The notes under the pieces are model-generated. The model had not been told where the DNA came from, ran no database searches, and was given only the letters and a program-made list of their open reading frames with translations. Below, piece after piece: positions 1 to 64,000 of a stretch of 64,000 nucleotides of DNA (position 1 is the first letter of the stretch; the number at the start of each line of letters is the position of its first letter). The stretch comes from Zoroaster sp. YZ-2022. Its lineage: Eukaryota > Echinodermata > Asteroidea > Forcipulatida > Zoroasteridae. Location of the stretch: NCBI GenBank assembly GCA_029582265.1, contig CM055822.1, positions 40,321,067 through 40,385,066 of the forward strand, written 5' to 3'. Position numbers and translations under genes: made by a program.

Positions 1-657
1 TCAAGGGGCCGTGATTAAAACCTTGTAAACATAAATTACACAATATAAATAATAAAAAGTATTTTAAAGAGCAACAACAAGAATCGGACATATATATTAT
101 GTATATAAAATGAAAAATTACAAGTAATTTAAGAATGAAAAAGAATACAAAAAGTAACAAATAGGCCTGCTTAAAAGTAAGAGTAAAACAAGTGAGATGA
201 TAAGAATTATAGGCCCTATATAAAAGTAAATTTAAAATGAATGAAACCATACGAAAAAGTAGAAATATACAACAACTTGAAATAAAACGATGTAAAGATT
301 TTTAGAAACAAATAAATTGTGAGATTATAAGGAATATATACAGGGTAAACCTAATAGGTAAAAACACATGAGGCAACGCAGTTTCGTAAAACATTAAACA
401 TTTCTGGCCTTCAGCTTGCATTTGAAGCGGTTAACGCTGTTTGCAGTCTGTATGTCGTGATTCAGCGAATTCCACGTCATGGTGCATTGTATTGACACAT
501 TGTATTGACACATAACATGTACCACGGTTGTTTTATGTCGCTGTTTATCTTTGCTTTATATTATATTGTGTGTACATGGGATCTTCTGGGATCGTCAAAC
601 AGTCGTAACGCAATTATTGTTTTCTATTGGGATTCCGTAGTATATCTGCATGCAGCA
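1..657. other. AT-rich non-coding stretch
   Basis: No coding region, RNA gene or repeat that I recognise. The sequence is very AT-rich with many short A and T runs. A 20-base segment recurs around 482-515 (a short direct repeat of 'ttgtattgacaca'). Confidence 0.5.
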
Positions 658-659
658 TA

Positions 660-2248
660 AGGCCACATAACAAACAATTGTTGAGCGTCCTTTTTTTTTC
701 GGGGGTGGGGGTGGGAGTTTTTTGTTTTGTTTTTTTTAATTGACATGGCAAAATATTAAATAAAAAAATAAAAAAATCATCAGAATCACTATAAAACAGG
801 GGATTTTTGTTTAAAAAAAATGTTTTTACTTGTTTTGTTAAACCCATTAACTCCTAGACTTCAGCAGAGACATTTTCTGCAAAAATTTTCTAAAAACTAA
901 AACGCAGTGTAAGTAACTTAATTGAATACTTGTTCTTGTTTTTGTCAACATAAACAACCTTTCTTCAAACATCTTTTCCAACCTTTAAATTTTGAAACAA
1001 ATATCAGCTGAAAAATCTGGGAGTTGATAAGTTTTAGCAGAAAAAAAGATAAAGAGATACATTGTCATCAAGAAGAGGCACTCATTTTTAATGACAAATT
1101 ATTGCGCAAAATAGGAAGGGACCTAATCCTCAATAAAACATTTTTGGTTCCACGAACAGCCAGTCATCTCAAACATGCATTTACTACATTGTATCAAAGG
1201 GCCACAACTCGTTTTTAAGTTTTCACGAATAGCCACAAACGTCAGATCACGTGACATGCGCGTCCCTTCCTATGGAAAAACACGTTATGTATAAGTAGGT
1301 CAACTCACTTTTAGTTTTCACGAAGAGACGCATCTTTGACTAATTACTATGGCAATTAGCCACTATTTTAAAAAGAATTAGTTAGTCATTGAAGAAGTTA
1401 AACTCTAACAGAATCCTGTAAGGGTTTTAAACTGCAAACCTTTACTTTAGAATTTTATATTTTGCAGTTTCAAACTAAGCACCTGTCATGTTCCGTGTCC
1501 GCAGCAAGTACAAATTTCAAAAAATGAGCCAAGTATTTGTCACATCATAAATTTTACAAACTGCGATACTTTCGTCATGTAAGTTTACTTTTGCCAGCGA
1601 ATACTTTGACAAAAGTACCGCGTGGATCATCGAACAATGGCTCCCCGTCAAACTTGCAAGCGTCTGAAAACTCCACGTAAAAATCGAAAATCGAAACATC
1701 AAGCTCGATATTGCACACAAAACCAATCCCCTTCACCGTCGTGCTGGAGCCTCACGGGCTATTGTTGCGACTACTATTAGGCATTTACTCGGGAAAATCC
1801 ACACGAGCGAGTAGTACGGGGATTAAAAATCATGAATGGTTGACTGGACAGCATGAAAAACATGTGAACTGAAAGCATGAAGTTCTGTGTGCTAGTCTGT
1901 TTCCTGCCCTCGCATAAACTAGTGAATATACTCGAATCAGTGCACACGACGACAGGGGACCAACCACTGCCGGGCATTTTTTTTCGTACCACGCTTTGCA
2001 GCTTGGCTACAGCGAATGTGTGATACGAAAGAAAAACAATCCGCGCCGTGAGATCGAAACCTGTGGGATCGGGTTTTGACGCTTCGGCATAATACAAACT
2101 GTGTGCGCGGCGCAGAATGGAGCCAAATTTGACTGAAAAGATCGTTGAAAATGCCGTTCTATGATTTAAAAAAAAAAAAAAAAAAAGTGTGTCGGGGGGT
2201 TTCGTAGGGTCGGGCGGGGACGATCAACAATTTTGTTTTTATGTGGCC
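660..2248. mobile_element. Non-autonomous TIR element, copy 1 (TA target site)
   Basis: The left end begins AGGCCACATAACAAACAATT. The right end, read on the minus strand, begins GGCCACATAAAAACAAAATT. These are imperfect terminal inverted repeats of about 30 bases, and TA lies at each border (658-659 and 2249-2250). A second copy lies at 33462-39088 and shares the internal sequence along its whole length. No transposase frame is visible, and the short ORFs on both strands look fortuitous. TA duplication is compatible with Tc1/mariner-type mobilisation, but the superfamily is not established. Confidence 0.7.
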
Positions 2249-2457
2249 TAAGCATAAAATGGTCAGTCAAGCGGCGCGTCGTTTCGAGTTGGTTGTAGTG
2301 AATATCTGGGGTACGTTATTGTACAGTATTCTTCAGCAGTAGTTTTTGTATGAATCATTTGTGAGTCTACTGAAGGAGTTATGCTGAAGGACAACACATC
2401 ACTTAGAACACTGTGAAAACTGGTAATTGAAGTAAGTATTTGAAGGTTACTCTCTTC

Positions 2458-2665
2458 ATGTAAAAGAGTAAAAACACTTTTAAAGAGCTACCAGTATATG
2501 GCGGACAAGTCTTTTTTGAGTAAAACCAACTCTGATTCGAGTGAAAAATACAGTAAAAGGCTACCAATTCACTCTTTATACACTACTAATTTTACTCTTT
2601 ATCCATTCCAAAAAAGACTTTTCCGCCATATAGCTCTTTGAAAGAGTGGTTTTCACTCGTTTACA
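2458..2665. repeat. Fold-back (MITE-like) inverted repeat
   Basis: The segment around 2470-2525 (…AGAGCTA…ATGGCGGACAAGTCTTTTTT…) is repeated in inverted orientation around 2595-2650 (…AAAAAAGACTTTTCCGCCATATAGCTCT…). The DNA could fold into a hairpin with arms of about 60-70 bases. No coding capacity. The outer ends carry GTAAAAGAGT/ACTCGTTTAC-like sequence. Probably a small non-autonomous DNA transposon. Confidence 0.6.
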
Positions 2666-2750
2666 TTAAGAGAGTACGTACATAAATCATAATTATGGTC
2701 ACTTGACTGGTAGAATTTATAATTGTGTTGTATATTTCGAGTAGTATGTC

Positions 2751-3330
2751 AGATAGCGGTTCTAGCCCACCTACTTTAAAAAACGATTTTTAGGGGACTT
2801 TCCCTAAATGTAAATAGGGCTTCTGGCTCACTTGGTTTTATTTCAGGAAACGTGTTAAGGCGCTAGGTGAGGTTGAGTAGGGATAGGGGATGATGATAAT
2901 GATGGTGATGATGGTGGGGATATGAGGTTGATGACGATGATGATGGGTGAGGTTGAGTAGGGATAGGGGTTGATGACGATGATGATGGTGGGTGAGGATA
3001 GGGGGTTGATGATTGTGGTTGAGGTTGAGTAGGGATAGGGGTTGACGATGATGTTATGAGAGGTTGAGTACGGATTGAGGGGTGTGGCTGTGGTTGATAA
3101 TTGTTAGATAGCGGTTCTAGCCCACCTACTTTAAAAAACGATTTTTAGGGGACTTTCCCTAAATGTAAATAGGGTTTCTGGCTCACTTGGTTTTCATTTC
3201 AGGAAACGTGTTAAGGCGCTAGGTGAGGTTGAGTAGGGATAGGGGTTGATGGTGGGTGAGGTTGAGGGGTTGATGATGATGATGTTACGAGAGGTTGAGT
3301 ACGGATAGGGGTTGATGATTGTGGTTGAGA
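2751..3330. repeat. Duplicated terminus and GAT/GGTTGAG minisatellite, left arm
   Basis: The end sequence starting AGATAGCGGTTCTAGCCC occurs twice in the same orientation, at 2751 and at about 3105, roughly 355 bases apart. Both copies run through the conserved stretch ending near AGGAAACGTGTTAAGGCGCT. Between and after them are irregular repeats of GGTTGAGTAGGGATAGGGG interspersed with GATGATGATG. The right arm carries the mirror arrangement (about 16400-16995). Confidence 0.75.
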
Positions 3331-3479
3331 GAATTATAGTGGGTGCGTAGAAGTAGGAGGATGTTTAGGGAAGTTACCTTTTAGATGATGTTGTCGTGTT
3401 AAGAGTATTGAAGCTGTTAAGAATGTTGTGGGTAATAGAATTAAAAAATGTAATACAAAAAAAGGGATAAATTGATTTA

Positions 3480-3808
3480 ACATTTTGTTACGCAACTGAA
3501 AGAGTATGTTGAGGTAAATAATATAACGGTAGTACGAGCATCCAGCAAGAATGGTAAAGTGAATAAAAAAGATTATTTATTTAGTATTAAAAAACATTTA
3601 AACGCTTTACCGGCTGAAAGAGATATTCACTTGCGAATGGCTTTTAGTAGGTAAAACAGACAAGTGTTTAAAAGCTAGCGTGTGTGGTGATGATTTTTGC
3701 GGGTTGCATAAAAGTCGTATAAAGGCGGAAATCAATTCCTCTCGCGTGTATGAAATGTGGTATGGGTACAAAAACAAAGCACAAATATGTTCAAGATGTA
3801 AAGGTTAA
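3480..3808 (+). pseudogene. Small zinc-binding protein, left-arm copy
   Basis: Open segments in shifting frames encode a short basic protein just upstream of PolB. The first part includes YVEVNNITVVRASSKNGKVN and an FSIKKHLNALPAERD-like helix. The second, around 3655-3808, holds a Cys/His cluster (KCLK..VCGDDFCGLHK) and a C-terminal CSRC pair before the TAA at 3806-3808. The frames shift near 3650 and again near 3740, and the start codon region present in the right arm is missing here. The better copy is at 15878-16231. Position, orientation and conservation in both arms suggest a real element gene. Its function is unknown; a nucleic-acid-binding zinc protein is an inference. Confidence 0.5.
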
Positions 3809-3913
3809 ATTTTGTTTTACTATTTTATGACTTATAAAATTGAGAAATTGATTTAACATTTTATAACTTATAAAAGTGATAAATTAATTTAATATTATCT
3901 AGTACTATAATAA

Positions 3914-6900
3914 ATGGAAGAAAGAAAATATTTATCGAAATGGACATTGCCAGAATTGAAAGAATTTGCTCGAGAACACATTGGTCGAATAATTATTATG
4001 CAAAACAGCAAGGTAAAAGTTGATAAACGCAGTTATTACAACGCGGTAAAAAATATAAAACGGCAAAAACAAAAGCCATTATATAAATAAATTTAGTTGA
4101 ATTGAGAGAGCGTATAGCGGTTGAAAATATAAATCTACCAGAACGCGGCGCGGGGAAAGTGGGAGGTTGTTAAAAAAAGACTACATCGGCGCTATTAAAA
4201 GGTTTCACAACCGAGAAGAAGCGTTGAGATTTAAACCTCCGATCGATGGTGGAAGATATTTACGCGAACGAAGAATGGTAGTTCCGCTGAATCACAGCAA
4301 AGAAAAAAGATTTAAATATTTTTTGGGAAGCGGTAAAACCAAAGATAATTGCCAAGTTGGGTATAGACTTACGAGAATTTAAAGCGTACAAGTTTATGAT
4401 ATTTATACGCGTTAAATTACGTAAAGAAAAACTAAACGGCACGATCGATTTTACCGAACCAAATTTTCATAATAATAAGCAAATTGTTTTATTAAATTTA
4501 GACGATATCGAAAATATACTCGATACCGTTTTTTCGCAAATTGTAGAGGCTTTAGAAAAATGGACTCAAAAGGGCAGCGAATGGGAGGTAGACCGTATCG
4601 TAGATATGAATATCACCGCCGCGAGATATCAACCTTTGAAAGGCGGTAGTTATATCGAGCTATGCGGCTACATAATAGATAAAAAAGCGTGCATTAACGT
4701 AAAAAACAAAGACGATGATTGTTTAAGGTGGATGATTCGTTGTTATAATAAACATAAGGAAAAATCGATAGAATTAAATATTCCAATTGAAAAAGTAAAA
4801 ATAAAACATTCAGATAGAATGTCAAAATACTCAGTAGAGGACGGTTTAAATTTTAATAATATCGACACACCCACACCGATTAATCAAATTAAGCGAGTGG
4901 AGAAACAAAACGATATAGCCATAAACGTTTTTGGTTGCGAGTCAAAATCGATACTAGTTTACAAATTCAGCGATCAACCCGCGAGACTAGAACGTATAAA
5001 TATATTATTAATTCACGAGGAAGAAAAAGAAGGAACTAGATCTCACTACGTTTGGATTAAAGATGTGAATACATTACTTTACGATCAAACGAAATACGAG
5101 CATCGTAAACATTTTTGTTTGAGATGTTTGCGGGTTTTCAACAGAAGCGTATCTCGAAAATCACATAAAATGTGCGAGGGAATAAACGACAGACAGACAA
5201 AGATCGTGATGCCACAAAAGGTAAAAACGATAAGGTTAAATTATAAATGTTCATAAAAAGATGAAAGTTCCTTTCGTAATATACGCCGACTTTGAAAGTA
5301 TTATTAAAAGGTTGACGATGTTAACTCTACTAATACTACGAAACTACAATAACACGTTGTTTGTGGTTATTCGTACGTCGTCGTTCGTTGCGACGGTGAA
5401 ACTAGCGATGTTGTCGTTTACAGAGGAGAAGATGCGGCTAAACATTTTAAAATGAATTAGAAAAGAAGAAGAAAACATCAACGAGATATTTAAAATCCTC
5501 AAAATTAATAATGACTAAAGAAGATGTAGAAGATTTTAAAAACGCTAAACAGTGTTGGCTATGTGAAAAGAAATTTTTTGAAAGTGATGACGCCAAGTTT
5601 GCAAAAGTACGCGATCATTGTCACATTACTGGAAAGTATAGAGGCGCTGCGCACAATAATTGTAATTTAAAACTGAGTTTAAAACCGAGTAAAACTTTTA
5701 TTCCGGTCGTATTTCATAATTTGCGAGGCTACGACTCTCATCTCGTCAAACGACGGGAAATCTAACGTGCATTCCAAACAATATCGAAAAGTATATTTCT
5801 TTTTCAATCGGGCAACTACGATTTATCGACAGCGCTCAATTTTTATTGGCGTCGTTGGATAAACTCGTAAAATCAAACAATTCTTTTCCGATTACAATAA
5901 AACTCGAACCCGATTTAGAAAAATTTAATCTCGTTAAAAGCAAGGGTATTTATCCTTACGAATACATGGATAGTTTTAAACGATTTGAAGAAAAACAACT
6001 TCCTTCGATAGAATCTTTTTATAGTAGTTTAAACGACCAACGCATTACTAAAGAACAATACGAGCACGCAAAAAACGTTTATAGCGAGTTTGATTGTAAA
6101 AATTTAGGAGATTATCACGATTTGTACGTGCGTACCGATACTTGTTTATTGGCGGACGTATTTGAAAATTTTCGTAATACTTGCATGAAACAATACGATT
6201 TAGATCCCGCTAATTATTATACGAGTCCGGGTCTAAGTTGGGACGCTTTGTTAAAACATTCTAAACAAACTTTGATTTGTTTACGGACGTTGACATGCAT
6301 TTGTTTATAGAAAAAGAAGGAGGAGGAGGGAACGTGCATGGCGAGTAAACGATACGCTAAAGCAAACAATGTACATTTAGACGATTACGATTCATCGAGA
6401 CCATCGAGTTACATTATGTATTTAGACGCTAATAATTTATACGGATACGCGATGAGTCAACCTTTACCAACGGGTAATTTTAAATGGATGACTAGTAAAC
6501 AAATTGACAAACTCGAGAGCGAAGGATTAAAAGTAAAAAGGATGTATTTTAGAAGTTGATTTAGAATACCCTAATACATTACACAATTCTCACAACGCGT
6601 TTCCACTCGCGCCAGAGTCGTTGATAGTGCCGAAAGAATGGATGTCACCGTATCAGCTCGAGTTATTAAAAGACAAACCCGCTCCAAACGTCGTAAAATT
6701 ACTCAAAAAAACTACGTGCTCCATTATCGTAATTTGCGATTGTATTTACAACTCAGTATGAAACTAACTAAAATTCATCGCGTTTTAGAATTTGATGAAT
6801 CGTGTTGGATGAAATCGTACATCGATAAAACACTCAACTCAGAAAACTCGCGACGAGTGATTTTGAAAAAGATTTGTACAAACTCATGAACAATTCAGTT

Positions 6901-7662
6901 TTGGAAAGACGATGGAAAATGTACGAAAACGCGTCAACGTAAATTTGAAGCGGTTAAACGATGAAAAAAGCGGAAAATCAAATTCGCGCGCTCATCTCGA
7001 AAACCAAATTTTGCCGAGGCGAGGATTTTCGATAACGATCTAGTAGGCGATTCACATGCACAAAACAAAACTCGTTCTCAACCGCCCGGTATACGTAGGA
7101 ATGAGCGTACTGATTTATCTAAACACTTAATGTATGATTTTTATTACAATCGATTAAAGAAGAAATACAACGACGAGTGTGACTTGGTATACACGGATAC
7201 GGATAGTTTGTTACTCAGATTCAAACTCAAGATGTATATAAAGATTTATTAAAGACAAAGATTTATACGATTTTAGTAATTATAATAAACAACATTTTCT
7301 ATTTTCTGAAGAAAATAAAAGTGATCGGTAAAATGAAAGACGAGACTGCGGGAACTTGCATCTCTGAAATTGTATGTTTAAGACCAAAAATGTATTCGAT
7401 ACTTTTTATCGAATGAAAAAGAAATAAGAAAAGCTAAAATGAGTTAAAAACAAGTTTTAGAACAAGATATTAAACACTCACGATATAAACAAGTTTTATC
7501 TCAAAATGTTACGCTACACCACCCTATGAGTTTTATTAGGCATGAAAACATAGATTATATACAACGCGAGTAGATAAAATATCGCTATCTCCTTTAGACA
7601 CAAAGAGATATATTTTAGAAAACGGAATACATACTCACGCTTACGGTTATTATAAATGTTGA
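3914..7662 (+). pseudogene. Protein-primed family-B DNA polymerase (Polinton-type), left-arm copy
   Basis: Reads from ATG 3914 (MEERKYLSKWTLPELKEFAR, a SAP/Rho-N-like N-terminal helix pair) to TGA 7660-7662 (…YILENGIHTHAYGYYKC). Segments in order: a CLRC...H finger-like motif near 5120-5165; exonuclease motif I FVIYADFESI (about 5273); a Cys/His cluster CWLCEKK...RDHCHITGKY...NNCN (5550-5670), like the EndoVII-type insert of animal Polinton polymerases; exonuclease motif II FHNLRGYDSHL (about 5718); motif A YIMYLDANNLYGYAM (about 6411); motif B KLMNNSVFGKTMENV (about 6880); and motif C YTDTDSLL (about 7189). Length, about 1,250 codons, fits the family. The frame is broken repeatedly by 1-base indels and by a 16-base deletion near 5747. 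Such polymerases copy linear DNA using a terminal protein as primer. The family call is secure; activity of this copy is doubtful. Confidence 0.88.
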
Positions 7663-7663
7663 G

Positions 7664-8565
7664 CTATACAACTTGATGAGATGTATTTTCCATGTGCGGT
7701 GGTACAAACTATTAAGCTGTATAGCTTTACTAAATCATAACCTTTTTTAACTCTACCAAAAGCGTAAGATTTATATACTAAATATCTAAACTAACGGGGT
7801 TCTTCTTAACGCTCAGCGAGGCTGGATTTTTGTTCAACGACTAGTTATTTAACGCTTTTAAACATTCTCTAGAAATTAGTTAATCTTTCGTTTTAAGTTT
7901 TATTAAACCACCCTTTCGCTCTAGCCTTAGCGACTAACGCCGGAGCTTGCGAATACGTTGACGGCCAACATAAATTCTTTTCGAGGATAAACTTTTTAAT
8001 GCGTGACTGGCTTGAGTAGCGCGTTTGTGCGTTTTTTAAACTATTTGCCGGGTTACAACAGGGAACTTGAGTTGATTTTTTGCGCGATTCTCGTCAGCTT
8101 AGCGATTAAAGCTAGCGGGTTTACGAATGCGTACTAACGCTCAATGTCTTTACAAAACTTTGCTAAGAGGTAGATGTTATAGTAATATATAAACTAACGG
8201 GCGGTGGGTTGAACCAAATTTTAAATAATACAAAATAGAATGATGTTGCGCTTTTTCAACTTGTCAAATTATAGCCCTAGCGGCTAACGCTAGTCTAACG
8301 TTAGTAAATCAAAGATTATCTAGCTTTAGCCGGTGAATTTTACCGCTTCTCAAAACTATCGAGTTGTATAATACAACAGCTTTACTAAACACACCTTTTT
8401 TAGCTTCACCAAAAGCGTATAAACCAACGAGTCTAATGGGGTAATTACGCTAACTGGTGAGGCTAAACTCATTCGACAAGAGATAATTTAATAGTAGAGT
8501 TGTTTTATTTTAGCGGTGGTGGTTAACGGTACATCTTTTTAATCATTTGCTGTACAACAGGGGGA
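7664..8565. repeat. Non-coding direct repeats inside the left arm
   Basis: Downstream of PolB, two diverged direct repeats about 690 bases apart begin near 7664 and 8354. Both contain GCTTTACTAAA...CCTTTTTTA..TCTACCAAAAGCGTA and then a TCTAAACTAACGGGGT-like block. The motif TAGCGACTAACGC (variants GCGATTAAAGC, GCGGCTAACGC) recurs every 200-300 bases. There is no open frame of any length. The mirror lies at 10262-11125. The block could be an origin, a transcript terminator region or the remains of genes; the sequence does not say which. Confidence 0.6.
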
Positions 8566-8689
8566 AATTTTAGTTTTTAACTAATTTATAATCGCGCTTA
8601 GACCTTTGTAGTTGGTATAATAGACGTATGTGAGGTTTTGCTCAAATCTTTAGGTTTTGCAATCACTCGACTGTCAACCTTATAGTCTT

Positions 8690-9560
8690 AGTGACTAAAG
8701 CTAGCTTGTTTGCGACTAATGTTCAATGTGTGTTTACGAAAGCTTGTTTACGACTAACGCTCAATGTGTTTACGAAAGCTTGTTTGTGATTAATGCTCAA
8801 TGTAGTGAGTAACCTGTTAGTAACCTGTGAGTAACCTGTTAACAACCTGAGAGTAACCTCTGAGTAACCTGTTAACAACCTGTGAGTAACCTGTTAACAA
8901 CATGTGAGTAACCTGTGAGTAACCTGTGAGTAACCTGTGAGTAACCTGTTAACAACCTGTAAGTAACCTGTGAGTAACCTGAGAGTAACCTATGGGTAAT
9001 TGCTCTCTACCTATGGGTAATTGCTTAACAACTTGTGAGTAACATGTTAACAACCTGTGAGATAACCTGAGAGTAACCTATGGGTAATTGCTCTCTACCT
9101 ATGGGTAATTGCTTAACGACTTGTGGGTAATTGCTAACGACCTATGGACAATTGCTCAACGACCTGTGAGTAACCTATGGGTAATTGCTCAACGACCTGT
9201 GAGTAACCTATGGGTAATTGCTCAACGACCTGTGAGTAACCTATGGGTAATTGCTCAACGACCTGTGAGTAACCTATGGGTAATTGCTCACGACCCTATG
9301 GGTAACCTGTGAGGTAACCTATGGGTGGTGCTCACGACCTATGGGTAATTGATGGGTAATTGCTAACGACCTGTGAGTAACCTATGGGTAATTGCTCACG
9401 ACCTATGGGTAATTGCTCACGACCTATGGGCAACGACCTGTGAGTAACCTATGGGTAACCTATGGGTAATTGCTAACGACCTATGGGCAACCTATGAGCA
9501 ACATATGAGCAACCTATGAGCAATTACTAAACAACCCATGAGCAATTGCTAACAACCTAA
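8690..9560. repeat. Spacer minisatellite 1 (33-bp unit)
   Basis: At first the array alternates GTAACCTGTGAGTAACCTGTTAACAACC-like units. From about 9100 it settles into a unit of 33 bases, GTAATTGCTCAACGACCTGTGAGTAACCTATGG, which loses its order again near 9330. Because 33 is a multiple of three, an 11-residue repeat (NLWVIAQRPVS) stays open at 9109-9312; I regard that as a consequence of the period, not a gene. At 8690-8800 there are three further CGACTAACGCTCAATG-type units related to the arm motif. Confidence 0.85.
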
Positions 9561-9965
9561 CAAGTAACGCTATTTGTATAGAATAGGCATTTAAATGCTC
9601 GACAAATAACTTTACTGTCCTTGTTTGATGGGGCTTTCATCGCTATATTATTGTTGTTCAGTTGCGCAACGGTTTTTATTTCAAAAATGTGTCTCAGTTG
9701 TTGTTATCATCTTTACTATATATCTAGATAATATTTTTATATTTTTCAAATGCGAGTAAACGATAGAAAGTATATTTTTTAGTCTTAAACTTGTAATAGA
9801 AAATTTAGTATTTAAATTTTTCCTAGTTCAGCATATCTAATTTTAAATAAACTCTTTTTGAAAAACCAAAATGAGCTTTATTTGTTACAAAACTGAGAGC
9901 ACTATAACCCGAAAGGATATTTACAATGATCTAACCCTCCTATGTACAGTGCAGTTGCCATAGGT
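9561..9965. other. Spacer unique region
   Basis: This 400-base AT-rich part of the palindrome centre lies between the two minisatellites. No frame, RNA motif or similarity was recognised. Confidence 0.5.
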
Positions 9966-10250
9966 GTGTCAGACCTTTCAAAACCTTTCAAGTTTGCTGT
10001 ACTGAAGGGTTTTGAAAGGTGAAACTGTCTGACAAAAGGGACCTATGAAAGGTTTTGAAAGGTGAAACAACTCTCTGAACAAACTGGTGTTGAAATGTTT
10101 CAATACCTTTCAAAGGGTTTTGAAAGGTGTGGTTGTTCAGTAGCAACAAATTCTGGAGGGTTTTAAAGGGTTCATACATTATAGATAGCCATTTGGCCAG
10201 TAAGCAGATTTTGAAAGGTTTTGAAAGGTCAAACCATAGGAGGGTAGGTG
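9966..10250. repeat. Spacer minisatellite 2 (GGTTTTGAAAGGT)
   Basis: A block of GGTTTTGAAAGGTGAAAC-like units of variable spacing. It occurs in both orientations at first (CCTTTCAAAACCTTTCAAG near 9976, then GGTTTTGAAAGGT at about 10007, 10051, 10117 and 10211), so it can fold back on itself. It marks the right side of the palindrome centre and has no counterpart on the left side. Confidence 0.8.
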
Positions 10251-12661
10251 ATTAAAGCCCCCTGTTGTAATCCAGCAAATAGTTTAAAAAAACACACAAA
10301 ACAAACTCCGTTATTAAATTATCTTTAGCCTCACCAGTTAGCGTAATTACCCCATTAGACTCGTTGGTTTATACGCTTTTGGTGAAGCTAAAAAAGGTGT
10401 GTTTAGTAAAGCTGTTGTATTATACAACTCGATAGTTTTGAGAAGCGGTAAAATTCACCGGCTAAAGCTAGATAATCTTTGATTTACTAACGTTAGACTA
10501 GCGTTAGCCGCTAGGGCTATAATTTGACAAGTTGAAAAAGCGCAACATCATTCTATTTTGTATTATTTAAAATTTGGTTCAACCCACCGCCCGTTAGTTT
10601 ATATATTACTATAACATCTACCTCTTAGCAAAGTTTTGTTAAAGACATTGAGCGTTAGTACGCATTCGTAAACCCGCTAGCTTTAATCGCTAAGCTGACG
10701 AGAATCGCGCAAAAAATCGCTCAAGTTCCCTGTTGTAACCCGGCAAATAGTTTAAAAACGCACAAACGCGCTACTCAAGCCAGTCACGCATTAAAGTTTA
10801 TCCTCGAAAAGAATTTATGTTGGCCGTCAACGTATTCGCAAGCTCCGGCGTTAGTCGCTAAGGCTAGAGCGAAAGGGTGGTTTAATAAAACTTAAAACGA
10901 AAGATTAACTAATTTCTAGAGAATGTTTAAAAGCGTTAAATAACTAGTCGTTGAACAAAAATCCAGCCTCGCTGAGCGTTAAGAAGAACCCCGTTAGTTT
11001 AGATATTTAGTATATAAATCTTACGCTTTTGGTAGAGTTAAAAAAGGTTATGATTTAGTAAAGCTATACAGCTTAATAGTTTGTACCACCGCACATGGAA
11101 AATACATCTCATCAAGTTGTATAGCTCAACATTTATAATAACCGTAAGCGTGAGTATGTATTCCGTTTTCTAAAATATATCTCTTTGTGTCTAAAGGAGA
11201 TAGCGATATTTTATCTACTCGCGTTGTATATAATCTATGTTTTTCATGCCTAATAAAACTCATAGGGTGGTGTAGCGTAACATTTTGAGATAAAAACTTG
11301 TTTATATCGTGAGTGTTTAATATCTTGTTCTAAAACTTGTTTTAACTCCTTTAGCTTTTCTTATTTCTTTTCATTCGATAAAAAGTATCGAATACATTTT
11401 TGGTCTTAAACATACAATTTCAGAGATGCAAGTTCCCGCAGTCTCGTCTTTCATTTTACCGATCACTTTTTATTTTCTTCAGAAAATAGAAAATGTTGTT
11501 TATTATAATTACTAAAATCGTATAAATCTTTGTCTTTTAATAAATCTTTATATACATCTTGAGTTTGAATCTCGAGTAACAAACTATCCGTATCCGTGTA
11601 TACCAAGTCACACTCGTCGTTGTATTTCTTCTTTAATCGATTGTAATAAAAATCATACATTAAGTGTTTAGATCAATCCAGTACGCTCATTCCTACGTAT
11701 ACCGGGCGGTTGAGAACGAGTTTTGTTTTGTGCATGTGAATCGCTACTAGATCGTTATCGAAAATCCTCGCCTCGGCAAAATTTGGTTTCGAGATGAGCG
11801 CGCGAATTTGATTTTCCGCTTTTTCATCGTTTAACCGCTTCAAATTTACGTTGACGCGTTTTCGTACATTTTCCATCGTCTTTCCAAAAACTGAATTGTT
11901 CATGAGTTTGTACAAATCTTTTTCAAAATCACTCGTCGCGAGTTTTCTGAGTTGAGTGTTTTTATCGATGTACGATTTCATCCAACACGATTCATCAAAT
12001 TCTAAAACGCGATGATTTTAGTTAGTTTCATACTGAGTTGTAAATACAATCGCAAATTACGATAATGGAGCACGTAGTTTTTTGGAAGTAATTTTACGAC
12101 GTTTGGAGCGGGTTTGTCTTTTAATAACTCGAGCTGATACGGTGACATCCATTCTTTCGGCACTATCAACGACTCTGGCGCGAGTGGAAACGCGTTGTGA
12201 AATTGTGTAATGTGTTAGGGTATTCTAAATCAACTTCTAAAATACATCCTTTTTACTTTTAATCCTTCGCTCTCGAGTTTGTCAATTTGTTTACTAGTCA
12301 TCCATTTAAAATTACCCGTTGGTAAAGGTTGACTCATCGCGTATCCGTATAAATTATTAGCGTCTAAATACATAATGTAACTCGATGGTCTCGATGAATC
12401 GTAATCGTCTAAATGTACATTGTTTGCTTTTAGCGTATCGTTTACTCGCCATGCACGTTCCTCCTCGCGTACCCTTTTCTATATAACAAATGCATGTCAA
12501 CGTCCGTAAACAAATCTAAAGTTTGTTTAGAATGTTTTAACAAAGCGTCCCAACTTAGACCCGGACTCGTATAATAATTAGCCGGATCTAAATCGTATTG
12601 TTTCATGCAAGTATTACGGAAATTTTCAAATACGTCCGCCAATAAGCAAGTATCGGTACGC

Positions 12662-13542
12662 CAACGGCGGATCCAGGGGGGGGGGGGCCAACGGGGGCCA
12701 TGGCCCCCCAACAAAACCGAAGCTGTGCGCCCCAAAAAGCAAAAACAAAAAAAGAAAGAAAGAAAGAAAAAAGGGAAAAGAGAGACAAAACAAAACCCCA
12801 CAACTTTACGCCCCCTCCTTGTGCAGCTAAGTCTTGCTTATACGTTCAGCTTTTGTTAAAGTATGCAAATTACAACACACTGATTGGCTACATGAATGTG
12901 TTCATAATCCTACTCACGATCCAACATTGCCACAACATTTGCAATGGTAGTTTGTGCAGTTAAGCCAAGCTGCATTAGACGAGGCGTACACGGTGATTGT
13001 ATGCATGGCTTATGCACACGCGACTGGTTGTGTGGGGTTTCCATGAGAGAGGATCGCCTGGAGTCTCTCATCCTCCTTCAAGCTCATCGTGACCGTCTCC
13101 CAACCACCACTCGGGTTATTGAGTACTTCGCCACAAGCGGTGTCCATCGATTGAACTTTAGTTTCTTGCTTTAACTGATTGTTGTTTCCTCCAATCGCCA
13201 CATTTTGCCATACAGGTATTTCAACGACCATTATAGGGCTCATATACAGTGGAAAAAGCTAATCTATTTATGAATAATATTTGTCCGCTCAGAGCAACCA
13301 GAAGCTAAGCATTTCCGGAAACCCTGCATTAGTCAAGTGGTTAGACCGCAGGACCTAGCCTACAATCACAAGGTTGCGGGTTCAAATCCAAAGCTTATCA
13401 CTGAAATTTCATACTAAATCAAGTATTGTCGTCTAGACCCACAAAACAAACAAACCCCACCAGAAACGTTTTGCGCTCGCAAATACGCCCCTCCACTGAG
13501 CATTTGGCCCCCCCCTAAACTTTGGGCCTAGATCCGCCGTTG
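12662..13542. mobile_element. Non-autonomous hAT element inside right-arm PolB
   Basis: The left end CAACGGCGGATCCAGGGGGG and the right end ...CCTAGATCCGCCGTTG are inverted repeats. CGGTACGC is duplicated exactly at 12654-12661 and 13543-13550, while the uninterrupted left arm has it once. An 8-bp duplication with such ends is diagnostic of hAT transposons. There is no transposase frame. A tRNA-like promoter segment lies near the right end. The exact duplication shows that the insertion post-dates formation of the palindrome, or at least the last sequence exchange between its arms. Confidence 0.92.
13326..13392 (+). repeat. tRNA-like (SINE-type) segment within the hAT element
   Basis: An A-box-like AGTCAAGTGGTTAGACCGC (about 13331) is followed about 35 bases later by a good B box, GGTTCAAATCC (13379-13389). 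This is the spacing of an internal pol III promoter. No acceptor-stem pairing was confirmed, so this is probably a SINE fragment, not a working tRNA. Confidence 0.5.
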
Positions 13543-15877
13543 CGGTACGCACGTACAAATCGTGATAATCTCCTAAATTTTTACAATCAAACTTGTTGTA
13601 AACGTTTTTAGCGTGCTCGTATTGTTCTTTAGTAATGCGTTGGTCGTTTAAACTACTATAAAAAGATTCTATCGAAGGAAGTTGTTTTCTTCAAATCGTT
13701 TAAAACTATCCATGTATTCGTGAGATAAATACCCTTGCTTTTAACGAGATTAAATTTTTCTAAATCGGGTTCGAGTTTTATTGTAATCGGAAAATAATTG
13801 TTTGATTTTACGAGTTTATCCAACGACGCCAATAAAAATTGAGCGCTGTCGATAAATCGTAGTTGCCCGATTGAAAAAGAAATATACTTTTCGATATTGT
13901 TTGGAATGCACGTTAGATTTCCCGTCGTTTGACTCGCGGCCTGCATAATGAGATGAGAGTCGTAGCCTCGCAAATTATGAAACACGACCGGAATAAAAGT
14001 TTTACTCGGTTTTAAACTCAGTTTTAAATTACAATTATTGTGCGCAGCGCCTCTATACTTTCCAGTAATGTGACAATGATCGCGTACTTTTGCAAACTTG
14101 GCGTCATCACTTTCAAAAAATTTCTTTTCACATATCCAACACTGTTTAGCGTTTTTAAAATCTTTTACATCTTCTTTAGTCATTATTAATTTTTGAGGAT
14201 TTTTAAATATCTCGTTGATGTTTTCTTCTTCTTTTTCTAATTCATTTTAAAAATGTTTAGCCGCATCTTCTCCTCTGTAAACGACAACATCGCTAGTTTC
14301 ACCGTCGCAACGAACGACGACGTACGAATAACCGCAAACAACGTGTTCTTGTAGTTTCGTAGTATTAGTAGAGTTAACATCGTCAACCTTTTTAATAATA
14401 CTTTCAAAGTCGGCGTATATTACGAAAGGAACTTTCATCTTTTTATGAAAATGTATAAATTTAACCTTATCGTTTTACCTTTTGTGGCATCACGATCTTT
14501 GTCGGTCTGTCGTTTATTCCTCGCACATTTTTATGATTTTCGAGATACGCTTCTGTTGAAAAACCCTGCAAACATCTCAAACAAAAATGTTTACGATGCT
14601 CGTATTTCGTTTGATCGTAAAGTAATTTATTCACATCTTTAATCCAAACGTAGTGAGATCTAGTTCCTTCTTTTTCTTCCTCGTGAATTAATAATATATT
14701 TATACGTTCTAGTCTCGCGGGTTGATCGCTGAATTTGTAAACTAGTATCGATTTTGACTCGCAACCAAAAACGTTTATCGCTATATCGTTTTGTTTCTCC
14801 ACTCGCTTAATTTGATTAATCGGTGTGGGTGTGTCGATATTATTAAAATTTAAACCGTCCTCTACTGAGTATTTTGACATTCTATCTGAATGTTTATTTT
14901 ACTTTTCAATTGGAATATTTAATTATATCGATTTTTCCTTATGTTTATTATAACAACGAATCATCCCCTTAAACAATCATCGTCTTTGTTTTTACGTTAA
15001 TGCACGTTTTTATATTTTATGTAGCCGCATAGCTCGATATAACTACCGCCTTTCAAAGGTTGATATCTCGCGACGGTGATATTCATATCTACGATACGGT
15101 CTACCTCCCATCCGCTGCCCTTTTTGAGTCCATTTTCTAAAAGCCTCTACAATTTGCGAAAAAACAGTATCGAGTATATTTTCGACATCGTCTAAATTCA
15201 ATAAAACAATTTGCTTATTATTATGAAAATTTGGTTCGGTAAAATCGATCGTGCCATGTTTTTCTTTACGTAATTTAACGCGTATAAATATCATAAACTG
15301 TACGCTTTAAATTCTCGTAAGTCTATACCAACTTGGCAATTATCTTTGGTTTTACCGCTTCCCAAAAATATTTAAATCGTTTCTTTGCTGTGATTCAGCG
15401 GAACTACCATTCTTCGTTCGCGTAAATATCTTCCCACCATCGATCGGAGGTTTAAATCTCAACGCTTCTTCTCGGTTGTGAAACCTTTAATAGCGCCGAT
15501 GTAGTCTTTTTAACAACCTCCCACTTTTTCCCCGCGCCGCGTTCTGGTAGATTTATATTTTCAACCGCCGCTCTCTCCAATTCAACTAAATTTAATTTAT
15601 ATAATGGCTTTTGTTTTTGCCGTTTTATATACTTTTTTACCGCGTTGTAATAACTGCGTTTATCAACTTTACCCTTGCTGTTTTGCATAAGAATTATTCG
15701 ACCAATGTGTTCTCGAGCAAACTCTTTCAATTCTGGCAATGTCCATTTCGATAAATATTTTCTTTCTTCCATTTATTATAGTACTAGATAATATTAAATT
15801 AATTTATCACTTTTATAAGTTATAAAATGTTAAATCAATTTCTCAATTTTATAAGTCATAAAATAGTAAAACAAAAT

Positions 15878-16231
15878 TTAACCTTTACATCTTGAACATA
15901 TTTGTGCTTTTGTTTTTGTACCCATACCACATTTCATACACGCGAGAGGAATTGATTTTCCCGCCTTTATACGACTTTTATGCAACCCGCAAAAATCACC
16001 ACCACACACGCTAGCTTTTAAGCACTTGTCTGTTTTTTACCTACTAAAAGCCATTCAAGGAATAATCTTTTCAGCCGGTAAAGCGTTTAAATGTTTTTAA
16101 TACTAAATAAACATTTTTAATTCACTTTACCATTCTTGCTGGATGCTCGTACTACCGTTATATTATTTACCTCAACATACCTCTTTCAGTTGAGTAACGG
16201 TATTTTTCCCAAAAATTATCTTTGTCGTCAT
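15878..16231 (-). CDS. Small double zinc-binding protein, right-arm copy
   Basis: Read on the minus strand from ATG 16231 (MTTKIIFGKNTVTQLKE) to the TAA at 15878-15880, about 115 codons. The C-terminal half has two metal-binding modules in one frame: KCLK..VCGGDFCGLHK and then CMKCGMGTKTKAQICSRC, the latter a C-x2-C...C-x2-C zinc ribbon. The middle is broken by one or two indels relative to the left arm (near 16125 and 16040). It starts about 105 bases upstream of the PolB start and in the same direction, so the two may share a promoter in the terminus. Short Cys/His proteins of this kind occur in large DNA viruses, but I do not recognise a named family. A role in replication or transcription of the element is inference. 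Confidence 0.55.
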
Positions 16232-16399
16232 CTTTACAATTACTCAAACCAAAAAATCAATTTATTACTTTTTTATTACATTTTTAATTCTATTACCCAC
16301 AACATTCTTAACATCTTCAATACTCTTAACACGACAACATCATCTAAAAGGTAACTTCCTAAACATCCTCCTACTTCTACGCACCCACTATAATTCTCA

Positions 16400-16995
16400 A
16401 CCACAAATCATCAACCCTATCCGTACTCAACCTCTCGTAACATCATCATCATCAACCCCTATCCTCGCCCACAATCATCAACCCCTCAACCTCACCCACC
16501 ATCAACCCGCTATCCCTACTCAACCTCACCTAGCGCCTTAACACGTTTCCTGAAATGAAAACCAAGTGAGCCAGAAACCCTATTTACATTTAGGGAAAGT
16601 CCCCTAAAAATCGTTTTTTAAAGTGGGTGGGCTAGAACCGCTATCTAACAATTTATCAACCACAGCCACCCCTCAATCCGTACTCAACCTCGTAACATCA
16701 TCGTCAACCCCTATCCCTACTCAACCTCAACCACAATCATCAACGCCCTATCCTCACCCACCATCATCATCGTCATCAACCCCTATCCCTACTCAACCTC
16801 ACCCATCATCATCGTCATCAACCTCCTGTCCCACCATCATCACCATCATTATCATCATCCCCCTGTCCCTACTCAACCCTCACCTAGCGCCAACACGTTT
16901 CCTGAAATAAAAAAAAGTGGGCCAGAAGCCTCATTTACATTTAGGAAAGTCCCTAAAAATCGTTTTTAAAGTAGGTGGCTAGAACCGCTATCGAC
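16400..16995. repeat. Duplicated terminus and minisatellite, right arm
   Basis: Mirror image of the left-arm end. Two copies of the ...GGGCTAGAACCGCTATC end sequence finish near 16648 and 16992, separated by CATCATCATC- and CCCTATCCCTACTCAACC-type repeats. A 95-codon open frame across 16623-16910 is a by-product of this repeat (Ser/Thr/Pro-rich) and is not believed to be a gene. Confidence 0.75.
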
Positions 16996-17004
16996 AATAC
17001 TACT

Positions 17005-18100
17005 TTTCGTAATTAGGAAAAGGGGCATGTGTTCACTGGTCCACAACTTATTTCACATTGTAAATAGGATTTTTGTGATTCAGAGTTCAACTATTGTTAC
17101 ATTAACAACACCCCTTAAGTCGTCCAGCCTTTGGTGTGAAGCGTAAAGTTTTGTCTGGTGGCCAGCTACATTTTTTGTTCACCCATTGTTTGGGCTTGCA
17201 GACGAGTGGCTTTCAAGGCAGCAAACGAAGGCGATTCTGTATACAATCCAAATAAATGCCTATACCCAAACTGAACTTTAAAATGCCAACAATAAATTGA
17301 ATATTCTGACACTACAGCTGGGCTGATCTATGAAGCAAGTCTATGTAGTGCCTGAGAGAAAACCAATTGCAGTAAGTTAATATTAGATTAGAGTTTTGTG
17401 TCAAGTTAAGTTTACCCCCAAAAATGTTTCCCCTCTCTCTGAAAATCCTGGCTACGTCACTGCTATGCATATATTATTATACTAAGACTTGAAATCAATT
17501 CAGACTCTGTGATTCATCTCCTAGCAATTCGACTAAAGACGCCGGTGGTGCATTTGCCACCACATCAACTTAGGACTATATTAATTGGGGCGGAAACTTC
17601 AGTTCAACATCCAGATCATAAACAAATCTGTTAATGATTGATTTCACAGTCACATCATTATGTTCAGATTCCCCATGCTTGTTCATTTTATTCACTGTGT
17701 TTTGGTAAATTTGTTAATCTGTACTTGCATGGAACACACTGGAAAAGAAAATGTATTGTTTTGCATCTGCATTGTTTATTTTTCCCTCTGTAACTGTAAG
17801 GGGACAGCACAGTGATCTGCGCTTTAGATTAGGGGCCCCTGAAATATAAACAAATTGCATCTTAAAAATGTCTTACATCTACATCAAACGCTATGCTTAT
17901 GTTTTCTGATGGTAATTGTGTACTATTATATTTTGTTTAAACAGGCGAAACATTTATTACGCTTGAAACGGTTGACATAATGAGATGAGCACCATCTCGT
18001 GGCCCCTTCAATGACTGGTCAAACTTTTGGATCATGTCATTGATTATCCGGATAAAGATAACATCCACAGGTTGGGCCACTCAGTTTAGAAGAAGGTGCT
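17005..18100. other. Region upstream of the SLC6 gene
   Basis: No gene or clear repeat. The region should contain the SLC6 promoter and any untranslated first exon, but I see no convincing TATA box or CpG-rich block. Confidence 0.4.
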
Positions 18101-18292
18101 ATGTTCAACAACAGTATAGTAGCATACAATGTTCACACAAGGATAGTAACGGATTTGTCGGGGGAGCTGAACTCGACGACTGTCACACATCGTCCGTAAG
18201 AGCACTTGGACACTCAACTTCCGTCAGTGAATACTTCTTATCCAGACGTGTCCGTAAAACCAGAAAGCTGTCGTAAAACAACGACGATAGAG

Positions 18293-18490
18293 ATGAGGGT
18301 TACGGGTCGTGGGAACGAGTTACTAGAGTTAGACGGAGTGGCGGCTGAGTTGGCCGTGATAGACGATGGAGGTGCCGGGGATGGCAGAGAGACGTGGGGT
18401 GGAAAGATCGACTTCCTACTATCTGTCGTTGGGTTCGCAGTAGACCTGGCCAATGTTTGGCGATTTCCTTGGTATATCGAAATGGTGGAG
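18293..18490 (+). CDS. SLC6 exon 1: N-terminus and TM1
   Basis: Encodes an acidic N-terminal tail (…[11 protein letters not shown]…) and TM1 ending LANVWRFP. The first in-frame ATG after the last upstream stop is at 18293. An in-frame ATG at 18101 is separated from it by a TAA at 18197. After the FP codons, bases are missing relative to the family pattern YLCYKNGGG. The shifted frame then reads VYRNGG up to the donor GTAGGT at 18491. Confidence 0.8.
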
Positions 18491-21400
18491 GTAGGTTAAA
18501 ATTTTTTGGTATACATAGTTATTATGTGATAAGCTTGTATTAGCATTGTGAGTAAGTCAATATTCTCGTATGATTATTTTTACTATTTATATAGTAAATA
18601 ATTTAAGTATAAAGGTCTAAAAGGAATGTGGTAGAAATTGCAGTGGTAATATGTGTGTATTGTCGTACATTAACCCTTAACCCCAGGGTATTCTTGCTGG
18701 GGAACCTTGATGAATTCCTCCAAAATTCCCTCCAGTGCACCCTTTGGGAAAAGTGCACAATACATTCGTTGATTCTTTCGTAGTCAGCACTTTTTGCCTG
18801 TACTTCTTGCCGGGTGCAGTAATTTTGCCTCATTTGAAGAGGTGAAAGTACAAGTTTTTAAAAGTGCTGATTTTTTTCCAAAAAGTGTCCCTTGGAGGTT
18901 TTGTAAAGGATTTGGGGTAGTTGGTTAGGTTAATATACATTGCATACGTCATAATTGTGGATATTTGGGTTTCTTAAAAATCACTTTATTCAAAATGCAC
19001 TCCAGTTAATGTCCAAACCAACCCGGTGAAATTATTGATACAACAATGAACTTTTCAAGCGCAATCCCAGTAGACATTTTTTTGTCAACATGATAATAAT
19101 GACAGTTTTAATGCGAGACCGTTGTACAATAAGGGTATTGTATTAAATTTTGGAATGCATTGTTGGCTAATTATAAAAAAAAAAAACAAATAATAAAGAA
19201 TTGGGAATGATTTAAATGTTATCTCGAAATTACCCTGGTGAAAAGTTGATGATGGTATGTACAGCTGGTACATGCTAGATGGAGTTAATAAAATGGAAAA
19301 GCTCAATGTCAGTCCTTCCACACATAAACGATCAAACTGTTCGGCAGGGTCAGAACAGCTAAAATGTATACCATAAAATAATTGAAATTTCCAAGGTTGC
19401 TGTGTTTAGAAAAAATTGTTTATGAAAAAAAGGTGATTTAATTACGAATCGCAAACATCACGGGATTTGGCCCCATATAACACCACAGGGCGTGTATCCA
19501 TGGGGTGACGTAAGGAGGCTGCAGTCCACACCAACCCGGCCTGTTGATTGTTGTTAATAATACAAGTTAAGTTGAATCATAAAATTGGCCCACTGGAGAG
19601 AATATTATTTGATCCCATATTTACCTCTAAAGGGGAGTGCGTTGTTCTGTGATATATACAAATCAAAATATTTTCGCGCGGAAATTTTCTGGGGGCTGCT
19701 TTTTCGTCGCCTCCATCCTTTGACAAATTTGTGGCTAACGCGCCTGCACATTCTAGAGCCCCCAGACTACTACTACTATTACTATTGTTGTTGTTGTTGG
19801 CGTTGTTGTTGTTGATGCAAGAAGTGTCACCCGTGGGACAATATTGCCTTGAGATTATTTTGTAAAACTAGAAATACGCGATCTTCCTTTAAAATTCAAG
19901 TCTTTCTAAATCACATTCGTGTTGTGTTTTTTAATTTTTTTTATTTATATTTTTTATCTCAGGTGCTTTCTTAATCCCATACGTGATTTTTTTTAATCTT
20001 TGGTGGTCTTCTCTATGTTGGTACATGGAACTGGCGATGGGCCAGTACTTCCGGGACAGGGTGCAATCAGTTTATGGATATATGTCCAATATTTCAAGGT
20101 AGGTGACTTGCAAACGATTAAGTACTAACCACTTGATTTGAAAAAATATTGTTCTCAAACTAATTTGTTAAAAACTTTTCATAACCAAAACACAAACCTC
20201 AACTGTGGGGGGGTGGCTCTGGGCCAAACCCCTCCCACCTACCTACCCTAAACCCCTCAAGCCCTCCCCATGTCTAAAGAAATATGTCTTAACCCTATAC
20301 CCCTCTGTTGAGCAATTTCGAGATATTTAATACGTGGGCAAATACATTCTTAAATATCACGGTTCCACGCCTGGTACATCATGCATTATTTTTTGCCTGT
20401 CTCGGAAATAATAACAATAAAACCAACTTCATATACCCTCTCGACATGTTCATATACCTCTGACATGTTCATATACCTCTGACATGTTTTGTTTTTGATG
20501 ACATGTAAAGGTTTAACATGATAATTTTTGAAATCAGATTAATTTTGATTTTCATCTTTAATATAGGTCTTGGTTGGGCCATCGTTCTCATAGCCTGGTA
20601 CGTTGGGTTTACTACAACGTCACTTCATAACCTCGGTTCATTTACTACCTCGTCGCTTCTTTACTACTCATATTACCATGGAAAGGATTGTAACAACGAA
20701 TGGGAACACGCCAAAAATGCTATGATGGTTCGTTCAACGAGTCTTGGGTAGCAGTCGATTTGAGGCGTTTTCGTCCCAACTCACCACTATCGGCGGTCAC
20801 CGGGCCAAAGAATTTTACAGAGTTAGAACAATTTTAATTTCCCCTTTCTTGTTTTGGTCAATAATCTTTGCATCTTACACAGAAATGTATCCAGGCATCG
20901 ACACTCGAGGAACACAACGAGTTTTAACATTTTATGCCATGTATTACCCTCCCATCCTACCATCCTACCGTGTGCATTTAATACAGTCACTTAATAATGC
21001 ATTGCACGACATCCCATGGCTGCGTAATTACTTGTTACATTAATTCACAACGGAGAACGATACACAACATTCAGGTGCAATTTATTTTGTGTACAAGGCA
21101 GAGGATGGAGATGATATAATGTCCACCCTTGATAAATCAGGACCACCTCTATGATCCGGACCATCCCCAAATGACCTGATATCCCTCAATGACCTGGACC
21201 ATCCCCAAATGACCTGAACAGGACAACATTAGGGGTTCAAATTTTTGCTTGATAGTTCAACTTATATTGCTTTTTTTCCTCCTCCTTCCTCCTCGGCTCT
21301 TACTAGTTTCTGTCACAGACTTAACTGTTTTGTGGCTATCATGTATTTTTTAAAATATTTTACACATTAGACAGAAGAGTTCTTGAAATGCATCTGAGTG

Positions 21401-24400
21401 AAGGATTATACGATTGCTGGGGACTAAGTGCAGCAATTAGTTCTCTGTCATCAGCTTACTGGTCAATGGTCATTTATTTTTCCCTTTGGAAGGGAGTCAA
21501 GTCGTCAGGCAAGGTAGGTTTGTAGATCCAATGTTGATTGCTATAAAAAAACCCACATATATGACATTGGGCTGACGCACGGACTGTTGGGTTTCATATA
21601 GGCAGCAGGATTTTTCCAAGTGTGGGGGGGTATGCACTTCGTTGTATGCACATGCTTTGTATGGGTCCTTACTGTCGTTATTTTGGGATCCGACTTTGAG
21701 TGGGAGTCAGTCGGAGTTGGGTACGTTGGCACGTTCCCCCGTAGAGCCATCCAGTGGTTATGCTACTGAGTTGAGGACTTATTCGTGTCCTTAAAAAGAA
21801 AAGGTTGGAGCTTTATGCGTTAGGTCGTGTTGTCCCTTCCACCCTGGTTATTTCTATGGATCTTTTATTGTGAAGGGAAATGGGGATCAACCTTGATACG
21901 TTATCCATGAAAACCTCAGTGAATTAACAACAACTTCCTATCCCAACCATGATCAATCACTGTATATTACAGAGCCAATGGGTGGCCCCTGACTTTCGTC
22001 AAACATTTTATTTATTTTATACACAGGTAGTATGGGTGACGGCAACACTACCATACATAGTCCTGACGATTCTGTTGATACACGGTCTTCTACGCTACCG
22101 GGTTCTCTTAATGGGATCAAGTACTATCTCACACACCAGACTTAATCAACTTTAGCAGCCCAAGGCATGGATTGATGCTGCCGTTCAGATCTTCTTATTC
22201 CATTGGGGCGGGTTTGGGGTTCATATTTCGCCTATTGCTATAATAAATTCCACAATAAGTATTTACAGGTAAATAAAACCCGTCATGCTTGGTCAAGTTC
22301 CATGGGGCATTTTACTATAGTGTGTCTAAACAGCCAAGTAAGAGGTTATGGATGTCACATATATCATAGACTGTTCTTAAAAAACAAACTAATTACGAAA
22401 TTTATTTTAACAAAATACGCCATAAAAAAAACACACAAACAAATCAACCCCCCCAAAAAAAAAAAAAAAACAAAAAAAAAAACATGGGCGGTTGTTATAA
22501 CTGTGCATTTGAAATGCCGTGGTCTCCTGATTGAGCTAAGACACATGTAAGATCACAATATGAGACTGTAATTGTCACCATCAGCACTATACATAACCTT
22601 GAGTACTCCTTGCTCAGTAAACGGTGGTTAACTGAGAAGATTTACTGGAGCCGCTAAGATATACATATTACATGTACAAAGTTAAAAGAGAAACATTTAG
22701 ACAGTTCATGGCAAATTGTCTCAGAAATTTGACCTCGATAAAAGGTGTTACCAAGGTTCGTGTTTAGGTCCACTGTTTATTTTTGTATACTAGTAGTTTG
22801 TTTGAAGTAACGAAAACTCAACTCCCAAATGTTCATTGCTTATACTGATGACACGCAACTTTATCTTCGTTTTGTCCAAATACTGTATCAAGTCAGGCGT
22901 CAGGCACTTTCTGCAATGGAGGGTCTGCATACATGTTGTGCGCAAATGGATGCTTGGTAACGGTTAATTAATTCTTTAAACGATGGTAAAAACTGAATTT
23001 ATTATCTTAGGCACTCGTCAACAATTGGCTAAAGGTTAACATTGATGGTATTAGTTGGTTCGTCCAGGGTTTCTACCCCCATTGTAAGGGAATCTTGGTG
23101 CCGGTTTGATGCAAACATGACAATGGCTAATTATATTACAAAAAACTTGTGCTGCTGCTTTTATTGCCCTTACATAAATATTAGACGTATCAGGGAAGTA
23201 CTTATCTAGGCAATGTACCAAAACATTAATTCATTCTTTCATTTCCAGCCGATTGGATTATTGTAACAGTCTCCCTTTATGGATTGCCTGATATTCCAAA
23301 ATTAACCAGCTGCAACGTGTTCAAAATTCTTGCGCTAGATTGGTTTGTAGTGCTTTTAAAACACTGTCATATTACACCCCTTTGTTCATTGACTTACACA
23401 CTGGCTTCGCGAGGTTCAGGATTGATTTTAAAATTTTGTTATTAACTTATAAGATTTTAAATGGTCTTGCTCCCTTATATTTATGCCAACTTATCAAAAA
23501 AAATCTCGTCTCGTCCTAAATATATATAGTCTTAGAAGTGCCAGGGACGACATGCTCCTTAGTTACCCGGTGTGTGTCGGTTTACTAAAATCACGCTTTG
23601 GGTGATAGGGCATTTGGGTTTACTTGCTCCCAAATTATGGAATGCTTTACCATTAAATATGTTGGGAAATCGACTAGTTTGACTGTTTTTAAAACAATAC
23701 TTAAAACACATTTTTCTGTATGTGCATTTTATTGATATTTTGTGATGTGCTTTTTATTGATATTTTTTTAATATATTTTATTGTATTGTCACATTTGAAA
23801 TTGTATGTAAAATTTGTAATGCGCATTTGAACTTTATCTCTATATGGAATTTGCGCTAATATAAGTTAATAAAATTATTATTATTAATTATTACCAATCT
23901 GACTTCGGAGAAATCAACTGTGATTGCATCTGTTTTAATTCAATCCAATTCACATTAATTTATTTCCAAAATGTTTAATTACAAAGCAGATTAAATTACA
24001 ATGCACAATTAAATCACTATCTTCAACATCCCAATATATGCTTAAAACCCTTAAGTGCGCGCGATCCGTTTTTGTACACTATACAGGGCTGCCAGGTCGA
24101 CAACTGGCACGCGTAACTCAATGAATGAGGGCATATACCGTTGCATAATCGTTCTCCTAAGCATTCTCACATTTCCTTTCAGATAGTCTAGAGGTTGGTA
24201 TATAACCATTTCAGGGCGTGATCCAGGAATTGTTAAGGGGGTAGGCAGGTGGGGTGGGGGTAAGATTATTTTTTTTTTCTGGATAATAACCACCTGGGTT
24301 ATGTTTTGTATTATTTGGGGTTTTCAAGGTCCCACTCATTTGTTTACACCATCCTTTTATAGCTCCATGTTTACACCTTTGGAAAACCCACCTCCCACCA

Positions 24401-27400
24401 TGGAAAAAGGAGGGATGTGGGGCGGGGTGGCTAAATGGGCAGTCAAACCTACTCTTCCTCCAGTTTATAGCTAGATACGCTATGCTTGGCGTGCCAAACA
24501 ATTATTACTTCCCAAACATAGCTCCTTCACGCCACGTGAAGGTCAAACAGTCGTTTACAAGCCAAGTGAAACAGCTGTTTTCAGTCAGCTTCGTTTGCTC
24601 TTAAAAGCCCCGCCTCTTTCTAACCCCCCACAGACCTGTTGGTAAACAACTCATTCATAAAACGTGTCATATGATATCAAACGCCTCCTTGACGGTTAGC
24701 CTGCAATCTGCAGCTGGGTCAATTACCTCTATGGGATTATGTTGAACCACATAGAGAAACCTGATTATCGTCACTTAAAGGGAAATTAGTGAAAATCAAT
24801 AATTTTACTTTGAAAAATCTTACTTAATCTACTTTTATGCATAGAACTTTAATTAAAACAAAGTCAATAAATACAACATTTTAAGATCCAACAAAAATAA
24901 ACTTCACCAATTGGACAACATATTAAAGCGTCATCAACCCGATTAATTGGTTATAAGTAAGGGTTTATCTACCATGGGGAAATGTTTAAACCGAATGATA
25001 CAGCTAGGCGCGCTCCAAAGATTGATGACAATGAGTTGTCCTACATTATTCAATTATGGGTTTTGTTTGGTTTAAAATGAGGCAATTGTGATGTTGCATT
25101 GTGATGTTAACAGCTGAGTTTATGTAGAAGCTTCACTATTTATTATTTTTTGTGCTAGGCCTATGTAAGATTTATTGAATAGACCAGCTTATAGGGAAAT
25201 AAAGAAAACCAAGCTCTTATAATAGAAAAGCTCTCCTTATTGATTTCTAAGAGGACAATAACGAATGAGCCAATCATTATGCAGGTTAGTAGTGAAAGGG
25301 AGTGCATGCTTGACTCATCAATTTTAATATGGTTCGTGGATGCTTAAATTGTTGTTTCATGTTTGGAAATATAATCATTCTACTTAACTTTGAAACCATG
25401 GATGCGTAACCTCCCCGGAGAAGTTGGAATATATTTACCCTTAAATTTGCGGGTAATCGTCCAGAGAAATGGTTAAATAAACTTTTAGCACAGCGGGGGC
25501 GGGGGGCACATAACATGGTCACGGTGTTGGGACTGGATTAATATTTAACGCCATTGTTTGAAATGACTCATTACTTTCTACAACTAGTCGATTTAATTTA
25601 TACAGCAATTAGATCACATTTTCTTCTGCTGTTTACACCTCCAGGTCCTGGGCTTGTATTTGTGGTTTACCCAGAAGCCATTGCCACCATGCAGGGCTCC
25701 ACAGCTTGGTCTATCATCTTTACTATGATGTTAATCACTCTGGGTCCTCGATAGCTCTGTAAGTCAATTCGTTTTGTAAAGCTGCATCTTGTCCAGCCAG
25801 CTCTACCCAAAAAACCTACACTCCATGATATGATTGGAGCGGATGTGTCAGTGTGTCACATTATAAATGGTCATTGTACATTACACGCGAGCATTTTTGT
25901 GATATTCATTGCCTGGAATAATAGGCTCTTTTCTAAATGGTATTCACCCACATGGACACTGCTTATAACCTTTTTGTTATTGAAGGCTTACCAGCTAATC
26001 TCGCTTTGTTATTAAATTTTTTCTTCCATACTCACTAGTTCGGTGGTCTTGAAGCTTGTTATATCTGGTCTTACAGGCAAATTCCCGAGACAATTAAAGC
26101 GAATCGACGCGAGCTTCTAACTCTTGCTGTAGTGGTGAGCGTGTTTTTATTCGCTTTGTTCAACGCTAACATATGGCGGTATCTACATGTTTGTATTACA
26201 AGAAAGATTTGCAGCTGGTGCGTCATTACTCTTTCGTTGTTATGTTTTGAAGCTATTGGGATCTCATGGATTTATGGTGAGTTCACAAAATATGACATTC
26301 TTACATAAGTATAATACACAGAATATGACATCCTAGAATGGGGTTTGAGGTTAAAATAATCACTCCTCATTCTTCTGAGGACAATCGGAACATATTGAAC
26401 GAAACGTCGAGGTTGTAACCTCCAGTTCTTTTTCAGAACCAATTATTACTACTCAATAGAGAATTTCATATGGTGTCACCCTCAATTAGTCTACTTTATA
26501 ATCACTCTAACTAGATCAAAAATAGGAAACGACTTATATGTTTTAGACTTGTCTCAATATAAATGTGTGTTAACTGTTTTATTAATTTGCAGGAATGAGA
26601 CGAATTTACAAGCAACATAAAGCGACACATGATCGGATTTTCACCAGGGTATGGTGGTATGTATCGACTGTGCTGGAAGATCTCTTTGCTCCTCTGTTTT
26701 TAGTGGTAAGTTGGATTTTAAGTCAACTTTGAGCTTCAAACGTTTTGCAAAAAGCTATCGAATAGCCAATATAGTGGTCTCAGACTTTGTTTGAATTGTG
26801 ATTTTAAGTCAAGAGTGCACCCTTCCTTAGCTGATTTTTGATAGCTGCTCTCTTGCAACCTCGTCCACACTGTCAGCTTCTTCGTCCGAAATGTATATAT
26901 GGTGAGTAGAGCTCGAACGGTATTCGAGAGGTTGCGGGTTCGAGTCCGGCATCAGCCAATTCTATATATATATATGGTGCGTGTATACAAAAAAGGTGAA
27001 ATCCAATTCAGGGCGTTAATATGCCAAGGTTATTTAGTTTGGACAATTTACATGTAGTGTACCAAATAAGAGGAACTCCTCAGTTTTCCATTGATACCTG
27101 TATCGATCCATTGTCTGTCACATGGCCGAGTACATTGTTATTGAAAATGGCAAATTCAAATCGCATTTTGCAAGTTTGGGTAATCGGTTCAAGGCAGTCT
27201 GAAATGGACGCATCACTTGACCTGCTCAGATGATTATGCGTAAGATTTTTAAGCTAGTTGAAAGATGGTACAACTAACGACTGAACAGCGAGTTTTCGTG
27301 ATTACAACATTTCACCAAACTCACAGTTTGCAGCAAACTCAAGCCCGATGCTTTCAGGGAACGTTTCCCAGAACGGGAGCCCCCAGCAGCCAAAACCATC

Positions 27401-28724
27401 TGGGCGCGAATGTTAGAAATATCAAAGAGTATGGCATCAGCCTCAACCGCAACAAGGGAATTCTGGCAGGAGGCGCACCGGGCGATCATCAGAAGGGAAC
27501 ATTGCAGCAGTAAGGCAGCAACTTTTGGAGCATCCTAGGGACACCAGCGCAGGCGAAATGAGCTGAGATTGCCTTCGGCGACATTCAACAGAATCACGAG
27601 ATTGGACACTCCACCAGCATCCATATCGGATTCACATCCGACATCAACTTTCTACGCCAGGAGATTTTGCTAGAAAGGCTCAAGCGCGTTTGCCAGATGG
27701 TTGATAGCCCGTACCGAGAGAGATGTCAATTTTCTGCAGTGAATCTCGTAATCGGCGACGAAGCTGCTTTTCTCCATGAACGGCAAGGTCAATACATATA
27801 ATGTTGCTTGGAATATGCACCAAGCAAGACACCCCCAGAATTCAAATTTGAGGTTAACATGAGTCGACAAAAGTGGACTGTTTGGATTTAGGACTTTGTG
27901 GAAGTGGTCATTAAAGCCTAATCGGACCGTTTTCTTTCGAAAAGGAATGTCAATGGTAACATGTATCTGCAGATGCTCCAATGATAACGTTTACCGCAGC
28001 TGCAGGAACACTTTGAGCGACAGGTTCGTGGGGTCTTCAGACCCAACCTCTGTGGTAGGGCCCAAGATGGCGCCCCAGCACATCGCCTTATCGCTGTCCG
28101 GAGATCGTCTGAGGGAACTCTCTTTTGGCGAACGATTCATCGCCGTCAACCATGAGGGGGTGGAATGGCCACCAAGATCACCTGACCTCACACCATGTGA
28201 CTATTTCCTTTGGGGACATTTTGAAGAACAAGGTGTTTGCAACTCCTCCCGTGATCTTGATGGTGTAGGGCCGTATTCGAAATGAAGTGGATGCTTTACG
28301 CAATAATCTGGCTATGGTGAGACGAGCAGTGCAGGACATGCTCCGTCGCTGTCAGCTTTTGTGTCGAAAGGGGAGAGGTGGACATGTTGAAGGTGTGGGT
28401 GCATAAAAGGGGCAATGTTAGAAGAGATTCTTCTTGAATAATGTCCAGTCATTCTTAAAGAAAATCTGGTTTATCATAATGACTTCTCACTAATTATCCT
28501 GCCTTGCACTGATTACCCAAACTTGGCAAAAATGCGATTTGTAATTTGTCATTTCAATAACAATGTACTCTTTCGTCATGTGACAGCTGTGGAACTCAAT
28601 AAAAAGGTAATCAATGGAAAGTTGAGGAGTCTTCTTCTTTGGTACACTACATGTAAATTTTCAAACTAAATAACTGCTGTGGCATATTACCCCCCTGAAT
28701 TCGGATTACCTTTTTTGATACGCA

Positions 28725-28802
<78 letters not shown>

Positions 28803-29082
28803 CTACACCAAAACAATTTAGGGAACACCGGAATAATCTCAGTTAAAACAAGATCATTTATTTGAGATAAACACAATGTTTCATAGAATTTTGATGAGAA
28901 ACAACTGCTAACAATGAAACAGATGATAAAGGATGCATTGATTACACATGTCATACTACTGAAAGAGAGAGAGGGGTTGCAAATGAAATCCCTGTTCATG
29001 GAACATTTCAAACCTATTTGATGTTTTTAAAAACTCGGTGTTCCCAAAATTGTTTTGAGTAGTATATATATGTATATATATA

Positions 29083-29121
<39 letters not shown>

Positions 29122-29296
29122 GAGACCTGGCCCCATAGAGCAATAGATAATTGGCATCGTGGACCGCCCACCAACATAAGGGCTGGTTAGCTCCAGTTGG
29201 TAGAGCGCTCATACGGTAATCGAGAGGTCGTGGGTGCCGAGTCCGGCATCACCCAATGTTTCTTGTTCGCGAAACTGGTTTATATATATATATATG

Positions 29297-29356
<60 letters not shown>

Positions 29357-30527
29357 CCATTCATCTCGAAACCATCTTCCTGACAGTCTTGAACACCGCG
29401 TTGGACTATAGAAACAACCTATAGGAAAGATGCCTTAAATATTGATGATATACCTCGGTATTTGTTTGACAGTGTTTTTGCAAAATATGTGAACTTGTAA
29501 AATGTATTTGTATTTTGTGTTGTTTCTAGTTTATCTTCTTTTGTAAGTTTGCACTAAGCGAACCTCTAGTATATGATGACTATGCAGTATCCTTTCCGGG
29601 GTCAGGCACCTGGATGGCCGCAGGCACTTTCCTCAATGATATTGGTTCCTGTGTTTGCCATATATAACGTATTCACATCTGCGCGGGATAGCTGGAAAAT
29701 GGTGAGTATATAATCCAAAAGCTTCTCCATGTGGATAAGGACATTTCCCACGTCATGTCTCTATTTGTAAGATTCATCGAATGCAAATATATTACTAAAG
29801 TTGTCGGATTTCAACATTTGACTGTTTATTCTGACCATAATTGGTTTCTTTTTATTGTTTTGAAGTAAAATCATTTTTCATAACCTTTTCAGTATTTCAA
29901 TTATGTTCTTCGATTTTTTTAAGTATCAAATAATAATTACATAGGCCTAATTTTTTAAAACCGACCCAAGCTCAAATCAGACTTGCGCATTGCTTCTCAA
30001 ATTCATTATGCCCATTGATTTCTTATTTTATCGTTAGAAGAAATTATGTTCCTAATAACTCCAATAAAGGACCATGATGAAGTACGAAAAGCGAAAGTCA
30101 CAAGATTTGAGGTTACATTAACCAACTTTTAATTGTCTCCTTTAAAGTTGCTCTCCGTATTTTCAAATATTCCATAACAACAGCCCTACAATACATCAAT
30201 CAGTGTATCTTCACACACCTGGGAAATCGGGCCTTCTCTCTATTGTCAGAACCTAGAACAAAAACACGACCACCGGAGAGAAAGCTTCCCCAATTGCCGG
30301 TAACTTTAAAACAATGTGATTGAGAAATAGGCTGTAATCAATGCAGAATACGGCCTATTAAAAACAAACTAAAAAAACAAACAAGCAAACTAACCTGATA
30401 ATTAATGATATGATAACTGATAATGATCTTCTATTTTAAATTATTATTTCTTCTACAGAGAAAAACACTGGCTATCAATATGAATGATGAAGATTTCGTT
30501 GTCTTCGACCAGAGCCAATGTATCTGA
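18293..30527 (+). CDS. SLC6 sodium- and chloride-dependent transporter, monoamine-type (whole gene)
   Basis: At least ten coding exons with GT-AG borders reconstruct most of a 12-TM SLC6 transporter, a plasma-membrane protein that takes up a neurotransmitter or amino acid driven by sodium. Landmarks: [20 protein letters not shown] in TM1, with the Asp typical of serotonin/dopamine/noradrenaline transporters; ICPIFQG before TM3; the DCNNEW extracellular loop; [20 protein letters not shown] in TM6; [14 protein letters not shown] in TM8; FAAGASLLF...[10 protein letters not shown] in TM10. The TM6b-TM7 exon expected between 22268 and 25645 was not found. About ten single-base indels interrupt the exons although every splice site looks intact. 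This fits sequencing error at least as well as a pseudogene. The substrate cannot be assigned. Confidence 0.82.
19963..20098 (+). CDS. SLC6 exon 2: TM2
   Basis: Starts after TATCTCAG with [10 protein letters not shown] and ends at the donor GTAGGT (20099). It encodes TM2, …[11 protein letters not shown], the QGAISLW loop and ICPIFQG. At least three single-base indels are needed: in the T run at about 19988, near 20013, and at about 20055-20080. The last codon is completed by the next exon. Confidence 0.8.
20567..20821 (+). CDS. SLC6 exon 3: TM3 and large extracellular loop
   Basis: Follows the acceptor TTTAATATAG. It encodes [15 protein letters not shown] (TM3), then in a shifted frame FYYNV and a YYLVASLLL stretch. 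The loop follows with [10 protein letters not shown], then NCYDGSF..SWVAVDL and GPKNFTE. Thr after Asn-Phe suggests a glycosylation site. The donor at 20822 is GTTAGA, which joins in frame to the AG at 21374. Confidence 0.75.
21375..21513 (+). CDS. SLC6 exon 4: TM4
   Basis: Uses the ...TTAGACAG acceptor and reads without interruption: [15 protein letters not shown], then a TM4 segment [13 protein letters not shown], then KGVKSSGK, the usual SLC6 boundary. The donor is GTAGGT at 21514. Confidence 0.82.
22027..22268 (+). CDS. SLC6 exon 5: TM5 and first half of TM6
   Basis: After TTATACACAG it reads [20 protein letters not shown] (TM5), then a loop around [11 protein letters not shown] in a shifted frame, [13 protein letters not shown] (TM6a), GAGFGVHIS and [12 protein letters not shown], ending at the donor GTAAAT. 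The Asn-Lys-Phe motif and the Ala-Gly-rich TM6 hinge are typical of substrate- and chloride-binding SLC6 proteins. Two or three indels are present. Confidence 0.8.
22563..22625 (+). pseudogene. Possible remnant of the missing TM6b-TM7 exon
   Basis: A short frame reads TVIVTIST after a weak AG and would follow exon 5 in phase. It resembles the D-T/A-x-I-V-T start of this exon in other SLC6 genes. Similarity ends after about ten residues and a LINE starts about 100 bases further on. This is a weak candidate only. Confidence 0.2.
22687..23892 (+). mobile_element. 5'-truncated CR1/L2-type LINE reverse transcriptase
   Basis: Starts inside the reverse transcriptase domain ([22 protein letters not shown]) and continues through the catalytic box as YTDDTQLY. 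The third residue of the usual YADD is therefore retained but Ala is replaced by Thr. Later parts are [48 protein letters not shown] and LYLCQL, and it ends in an AATAAAATTATTATTATTAATT tail. Many frameshifts and stops. Same sense as the SLC6 gene, within its intron. Clearly dead and typical of CR1/L2 retrotransposition. Confidence 0.88.
23893..25644. other. SLC6 intron remainder
   Basis: Non-coding. Around 24214-24260 the sequence CAGGGCGTGATCCAGGAATT followed by a G-rich run resembles one end of a hAT MITE of the GGCGGATCCAG type, but the opposite end was not found. No SLC6 exon was recognised. Confidence 0.45.
25645..25758 (+). CDS. SLC6 exon: TM8
   Basis: After CACCTCCAG it reads [19 protein letters not shown], then [15 protein letters not shown], then in a shifted frame LDSS before the donor GTAAGT (25759). 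This matches the TM8 sodium-site region of monoamine transporters (…MLITLGLDSS). One extra C near 25745 breaks the frame. Confidence 0.82.
26039..26276 (+). CDS. SLC6 exon: TM9 and TM10
   Basis: Begins after TCACTAG with FGGLEA and ends ...[10 protein letters not shown] before the donor GTGAGT (26277). It includes [17 protein letters not shown], a hydrophobic TM9 ([12 protein letters not shown]), [16 protein letters not shown] and TM10. TM9 and TM10 lie in one exon; many vertebrate relatives have an intron here. Four to five single-base indels. Confidence 0.82.
26370..26455 (+). repeat. Dispersed CGAAACGTC repeat, copy 1
   Basis: …TCTGAGGACAATCGGAACATATTGAACGAAACGTCGAGG…CCAGTTCTTTTTCAGAACC… The block is shared with 31518-31590 and 53405-53490. 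An inner dyad (…TATACTG.TCGAAACG…) and a GTTCT..AGAAC hairpin are visible in the better copies. Confidence 0.6.
26593..26705 (+). CDS. SLC6 exon: loop and start of TM11
   Basis: Follows ATTTGCAG and reads in one frame [19 protein letters not shown], then [19 protein letters not shown], up to the donor GTAAGT at 26706. It corresponds to the segment before and into TM11. Confidence 0.8.
26895..26960 (+). repeat. tRNA-derived SINE fragment
   Basis: GAGAGGTTGCGGGTTCGAGTCC includes a perfect B box (26937-26947), followed by GGCATCAGCC. The A-box side (GAGTAGAGCTCGAACGG) is degraded. It matches the better element at 29180-29275. Confidence 0.6.
26976..28727 (+). mobile_element. Tc1/mariner-superfamily transposon with long TIRs
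   Basis: The right end read inward is CAGTGCGTATCAAAAAAGGT; the left end has TGCGTGTATACAAAAAAGGT. The similarity continues inward for about 200 bases on each side (for example TTTACATGTAGTGTACCAAA in both). Both borders abut (TA)n, consistent with TA target duplication. Inside is a decayed transposase: an N-terminal helix-turn-helix from 27265 ([12 protein letters not shown]), then GDEAAF, then [13 protein letters not shown], then [17 protein letters not shown]. These are the three acidic positions of the IS630/Tc1/mariner catalytic core. Many frameshifts. It lies in the penultimate-region intron of the SLC6 gene. Confidence 0.88.
27265..28420 (+). pseudogene. Decayed mariner-type transposase
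   Basis: Frames at 27265-27513 (HTH-like N-terminus, similar to the DUF4817 type) and 27896-28285 (C-terminal catalytic part) belong to one protein interrupted by indels. The second and third catalytic Asp positions (QDGAPAH and SPDLTPCD) survive. It would cut and rejoin transposon ends if intact; as assembled it is inactive. Confidence 0.8.
28728..28800. repeat. (TA)n microsatellite
   Basis: About 36 uninterrupted TA units directly abutting the mariner element's right end. They probably grew from the duplicated TA target. Confidence 0.95.
29062..29122. repeat. (TA)n microsatellite
   Basis: Interrupted TA array. The segments beside it (about 28800-28830 ACCAAAACAATTT..GGGAACACCG and 29025-29058 CTCGGTGTTCCCAAAATTGTTTTGAG) are inverted copies, so 28800-29060 is itself a small TIR element of about 260 bases inside TA repeats. 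Confidence 0.8.
29180..29275 (+). repeat. tRNA-derived SINE
   Basis: GGTTAGCTCCAGTTGGTAGAGCGC (A box, about 29185-29208) and GTGGGTGCCGAGTCC (B box with one extra base, about 29230-29244) are spaced as in a tRNA gene. ATCACCC and a TTTCTTGTTCGCG tail follow, and (TA)n lies after that. Best SINE in the window. Confidence 0.75.
29279..29354. repeat. (TA)n microsatellite
   Basis: TA array following the SINE tail, with two small interruptions. Confidence 0.95.
29530..29701 (+). CDS. SLC6 exon: TM11 end and TM12
   Basis: After GTTTCTAG it reads [20 protein letters not shown], then [11 protein letters not shown], then in a shifted frame [20 protein letters not shown], ending at the donor GTGAGT (29702). 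One extra base near 29632 shifts the frame. Confidence 0.8.
30459..30527 (+). CDS. SLC6 last exon: cytoplasmic tail
   Basis: Acceptor TTCTACAG. It reads [20 protein letters not shown], then CI and TGA (30525-30527). The tail is short, about 22 residues after the join. No poly(A) signal was placed with confidence, but the sequence downstream is non-coding. Confidence 0.65.
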   Translation, partial: RKTLAINMNDEDFVVFDQSQCI

Positions 30528-30639
30528 TGATCCTGGAATGTTGCGTTCATTCCACATTTTTGTTCGTGTTTTGTCAGTTGTGTACATACAATGTTATTTT
30601 TGTTGCAGGTTGTAATAATTATGACATTTGTGTCCTGAT

Positions 30640-30790
30640 GTTAGTAAAATGCTGGGGTGGGGGAGTAGGTCATATCCTGATGTTAGTGAATGCTGGGGTG
30701 ATGCTGGGGTGATGCTGGGGGTGATGCTGGGGTGGGGAGCAGGTCATGGTCCTGATGTTAGTGAATGCTGAGGGTGGGGAGAGGTCACAT
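30640..30790. repeat. GATGCTGGGGTG minisatellite
   Basis: Repeats of TCCTGATGTTAGTGAATGCTGGGG with an inner GGTGATGCTGG unit, GT-rich, in the 3' flank of the SLC6 gene. Confidence 0.75.
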
Positions 30791-32328
30791 GTAGACACAT
30801 GTAGAAAATGTTTTTACAGGTTATTATTTGTAATAGTGTAGTATTAGTCTTGCAGATATATTAGGGTTTTATGCAAGCAAATGACTTAAGGGAGTAAACT
30901 TTTCTTATTATACAAAATGCTTGGGGAAAGAAACTTCAGTAGACCATGCATGTTGCAGCCATGTCTAAGGCACAATTATTTACTCTGCCTAGTAGACTAT
31001 ACTAGACCTATGTTATATATTACTAGATTCGGCACATGTATTATCACAATCAGTAATCACATACATGTAGGTCCTGTTGTCTTTGAGAGTTTGAACAAAC
31101 AATGATGGAACTTATTATGAACATAGCAATGATCATGAAACTATAAGACCTTGTATTGTTATCTTTATCACTATTGCTCATCTGGGTTTCAGAATAATAC
31201 AACAACTGCAAGGATTTGATTTGTTGTCAGGGAAATGTGATCAAGAAAGCTTCTACCAACAAGATGAACTTGTGTAATAAGAGTTAATGTATGATAATGA
31301 CTGATTTGACTACCCACGCACTGCATCATGATTTATATAATTATGTCAAAGTTTACTTACAGTTCACACAGCAATTACACTTATAAAATGTCAATGTTGC
31401 ATTTTTGTGTAAGTTAATCATTGTATATGTAGGTCCATAAATCAAATTAATCAATTGAAAATGTAATATTGTAATATTTTATATTAATATCAGCTTGATA
31501 GTGAAAAAACTGTGGTATTTTCCTGAAGACGATCAGAGTATACTGTTCGAAATGTTGAGTTGTAACCTTTACTTATCCTCTTCACCATGTAAAGCTACAA
31601 GTTTTACTTGTGAAAATCATGTTGATTCTCCCTTCGTACGAATAATCTGTATGTAAGATGTTTGTTTTAGCAAAGGTATTTGAGCTCTGTAAAGTATAAG
31701 CCCAATTATAAGCTCATTATTATTTTAAAGTGACAAATGGAAATTATAGAGTATACATGTAATATGACAATGATTTTATAACAGATTCAGTGATCCTTAA
31801 TTACAATGGAATAAGATTTGATATCCTTCTATTGTTTCTTCATTAATTCAGTTCTGTTGAAATAGTGATACTGTTTTGTTTTTGTTTTGTTTTTGTTCTT
31901 GTTTTTTCTTGTTTAGTTCTTTTTTGGGGAGGCAAAGCTTTACACCTTGAAATTTGGGAAAACATATTTATTCTTAATGATTTTGTATGTTGAGAACAAA
32001 AAGTTCTGCGTAAGGTTCGTGATTATAAGGTAAAGCCTATAAGGATTTCATACGTTTTATGGAAAATAGCTGGCTTACCTTTGTACTGTGTTTTATAAGG
32101 GAATATTAAAAGGTTTAAGCGTATATATGTAATAGGGAAGCATTGTTGCCGCCCTGACTAGAAACATGTTTGGGCTTCACATCGTTCATCGTTAAGAGCG
32201 TTTTCGCGAGTTCAACTAGTTTAGCTGCGATTACGTCATTGTTCTGACTAAACGTGAACCGAAGTTTGTGATCGGTTACGCTTGGTTTCAAGATGTTGGA
32301 TTGTAAATAGTAACGAAAGTGGTCAGAA
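30791..32328. other. 3' flank of SLC6, non-coding
   Basis: AT-rich. It contains copy 2 of the CGAAACGTC dispersed repeat at 31518-31590 and a T-rich run at about 31870-31920. No gene seen. Confidence 0.45.
31518..31590 (+). repeat. Dispersed CGAAACGTC repeat, copy 2
   Basis: …TTTTCCTGAAGACGATCAGAGTATACTGTTCGAAATGTTGAGTTGTAACC… matches copies near 26370 and 53405. The GTTCTTCAGAACC hairpin is not kept here. Confidence 0.6.
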
Positions 32329-32398
32329 ATGATGGAATGGTTGTTCGTATACGTTATTATCTTTCAAATGGCCATTACTAGCACCTGCGGCCGATCGA
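32329..32398 (+). CDS. Possible first coding exon with signal peptide
   Basis: From ATG 32329 the frame reads MMEWLFVYVIIFQMAITSTC then GRS and meets a consensus donor GTAAGT at 32399. A short polar start, a hydrophobic core and a Ser-Thr-Cys end look like a secretory signal peptide. It is too short for routine ORF listing. No matching second exon was identified downstream, so this rests on the signal and donor alone. Confidence 0.3.
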
Positions 32399-32404
32399 GT
32401 AAGT

Positions 32405-33459
32405 TCCATTTTGCCCTATTTTAATTACACCCTATATTTTGAGAAACGTGGAGGACTGAACATGTCACAAACTGAAGACAAGTTTCTGGTTTCGTTTTCA
32501 TGTAGCTATGCCCCCTCTTGTTTCTGATTAGTTAATTTAACGTCAGAGACAAGTTTCTATTCACCGTGTTCGCAAAATCACGCCCAACTTTTGTAGCGGG
32601 GGGCCTAGTAAAAACGAGCTATCTTTAGTGTCCCACATTCTTCAAAATTAAGTTTTATAAAAATGCTTAACAACTTTAAATCCAGGAAATGTTACATATT
32701 GAATTTATAATTTAATCACCAATTAAATACGTATTTATATAGTAATGATGAGCATTTGTCTACTGAAAAGTTTTGTCTTGTATAATATTAGATAAAAGAT
32801 AGTAGATTCATCGATCGTGCCCTTATATTCACGTTCTATCCGTGTGGATAACATCGCCTCAACGAGTGAGGGGGCGTCAAATCAGTCCACGACTCACTAA
32901 TAATTTCTGGGGCAAATAAGCATTACAGTACTACTTCATTTATCCGCCGATATCTTGCAGGACGTAGCATTCAGTATATTGGTAAGAACTCCTAAAGAAA
33001 CTGTTCTATGGTCACAGATCCACAAACAAATACCTATAAGCTGGACACACCTGTGGCAGCTGTTACTTTAATACATACCCAGTCATTCAATTTCGAACAT
33101 GATTTTGCAGGGTACTGAGTCGTTTGGTAAACTATAGGGAATCGGTCTATCTCAACAGAGAAAAAACATGTGGATCAGGCGTATCCACACTATCTCTGGT
33201 GGTCTTAACATACAGTACGGGAATGACTACTTTTTCTATTTTTCTTTTCTGCACCGACATATTTTCCCTGTCTTTTTATTTGTTTGCTTGTTTGTCTTAT
33301 TGTCTATTTTGTTGTACTCTCCTTGTCTCACCTTCAAACTATTTTCTAAAATTATCTTTCGTAAAAGAGACACCCAGCTGTGATTGAACTCCGTAAAAAG
33401 CAGCAGTAGCAGTACTCGCCTATTCACCATGTCGGCCATTGAGATGGGGAGTATTTACA
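32405..33459. other. Non-coding stretch
   Basis: No reliable gene. The frames at 33124-33387 are hydrophobic and T-rich on both strands and have no recognisable similarity. Confidence 0.4.
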
Positions 33460-34928
33460 TAAGGCCACATAACAAAAAAAAAAATTGTTGAGCGTCCTTT
33501 TTTTCGGGTGTAAGGTGGAGGTTTTTTTTTTTTTTTTTAAATTGAGTTTTTGACATTACAAAATATTAAATAAACAAATCAAAAATCATCAGAATCACTA
33601 TAAAACAGGGATTTTTGTTTTTTAAATGTTTTACTTGTTTTGTTAAAACCCCATTAACTCCTAGACTTCAGCAGAGACATTTTCTGCAAACATTTTCTAA
33701 AAAACTAAAACGCAGTGTAAGTATCTTCTAATTAGGTGTTCGAGAGCTAGCAGCGAACAATTTGTTGCTTTTGTACTTTTTTTTTTTAGGTGTTCGAAAG
33801 CAGCGTGAACAATCATTGTTTTTGTACTGTTTTTTTTTTTTTTTACTTTAATCTCAGTGGCGATCGTCCGGCAACAAAGGCATCCTTGCAAAGCATTTGT
33901 GCCTTCAAACTTAACACATGAACAGAACATACCGTTGCCGACGAGTCCGTTTTCTGTGACGTCATGATTACGTCATCAGGTGTCGAATTACGCTAAAAGT
34001 AAAATATTTAAAACGTTTCATACGTTGCATGAATAAAATTAAACGTTGCACGAATACATTGAAGATCGTTTTGCGCCGCAGCGCAATACGAGGCGCCAGT
34101 TTAATTAATATAGGTGTCGATCTCGATTGTACATATTTCCTGATTAACCAAACACGTACTCACACGATATTTGGTTACACGGAGCTGCATGTACAATCGA
34201 GATCGACGCTGTTTGCCTATATGTGTTGCCGTGGATCGCCAATATGGTCATAAAGAGTTAAGCATCTTTTGATAGGTTACTTTTTTTGATAGGTTACATT
34301 TTAAGTTACTTGATAGGATTTCCTGTACGGCTTCTTCTCGTGTTTTTATCACAAAGAAAACATTTTTTAAGCTGTCCATTCGTCGTTGCATTGTGCCTGT
34401 TTAACTAACAATAACATGGCTAATCAAAGAAAGTTAGTTGATGGAGGAAGCCGAAATGAATCTGCTTCCTCTCCTCCATGGTTAGGCTTCACATGAACAC
34501 ATCTTTGGACAGTAAACAACTAACAAAAATATGAACAAATGATGTCACCAAAATGTATTTAGAATATAAATAAGGATAGGAAAATTCAGTTAAGGTTATG
34601 GTAATTTTTAGTAGAAATTTTATGCCATATATTTTGTAATTTCTGTTTTCTCCAAAAATCTTCAGTTTGTGCACAAATTAAATAGGTAGCCTAGTGATTG
34701 TTTAGTGCACTTTTTCTCAATTTTGTACCCTTCTCAGATACAAAACTTACATAGACAATTATTGGTGAGGAAAAATGCACAATATTCATGACACAATACA
34801 TGTACTTGTAGGTGGCTGTTCTCGAGGCCTTCTCTCATTTAGACATCTCTCATACACATGGAATTATAAGTGATAGTGAGTATATGTGACTCGGCAATTT
34901 CCTTAAATACCTTTTCTTTGATGTAGTT

Positions 34929-35720
34929 TCATGCGAGAACATTTCTTTAATTTATTGGCTACACATTGTCAAGAATAATTGTGCAATTTGGAAAACAAAT
35001 CAATGCCATTTTAAATTTTAATGGTCCAGCTTACTCCAAAATTATACACTATTTTCCCCATTCACATAAATTTTTTAGAACTTTATCTGAATTTTCTAAA
35101 CACTTTTTATTCTTGGTCCATGTACTCACAACACCTTCCTATTATTTTTTGCAGGCATGTTCACTGTGACATATTATTTTCCTCATTCACATAATTATAA
35201 CTTCTCCGAAATTTCTACAATGATAGACCAAAGAATGCAAAAAAAAAGAATAAAAAAACACAAATGTGTTGGTTCATCACCAATGGCAGGACATGCCATC
35301 ACCAAGAACTTAGGGAAGGGGCAGACATTTTTCATGCGAGAACATTTCTTTAATTTATTACACATTGTCAAGAATAATTGTGTGCAATTTGAAAACAAAC
35401 CAATGCCATTTTCAATTTTAATGGTCCAGTTACTCCAAAATTATACACTATTTTCCCCCATCCACATAAATTAGAACTTATCTGAATTTTCAAATACTTT
35501 ATTCTGGTCCATGTACTTATAACACCTTCCTATTATTTTTTTACAGCATGTTCACTCAGACACATTATTTTCCTCATTCACATAAATTAGAACTTCTGAA
35601 ATTTCTCTGCAATGATAAACCAAAGAATGTAAAAAGAATAAAAAAATAAACAAAATGTGCTGGTTCATCACCAGTGGCAGGTACATGCCATCACCAAGAA
35701 CTTGGGGAAGTGAACATTTT
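34929..35720. repeat. Tandem duplication, about 400-bp unit
   Basis: Unit A (34929-35331) and unit B (35332-35720) both start TTTCATGCGAGAACATTTCT-like. Both contain ATTATACACTATTTTCCCC and end near CCATCACCAAGAACTT.GGGA. The units differ by small deletions. Confidence 0.75.
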
Positions 35721-35789
35721 ATTCCAAAATTACCAATTCCAATGACATACAGAGAGTTCATTTATTATAAATGCAGATTGATTCTGTTT

Positions 35790-37170
35790 TCTTGTCAACA
35801 AAGGATGGGTTCATTTACACTGAAGTAAATTGACGCATACATGTGTCAGACCAGTACACTCATTTCTAGATTGGTTACAAGTAGGTTAAACAGGTCAACA
35901 AAGTGGGGGAAGGAAATGTAATCACAAAAGTCAAACTATAAAAACCCAACAGACAGTTAAAATAAATATGTATTTCATTGTTTTATTAGCACCATTAAGC
36001 ACCCATACAACTTCTTTTTGGTTATTTCAATGTTCAACAATTTATGTACAAAATGGCATCTGATCTTAGGGTTGTAATTTGTAGTATGGATGCAGCACAG
36101 ACATTTTGCCAATCATGTGTACAACTCCTGAAATGTAAAAATCAATGTAGAATTTGTTTTCAAATTTTATACTTTTTTGTCGTTATTTGCGGTATAGGAG
36201 GGAAACAAAGACAGGTTAATATGTCACAATATGGAGATGCTTGATTACAGTGTGATTATCATTGTCAATTTATCATTACATTTTGTTATAAACTTAACCT
36301 GAAAGTGAAGTATATTATAAATAAAGACTAAATTTATTTTGTACAAGAATTTAATACCAAGAGATAAATACCATGTTGGCTTCATTTGAAATCTAAAATT
36401 GAAAGTTTTTCCATTTAAACAAAGTGAAAAAGGGGCAAACCCAAATTATCGATTTGGATCTGGTGGATATATATTCCGCTTTTCTTGTCAACAAAGGATC
36501 ATGGTTGTCTGTTTTACACTGAAGTCATTTTATTTGTTACATGTGTAAGACCACAACACTCACGAGATTGGTTACAAGTAGGTTAAACAGGTCAACAAAG
36601 TGGTTTCAATTGATTGTGGGGAGGAAGTGTGTAACCACAAAAGTCAAGTCATGAAATCCAACAGAGAGTTAAAATAAATATGTATTTCATTGCTGTATTA
36701 GCAATTTGGCAACACTCATACAACCGTCGATTATTTCTAACGTCTAACAATTTATGTACAAAATGGCATCTGGATCTTTAGGGTTGTAACTTGTAGTATT
36801 GATGCAGTTAAGACATTTTGCCAATCATGTACAACCTGAAAATGTAAAAAATCAATGTAGAATTTGTTTTTAAATTTATTACATTATTTTTTAAAATTAT
36901 TTGCAGTACAGCTGTAAACAAAGACAGTTTATAAGCATGTCACAATAAGGAGATGCTTGATTACAGTGTCACTATCATGTCAATTGATTATTATATTTTT
37001 GTTATAAACTTTACCTGAAAGTAAATAAAGTATAAATTTATTTGTATACAAGACTTAATACCAAGAGACAACACTAATGTTGGCTTTATTTAAATCTGAA
37101 ATTGAAAGTTGTTCCACAAACAGTTGAAAAGGCAACCAATTATCAGATTTGATCCAGTGGATATAATTAC
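35790..37170. repeat. Tandem duplication, about 695-bp unit
   Basis: Unit A (about 35790-36475) and unit B (about 36480-37170) share TCTTGTCAACAAAGGAT, TAGGTTAAACAGGTCAACAA, AACAATTTATGTACAAAATG and GGAGATGCTTGATTACAGTG in the same order. AT-rich and non-coding. Confidence 0.75.
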
Positions 37171-39544
37171 ATTTAATTTGTTTAAATTAGGAATTATTTA
37201 CTTTTTGACAAAAACTCTCTGCGGGGGGCAGGGAAGATAGAAAGAATGGATGCAAGCTTTTCTTCCAACTTTATACTATGGTAGTGATAAGCTTTGTTTT
37301 CTAATGAAAGCCCAATTAGCTGAAGGAAAGTAAAGGGAAATATTTATATGGTCTCCGCTTCATGTTCTGCAACTTTATCGCCCCAAATAACTTAACCTAA
37401 TAATTTCCTCAGTTTTTGAATTGCAGCTAAGTTTAATCCAGTTAATATATGTAGTCCCTTCTACGCTAAATAAACTTGCGACTTTATGACCATAATAAGG
37501 CTGGAATAGGCGACCATGCCTACAAACCCTGGCAAACTATTTTCATAATAGTGATTTATGTTGATTTATCATCGACATGGTTTTTGGGTAGTGTGTTGGG
37601 CTAGTGTCAATATTTAAATAAAAAACAGTGTTCCGGGTCACACTTGTTAATTTCTAATTTTATTGCTTAACTTCACAACTTTTTCAAGTCTAACAGCCAA
37701 TATCTCAAGAACTAAATGACATTATTAGAAAACAAAAACACAATTGAATTCCTTACATTAATAGCCTATTTGTAATTTTGTGAAATGACTTATCATCACT
37801 GCTGCCAATGGTCCAATTATTAGTGGCACACGAAGTAACGATTTCACCAATTTTAAAATGGTCATATTCATAGCTTTAATTTGATGTATAAGTTGACAAT
37901 TTTTTTTTCTTCATAATTCTATGAGGAGGTCATATATGACCTTCAAACCACCTAATTCGACCTTTATTTCCTGTCCAAACAGTAAGTTCAAATTCAACAC
38001 ATTAACGCAAAAATTGATATGTCTTTTGAATATGAAATTGATAGTTATATAAAAGATTACAAACCCTTGCACAATATAATATTTACATCATCGTTGAAAA
38101 TTTGATTGAACCGAAGCGGACTGAACACCGTGTGTGTTTGTTCTAACAAACTACCCCTAAGCTCTAGTTGAATACTTGTTCTGTTTTTTGTCAACATAAA
38201 CAACCTTTCTTCAAACATCTTTTCCAACCTTTTAGATTTTGAAACAAATATCAGCTGAAAATATGGGAGTTGATAAGTTTGAGCAGAAAGAATAAAGAGA
38301 TACATTGTCATCGTTGTCAAGAAGAGCCACTACCTTTTAATGACAAATTATTGCGCAAAATAGGAAGGACCTAATCCTCAATAAAAGTATTTTGGTTTCA
38401 CGAACAGCCAGTCATCTCCAAAACATGCATTTAACTACATTGCATCAAAGGGCACACAACTCGTTTTTAAGTTTTCACGAATAGCCACAAACGTCAGATC
38501 ACGTGACATGCGGTCCCTTTCCTATGGGAAAAACACGTTAAGTGTATAGTAGGTACAAGGGTATTTCAATGCAAACCAACTCTTCACCGTCGTGCTGGAG
38601 CCCTCACGGGCTATTGTTGCGACCACAACAGGCATTTTTACCGGGAAAATCCATGAAAGCGAGTAGTACGGGGATTAAAAATCATGAATGGTTGACTGGA
38701 CAGCATGGTGGAAACATGTGAACTGAAAGTATGAAGTTCTGTGGTGTTAGTCTGTTTCCCGCTCGCATAAACAAGTGAATATACTCGAATCAGTGCACAC
38801 GACGACAGGGACCAACCACCGCCGGCATTTTTTTGCACTACGCTTTGCAGTTTGGCCCATAGCGAATGTGTGATACGAAAAAAATCCGCGCCGTGAGATC
38901 GAAACCTGTGGGATCAGTTTGACGCTTCGGCATAATACAAACTGTGTGCGCGGCGCAGAATGGAGCCAAATTTGACTGAAAAGATCGTTGAAAATGCCGT
39001 TCTATGATTAAAAAAAAAAAAAAAAAAGAAAAGGGTCGGGGGTTTCGTAGGGTCGGGTGGGGACGATCAACATTTTTTTTATGTGGCCTAATGACGAAAT
39101 ATACAAAATCATAATTACCGGTTTAGTGAGCTCATTATTTACGCAGCCATGAAATAGTATAGGCATCATGCCCTGTCATCGAAAGTCTGTTCTGATGTAA
39201 AGATACATGGGTTCTCAATTGTACTAACCTTTGTGTTCCACAGACCAAGAGATCATTTAAAGACAATACAGTCGGTAAATACCTCAACCCCACTTTAAAA
39301 AGTAAGTAATTCTAAGTAGGAATCACCAAAAATAAAAACTATTTTTCTTTAACCTTCAAAACCTATGAAAATGTAATATCATCACACTACCGCGAACGGA
39401 AGTTGATATACTTAAGTGTCATCGAGTTTATTTTGATGACGCACATTTACGAGAGGCGAACGCAACAACTGTTTACTGCGGTACGTTTTGTGGTGACAAA
39501 GCATATTACATCGCGTAACAGCTGCAAAAATAAGTTTATCAACC

Positions 39545-39919
39545 ATGACTCTCGAAAGTGTTTTTGAAGAAGTTTCCAAAAGTAGTACTGACCAATTGTG
39601 CTGTTCATCATCGTCGTATTTGATGGAGATTATACTTGATGCCAAAGTTGGTTATATAAGTGGACATAGAATCGTATCAATTAAGCCCGGAATGGACGAA
39701 ATCCAGACGAAACCAGGCGAAAATGGCGAAGCTGAGGGAAAATTCGAGTCCGGCATAAGTACATACAATGGTACCCTTATTTTCTTTGCTTTTACGAACA
39801 AATATTCTAAGAGCAACCACAGTTTTGAATGTCCAGCATTTGATTTGTTGAATTTGTTATCAGTAAAGTTAATCTTCACTGCAAAATGCGTCCAAATTGT
39901 TCTTGCTTTGTGCCGATAA
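39545..39919 (+). CDS. Hypothetical 124-codon ORF, doubtful
   Basis: An open frame from ATG 39545, with acceptable context (ACCATGA), encodes a Ser/Glu/Lys-rich protein with no motif I recognise. The antisense strand is also open over most of this stretch (39652-40101), so at most one of the two is real. Confidence 0.2.
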   Translation: MTLESVFEEVSKSSTDQLCCSSSSYLMEIILDAKVGYISGHRIVSIKPGMDEIQTKPGENGEAEGKFESGISTYNGTLIFFAFTNKYSKSNHSFECPAFDLLNLLSVKLIFTAKCVQIVLALCR

Positions 39920-40117
39920 AACAACTTGCTGATCTTGCCGGTGGTGTCAACCAGACCAATAGTTTGACAAATGACCCGGCCCTGGTATGTATACGTATGT
40001 CCACACTGCACTGGAAATGCGCACAGACGCACACACAATAAAACGAGTTGCACGGTCAAGGGAAATCCCATCACCATGTACATGTACGACCCCACGGACA
40101 AACGCGGCGGCAGCCAT
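39652..40117 (-). CDS. Hypothetical secreted/membrane protein 5' exon, doubtful
   Basis: On the minus strand, ATG 40117 (MAAAAFVR) sits in good context. One base shift later the frame is open to 39652, with a hydrophobic leader (FPLTVQLVLLCVRLCAFPVQ) and then CGHTYTYQGRVICQ. This could be a signal-peptide-bearing first exon with a homopolymer (GGGG) error. No family recognised. It competes with the plus-strand ORF 39545-39919. Confidence 0.28.
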
Positions 40118-41083
40118 ACTGCTGTTAAGATGGCTCCTTCGAGCTCCCGTAAAAGTACGTCATAAAAACAGGAATAATTTTTTACCGCTAATGGGCCTTA
40201 CATGTCCAATAGACGTCGCGGATTTCAACCAGTTAGAATTTTGGCTGAAAATCATGATTTTTTTCAGTACTTTGGTGTTAATTTTTTTGGAATAGCATAT
40301 AAATAACTAAATACATATTTCGAACAATTTTCGAGAAAAACAAACTGGTTACTTTGTATGGGATTCTTAATGCTGAACAATGCACGCTATTGGGGTGCAA
40401 CTTGAGTTAGTGTTGCTAGATAAAACAATTTTAAAATCAAAAATATATATTTCCCTTCCTAATCACTGTGGAATAGGAAGGGCAGTATAACTGTTTAGCA
40501 TAAAATGTTAATAAATGCTGTGTATTCGCACTATTATTTTATGGATTTGAACAAAATTTTCAACTTTTGAAGAACGACACAAGGTTCATGGACTAATATG
40601 ATATATAATTGCTGAATGAAAAACCGTTGCTATGGAAACATTACATATTATTAAAAACATTAGAAACATAATGTTAAGTAAAACTTTATCAATATTTTGT
40701 TGCTTATATATTTCAACATGATTTATGTACAATCTCTGAAGACGTTTTGTGTATAATTATCCTGTTGCTATGGAAATAAAATCAATTTGTTATCATTTTA
40801 CCAAATTAATAACAAATAATAGTAACCAAAATTTTAGTATCTTATATCAAATTTGGATAATTAACTTCAAAATTCGCTCCATGGATAATGCATTGAAAGT
40901 AAATTCTGTTACCATGCGAACTTTGGTGACATAAATATGTTAACAAAATAACAAGTAAATTGAGAGTTACCAGCCACTAAGCCATGATTGGAGTTTTCAA
41001 CTTTATGAGAGTGATAACGGAAGTTGCACTCGAAGTAAATCCGGTGATGAAAAGTCAGTATTTGTTCTGCAGTATGTGTCTTT

Positions 41084-41137
<54 letters not shown>

Positions 41138-43170
41138 TTTTTCAACGCATGGACAATTCTGGGGAAAGATCCTATGGACCATCACCCAGTCCACAAAGTG
41201 AGAGGATATATCCCCATCCCCGGGATTTACGCCTTGATTAAATGTTTGAAACACTGACTGGCGATGATCTCATAATCAGGTTTCGTTTTAAGGAAATGCT
41301 TCGCCTTCTGCATTTTACAATCTTATAGATGTCGCCCTTATGATGCTGGTGGGAGATGGCACAATTATTCAGCCTTTGAAAACAAACTTCAATTTGAATT
41401 TTCAATCCCATGAAAAAAAGTATGGATCAACATTTAACCTTATTGTCGTTTTAAAAATTTTTAAAAATACATAAATAGTGACTATTGAGTTATCAAGTAG
41501 TTTGAAAAATCTATTGATCTTCATTTGGACAATATTTTATTCATAAAACTCATTAAATTACAGTTGTTATTATATTTGAGGTGATTTCGTTTCGATGAAC
41601 TTTTGTTTACAATAGCTGGACTTTGGGCATGCGTAACTTTAAAAAGTCTGTTTTGTTAATAGGACTCTGACTTTACCCATAGTCATTACCCAGTTGAATT
41701 AGTTGGCTCATAAGTTCACGGCATCTCAAATCATCTTACTTATCCAAAACATAATATTTTACACAAAAAGTGAAATATCTACCCTTAAAATTAAAGAGAA
41801 ACTTGTCTCACCTGGATGCTGGAAAATAATTAGAAACGGGGCCAACGCGTCAACATTGACAGTTCATTCAGCGCAAGCACGCATAAAAAATTAATACATG
41901 TACATATTGCCTGTCTATACAACGCGTATACGCGAGTTTGTACAATAGGGAACAACACCGGCAAATTTAAGGCGATGAAAAATAGTGACCTACGCATAAC
42001 TTCTTCTCAGCGTTTATCATCGTGTCAATTGCAGATTATAATTATTTGTAATTATCGATAGTCACATCGCGATTAGGGCCAAACGGAAGCAAAATTTTGA
42101 TTTATTGTAGTGGGGAAAATGGTTGAAGTATTCTTTTGGTGCCGTTTCAGTCATTCTTGGTCGATATATTTGTTTGACCCCTCAAAATGAACCATGTATT
42201 TCTCCCTTTCATATGGTATACATTTTATAATGGCAACAGTTCCGTTAACTCGTGCTTAAACGCAAACAAGTGCAGCTATGATTTAGCTTGACCCGTCTGA
42301 AGTGGGTCAAGTCCCCACTCGCAGCGAGTACTCGATTTATCATCATATTTTCGATCTTTGCGGCGTTGTAACTTCTGCAAATATCACACAACATTAATAT
42401 TATACATAGTTTTTGTTTCGATATTTATTGCTTTTTATATTTTTCTTTAATTAAAAGGAATTAGAGTGCCACACAGCGCAAAATATCACGTGACTAAAAA
42501 TCCATTTAATTACTTTTTATCCTATTATTAGCGGCTTGATTGTTGTTGGTTGAGGACAATAAAATGCCAAAAATGTGGGTCACTGCTAGTCAACTAAATA
42601 TTTGCGTATAATATTTAGTGGTATCAAAAGAGGTGGCCGGGATGATTTCACCTAAATGCACCACCCCTGTAACGAGAGTTCATCTTTTATAGGGAAGGAA
42701 CAACATTGGTAATATTGGCAAAACTGCTCATGGGTACAATTACCTTCTTGAATCAAACAGTTTCAGCTGAATTCAAAGTCTATGTCATGAGAACAAAGTT
42801 ACAAATTTACAATTTAGTACTATCAACCAAGTTGACGGAGCCAACTTTTTGTAAACATGTATGACGTCTGCAACGTTTTGTAAATGTTCATTACAACACT
42901 ATTTTCGTGATTTCTGAAATGGGGTATTACATTGTTCAGTATTATTGGTAACTAACCCCTTGATAACTTCACATCAAGTTAACTTTCGGATATTAATTCG
43001 GTAATGTAACAATGTTGTACCGTCCCATTATTAAATCCCAAATATAATTACGAGAACATAATTATGGATGTATTAGCACAGATATTTAACCTATATTCAG
43101 GTGAAGCTTTTCTCTGTATGTAATCACACTGGAGTCCAATATTGAAGAGATGCTATTCAATGGAGTTAGA
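40118..43170. other. AT-rich non-coding stretch
   Basis: Contains a (TA)n array at 41088-41132 and a small dyad, TTGACCCGTCTGAAGTGGGTCAA, at about 42289. No gene supported. Confidence 0.45.
41088..41132. repeat. (TA)n microsatellite
   Basis: About 22 TA units. The flanking short frames on both strands exist only because of the array. Confidence 0.95.
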
Positions 43171-46100
43171 GTCAAACATCATAAGCTGGTTCGATAAGAA
43201 GGCGCCTTATGTCATCTCCCTGAATGACCTCCAATCCGACCACGGTTACTAAATTACTTCTCTGCCATTGGTTACGTAGCATAATTATTGCAGTGAGTAA
43301 ACACCTTTTCATACACGATTTGTCAAGCTTCCCACTGAACCATCCCGACATTGCTGGTAGTCTCGCATAGCACAATTCTGACAGAACAATGATATTCCAA
43401 TGAGAACGTATACTAGACATGTATCGTGTTTGAAAAACAGAGCAAGCACCAATCTCGTTCTCACTGCTGGACCCTGTAGGAAAACAAATTTTTCAACGCT
43501 GATTGGTTGCTAAACAAAATGATATTCACAAAAACACTATTAGGTCTATTGTATTCGAAGAAACAAAATCGATTTGTTTGATGTATAAAATCATGCCTAT
43601 ATATTTTTATAATTATGTGTTAACGCATATCAATTATGACGAAATGAATATTTACGGGCAATGCCGTATATGATTTAAATTAGTTGATAGCCTAGTCTCG
43701 GCCACTTTACTGCAGTACACACTTTGTTAGTAAACGTGTATAAGACTATGAGACTAAAACATATCAGCTACGTCATGCAAAAATCTAATTTACATGTCGA
43801 AAATGTTGGGATATTAAAATCGTCCCGTTCCAGGGCAAGAGAAACAGTGAGTACGAGAGTGACAGAAACTGGCTTAAATGTCCTTCAGAAAATTTCATCA
43901 AGATCGGACCAAAAAAGCGTTCTTGAAATATTATTTTAAAAAATGTCATTGGGACAAAACAAACACAACAAAACAAACAAAAAAAAAAAAAAGGCGGGGG
44001 TGGGGTGGGGCAAGTCTACCCGCACCGATGTTGAAGTCGACCGATGGCCATAAACTAGAGACATTTTTTGCCTTATGATTTATGACATGGTGGCGCGGTC
44101 CAGTACATTTGGTTTTACACATATATACAACCTTTCTCCCACACTCATCCGTAAGGATTTTCACTGCAGTGTGGACCAAAAATGTTTGTGAAGAGGAATA
44201 TAATATTAATAATGCCTCTTTAAACTCACAGAATTGGTTGTTTAAAACAAAATAGTGATTTTCTTCTCCCAACCTCCTTTTTGTCTCGAATTCAGAAAAG
44301 CCTGAGGTCCAACGCGCACTTAAAATGGGCTAAAACAAATTGCCCATCTCTTGCTTGGGTAAAATCGCTTTCCTGATGTCGTGCCCATTATAAGTCACAC
44401 GTTCATTGGACAATGCAGTAGGTCATCTTAGCAGAATTATCAATAATGGATTTTTTCCAAATATTTAGAGAGGATATGGTCATAAGGAAACTATAAACAA
44501 TATCAGTTTTATTTTTTTCAACCCAAAAGGTACCCAGATTGTAAAACGTAATTTTTGTCTTCACCTATTTTATCTGGAATTCAGATGCTAAGTCCCCAAT
44601 GGGGACAAATTCTTAAAATTTGTGGTAAAACATGACATTTTGCATAGGAGTATAAGAATGGACTAAATATCATTTTACATGCTAGTGTACCAACTTGGAT
44701 CTCAAGGTATTTTGGGGCGAAAGGGGCCTAATAGATTTTTGAGAAAAAATATTATTAAAAAATACAAGCAATTTGACGTCTTCGAGATAGGGACTTTGTA
44801 TCATTTTATGGCTGAATACGATAATGGCATACATATTCAGATGAAGATCGATCTTCGATGCTACCTGTTTTTTTTAGTGGGGATTTGCTTATCAGAAACG
44901 TTCGGGGACAAAAGACCACAGACCAATTTGACCCTAGCATGCCCAATCCTTTATAAAAGGAAAATCTGAAATTGGCAATTTTGGGTAATTGTTGCTCATT
45001 TAGATGCAGACCCATTTTCTATTTCTAACATTTTTAGGGGCGGATGTATGTTTTCTGCAGGAGGGGTATGAAGTATGACCTCCAGCAAACTTCATCTCTG
45101 CGGTACTGAGTCAACACCTCCTCTCTTCTAACAATATGGTCCCGCCCACCCTACAATAGACAACATACACATGTTACTACATCAGTCTAGATCTGAAAAT
45201 GTTTCTCCATTCTGCTGGTTTTTTTTTTAATTTAATATAATAAAGTAAAACACATATGTTGAAAAAATGTTTTTATTTGGTCTTGTGCCGCCTTTTTTTA
45301 ACACTCTGACCCGCCCATAAAAGGATCCACACGTGAACATGTTTTACTTACCATTTTAGACACTAATTTAAACAAACTTTCAATGTTAAAGTGAGATTTC
45401 TAGATTTTGCAATGTTGTGGTCTCAATTCCATGAAATAGAACCCAGAATACAAGAGTGACTCATCCTTCATCACGCTTTTCCTTTTAGAGGAGAAACATC
45501 ATTAACATTTTTGTTTTCAATTCTGAATACAGGTAACTCATTATTTGTTTTGTACCTCCCACTTTTTTGTTAATATTGTGCCTCGCCCACTGAATAGGGC
45601 ACAATACGATGACGCATGCAGAGTCTCAAAATGTTATACTTTCTTCTGATTTTCTTTCTTTAAGATATAAAATTGACACAATACAACAGTCAGCTTTCTA
45701 ATTTGTTATTAGGTGTCTTGGTTGACCTTTTAACAAATTTAAACCCTGCCCCAAAAAATAAGTGGGTGCAAACCCATGATGGGTCTATAGCTTAAGTAAT
45801 GATATTTGGGTCCCATTCTGAACACCTGGTGCAACATGTCATGCTGTTACCACAAAATACACAATTGTTTTGGTTGATAGCAGCTGGACCATATGTCTGG
45901 GAAAACAAATGGTCCCTCTTTAATATGTTCCCACGTACAACACTGATAGTTTCAGTGTTTTTTACTTTGTGTGATATTGTCGACTTAAGAGAGGTAATTT
46001 TGCAAACGCAACATCAGGAAGCTGGGTGATTTTTTAAATAAGAGTTGGGCAGGGGACGGATCTGGAAATCAGGTACCGAAAATGGCATAAGATTTCCTCC

Positions 46101-48360
46101 AAATCTCTCAACGAGAGCTGATTTATGTTTACATGTTTTTCTCTAAAACAAAATGTTGGGTGGAGACTGGCACATTAATTTTTATATAAAACTGTTTACA
46201 TGCAGGGCCAACTCCCACTTCCTAGCTCCCCGACCCCCGCCCCGGAACCCAGTCTCCGGATGTGACGACGCTGGGACGAAGTGCGATGTAAAGACCCGTC
46301 CGACAAATCATAATATACCTTCGGAACTTCTGAACCAATATTTCCAGTTTTTCCTCTTTTTCGTCAAAACATTTCAGCAGCACGACGGTTCTTCGTCAAT
46401 AAGTCATATGGTGGATGTGAACTGGACGTTGGGTGGCTGATTGTAATTGATGAAGCATTATCAGTTTGTGAATGGAATATGCAGTTGACAATATACCACC
46501 TGCCATACTATACAGCACAACCAGGCAGGCGCAGCTCTCATATGGAACGATACTGTAAATGGTGAAAGATAAACAATTAAACATGTATCGCCCGTGTTTT
46601 CTGCTATGTTACTGAAAATTTTCTGAAAATGTTGAGTTTCATTGGATTGAAACATCGATGAGTTACAGACAGAAAAGACAGAAAAAGAAAACAATATTTT
46701 AATAAAATACGTCCAGAAGCTTAGTTTAACAGCAAGTAAGAGACAAGAATCAATTTATGGTGGGAACATGTCATCAATTAAATAAAATTGTATTTACTGT
46801 AAAACCGTGGTTCTCATGATTATTTTGATTAATGTTGTTATTTTTCCTCGGGTAAAAACCAATGTTCCAAGTTGTAAAAAATACTATTCGGAATGCATCT
46901 CAAATAAGAAGTCCATGTTTGGAGTGTAGGGCAATCAAAACCTGTAGCTACCCTCCCAAACCCCTGGACACCTCCATTCAATGTTGAAGAAAAACAATTT
47001 CTCATTGGAAACATTTAAGGCAGCGTGATATCCCAGCTAAATTCAAAACGCCCAACATTGGACGGGAGGAAAGGGACGGAGCTTTCTCTGAGTTTTTTAC
47101 TTTTTGATTGTTGCTTGTATTGTAGTGTTCGTACCTTGAGTGGATTTAGCCTTATTTTGGGGCGAATAACCACACCATTATTTTTAAAGAGTACATCAAC
47201 GATTTGGTCCTTCTAATTATCTGATAATTATTTTTTAATTTTATTTTTTTTATAATTTTGTTTGGCAATTATTGAAGTGTATCAAATAAATAAATGTTGA
47301 AAAGATATGAATAAAATATGAATGTATACATTTAGTTGTATTTGTCAATTTCTTTATTTCCAATTTGTTTACAGATGGAACGATAGGCAGGGGCGGATTA
47401 CTTGACCATCCACGTTGATACTTCGGAGTGAGGGTATGCCTAATGCCCATAAACACCAGGATATTTTCTGGTCTCTCAGAGAATCTGTGTTCGGCTAAAT
47501 AATTACATAATAGATAAAGAAGATCAAGCATTTCAATTTTCTTTTCCAATTTCTCTTGATAATTTTGATTCAATATTCACGTAGTGACACTTATAAATCA
47601 TGTTGACATCATTAATATGTATAGATAGATGACATTCTTTTCATCATTAATTTGATATAATGATTATAGAAAACACAATGGTGTTTCCACAAGGTGGTAT
47701 ATAATGCCCCCCCCCCACCTCCAACAACATCACACTCCAACAAAAGAGATATAAAGGGAAGGCATTGACAATAGACATACTAACATCACTATATTGCTGA
47801 ATGTAAAGCGGAGCTGGGTCACGTGTGATTAATATATATATTATGAAAAGTGAAACATTTAAGATATCGCACTTTTTGTGGGGAGGTTCTCCCTGAACAA
47901 TTCTGGATCCGCCCTGGAGCTGTGAAATAATCCCACATTTCTAAGTTGTGATAAGGCAATTTACGTTTTGCGTATTAAAAATTAAGAATAATTCAACTCA
48001 TCTTTCGAGTTTAATGGTCCTACGGCATCAGTAATGTTCCAAATCTAAAAACTTGTATTTTAAAAAGTAAACTTAATACTCTCGTTTTCCAGAAAGCATT
48101 GTGTATCTTATATTTATTGCAATGTTAATGATTCCTTAATATTTAATGTTTTGTATCGACAACCTATGTTATAACGTACTGTTATAATGATTGTTGATGT
48201 ATTTTGACTCATTTTTTGAAGATGTTATAGAGAGTTTTAAGCAAATATCAATAATTGAGCTTTCTCCCTGTTAGTTAGAGAGTATCTGTCATAATGACAC
48301 TCCAAACAACCTAAAGATGTATTATTATCTTATTACTCACAGCAAAATATTGTAAAACAT
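43171..48360. other. Non-coding stretch with weak repeats
   Basis: No convincing gene. A C-run occurs at 47708-47716. Around 45090-45770 a loosely repeated block of roughly 230 bases recurs three times (…GCCCACC../CCCGCCCATAAAAGG/..CTCGCCCACTGAATAGGGC…). CAGGGGCGGAT at 47389 and GGATCCGCCCTGG at 47903 look like opposite ends of a hAT MITE of about 530 bases, but no 8-bp duplication was found. Confidence 0.4.
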
Positions 48361-48365
48361 TTTTT

Positions 48366-48640
48366 CCCGAAACCCCTTTGTCTCAAATTCAGAATAGTCT
48401 ACAGGTCCACTAGGGATACAAATAGTCCATATTACCGTTAACACGTTGCAACACTGCTGATATGTTCGCCCGCATTTATTACATAATTATGACCTATTAT
48501 TAGGGTGATTTTGTCCACTGAAGGTACGACTTTACCAATGGCGACAATAGGGAAGGCGATTGACAGAAACGTAAGAGGACTCATTCCGTCAGTGGGCCCT
48601 AGGCTTTTTCTGAATTAGAGAGAGAAAGAAGGTTTGGACA
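48366..48640. repeat. MITE-like inverted repeat
   Basis: CCCTTTGTCTCAAATTCAGAA near 48371 pairs, with mismatches, with ...TTTTTCTGAATTAGAGAGAG near 48605. The GGTCCACTAGGG/GGGCCCTAGG inner parts also correspond. A related single end lies at about 44276 (TTTTTGTCTCGAATTCAGAA). Probably a small DNA transposon family. Confidence 0.5.
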
Positions 48641-49668
48641 AAATGACTTTTAATAATCGTTTACTGTGAGATTTGATATTAAAACGTTTGGTGTTTATAC
48701 TTTCCTTATGATATAACCCTCTCGTGACAGGGAAAATTGAAGTTATGCTTGGTTAGATCTGCATTGATCATGTTGTATTTAAAAGTGTGCGGTATAAATG
48801 TTATTATTATGATGTTCTGTCATTCACAAGCAAAATAAAGAAAATGCATTTAGATGATTGTGTACTCATTCTAATTCTGGAATTAATTCAAGATCGAACA
48901 CTTTTTCCTGAATTGAATTAAAATAATTCTCGCTTTTTCTTTAAATGTTATATTATAGAGAAGAGTAATACCGTCATCAGCTTAAGTTTACATTAATTGT
49001 TGACCATTTGGTTATATATTTAAATGTTGTACCTTACCAAAAGATATGCTGAACAAATACCTTCTCTTGGTAGATACATAGATTGGGTGTTGGAACCCGC
49101 TTCTTAGTATTTGTGTTTAGAATTTTTGAGTCAGTTCGAAAAAAAATAGATTTTTGGTCTATGTTTTCAGCACTCTAAAGGTATTACAATCCTTCTGGAT
49201 TATTTAAAAGTTATATTTAATAATTGATGCGAACATTTAAAATGGACAACTTTCATGTAGATTCACCGGTGAGATTTTGTACAATGGTGAACAAAAACGC
49301 GCGCTGTTAGACATACAATATTATATACAATCTGCCTGGATGAGGATAAACCAACTTATACCGAGTGTCGTAGCTGATGAGTCCCCTCCCTCCTCAAATC
49401 CAGCAGCAGTCGATCAGAATTTGCAACAGATTTTGATACTTTTAGGTTTTTACATTGAGGATGCATTCATACACTACTTCCCAGTTATATAAAAATGCCA
49501 TGTCTCATTATCATGTTTTTGCATTTAGTGTGTTCGATCCTTGCGGGTTCTGCAGTGTACAACAGTTAAATAATTCAGCGTTCTATTTAATTAGTCTTGC
49601 GTCATTAAATTTGCGTGTCTTGAAAATAATGTCTATTATTAATGTAAATATAATGACAATAATGGGGG

Positions 49669-51687
49669 TAGGGCTGTGCCGGGTATCTGGGTATCCGGAT
49701 ACCCGACCGAAACTGTCATTACCCGGTTCCGTTTTTCGGTTCCGAGTACCCGTAAACGACTTTTTAAAATTGGGACTTACCATTTCAGCGGTGTGAACAG
49801 AAATGTTTGACTATTGAACAATGTACTGTTTACACTTTTAGGAGCAATTTATTCAAGATAACGCCTTTGTAGTATTTTTACGGACATTTTTCCATACACT
49901 TTTTTTCCAACCGATACATTGTATCTAATCATTAAGACTCAAATAGCCTGGCTGCGGCATGCTACAACAAAACAAGTATCAAACTAGCTGCTCATGATGG
50001 AATGTTTGCCTTATTGTTCACAGTAATTGGATTAGTGGGACAATAACTGTTGGTTTATGGTCTGCACTGAGTGTGCACCCATGATGTGTTAATCAGAGGG
50101 GATATTATTATCGGGGACGTCCACATTAATTGTTGTCGTAATAAAAAGTAGTGTTGAAATTGGTTTTGTTGTGTAATTATTTTGATGTGCCACTGACCCA
50201 TCCCTCAGCATAAGGTCACCAACATTTACATTTATTTTACCCGCCGATACCGAGCTCTCTTGCTGTATTACATTTGCCGAACAAGGTAACAGTTTGTTTC
50301 AAAGAAAAGAAAGAGATAAAAAGGAGGTGTTAAGTCGGTCATTGTCTTTGAAAAACCAACGGTAGGATCCATAATCAGTCGGATTTGAAAGGTATTATTA
50401 GTTGCGGGTTTGATCCCTTTCGAATTGGGCAGCATATTTTTACAATCACCTAATCTCCTATCAGTTGAAAAAGACGTTTATGAGGGACGAAATGCGGTTT
50501 GCCTTATGATGAGCTATGAATTATGGATCGTCAAACATTGATGGAGGGGAGCAAATTGGCTGAATACTAATTAAAAGTAGACAAAACTTACACCGATGCG
50601 TTTTGTTGAAGTTATTTTACCGATGAGTGCGCATCCTAAATTTTAGACTCATTTGCCGACTGGACCGATCAACACGATGCCACGTTCAACAGGGAATAGG
50701 TCAAGTTTGGTCCCATTTTGAGAAAAAGGGCCCAAAGTGGTAAAGATTATCATTCTTTCAAGAAACAATGTTTATTGACAGGTTTATTGACATTTAACTA
50801 AAGTTCATTGTGAGTAGAAACATATTAATATTCAAGTTCTGATTTTAGATTCGTTAATCTTTTTGCAGTTTGTTGGTTTAATAATATCAAATATTATTTT
50901 AGTACGCAAAATCATGTCCTTATCCAAAAGCCAACATGGCGTACGGGATATCCTTATTTAGAAGGCAGGGGGCGCGGCAAGGCGCAAGCACATGAATGTT
51001 TTCTCACAACGGGTTAGTTCCGCCCACATCGCCTTTGACCAATGACATTATTCAACACGTGTTTTGTGAGCTATGAACATTAAACTCAACTTGCTATACG
51101 CATGCTCTGATCCAAAAGCCAACATGGCGTGCGGGATATCCTCTTATTTAGAAGGCAGGGCGCGGCAAGGCGCAAGCACATGAATCGTTTTCCCACAACG
51201 GGTTAGTCTCCGCCCACATCGCCTTTGACCAATGACATTATTCAGCACGTGTTTGCAGACATGTGAACATTAAAGTGAACTTGCTATACGCATGCGCTCT
51301 GATCACGCACGCACCAGTGATTATTGTCTTCTGATGATGGAGTCACTCCTGAGCACAGTCACGTGCGAGGGGCCGCTGTAGCTGCGTGATGCACCGGACA
51401 TGCGATGCGCGCGTGTGATCGAATTTTTTACGGTTTTATTTCTCAGAAATAACTTTCCGTTAATTAAGACAATATTTTGTCACCAATATGTTATACTTTA
51501 ATAAAGATCCGAATTAAATAAGGTATCCTCTGTATTATAAAGGTCAATTTTGTTAACGTTTACATGTATTTGTACACAAAGGAGGCATAAGTTTTCAACA
51601 AGAATGAAAACGGGTATCCAGGTATCCGAAACTTTCCTGATTTCGGGTATCCGGTTTCCAAAAAATATCCGAAAACGCACAGCCCTA
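49669..51687. mobile_element. Non-autonomous hAT-like element with internal duplication
   Basis: Begins TAGGGCTGTGCCGGGTATC and ends with the inverted ...GCACAGCCCTA. The flanks AATGGGGG (49661-49668) and AATGGGGA (51688-51695) are 7/8 identical, as for an 8-bp hAT duplication. The subterminal regions repeat GGTATCCGG/CGGGTATCC motifs. Inside, about 187 bases starting CCAAAAGCCAACATGGCGT occur twice in tandem (50926 and 51115). No transposase. Confidence 0.8.
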
Positions 51688-51695
51688 AATGGGGA

Positions 51696-53337
51696 ACAAC
51701 GTATACTGCTGAATTGTGTTAATTATAGATGTACACATGCGCAGTAATTTCATAGATATACTTCACTGTCAATTTAGTTTGTAAAGGAAAGTTACTTCAG
51801 AAAAATGTGGTGTTAAAAGCTACACCGATTGGTGTTCATATAACTTTGACACCACTGTTGTTATTTTAACACCACACGGTTTGCAGAGTACAGCATTGAT
51901 AATGTTGGCATTACTGATTCAACGAGTAAACTGATATACAACGTAACTGGAATTATCTTGTCCTTATTGGAAGTAAAGATTATCAAATAAATTTGAATTC
52001 CATTTCACATCCAAAAGACTCCTGCCAACAAAACATTCATTTTAATCTTGAAACACCAATGCTTTATTTGTTATGTCATGAAAAGAAGTTTATAAGGGTA
52101 TGATTGCCACCACCTCTTACAGGATCCTTTAAAGACTGATTTCATAGGTATAGTATGTATTATGTATTTGACTCTGTTCTGTTATGAAGGAAGTTATTGA
52201 CTTTCAAAACCACGAAATTGTGCTTGAAAAATGCTTATCTCCAATAAGGACAACTTGTTTCCAATCGCGTTATACTCTCTTCTGGATCAAGATATACATT
52301 GAGAGCAACCAATCTGTGAAAGTTTCAGCTTCTTACGTTATGCAAATTCATTTGTTGTTGTATTTCATTCTGAAGTGGAATTTAGGAAAGAAGATACTCT
52401 TTTCCTATATAACTTTGAACTGGAAATGCTTGTAATTCTCTTATAAAAACCCAGTACCTCAGACAAAATTATTTCTAGGGGAAGATTGATATCATCATCA
52501 GCTTGACACCAAGTGAAGTTTCTAATTACAATTAAATCATTTTGTTATTCTGATTTTTATACCAATCTTGATATACGCTTAACTGGTACTCTTCTATATT
52601 CCTCATAGATTGAAAGTAATCACCGACTGAATCATTCTCAAACTTTTTTCAAAGCTTGTTTTACAATTAAGCCAATGTTTATATATAGTTTGATTTTGTT
52701 TTATTGAGAAATAAAGACTTATTTTTTTTGTATAAATGTTTGCATTTTTGTATAAATGTTATAATATATTGATTTGTAAAGAGACATTTTCAAAGGAAGT
52801 AGCCGAATATAAACACCAATGTTATAGTTTGTAACACCACCGTTTTTGTAGTGTATAATATTGAGTACTAGAGCTAGACTATCTAATTGACGAATTATCA
52901 CCTCAAAGCTTACTTGATGTCAAGTTGGTACAAGGATCAATCATCCTAGAAGTTATTCCGTTCAAAAATGCTTTCATCTTAATAGAGAACATAATTATCG
53001 TTATGTCAGAAAACGTTGCCTTTCATGTAAATGCAAAGGTGTAACACAGGCCCTACCTTGTTTTTTGACCGTTTCCATATTGCTTGACAAACATTTTTGT
53101 TTGGCGAAATATCGTTAACTTGATTCCAATCTTTATGCAAAACTCATCTATAACACTTTACGATTTCTTTTGTAATTAAAATAGTGTGCAATGAATTTGT
53201 ATACACGTTATAGATGGAACATCACTAGTAACTGCGATAATATGTGGACACTCCTGCAAAAAGATCTGTCACTAGATTCAATTCATTAGGACTTAATTTC
53301 AATCTGAGGATTTGAAGATTTGCATGGTGGAAGTTAA
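51696..53337. other. AT-rich non-coding stretch
   Basis: No gene. ACACCA/TGGTGT-rich clusters at 51810-51880 and 52815-52850 resemble the repeat family at 60.5-63.4 kb. Confidence 0.4.
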
Positions 53338-53820
53338 GGAGTAAGGTTTGCAGGTAGCATCTTTTAAACAATATCTTAGGGAGTTGCTACCTCTAGACTC
53401 AGGCATTCTCCAGAAGACGACCAGATCAGTATACTGATCGAAACGTCCGAGATTTTCCCCACCAGTTCTTCAGAACCACAATTATTATCGCTCCAAAAGT
53501 CCTTTTCACACATGTCAAAATCTACACTGATTCAATCCGTGTCGACTCCATGTTAGTTTCCAACACGGTTCAACAACGCATTTCGTTCACACTTGCTACA
53601 CTTGAACCCAACATTTGCGCTTACACGTGTAACTGATTGGAATTCTCTACACGGGTTGAGAGCTCTCAACACACTTCCCAAGCAGGGTTGGTTTAGACAC
53701 GGATCGAACACTCTACAGAGGTGAACGGGTCGGAACCCATGTCCAACACGGAGATTTTTCCGTAGTAAGAACAAACCTTAAGATATTGTTTACATGAAAG
53801 CACCGCAAACCTTACTCCTA
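53338..53820. mobile_element. Fold-back element carrying a CGAAACGTC repeat
   Basis: AGGAGTAAGGTTTGCAGGTAGC at 53338 and the inverse GCACCGCAAACCTTACTCCT at about 53801 are the ends. TAAACAATATCTTA also pairs about 20 bases further in. Inside lie copy 3 of the dispersed repeat (53405-53490, with TATACTGATCGAAACGTC and GTTCTTCAGAACC) and a set of CAACACGG units. Length about 480 bases; class unknown. Confidence 0.65.
53405..53490 (+). repeat. Dispersed CGAAACGTC repeat, copy 3 (best copy)
   Basis: …CCAGAAGACGACCAGATCAGTATACTGATCGAAACGTCC…CCAGTTCTTCAGAACC… It contains a perfect dyad, GATCAGTATACTGATC, and a second one, GGTTCTGAAGAACTGG, read in reverse. This matches the partial copies at 26370 and 31518. 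Confidence 0.7.
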
Positions 53821-54973
53821 AATATTGATTATGCATTTAAGAGGGTGTTTGATGTCATCACCAAAGAGAGATCATAAGGTTGTATTTATATGCTATAAGA
53901 CTTTTGGGAAATTCTTAAATTTAAATTTGATTTAAATGTGCTGTTAAAACAAATTATATAGGCCTTCTCAACTTCATCTCAATATCTCAATAAATGCATT
54001 TGTTTTAATCTCTAAATAAAGCGGACCCTTTGTTTTTGTAATATTAGTCCTCCCTGACTATTTAGTGAAAACAAGTCAAATTACTTGAGCGGGAGTTGAA
54101 CCCAGACGACCTACCGGCGCTCTATTAAATAAAATTAATAAAAACAATTTATAACATAAAATTATAAAAAATTTGACCATCTGCATAGAAGGCGAACGTT
54201 CTAACCACTGGACTGTCATGCCTGCCACTTGAATTTCTAGGTGAACTAATTATAGAATAATCTTTTTATATTAGCTTTTCTAAAATGATGGACAATTCTT
54301 TAATACAGAAAAAATACTGCATCCGGACTGAGGTCCAATTTTTGTGCATTCAAATTTAATTGCCATTGTCTTATATATAATAAACTGTTTTGAAAACTGT
54401 TCCTTCACAGATAAAAAATCTCCAATTTTTTTTGTGCTATTTCTCCCTCTAGCTTTTTGACCCAATCTCCCTTTCACCCTTTTCTGACTCAGTCTCAGCT
54501 TATTGTCTTGCTCAACACCGCTTGAAAATGAAAAATTCACTATATGAATCACCCTCCCTTTTGATGGCTCAAGACAATGCTACTGAATAGAGCCTCAAAT
54601 AGTGTCTAAAGGGGTGAAGCTGTATACGTCACCATGTTGGCTAGCCCAAATATGGACTCCGTATTATCTGTATATTATTTTTGATTTCTTTTTTTAATTT
54701 TTTTAAAAGTCTTACATGTGGGGAGGCTGAAACTCTGTACTAAAACTCCATGATAAACTATAATGACATCGCTGAGGTTTGAATTTCAAACATCATTTTT
54801 ACTAAGTCATTTTATTGTAAGAAATCCTAGAGTTTCGATGGTTGTGTAACGTCATTCCATAGTGCATTAGCGCAGATTGTGCGTGTAGCGACAAAACGGC
54901 GGCGTTTGTGCAGTTTGAGTAAATAAAACAATTCCACACAGCAGGTTTCATGGGTTTTGTCGTAACGCTCAAG
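53821..54973. other. Non-coding stretch
   Basis: Apart from the SINE-like segment at 54085-54230, no gene or repeat was recognised. Confidence 0.4.
54085..54230 (-). repeat. tRNA-derived SINE with an internal AT insertion
   Basis: Read on the minus strand, CATGACAGTCCAGTGGTTAG (A-box side, about 54218-54199) and GTCTGGGTTCAACTCCCG (B box, about 54108-54091) are the two halves of a pol III promoter. They are held about 70 bases too far apart by AT-rich DNA (54122-54180). Confidence 0.55.
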
Positions 54974-55237
54974 TCGTCCCTAATTTGCCATAGTGACCAA
55001 TCCTAATTAAGTTGGCATAGTGACCAATGCGGTATTGGTCACTTACAAATTATTAAAAATAGCCAGATGATAGAGCATCTCGTCATTTGAGATGCATGCT
55101 CTATCTCTAAAACTATAAGGATTACATGCATGTGGATTATATACAATGGTACGTCTCTTCCTAGAATGTACTATCATGGGCGGAAAGACTAAAAAATGAA
55201 AAAAGTCGGATTGGTCACTATGGCAAATTAGGGACGA
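54974..55237. mobile_element. MITE with about 31-bp TIRs
   Basis: TCGTCCCTAATTTGCCATAG at 54974 (continuing TGACCAATCC) is exactly inverted at the right end (GGATTGGTCA…GGGACGA, ending 55237). CATAGTGACCAAT is repeated once more inside (about 55016). No coding capacity. The target duplication is ambiguous (AAG on both sides is possible). Confidence 0.8.
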
Positions 55238-55402
55238 AGTGACGAACAGCCATCAAAAACTAAAGTAATTCTTTTTAAAGAGCCCCAAAAAGGTATCTGG
55301 TTTCTGGTTTTAGGTCGGCTTCAAAATCGGTGTGGTGACGCGCTTTTTCTTCTGTTTCTTCGTTTGTTTTGTTTGTTTTGTTTTTGGTTTAAAAAAATTT
55401 GT

Positions 55403-55434
<32 letters not shown>

Positions 55435-57119
55435 GTTGTGTTTTTTTTGCAAAAGGTGAAATACGTGATATATGTATACACTGTTTAATATTGGAACCAG
55501 AAAAACAATTCTCGTACACAATGTATGGTGGCTAAGAGAAGCGTCACACATCGGGAAAAAACATTCATACCTCTAAGTGAAAAAAAGTCTCGTTTTAAAA
55601 CACAGCACGGCAGAATTTCCCAATCGATCAGCAATTTTGGCTGCGTAATTGGACATCGTTTCATTGAAGAAAAAACAAAAAACTAAAACAAGACAAAAAA
55701 AAGGAACCGGATACTTTTTTGGATTTTTGGGACTATTTCATTAAAACACTTAGTGAATATAATATTTTTGAAATTCAAACCTTGCATAATATGCATTGTA
55801 TTTGGTGATGGAATTTTACTGACAAGTTACAGCAGCTTTTACACAAATAAAAATTTAAAAAAATCATGGAAAACATGTTTTCTTTTTAAATCCTGGATGG
55901 ACGTTACGAAGGTGAAAGTCCAACATAGGCTGGGTACCGTAAGTCAGTTGGCCTATTGGATCCGGGACTGTACGTTCCCCTCCTCCGGCCATGCACAAAG
56001 GGGAAAATGAGAGGGGTACAGAGTGTGTCAGTGAGGTTGATTCCACAATTCGTTTCTATTCTTCCCATGTATGCAGACTGTATGCAGCTGTTTACATAAG
56101 TCAAACCCGTGATACATTATATAGGGCTTATTATGATGATGATGAGCGACAGCTTGACAGTTTCATGGTCACAAACAATGAAATGAAGCCAAACCATGCT
56201 GATGAAAAACTGAAAATAAGTTAAAAATAAGAGATTTGATTAATATTTGATGGCACAGGAAGCTAACTGTCAGGAAGCTAACTGTCAGGAAGCTAACGTA
56301 TGAACACAAGTGAGACACAATGGCACAAGAGCAATCCGAACTGAACGAAAATGCTATAGAGATTCAAGTTAATCAAACAACGAGCAAGTCAACTGGAAAA
56401 AGATGTCGAAGACGCCAAACACAGAACACATTGGTTTTGATACCAGTCTATTCTCCTTACTCGTACTCTTTAATTTATGTTTGAAGTTCACATCACTCAG
56501 TGCAATATGCCATAAGTTTTTTTTCAAACACCTCTTTATGAACGACAAATTGACGAGGCTTTAACCGACCTCAACTTGGACCCACTAAGCTAACCCTTTC
56601 AGTTACCAAGACCAATTTTTCAATTATGCCTTGGGTACCACACTCATTTCTTTTTTCATGTTCACTTGGTTACCACAGGACTTTGGCAAGATTTCATTGT
56701 ATAGCGCCCTCACGATGTTGATGCATTGCAAGAGCAATTTCTCTATTGTTAACAACACAGGTGTCATAATGATTTACCTCTGAACCATGAAATCAACTTT
56801 ATAATAAAAATACCAATTATGTTGACCTACATTAAAATGGCAAAACACTGTTATTGGGGGTTTTATTACAGTATTGTGACTTATACAGTAAGGAAACTGA
56901 CTTTACAATTTTTTAATCTATTTTGTTTGAGCAAAAATACTGAACGGGGACCTGAATCTCAGGCTTGAACCTTTCCAAAGCTTCAAGTTTTCCCCGTTCA
57001 ATGTTGGACAATCTGGGCTTTGGCGGTGTGCGTGCATCCACATCAACATTGAAACGGGGAGGGAGGAGGAGAAGTGTGGAATTAAAGTGAAATCACATGT
57101 ACATGTATACAACCAAAAG
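55238..57119. other. Non-coding stretch
   Basis: T-rich low complexity at 55340-55450 gives spurious frames. A 17-base unit CAGGAAGCTAACTGT recurs three times at 56257-56299. No gene supported; the piggyBac end should lie in or next to this region. Confidence 0.4.
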
Positions 57120-58983
57120 TAGTTGGGCAATAAGACAGATCATTGGGTATGAAAATTCTCAAACAGGAACAACACATTGGCTTATTACACTGTTTACACA
57201 GATCATACGCGTTTGTGTTCTCTTTGTTCTAGTACTGCGTAAACAACACAGTCGTTTTTTGCTGGAGACATTTTTCCAGGATAGTGTTGTTGACATGAAA
57301 AGGGCCTGAAGCACATGGAAGTTGGCTTGCATGATGTACGGTCATACTTCCAGGTGGATAAAAGTTCTTCGATTACCTTTACCCTAAAATCCAAATGGGA
57401 AAGGTGATGGTTTTGTGGAGAAATATGGTGTTGCATATACCACAGTAGCATTCAGAAACAGATGTCAAGAATGTTTACGAATACTCTTTCCACCATTTCA
57501 TTGTTCTGTGTGGATGAGAGGTAATACTGCACAATTTGTGCTGCCAGATATCAGTTCCTCCATGTATTTATTGTAATCACTGCAAACTACAGAAGGTTTT
57601 TTAATGTCGCGATGTCCGGTTAAACTGTTTTTACAAACGAATCTGCTTAGGTGGTGACACTGCAATTCCCGTAATTTGTCAAGAGAGTTACACGCTTTGT
57701 GTCTTGCCAGAGCGACGCAAAGTTGGCCCACCTTTGTATAAAACCGGGGGTCTTCTGTGTTTTTCATTGGAAACTTTTGGGATGAGCAAAATCAGGAATT
57801 CCTTGTGTGGTCCTTAAGCGCACAGTTCCACAAACTCCAAATCCTAGCTGTGATAACTTTGAGACCAGAGCTGGGCTGTTGTACCAATTATCCATGAAAA
57901 TGACCCCATGACCCTTGTGTTCCAGTCCTTTCCACTCAGATCCAGCGACAACCTGGCCTGCCTGCATGAATAACAGGATGGATGGTAAGTGTTGCCATGG
58001 TTGCAGCATGCACAGTGGAGGGTTGAATTGTTGCTGTGCTTGGCTCGAGACCCTGTGAACATCTTCCAAGCACACGTATACCCGGATTCGGACTCATTTA
58101 AAGAGAAGCATTTCATTCCCCACTTGTTGGCCTTTCATGGTAAGTAACGCTTAAAGCTCAGTCGTCCTTTAAACTTGGCCATACTCTCTCGTCTGGTGAG
58201 AGGTTTCGTCCAGGGCTGTATAGTATTTTGAGAAAGGTTGGCAGTACAATGTCGAGTAAAGGGCGAAGTTTTGCTAGTTTGTCGGTAGGGCTGCTCGACT
58301 TGAGCTCTGTTGTTGGCTAGGTGAAAACATCTAAGGATTGCAGTGAATCTGTTGTGGGACATAGATGACGGATACATACCGGACTTCGAAAGAACATCTG
58401 ACATGTGACCAGTGCATGCTGTATCGAAGGCTCTTTTATTTGATGCCTCATGCAAAGTAATAATGTTCCACGAATGCCATCATTTCAGGAATATTTGTTG
58501 GAGTCCAAGCGGACTGACGATTGGTTGGGTTTTACCGCAAGCAAGTTTGCTCAGCATATCGATTTGTCTCCGTCACCATCAGCTCCCCAGGTCGCTTGAC
58601 AGAAGTAGTGTTGTTCGAAAAATTTGGAAAGGTGTATAGTTACTCCAAATCTTCAGTCGTTCCCTGTTTCCACTATGAATTGCATGGGTTTCTTCGTGTA
58701 TCCTTGTTATGTGCGTTTCACACCAACCAGACCGGTAGTTTGGCTTTTTCCGATGATGATGATGATGTCCAGGGACGCATTCCTCTTTCACTATCATCCG
58801 ACTCGGTGTAGAATCCTCGTCCAGAAGATAAGACATATCTGACCCACTATCTGCGAAGAGTTCTTCCAAAATGTGCACTTCCATCGGCCGTCCATAGCTA
58901 TCAATGGCACGCAAAAGAATTTCGCGGGCGTCCTTTTTCAGCCAATCAGAAAACACTCTGTCAATTGAGGGCGCTATTGACAT
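57120..58983 (-). pseudogene. Decayed piggyBac-type transposase (PGBD-like)
   Basis: Read on the minus strand from ATG 58983. An acidic N-terminal region is followed by GMYPSSMSHNRFTAILRCFH (about 58370), then PDE (in a shifted frame) with FKGRLSFKRYLP, SGYTCAWKMFTG, GHGVIFMDNWYNSPALVSKL, CGTVRLRTTQG and KKPSVVCSDYNKYM (about 57590). At the C-terminus, in another frame near 57140-57200, is YDLCKQCNKPMCCSCL, the cysteine-rich DNA-binding finger. These are ordered landmarks of piggyBac transposases. The third catalytic Asp after NKYM is lost to a frameshift, and several indels break the protein. TTAA-flanked ends were not found. It could also be a domesticated PGBD gene hit by sequencing errors. 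Confidence 0.8.
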
Positions 58984-60480
58984 TTTCCTGAAATCATCAG
59001 TGTTACCGACGTGCCACAGGGGCTCGCCGGGAACAAATGAGTATTGTTTTCAGGTGTGCCAAAAGAACACCACTATGCCCAAGAAATATATACAATATTG
59101 AGCCAATAGCTGGACAATGGGGTTGAAAGGGTTATTATACAGGTAGTGTAAAACACAAAAGACTCGTGCAAGCCACAATGAATGTTTTCTCACTCGTCCG
59201 TGCTCTTCTTTACTAACGTTTACTCATAAATCCGCTCAATTCTTTCTGCACAATTATATTTTTAGTAAATTGTATAGTTCACTTAAAATTTTTCCTCCGA
59301 CGAGGGAGCCCTCCTCTCGCCACTGGCAGATTTTATTATTCATTGTTTCATTCCCAGAAAAAAACACAGAATGGCTGAGAGTCATTGATATCCTAAAGGG
59401 GACCATTCCACATATCTTAGAAGGTGTCAGTTCCCAGAGCTGTGTAGTTTTTTTTTCTGCAGGCTGGAAAAGAAATTGCTGCCATATGTCTGCAACAAAA
59501 TCAACCATCCATTAGTGTAAACATGAAAGACCTGCCCCCCAAATCTAACTCCACTGATAAGTGGAACCATCTGTTGACAAGCATCCAGACTGTGTTGTTT
59601 GAAGTGTCTTATGCGACAGCTAGTGCTAGGCATAACTTCCACCCCCAGACAGAGTGTTGCTGAGGTTGGGTCTACATATGCTGGAGAGATAAACCAGACG
59701 GCTGTTCACTGTTTGCAGATTATACAGGAGATACAGATACACTACACAGCCGTTGTGTGTCATCTGGGTTAGTAAGCCACCAAACAATAGCTGGGCATGT
59801 GTGGAAGTCATTTGGATGTAAAGAAGTCAATGGGGAATGCAGAGAACAATTGTTAATATAATTACAACCTGCGACGCGTGAGCCCCTACTGTTTTTTTTT
59901 TACAGTAGGTAAATTAGGTGCCACTGAAAAGAGGGAGGGGTTATGCCAACGTCTTGTCATCTGAGGGGGTTGAAAAATAATTCTAGACAATAGCAGGGCA
60001 TGGGGAGAGTCATTTGGATGTAAAAAAGTCAATGGGAATGCGAGAGAACAATTTTAATATAATTAATTCCCTAAGCGGGGGATAGGGGTGCCACTGGAAA
60101 GTGGAGAGGTGCCACGTTCGAATAAAGTCGTGGAGTAGGTCCCTCGTCGGAGTGGTTTTAAAACTAGTAATGAAATTGGAGCGTAATGATAGCAAATGAA
60201 TCGGTACAGTGTGCACGATTATTGGATAAAGAAAAAACATATCGCATACAGTTGTACTTTAAACGGATGTCTGCACAGCTTCACTGTATTTTAATGCATT
60301 TTTTAACAGTATTACTTCAACTAATAACACCAATATGTTTAGTATGACATCTTTTAAACCAAGATCAAATTGCAACGTCGAATGGGTGAATGCGTCAACT
60401 AACGAAATTAAAACAAACAATAAAACAAAGTGATCACTATAAAAAAGATAAAAATAATAAGAAATTTAAGGATCGAACAA
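58984..60480. other. Non-coding stretch with a short duplication
   Basis: CAATAGCTGGGCATG…GTCATTTGGATGTAAAGAAGTC…ATAATTA at about 59784-59870 recurs at about 59987-60064, spaced about 203 bases apart. Frames at 59254-59811 overlap on both strands and show nothing familiar. Confidence 0.4.
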
Positions 60481-60489
60481 TAATATGAA

Positions 60490-60760
60490 AGCATTGGTGT
60501 AGTTCAAAAACCGAAACTGATTGTATACTCTGGTGTAGTTCTGGTGCGCGTTCCTTATTATTTTAAAATTAGCACCAAAACTGCACCCAGTGGTGCTGAA
60601 CCCCACAGTTTTAGTGTGAGTTTTTGTGTGTGTTCTGGTATAGCATTGTGTGAGTGTTTAAATCCTACACCAAACCCGCACCACATTTGCAGCTCTGATG
60701 CAGTTTTCGTGAATATTAAATTAGCATGATTGTTAACCTTACACTGAAATTGCACCACCG
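60490..60760. repeat. TGGTGTA/TGCACCA-rich repeat
   Basis: Repeated TGGTGTAGTTC, AGCACCAAAACTGCACC, TACACCAAACCCGCACC in both orientations. Related blocks are at 62610-62660 and 63225-63440. Non-coding. Confidence 0.55.
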
Positions 60761-61295
60761 CAATTCGCATCTTAACAATTCTCATAAAATTAAGTATGGT
60801 GCATACTATTCTTTCTTCTAAACTAACCATTTCCTATCTCTGAGTTCAGAAATATTGGTTGAAATAGTACTGATTTATCTATTATTTACAGGGCAAGGTC
60901 TGGTATCGTGGTATATGACATGTACATGTACATGGTGCTTGTACATGCTACATGATGCTACACGAAATACATTACAGAAAACACTGCATAAAATTACTTA
61001 CACAATATCGTCACGATCAATAGGGCATGTAATTGAATGCTAGTTTTAGAATTTACTTGATATGATATGATGAGGTCATTTGTGTATTACCGTTGTTACT
61101 GCACATTATGAGGCAGTTAATTATCATTCATTGTGTTCATCTTCGGAAACCCATTTTGTGCCTTGTTGAAAGTCTCTGCACTGATCGCGAACGATACTGC
61201 TCTTGTAAACTGAACATTACAACAGCATGAAAAAATATTCTCTTTTGGAATATTTTGGGAAGAAGTAGAAAGGGTGTTGGGTCTTGGATAAATCC

Positions 61296-61700
61296 ATCAT
61301 GTATCCTCGATAATAATAATAATAATATGTATAGATTTTGAAGCGCGCACATATCCACCCTGCTGGGCGCTCAAGGCGCGGAAACAAAGAAAAAAACATT
61401 AATACAAACAATATACAATGATAGCATAGGGAAAACAAATTATGTACCGAGATACATGTACCTACAATGCAATTACAAATATACATCATCTTTGAAGAGT
61501 TGTGACATAAAGATGAGTTTTTAAGCCATCGACTTGAATCTGGATTTATACTATGAAGCAAGATTTGAGTTTAGTTGGAAGATGATTCCAGAGTCTCGGA
61601 GCTGCGACAGAAAACGACCTATCACCCCAGTTCCGTTTTGAAGTTGGTTCCTTGAGTCTGTATGAAGATGGCACAGTGATTATCCTTACAATGTATTGCT
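61296..61700 (-). mobile_element. 3' end of a CR1/L2-type LINE
   Basis: Read on the minus strand, it encodes the familiar RSFSVAAPRLWN..P..LKS end of a non-LTR reverse transcriptase, then GCGCCTTGAGCGCCCAGCAGG, then an ATTATTATTATT tail (61308-61327). Only the 3' few hundred bases are present; frames are broken. Confidence 0.78.
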
Positions 61701-62600
61701 TCTTCATCACGCATCAATATGAGAGAACTGTTAAGAAAACAAAATACAAAATGATTTGATAAGAAAACAAATAAATATATGTAAACACAAAGAAAAGAAA
61801 ATGGCTGATAAATTGTAACTTAGAATTACATTTTATGTCCCATACAATATTGGGGGATTAGATGGATCAACGTGAGTATACATAGATGATATTTTATACA
61901 CACCTGTTCAGACACAATCCCACTAGACTAGCACACAAACTTTTCAAATATGTTTTTATAGCCATAATAATGATAAACATCACAACATAGTCAACCTAAA
62001 TGTAGACACCATCCTTTATATTTCGATTGATAACTTTCAAGAGTTCAAAACAATTTTGCACGAAATGAAAGTATACAAAGAGTTAAATAGGCATAACGTT
62101 AAGCTTTGATTCTTTTGTGTTTTTTCACAACGTTAGTTTGGAAAGTGTATATATATTTTTATATGTGTATACATATGCAGCATTAAATATCACTATGCAC
62201 AACTGGTTGGATTTTAACAAATTGTGTAATATGCCTATACAGGTGATACAGTATTAAACGAGCTACATATTTTGTGAGCAAAACTCATAATTTCTCTGAA
62301 AAACAATATATTAACTTTACCAATGCAGTTATATCACTGAATATTGCTGAATACCAAGCTTCAAGGTCTAAGTCCTACACAACTGTACACATGTATATCA
62401 CATATGACAGATGATGCATTTTGATTATTTCATATCAAGATTTATGGCAGTACACAACATGTTTCATGATTTTACCACAGAAAGTGCAGCCCAGTTGAAA
62501 ACTGCCAAATTAAGATTTCAACATGGCTACTAATGCAATGCATTATGGGACCATGCTTTTGATTTTTTCCATGGACACAGTAATTGCCCTGTGTACAATC
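61701..62600. other. AT-rich non-coding stretch
   Basis: No gene, RNA or repeat recognised. Confidence 0.4.
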
Positions 62601-62609
62601 ACATATAGA

Positions 62610-63440
62610 ACAGATACACACCAAAACTGTGCCAAAACTGCACCACAACTGCACCAGAAAATTGCCACTCAACCACAATGCAGTCATCGATGGGTTTTCC
62701 ATTTGAATAACATACTGTTGTACAAAGCCTATATGTCCAATATGTACATTTGAATATGTACATGCCTTATATGTACATGCACATATAATACATAGTAAAT
62801 GTGATAAAACAGCAAAAACAATGCTTTCTTTTAAATCCAATAGGGCCTAAATATTCCAGTGATCCTCATGCAGTAAAATTAACTGGTTACAAGGATAAGA
62901 ATTTCTATAGCCAGTAATTACTTGGAATTAAATATAGCTTACCGGAAGGTAGGGGTGGTGGGGGTTAAGAATGGTCACAATTTAAAGGCCCCAGGCTCCG
63001 CGTTTGTTTTTAAGCACCATTGTAAATTTACTGTTTTAATATGTGTTCCCACTTTTTTACCTGTGTTCTCCCCATTTATTGCCTCCCCTGGATCCGCCCC
63101 ATCATCAGTACTACAAAATTTGTGATGAAACAACTAAGATTAAAACAAACAACAACTGATGTTATTGTTTTACAGTGTCCAAATAAAGTATGTGGAAGAG
63201 TTTTTGGGTGTTACATTTGGTGTACATTGGATGGAGTACTTCAGTAACTATTGGTGTAGTTTTTATTGGTGTATGTTTGTGGAGTTAGTTTTATTAATTT
63301 TCAGATGTCCAAAATGTGCAAGAGATTCTGGTGTACATTTGGTGTAGTCCCATTTTGTATGAAGGAGTGGTGCATGTTTGCGTACACCAAACATGCACAC
63401 ACTGTAATAGTGCACCAAATGAGTTGGTGTACAAAACTCC
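62610..63440. repeat. Cluster of TGGTGTA/TGCACCA repeats
   Basis: GCCAAAACTGCACCACAACTGCACC near 62630 and TTGGTGTAGTTTTTATTGGTGTATG near 63252. GTGCATGTTTGCGTACACCAAACATGCACAC near 63370 is a near-perfect dyad. The short frames here are by-products. CCCTGGATCCGCCCC at 63087 resembles a hAT MITE end. Confidence 0.5.
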
Positions 63441-63588
63441 ATTTGTAAGGGATACTACCAGTTCTTTTCAGAGCTTTTCTAAATATTCAAAAAAAGAGAT
63501 CATTACCATGTCATTAAAAAATAAATTTACTTGAAGGCTTCAGCGTTTTGTCCTGATGAATTCCTTGTTATTTTTGTTTGTTCACTCT

Positions 63589-63999
63589 TTAATTTACAAA
63601 TCTAAAAGTAGTAAAGAATGATGGTGCAATCCCATTCAGTGACACTCCATCTTTGTTGACTTTTTTGTTTTGTTTTTCGGATTGGCATTTACTTCTCATA
63701 ACAATTGAAATACAGTGGATCCGAATCTGACGACTATTTCCAATGTTTGGTCCATTTGACACAATAACATTTGTGGGAATGAGATAGACCTTTTGTTTGA
63801 AGGTACCAATAATGACCGATTGGTCAAAAAGGGGAAACGTCGTAGAAAGATACAGGATATTTTTTTCAGATCCTTTAGTAGCAAACAGGGGCCAATTCGT
63901 TACCGCATACACTATGCGCGCCAGAGTACCTGCCAATTGAGCGCGAATTATGTTTTGACGTGATGATAACAACGCCATGAACAACGCAACGTTGTACAT
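63589..63999 (-). CDS. Hypothetical ORF reaching the window edge
   Basis: A 136-codon minus-strand frame begins at the last bases of the window (MYNVALFMALLSSRQNIIRA) and ends at 63589. No motif recognised; it may be partial. The frame is the longest in this part of the window, but its composition does not prove coding. Confidence 0.2.
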   Translation of the reverse strand: MYNVALFMALLSSRQNIIRAQLAGTLARIVYAVTNWPLFATKGSEKNILYLSTTFPLFDQSVIIGTFKQKVYLIPTNVIVSNGPNIGNSRQIRIHCISIVMRSKCQSEKQNKKVNKDGVSLNGIAPSFFTTFRFVN

Positions 64000-64000
64000 G

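Follow-up and report, generated by a model that had tools for sequence, protein, structure and literature searches.

A palindromic, Polinton-related element with a polymerase gene in each arm in the genome of Zoroaster sp. YZ-2022

Results

The window, a 64,000-nucleotide stretch of contig CM055822.1 from the echinoderm Zoroaster sp. YZ-2022, contains at positions 2740-17004 a 14.3-kb element, here called P1, that is an inverted repeat built around a 1,856-bp spacer (Table 1). When the window was compared with itself by blastn, inverted matches of 91.4%, 95.8% and 98.3% identity, gaps counted, ran from 2740/17004 inward to 8467/10324, and the longest gap-free inverted stretches of the arms reached up to 451 nt at 100% identity. 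The arm length is 5.7 kb, or 6.7 kb with an insert included, and the arms occupy about 87% of the element, so that inverted repeats make up most of it, as in foldback-type elements. P1 ends in AGTAGTAT on the left and ATACTACT on the right, terminal inverted repeats (TIRs) of the AG/AGT type found in Polintons/Mavericks, and is flanked on both sides by TTTCG, a target-site duplication (TSD) of 5 bp rather than the 6 bp of the Polinton/Maverick definition. The first-pass annotation had described a palindrome with the same two genes in each arm, AG...CT ends and a target duplication, and all of this was borne out.

Table 1. Features of P1 and its immediate flanks, in window coordinates.
Feature	Position	Strand	Basis or remark
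TSD, left copy, TTTCG (5 bp)	2735..2739	.	
Left arm	2740..8467	+	blastn self-match
Outer arm: tip AGTAGTAT, terminal unit, G-rich minisatellite	2740..3329	+	
gene1, left copy	3487..3847	+	tblastn with C19 gene1, E 7.7e-15; frame broken as assembled
PolB, left copy	3914..7653	+	Pfam and tblastn; frame broken as assembled
Fossil integrase	7799..8612	-	tail-to-tail with PolB; recognisable only as short fragments
Asymmetric central spacer	8468..10323	.	
Spacer minisatellite, 11/22/33-bp	8805..9559	+	
Nested dispersed repeat in spacer	9932..10245	.	absent from P3 spacer
Right arm	10324..17004	-	blastn self-match
PolB, right copy	11135..15772	-	frame broken as assembled; split by nested insert
hAT-like non-autonomous insert	12662..13542	.	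right arm only
gene1, right copy	15839..16198	-	tblastn with C19 gene1, E 2.95e-18
TSD, right copy, TTTCG (5 bp)	17005..17009	.	

In the outer left arm a terminal unit (2747-2839) recurs at 3102-3194, and the G-rich minisatellite spans 2866-3318. The predicted DNA folding of the P1 terminus was unremarkable (z -0.34). Just past 8467/10323 the homology between the arms is weak, though above chance (score 23.5, against a maximum of 16.0 among 624 controls); this region also repeats within the arm, and its arm homology was left out of the argument. The hAT-like insert has the TIR CAACGGCGGATC and an 8-bp TSD, CGGTACGC, at 12654-12661 and 13543-13550, and the nested repeat in the spacer has at least 37 copies elsewhere at 96-98% identity.

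Each arm encodes gene1 followed by PolB. The small gene1 ORF looks SAP-like and zinc-finger-like by eye and had no Pfam match; its right copy was matched by tblastn over 15839-16096, the outer limit being the mirror of the left copy. PolB would be a family B DNA polymerase of the protein-primed type, judging by its sequence, in frames that are broken as assembled: exonuclease, polymerase and Endonuclease_7-type motifs can be picked out by eye in pieces of the left copy, separate pieces match the Pfam families DNA_pol_B_2 (4.9e-6) and Endonuclease_7 (2e-6), and relatives used as tblastn queries match along PolB in both arms. The N-terminal ORF at 15455-15772, used as a query, found no relative.

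The earlier statement that the element lacks integrase, ATPase and capsid genes needs one correction, for the integrase. Queries with the A32/FtsK-type packaging ATPases of the viral contig L001 and of C19, an ordinary Polinton of the same genome, and with capsid candidates and other ORFs of L001, C19 and C6, had no match in the window at a threshold of E 0.01. The rve integrase, by contrast, survives as fossil DNA fragments, with a mirror in the right arm that reaches 10324. Between 7655 and 8700 the DNA matched integrase regions from seven ordinary copies 24 times, with every match in the same orientation. Of these matches 20 are collinear, while four (at 8222-8255 and 8395-8423) break the order; 50 shuffles averaged 0.06 matches, with no shuffle above 2. 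A protein-level integrase search of the window alone stayed at shuffle level (best E 0.041, against 0.002 in shuffles), and a stronger protein-level trace was found in another copy, P3 (E 2.5e-6). The fossil lies beside PolB, where ordinary copies have their integrase. Described earlier as polymerase-only, P1 is thus not strictly so, having gene1 before each PolB and a decayed integrase after it.

Ordinary Polintons of 15.6-17.7 kb, with tips of the same kind, are present in the 1.0-Gb host assembly. They have TIRs of 200-300 bp and 5-bp TSDs (exact repeats in three of four complete copies, C6, C19 and C16; four of five positions in the fourth). In the four complete copies gene1 lies at the far end instead of preceding PolB; results on tips, TIRs and gene1 position leave out the far ends of C3, C14 and C7, and the tip and the gene1 match of L032 are probably those of a neighbouring copy. 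The ordinary elements carry an integrase, an A32-type ATPase and a capsid candidate, and the profile search of copies proposed at first pass found these in C19 (rve 4.7e-8; A32 ATPase 1.2e-11; a weak Capsid_N candidate, E 0.055); neither a minor capsid protein nor an adenovirus-like cysteine protease was identified in ordinary copies. Among the matches listed, P1 PolB DNA is 84-89% identical to that of these full Polintons, which together with the tips upholds the proposed kinship. A minisatellite similar to that of the P1 spacer, in the same orientation, precedes the ATPase gene in all seven ordinary loci compared, C6 and C19 having been looked at closely.

A search for other palindromic copies, also proposed earlier, was productive. 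The nearest, P2, lies 162 kb from P1 and has the same structure plus one more insert; its hAT-like site is occupied as well. Two separate transpositions were rejected for this pair, as the flanks match at 96% identity over 1.5 kb and the window also matches, at 93.8%, a probe taken 28 kb past the right end; by their sequence P1 and P2 are one insertion, later duplicated. Inner-arm sequence occurs as a plus-then-minus pair at no fewer than 13 loci, P1 and P2 included, hence at least 11 further palindromic loci, both counts being lower bounds from the best 40 of 79 candidates (a first genome search covered the best 40 of 3016, and a further one the best 40 of 1869). Unpaired inner-arm matches also occur among the best 40, for example at C11:35647171, C11:35514883, C9:37266945 and C16:20512426. 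All nine newly recognised loci have PolB on the left and eight have it on the right (C5, C10 and six of the seven others), C2 having PolB at the left only and none at the mirrored right place. At least 10 separate insertions, P1 counted, have PolB in both arms. Other copies are less complete: P3 is without PolB in its left arm, P4 without its left end, and P5 and P6 are single arms. Like P1, P3 ends in tips and a TSD, although its TSD, TATAT, is of low complexity. Sequence related to the P1 spacer also occurs in P3 and P4, with its orientation unchanged. The finding that was to count against a palindromic element, namely that other copies are ordinary short-TIR Polintons, therefore proved half true: such copies exist, yet so do the palindromes.

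PolB segments are 96-100% alike within an element and differ by 6-30% between elements; arm against arm the difference is 0.3-1.3% in P1, P2 and P4, compared with 6-11% between P1-P6, and arm identity at six further loci is 96.1-99.3%. Between the P1 arms there are 32 substitutions in the outer piece and five in the inner piece, and 47 one-base indels, split 24/23 and with 41 in runs of two or more, a pattern that suggests unpolished long-read sequence. Among quartet sites of P1 and P2, 15 split left from right arms, none splits P1 from P2 and one is crossed, so no conversion between arms is seen since the duplication.

Among the palindromic-family copies P1, P3, P4, P5 and P6 the dN/dS of PolB is 0.14-0.26, and among ordinary copies 0.15-0.21. 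Palindromes fall in several places of the PolB tree (551 bp, with no oC16 row), and a single palindromic clade was rejected by the AU test (p 0.013 with 18 rows; 0.0006 with 17 rows, a set picked after the tree was seen). From these sequences, the palindromic form probably arose more than once or exchanged PolB with ordinary copies. Because a single clade is rejected, purifying selection could partly predate palindrome formation. P1 and P3-P6 have the derived gene1-PolB arm in common, but PolB exchange would blur what can be concluded from it.

Relatives were also sought in viral and prokaryotic collections, where a first scan found none and a later scan gave L001 (IMG/VR 3300028392_002905), a Polinton-like virus contig with a PolB of the same family, 44% identical in a palm piece. 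It has an rve integrase tail-to-tail after PolB and, unlike P1, both an A32-type ATPase and a capsid candidate, the latter weak; an inverted repeat was not found in the 13.1 kb examined of its 17.4 kb. Scans of viral_contigs and genome_contigs with query A1 found no relative, and scans with query A2 brought back L001 together with eight short contigs (L002-L009). In L002 an rve integrase lies next to PolB, and an integrase-like ORF is present in L008.

Discussion

P1 is probably a palindromic derivative of a Polinton, lacking capsid and integrase genes, that copied itself and was inserted by the integrase of full Polintons. We infer the mechanism and the mobile phase from the observed anatomy, relatives and selection. 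An inverted duplication of the PolB half of a full Polinton would have created the mirror symmetry and put one and the same origin at either end, most simply through a protein-primed polymerase that, within the minisatellite region, took the strand it was making as its template. Gene1 would have moved from the other end of the parent to a place beside PolB. We know of no direct demonstration of how Polintons replicate; the palindrome may do so as linear DNA with identical ends, using its own PolB and perhaps gene1. Its arms may be made identical during the mobile phase, since a displaced strand can fold into an arm-length stem. Return to the chromosome would use the integrase of full Polintons, which have the same kind of tips and 5-bp duplications, and the element's own integrase gene, no longer needed, would have decayed in place. 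Its reduction to gene1 and PolB is supported, as is the earlier suggestion that such an element needs a helper for integration. The suggestion of a replication dimer or minimal replicon stands in part: a single dimer integrated by chance does not fit, as the same architecture is found in elements that differ by 6-30%. That, and the spacer sequence common to P1, P3 and P4, indicate a form that is inherited, recurrent or both.

The strongest competitor, though an unlikely one, is a purely non-autonomous long-TIR element for which full Polintons supply both replication and integration, with PolB a passenger in palindromes that repeatedly arise and die. The scatter of palindromes in the PolB tree, with rejection of a single clade, would suit it, as would the broken PolB frames of P1 as assembled; yet dN/dS in P1 and P3-P6 is about as low as in full copies despite their common derived arm, the spacer sequence is common to P1, P3 and P4, and the integrase eroded where PolB did not. 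It is distinctly improbable that the palindromes formed in the chromosome, through inverted duplication of an ordinary insertion by repair and later homogenisation of the arms. Large palindromes can undergo gene conversion, and the inner arm piece has fewer substitutions than the outer (5 against 32), but both ends of P1 have the same tips and a flanking TSD, as do those of P3 with its low-complexity TATAT, at least 10 insertions have PolB in both arms, and the quartet sites show no conversion since P1 and P2 were duplicated. An assembly or chimeric-read artefact is scarcely credible: the indel-rich arm differences do suggest noisy reads, but the palindrome stops exactly at the element tips and TSD, one arm only holds an insert with its own TSD, the duplicate locus P2 repeats the structure with a further insert, and diverged loci have the same form.

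Polintons stand between transposons, linear plasmids and large DNA viruses. P1 shares with them the family of its PolB, tips of the (AGT)2/(ACT)2 type, inverted repeats and a target duplication; it differs in having no intact integrase, ATPase or capsid candidate and in placing gene1 beside PolB. Its TSD is 5 bp, compared with 6 bp in vertebrate Mavericks, and its arms, 5.7 kb long or 6.7 kb if the insert is counted, exceed the TIRs of 46-1,447 bp that one account gives for intact vertebrate Mavericks (PMC8097293). Among the open-licence papers searched, none was found to describe palindromic or nonautonomous Polintons. Very long inverted arms, an asymmetric spacer and dependence on a full relative recall foldback transposons and defective-interfering genomes. 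To our knowledge, however, fly foldback elements lack a polymerase, and defective-interfering genomes are known as transient forms; the palindromes, recognised here from assembled sequence, are present in many copies within a host genome.

A palindrome of this kind may be a defective-interfering or satellite genome of a Polinton, and its full relatives are present in the same genome. We give even weight for and against the broader proposal that one animal genome maintains a standing population of palindromic, capsid-less replicons derived from Polintons, their arms re-made identical in each mobile cycle as a folded strand is copied by protein priming, and their insertion parasitic on full Polintons. 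If true, the palindromes would amount to a fossil record of repeatedly arisen, defective-interfering-like satellites of a virus-like transposon, in which each half combines gene1 and PolB, genes that lie at opposite ends of the parent. Gene1 would then be indicated as a protein of replication, for instance the primer protein. A family that keeps only gene1 and PolB, twice and mirrored, is likely to have kept the minimal replication set, which makes gene1 a testable candidate for a primer or accessory protein. The palindromes would be natural evidence for DNA ends made identical in a mobile phase, and would add a satellite layer to Polinton biology.

Anatomy of the palindromic element

Both mirrored arms of the element in the window (copy P1) carry a small ORF, gene1, and a family B DNA polymerase (PolB) of the DNA_pol_B_2/Endonuclease_7 type; the left and right PolB are both broken in the assembled sequence. 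The tips of the element are AGTAGTAT/ATACTACT, and TTTCG flanks it at both ends as a 5-bp target-site duplication (TSD). Identity between the inverted arms rises from outside to inside, from 91.4% through 95.8% to 98.3% with gaps counted, and alignment of the right arm's two parts separately, with cheap gaps, gave 32 substitutions in the outer piece, 5 in the inner piece and none in the innermost 1.3 kb. An insert in the right arm is presumably a hAT-type non-autonomous transposon. The repeat nested in the spacer has at least 37 further copies at 96-98% identity, and its ends appear inverted by eye (ACCCTCCTATG/CATAGGAGGGT). Elsewhere in the window, ORF fragments at 57498-58479 and 27863-28285 resemble piggyBac and mariner transposase remnants by eye, and a separate inverted repeat (26963-27197/28499-28739; 83%) adjoins simple-sequence arrays.

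Features of the palindromic family and its ordinary relatives (host contigs C; sequence pieces L)
Feature	Location	Size	Details
Window element (P1)	window 2740-17004		
Left arm	window 2740-8467		
Right arm	window 10324-17004		inverted relative to left arm
hAT-like insert	window 12662-13542	~0.9 kb	right arm only; TIR CAACGGCGGATC; 8-bp TSD CGGTACGC
hAT-like insert	L018 2086-3137		8-bp TSD
hAT-like insert	L019 3221-4082		8-bp TSD
Dispersed repeat	window 9932-10245	~315 bp	nested in spacer
P2	C7:40161836-40177289		~162 kb upstream of window locus; anatomy as P1
P3	C7:5549627-5559381		TATAT at both ends; palindromic, without left PolB
P3 integrase fossils	L020 2291-2786/4074-4569 (C7:5551690-5553968)		mirrored
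P4	C11		PolB in both arms, 99.05% identical across 2.4 kb; without left end
P5	C3		single arm
P6	C11		single arm
Complete ordinary copies	C6, C19, C16, C15	15.6-17.7 kb	TIRs ~200-300 bp

Palindromic and ordinary Polintons in one genome

The host assembly comprises 1.0 Gb in 616 contigs, with the window at C7:40321067-40385066. A genome search with the inner arm found '+ then -' pairs at 13 or more loci, including the window and P2. Nine of these loci were new and are called palindromic from their inner-arm pairs and PolB; all nine had a left PolB (70-86% identity to the window). A right-side PolB was found at C5 and C10 and also at six of the remaining seven; at these six it was 96.1-99.3% identical to its own left arm, and the same search found none at C2. 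PolB thus occupies both arms at no fewer than 11 loci (P1, P2, P4, C5, C10, C11:29, C18, C3:52, C14, C1:99 and C1:17), and therefore at least 10 insertions are represented, P1 and P2 being counted as one. These two are treated as a single insertion because their flanks match at 96% across 1.5 kb and a probe 28 kb past the right end of P2 still matches the window (93.8%); either the stretch was duplicated in tandem or the assembly has placed its two haplotypes one after the other. P2 has the right-arm hAT-like insert at P1's site, plus another in the left arm, at the site that corresponds to window 4666-4674, where P1 has none.

Ordinary Polintons, whose PolB DNA is 84-89% identical to that of the palindrome, encoded an integrase, an ATPase and a capsid candidate at all seven loci read by tblastn (C15, C6, C3, C14, C19, C16, C7). 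In C19 the integrase was of the retroviral-like (rve) type (4.7e-8) and the ATPase of the A32 type (1.2e-11); the capsid candidate there is weak (Capsid_N, E 0.055). Exact 5-bp duplications (CCAAT, ACGCC, ATTGC) flank three of the complete copies, and that of C15 matches at 4/5 positions. C14:400200-420199 (L031/L032) probably holds two adjacent ordinary Polintons in opposite orientation, with a 500-N gap.

Vertebrate Mavericks are described as having TIRs of 46-1,447 bp (mean 402), (AGT)2/(ACT)2 ends and 6-bp duplications (PMC8097293). Titles and abstract openings in the open-licence literature yielded no description of palindromic or nonautonomous Polintons.

PolB belongs to a large family: its N-terminal piece was matched by 83 proteins, and the polymerase region of a Polinton-like virus contig (L001) by 7,896 of 7,990 scored candidates at E 1e-20. 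Polinton-type PolB also occurs on MAG contigs labelled bacterial or archaeal, among them L003, L008 and L002 (JANQFH010000027.1), the last with an rve integrase alongside; these contigs are perhaps mis-binned host or virus DNA.

Origin of the palindrome

Ordinary copies are ordered PolB, integrase (opposite strand), a 205-aa ORF, minisatellite and ATPase. Window 7655-8700 gave 24 DNA matches to the integrase regions of seven ordinary copies, all in one orientation, 20 of them collinear and 4 not; 50 shuffles averaged 0.06 matches. A protein-level integrase search of the window alone did not rise above shuffles; P3 has integrase remnants at protein level (E 2.5e-6), mirrored on both sides, and its mirrored fossils are 99.8% identical. 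The minisatellite has the same orientation in the palindrome and the full copies. The PolB-integrase-minisatellite order of full copies persists in the palindrome as a fossil, and together with minisatellite orientation it suits an inverted duplication turning close to the minisatellite. Gene1 precedes PolB in each arm across P1-P6 but lies at the far end in C6, C15, C19 and C16, so each half holds both parental terminal genes.

A tree of 551 bp of PolB scattered the palindromes over several places, requiring at least three state changes. A single clade was rejected for all 18 palindromic-family rows (p 0.013) and for a set of 17 picked after tree inspection (p 0.0006); with strongly supported branches alone, one origin is compatible with the tree. 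Repeated formation and PolB exchange both fit the scatter.

Arm identity, selection and proposed mechanism

Across a 971-bp PolB segment, arms within an element differ by 0.5% (P1), 0.3% (P2) and 1.3% (P4), palindromic-family copies differ mutually by 6-11%, and they stand 7.7-13% from ordinary copies. Among the four arms of P1 and P2, 15 sites split left from right, none split P1 from P2 and one was crossed (62 were unique to one arm; sites at or near gaps excluded), and hence no chromosomal conversion is seen since the duplication. PolB dN/dS was 0.14-0.26 among P1, P3, P4, P5 and P6 and 0.15-0.21 among ordinary copies; between arms of one element it was 0.32, 0.96 and 0.55, values based on few changes.

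The model that we favour takes this anatomy, kinship and selection as observed and adds self-replication by PolB, homogenisation in a mobile phase and insertion by the full copies' integrase, steps that we infer from protein-primed replication and from the common kind of tip and TSD length. The palindrome, with its identical ends, would be copied by its own PolB; its arms would be homogenised while mobile, via a folded single-stranded intermediate; and the integrase of full copies, acting in trans, would insert it into the chromosome.
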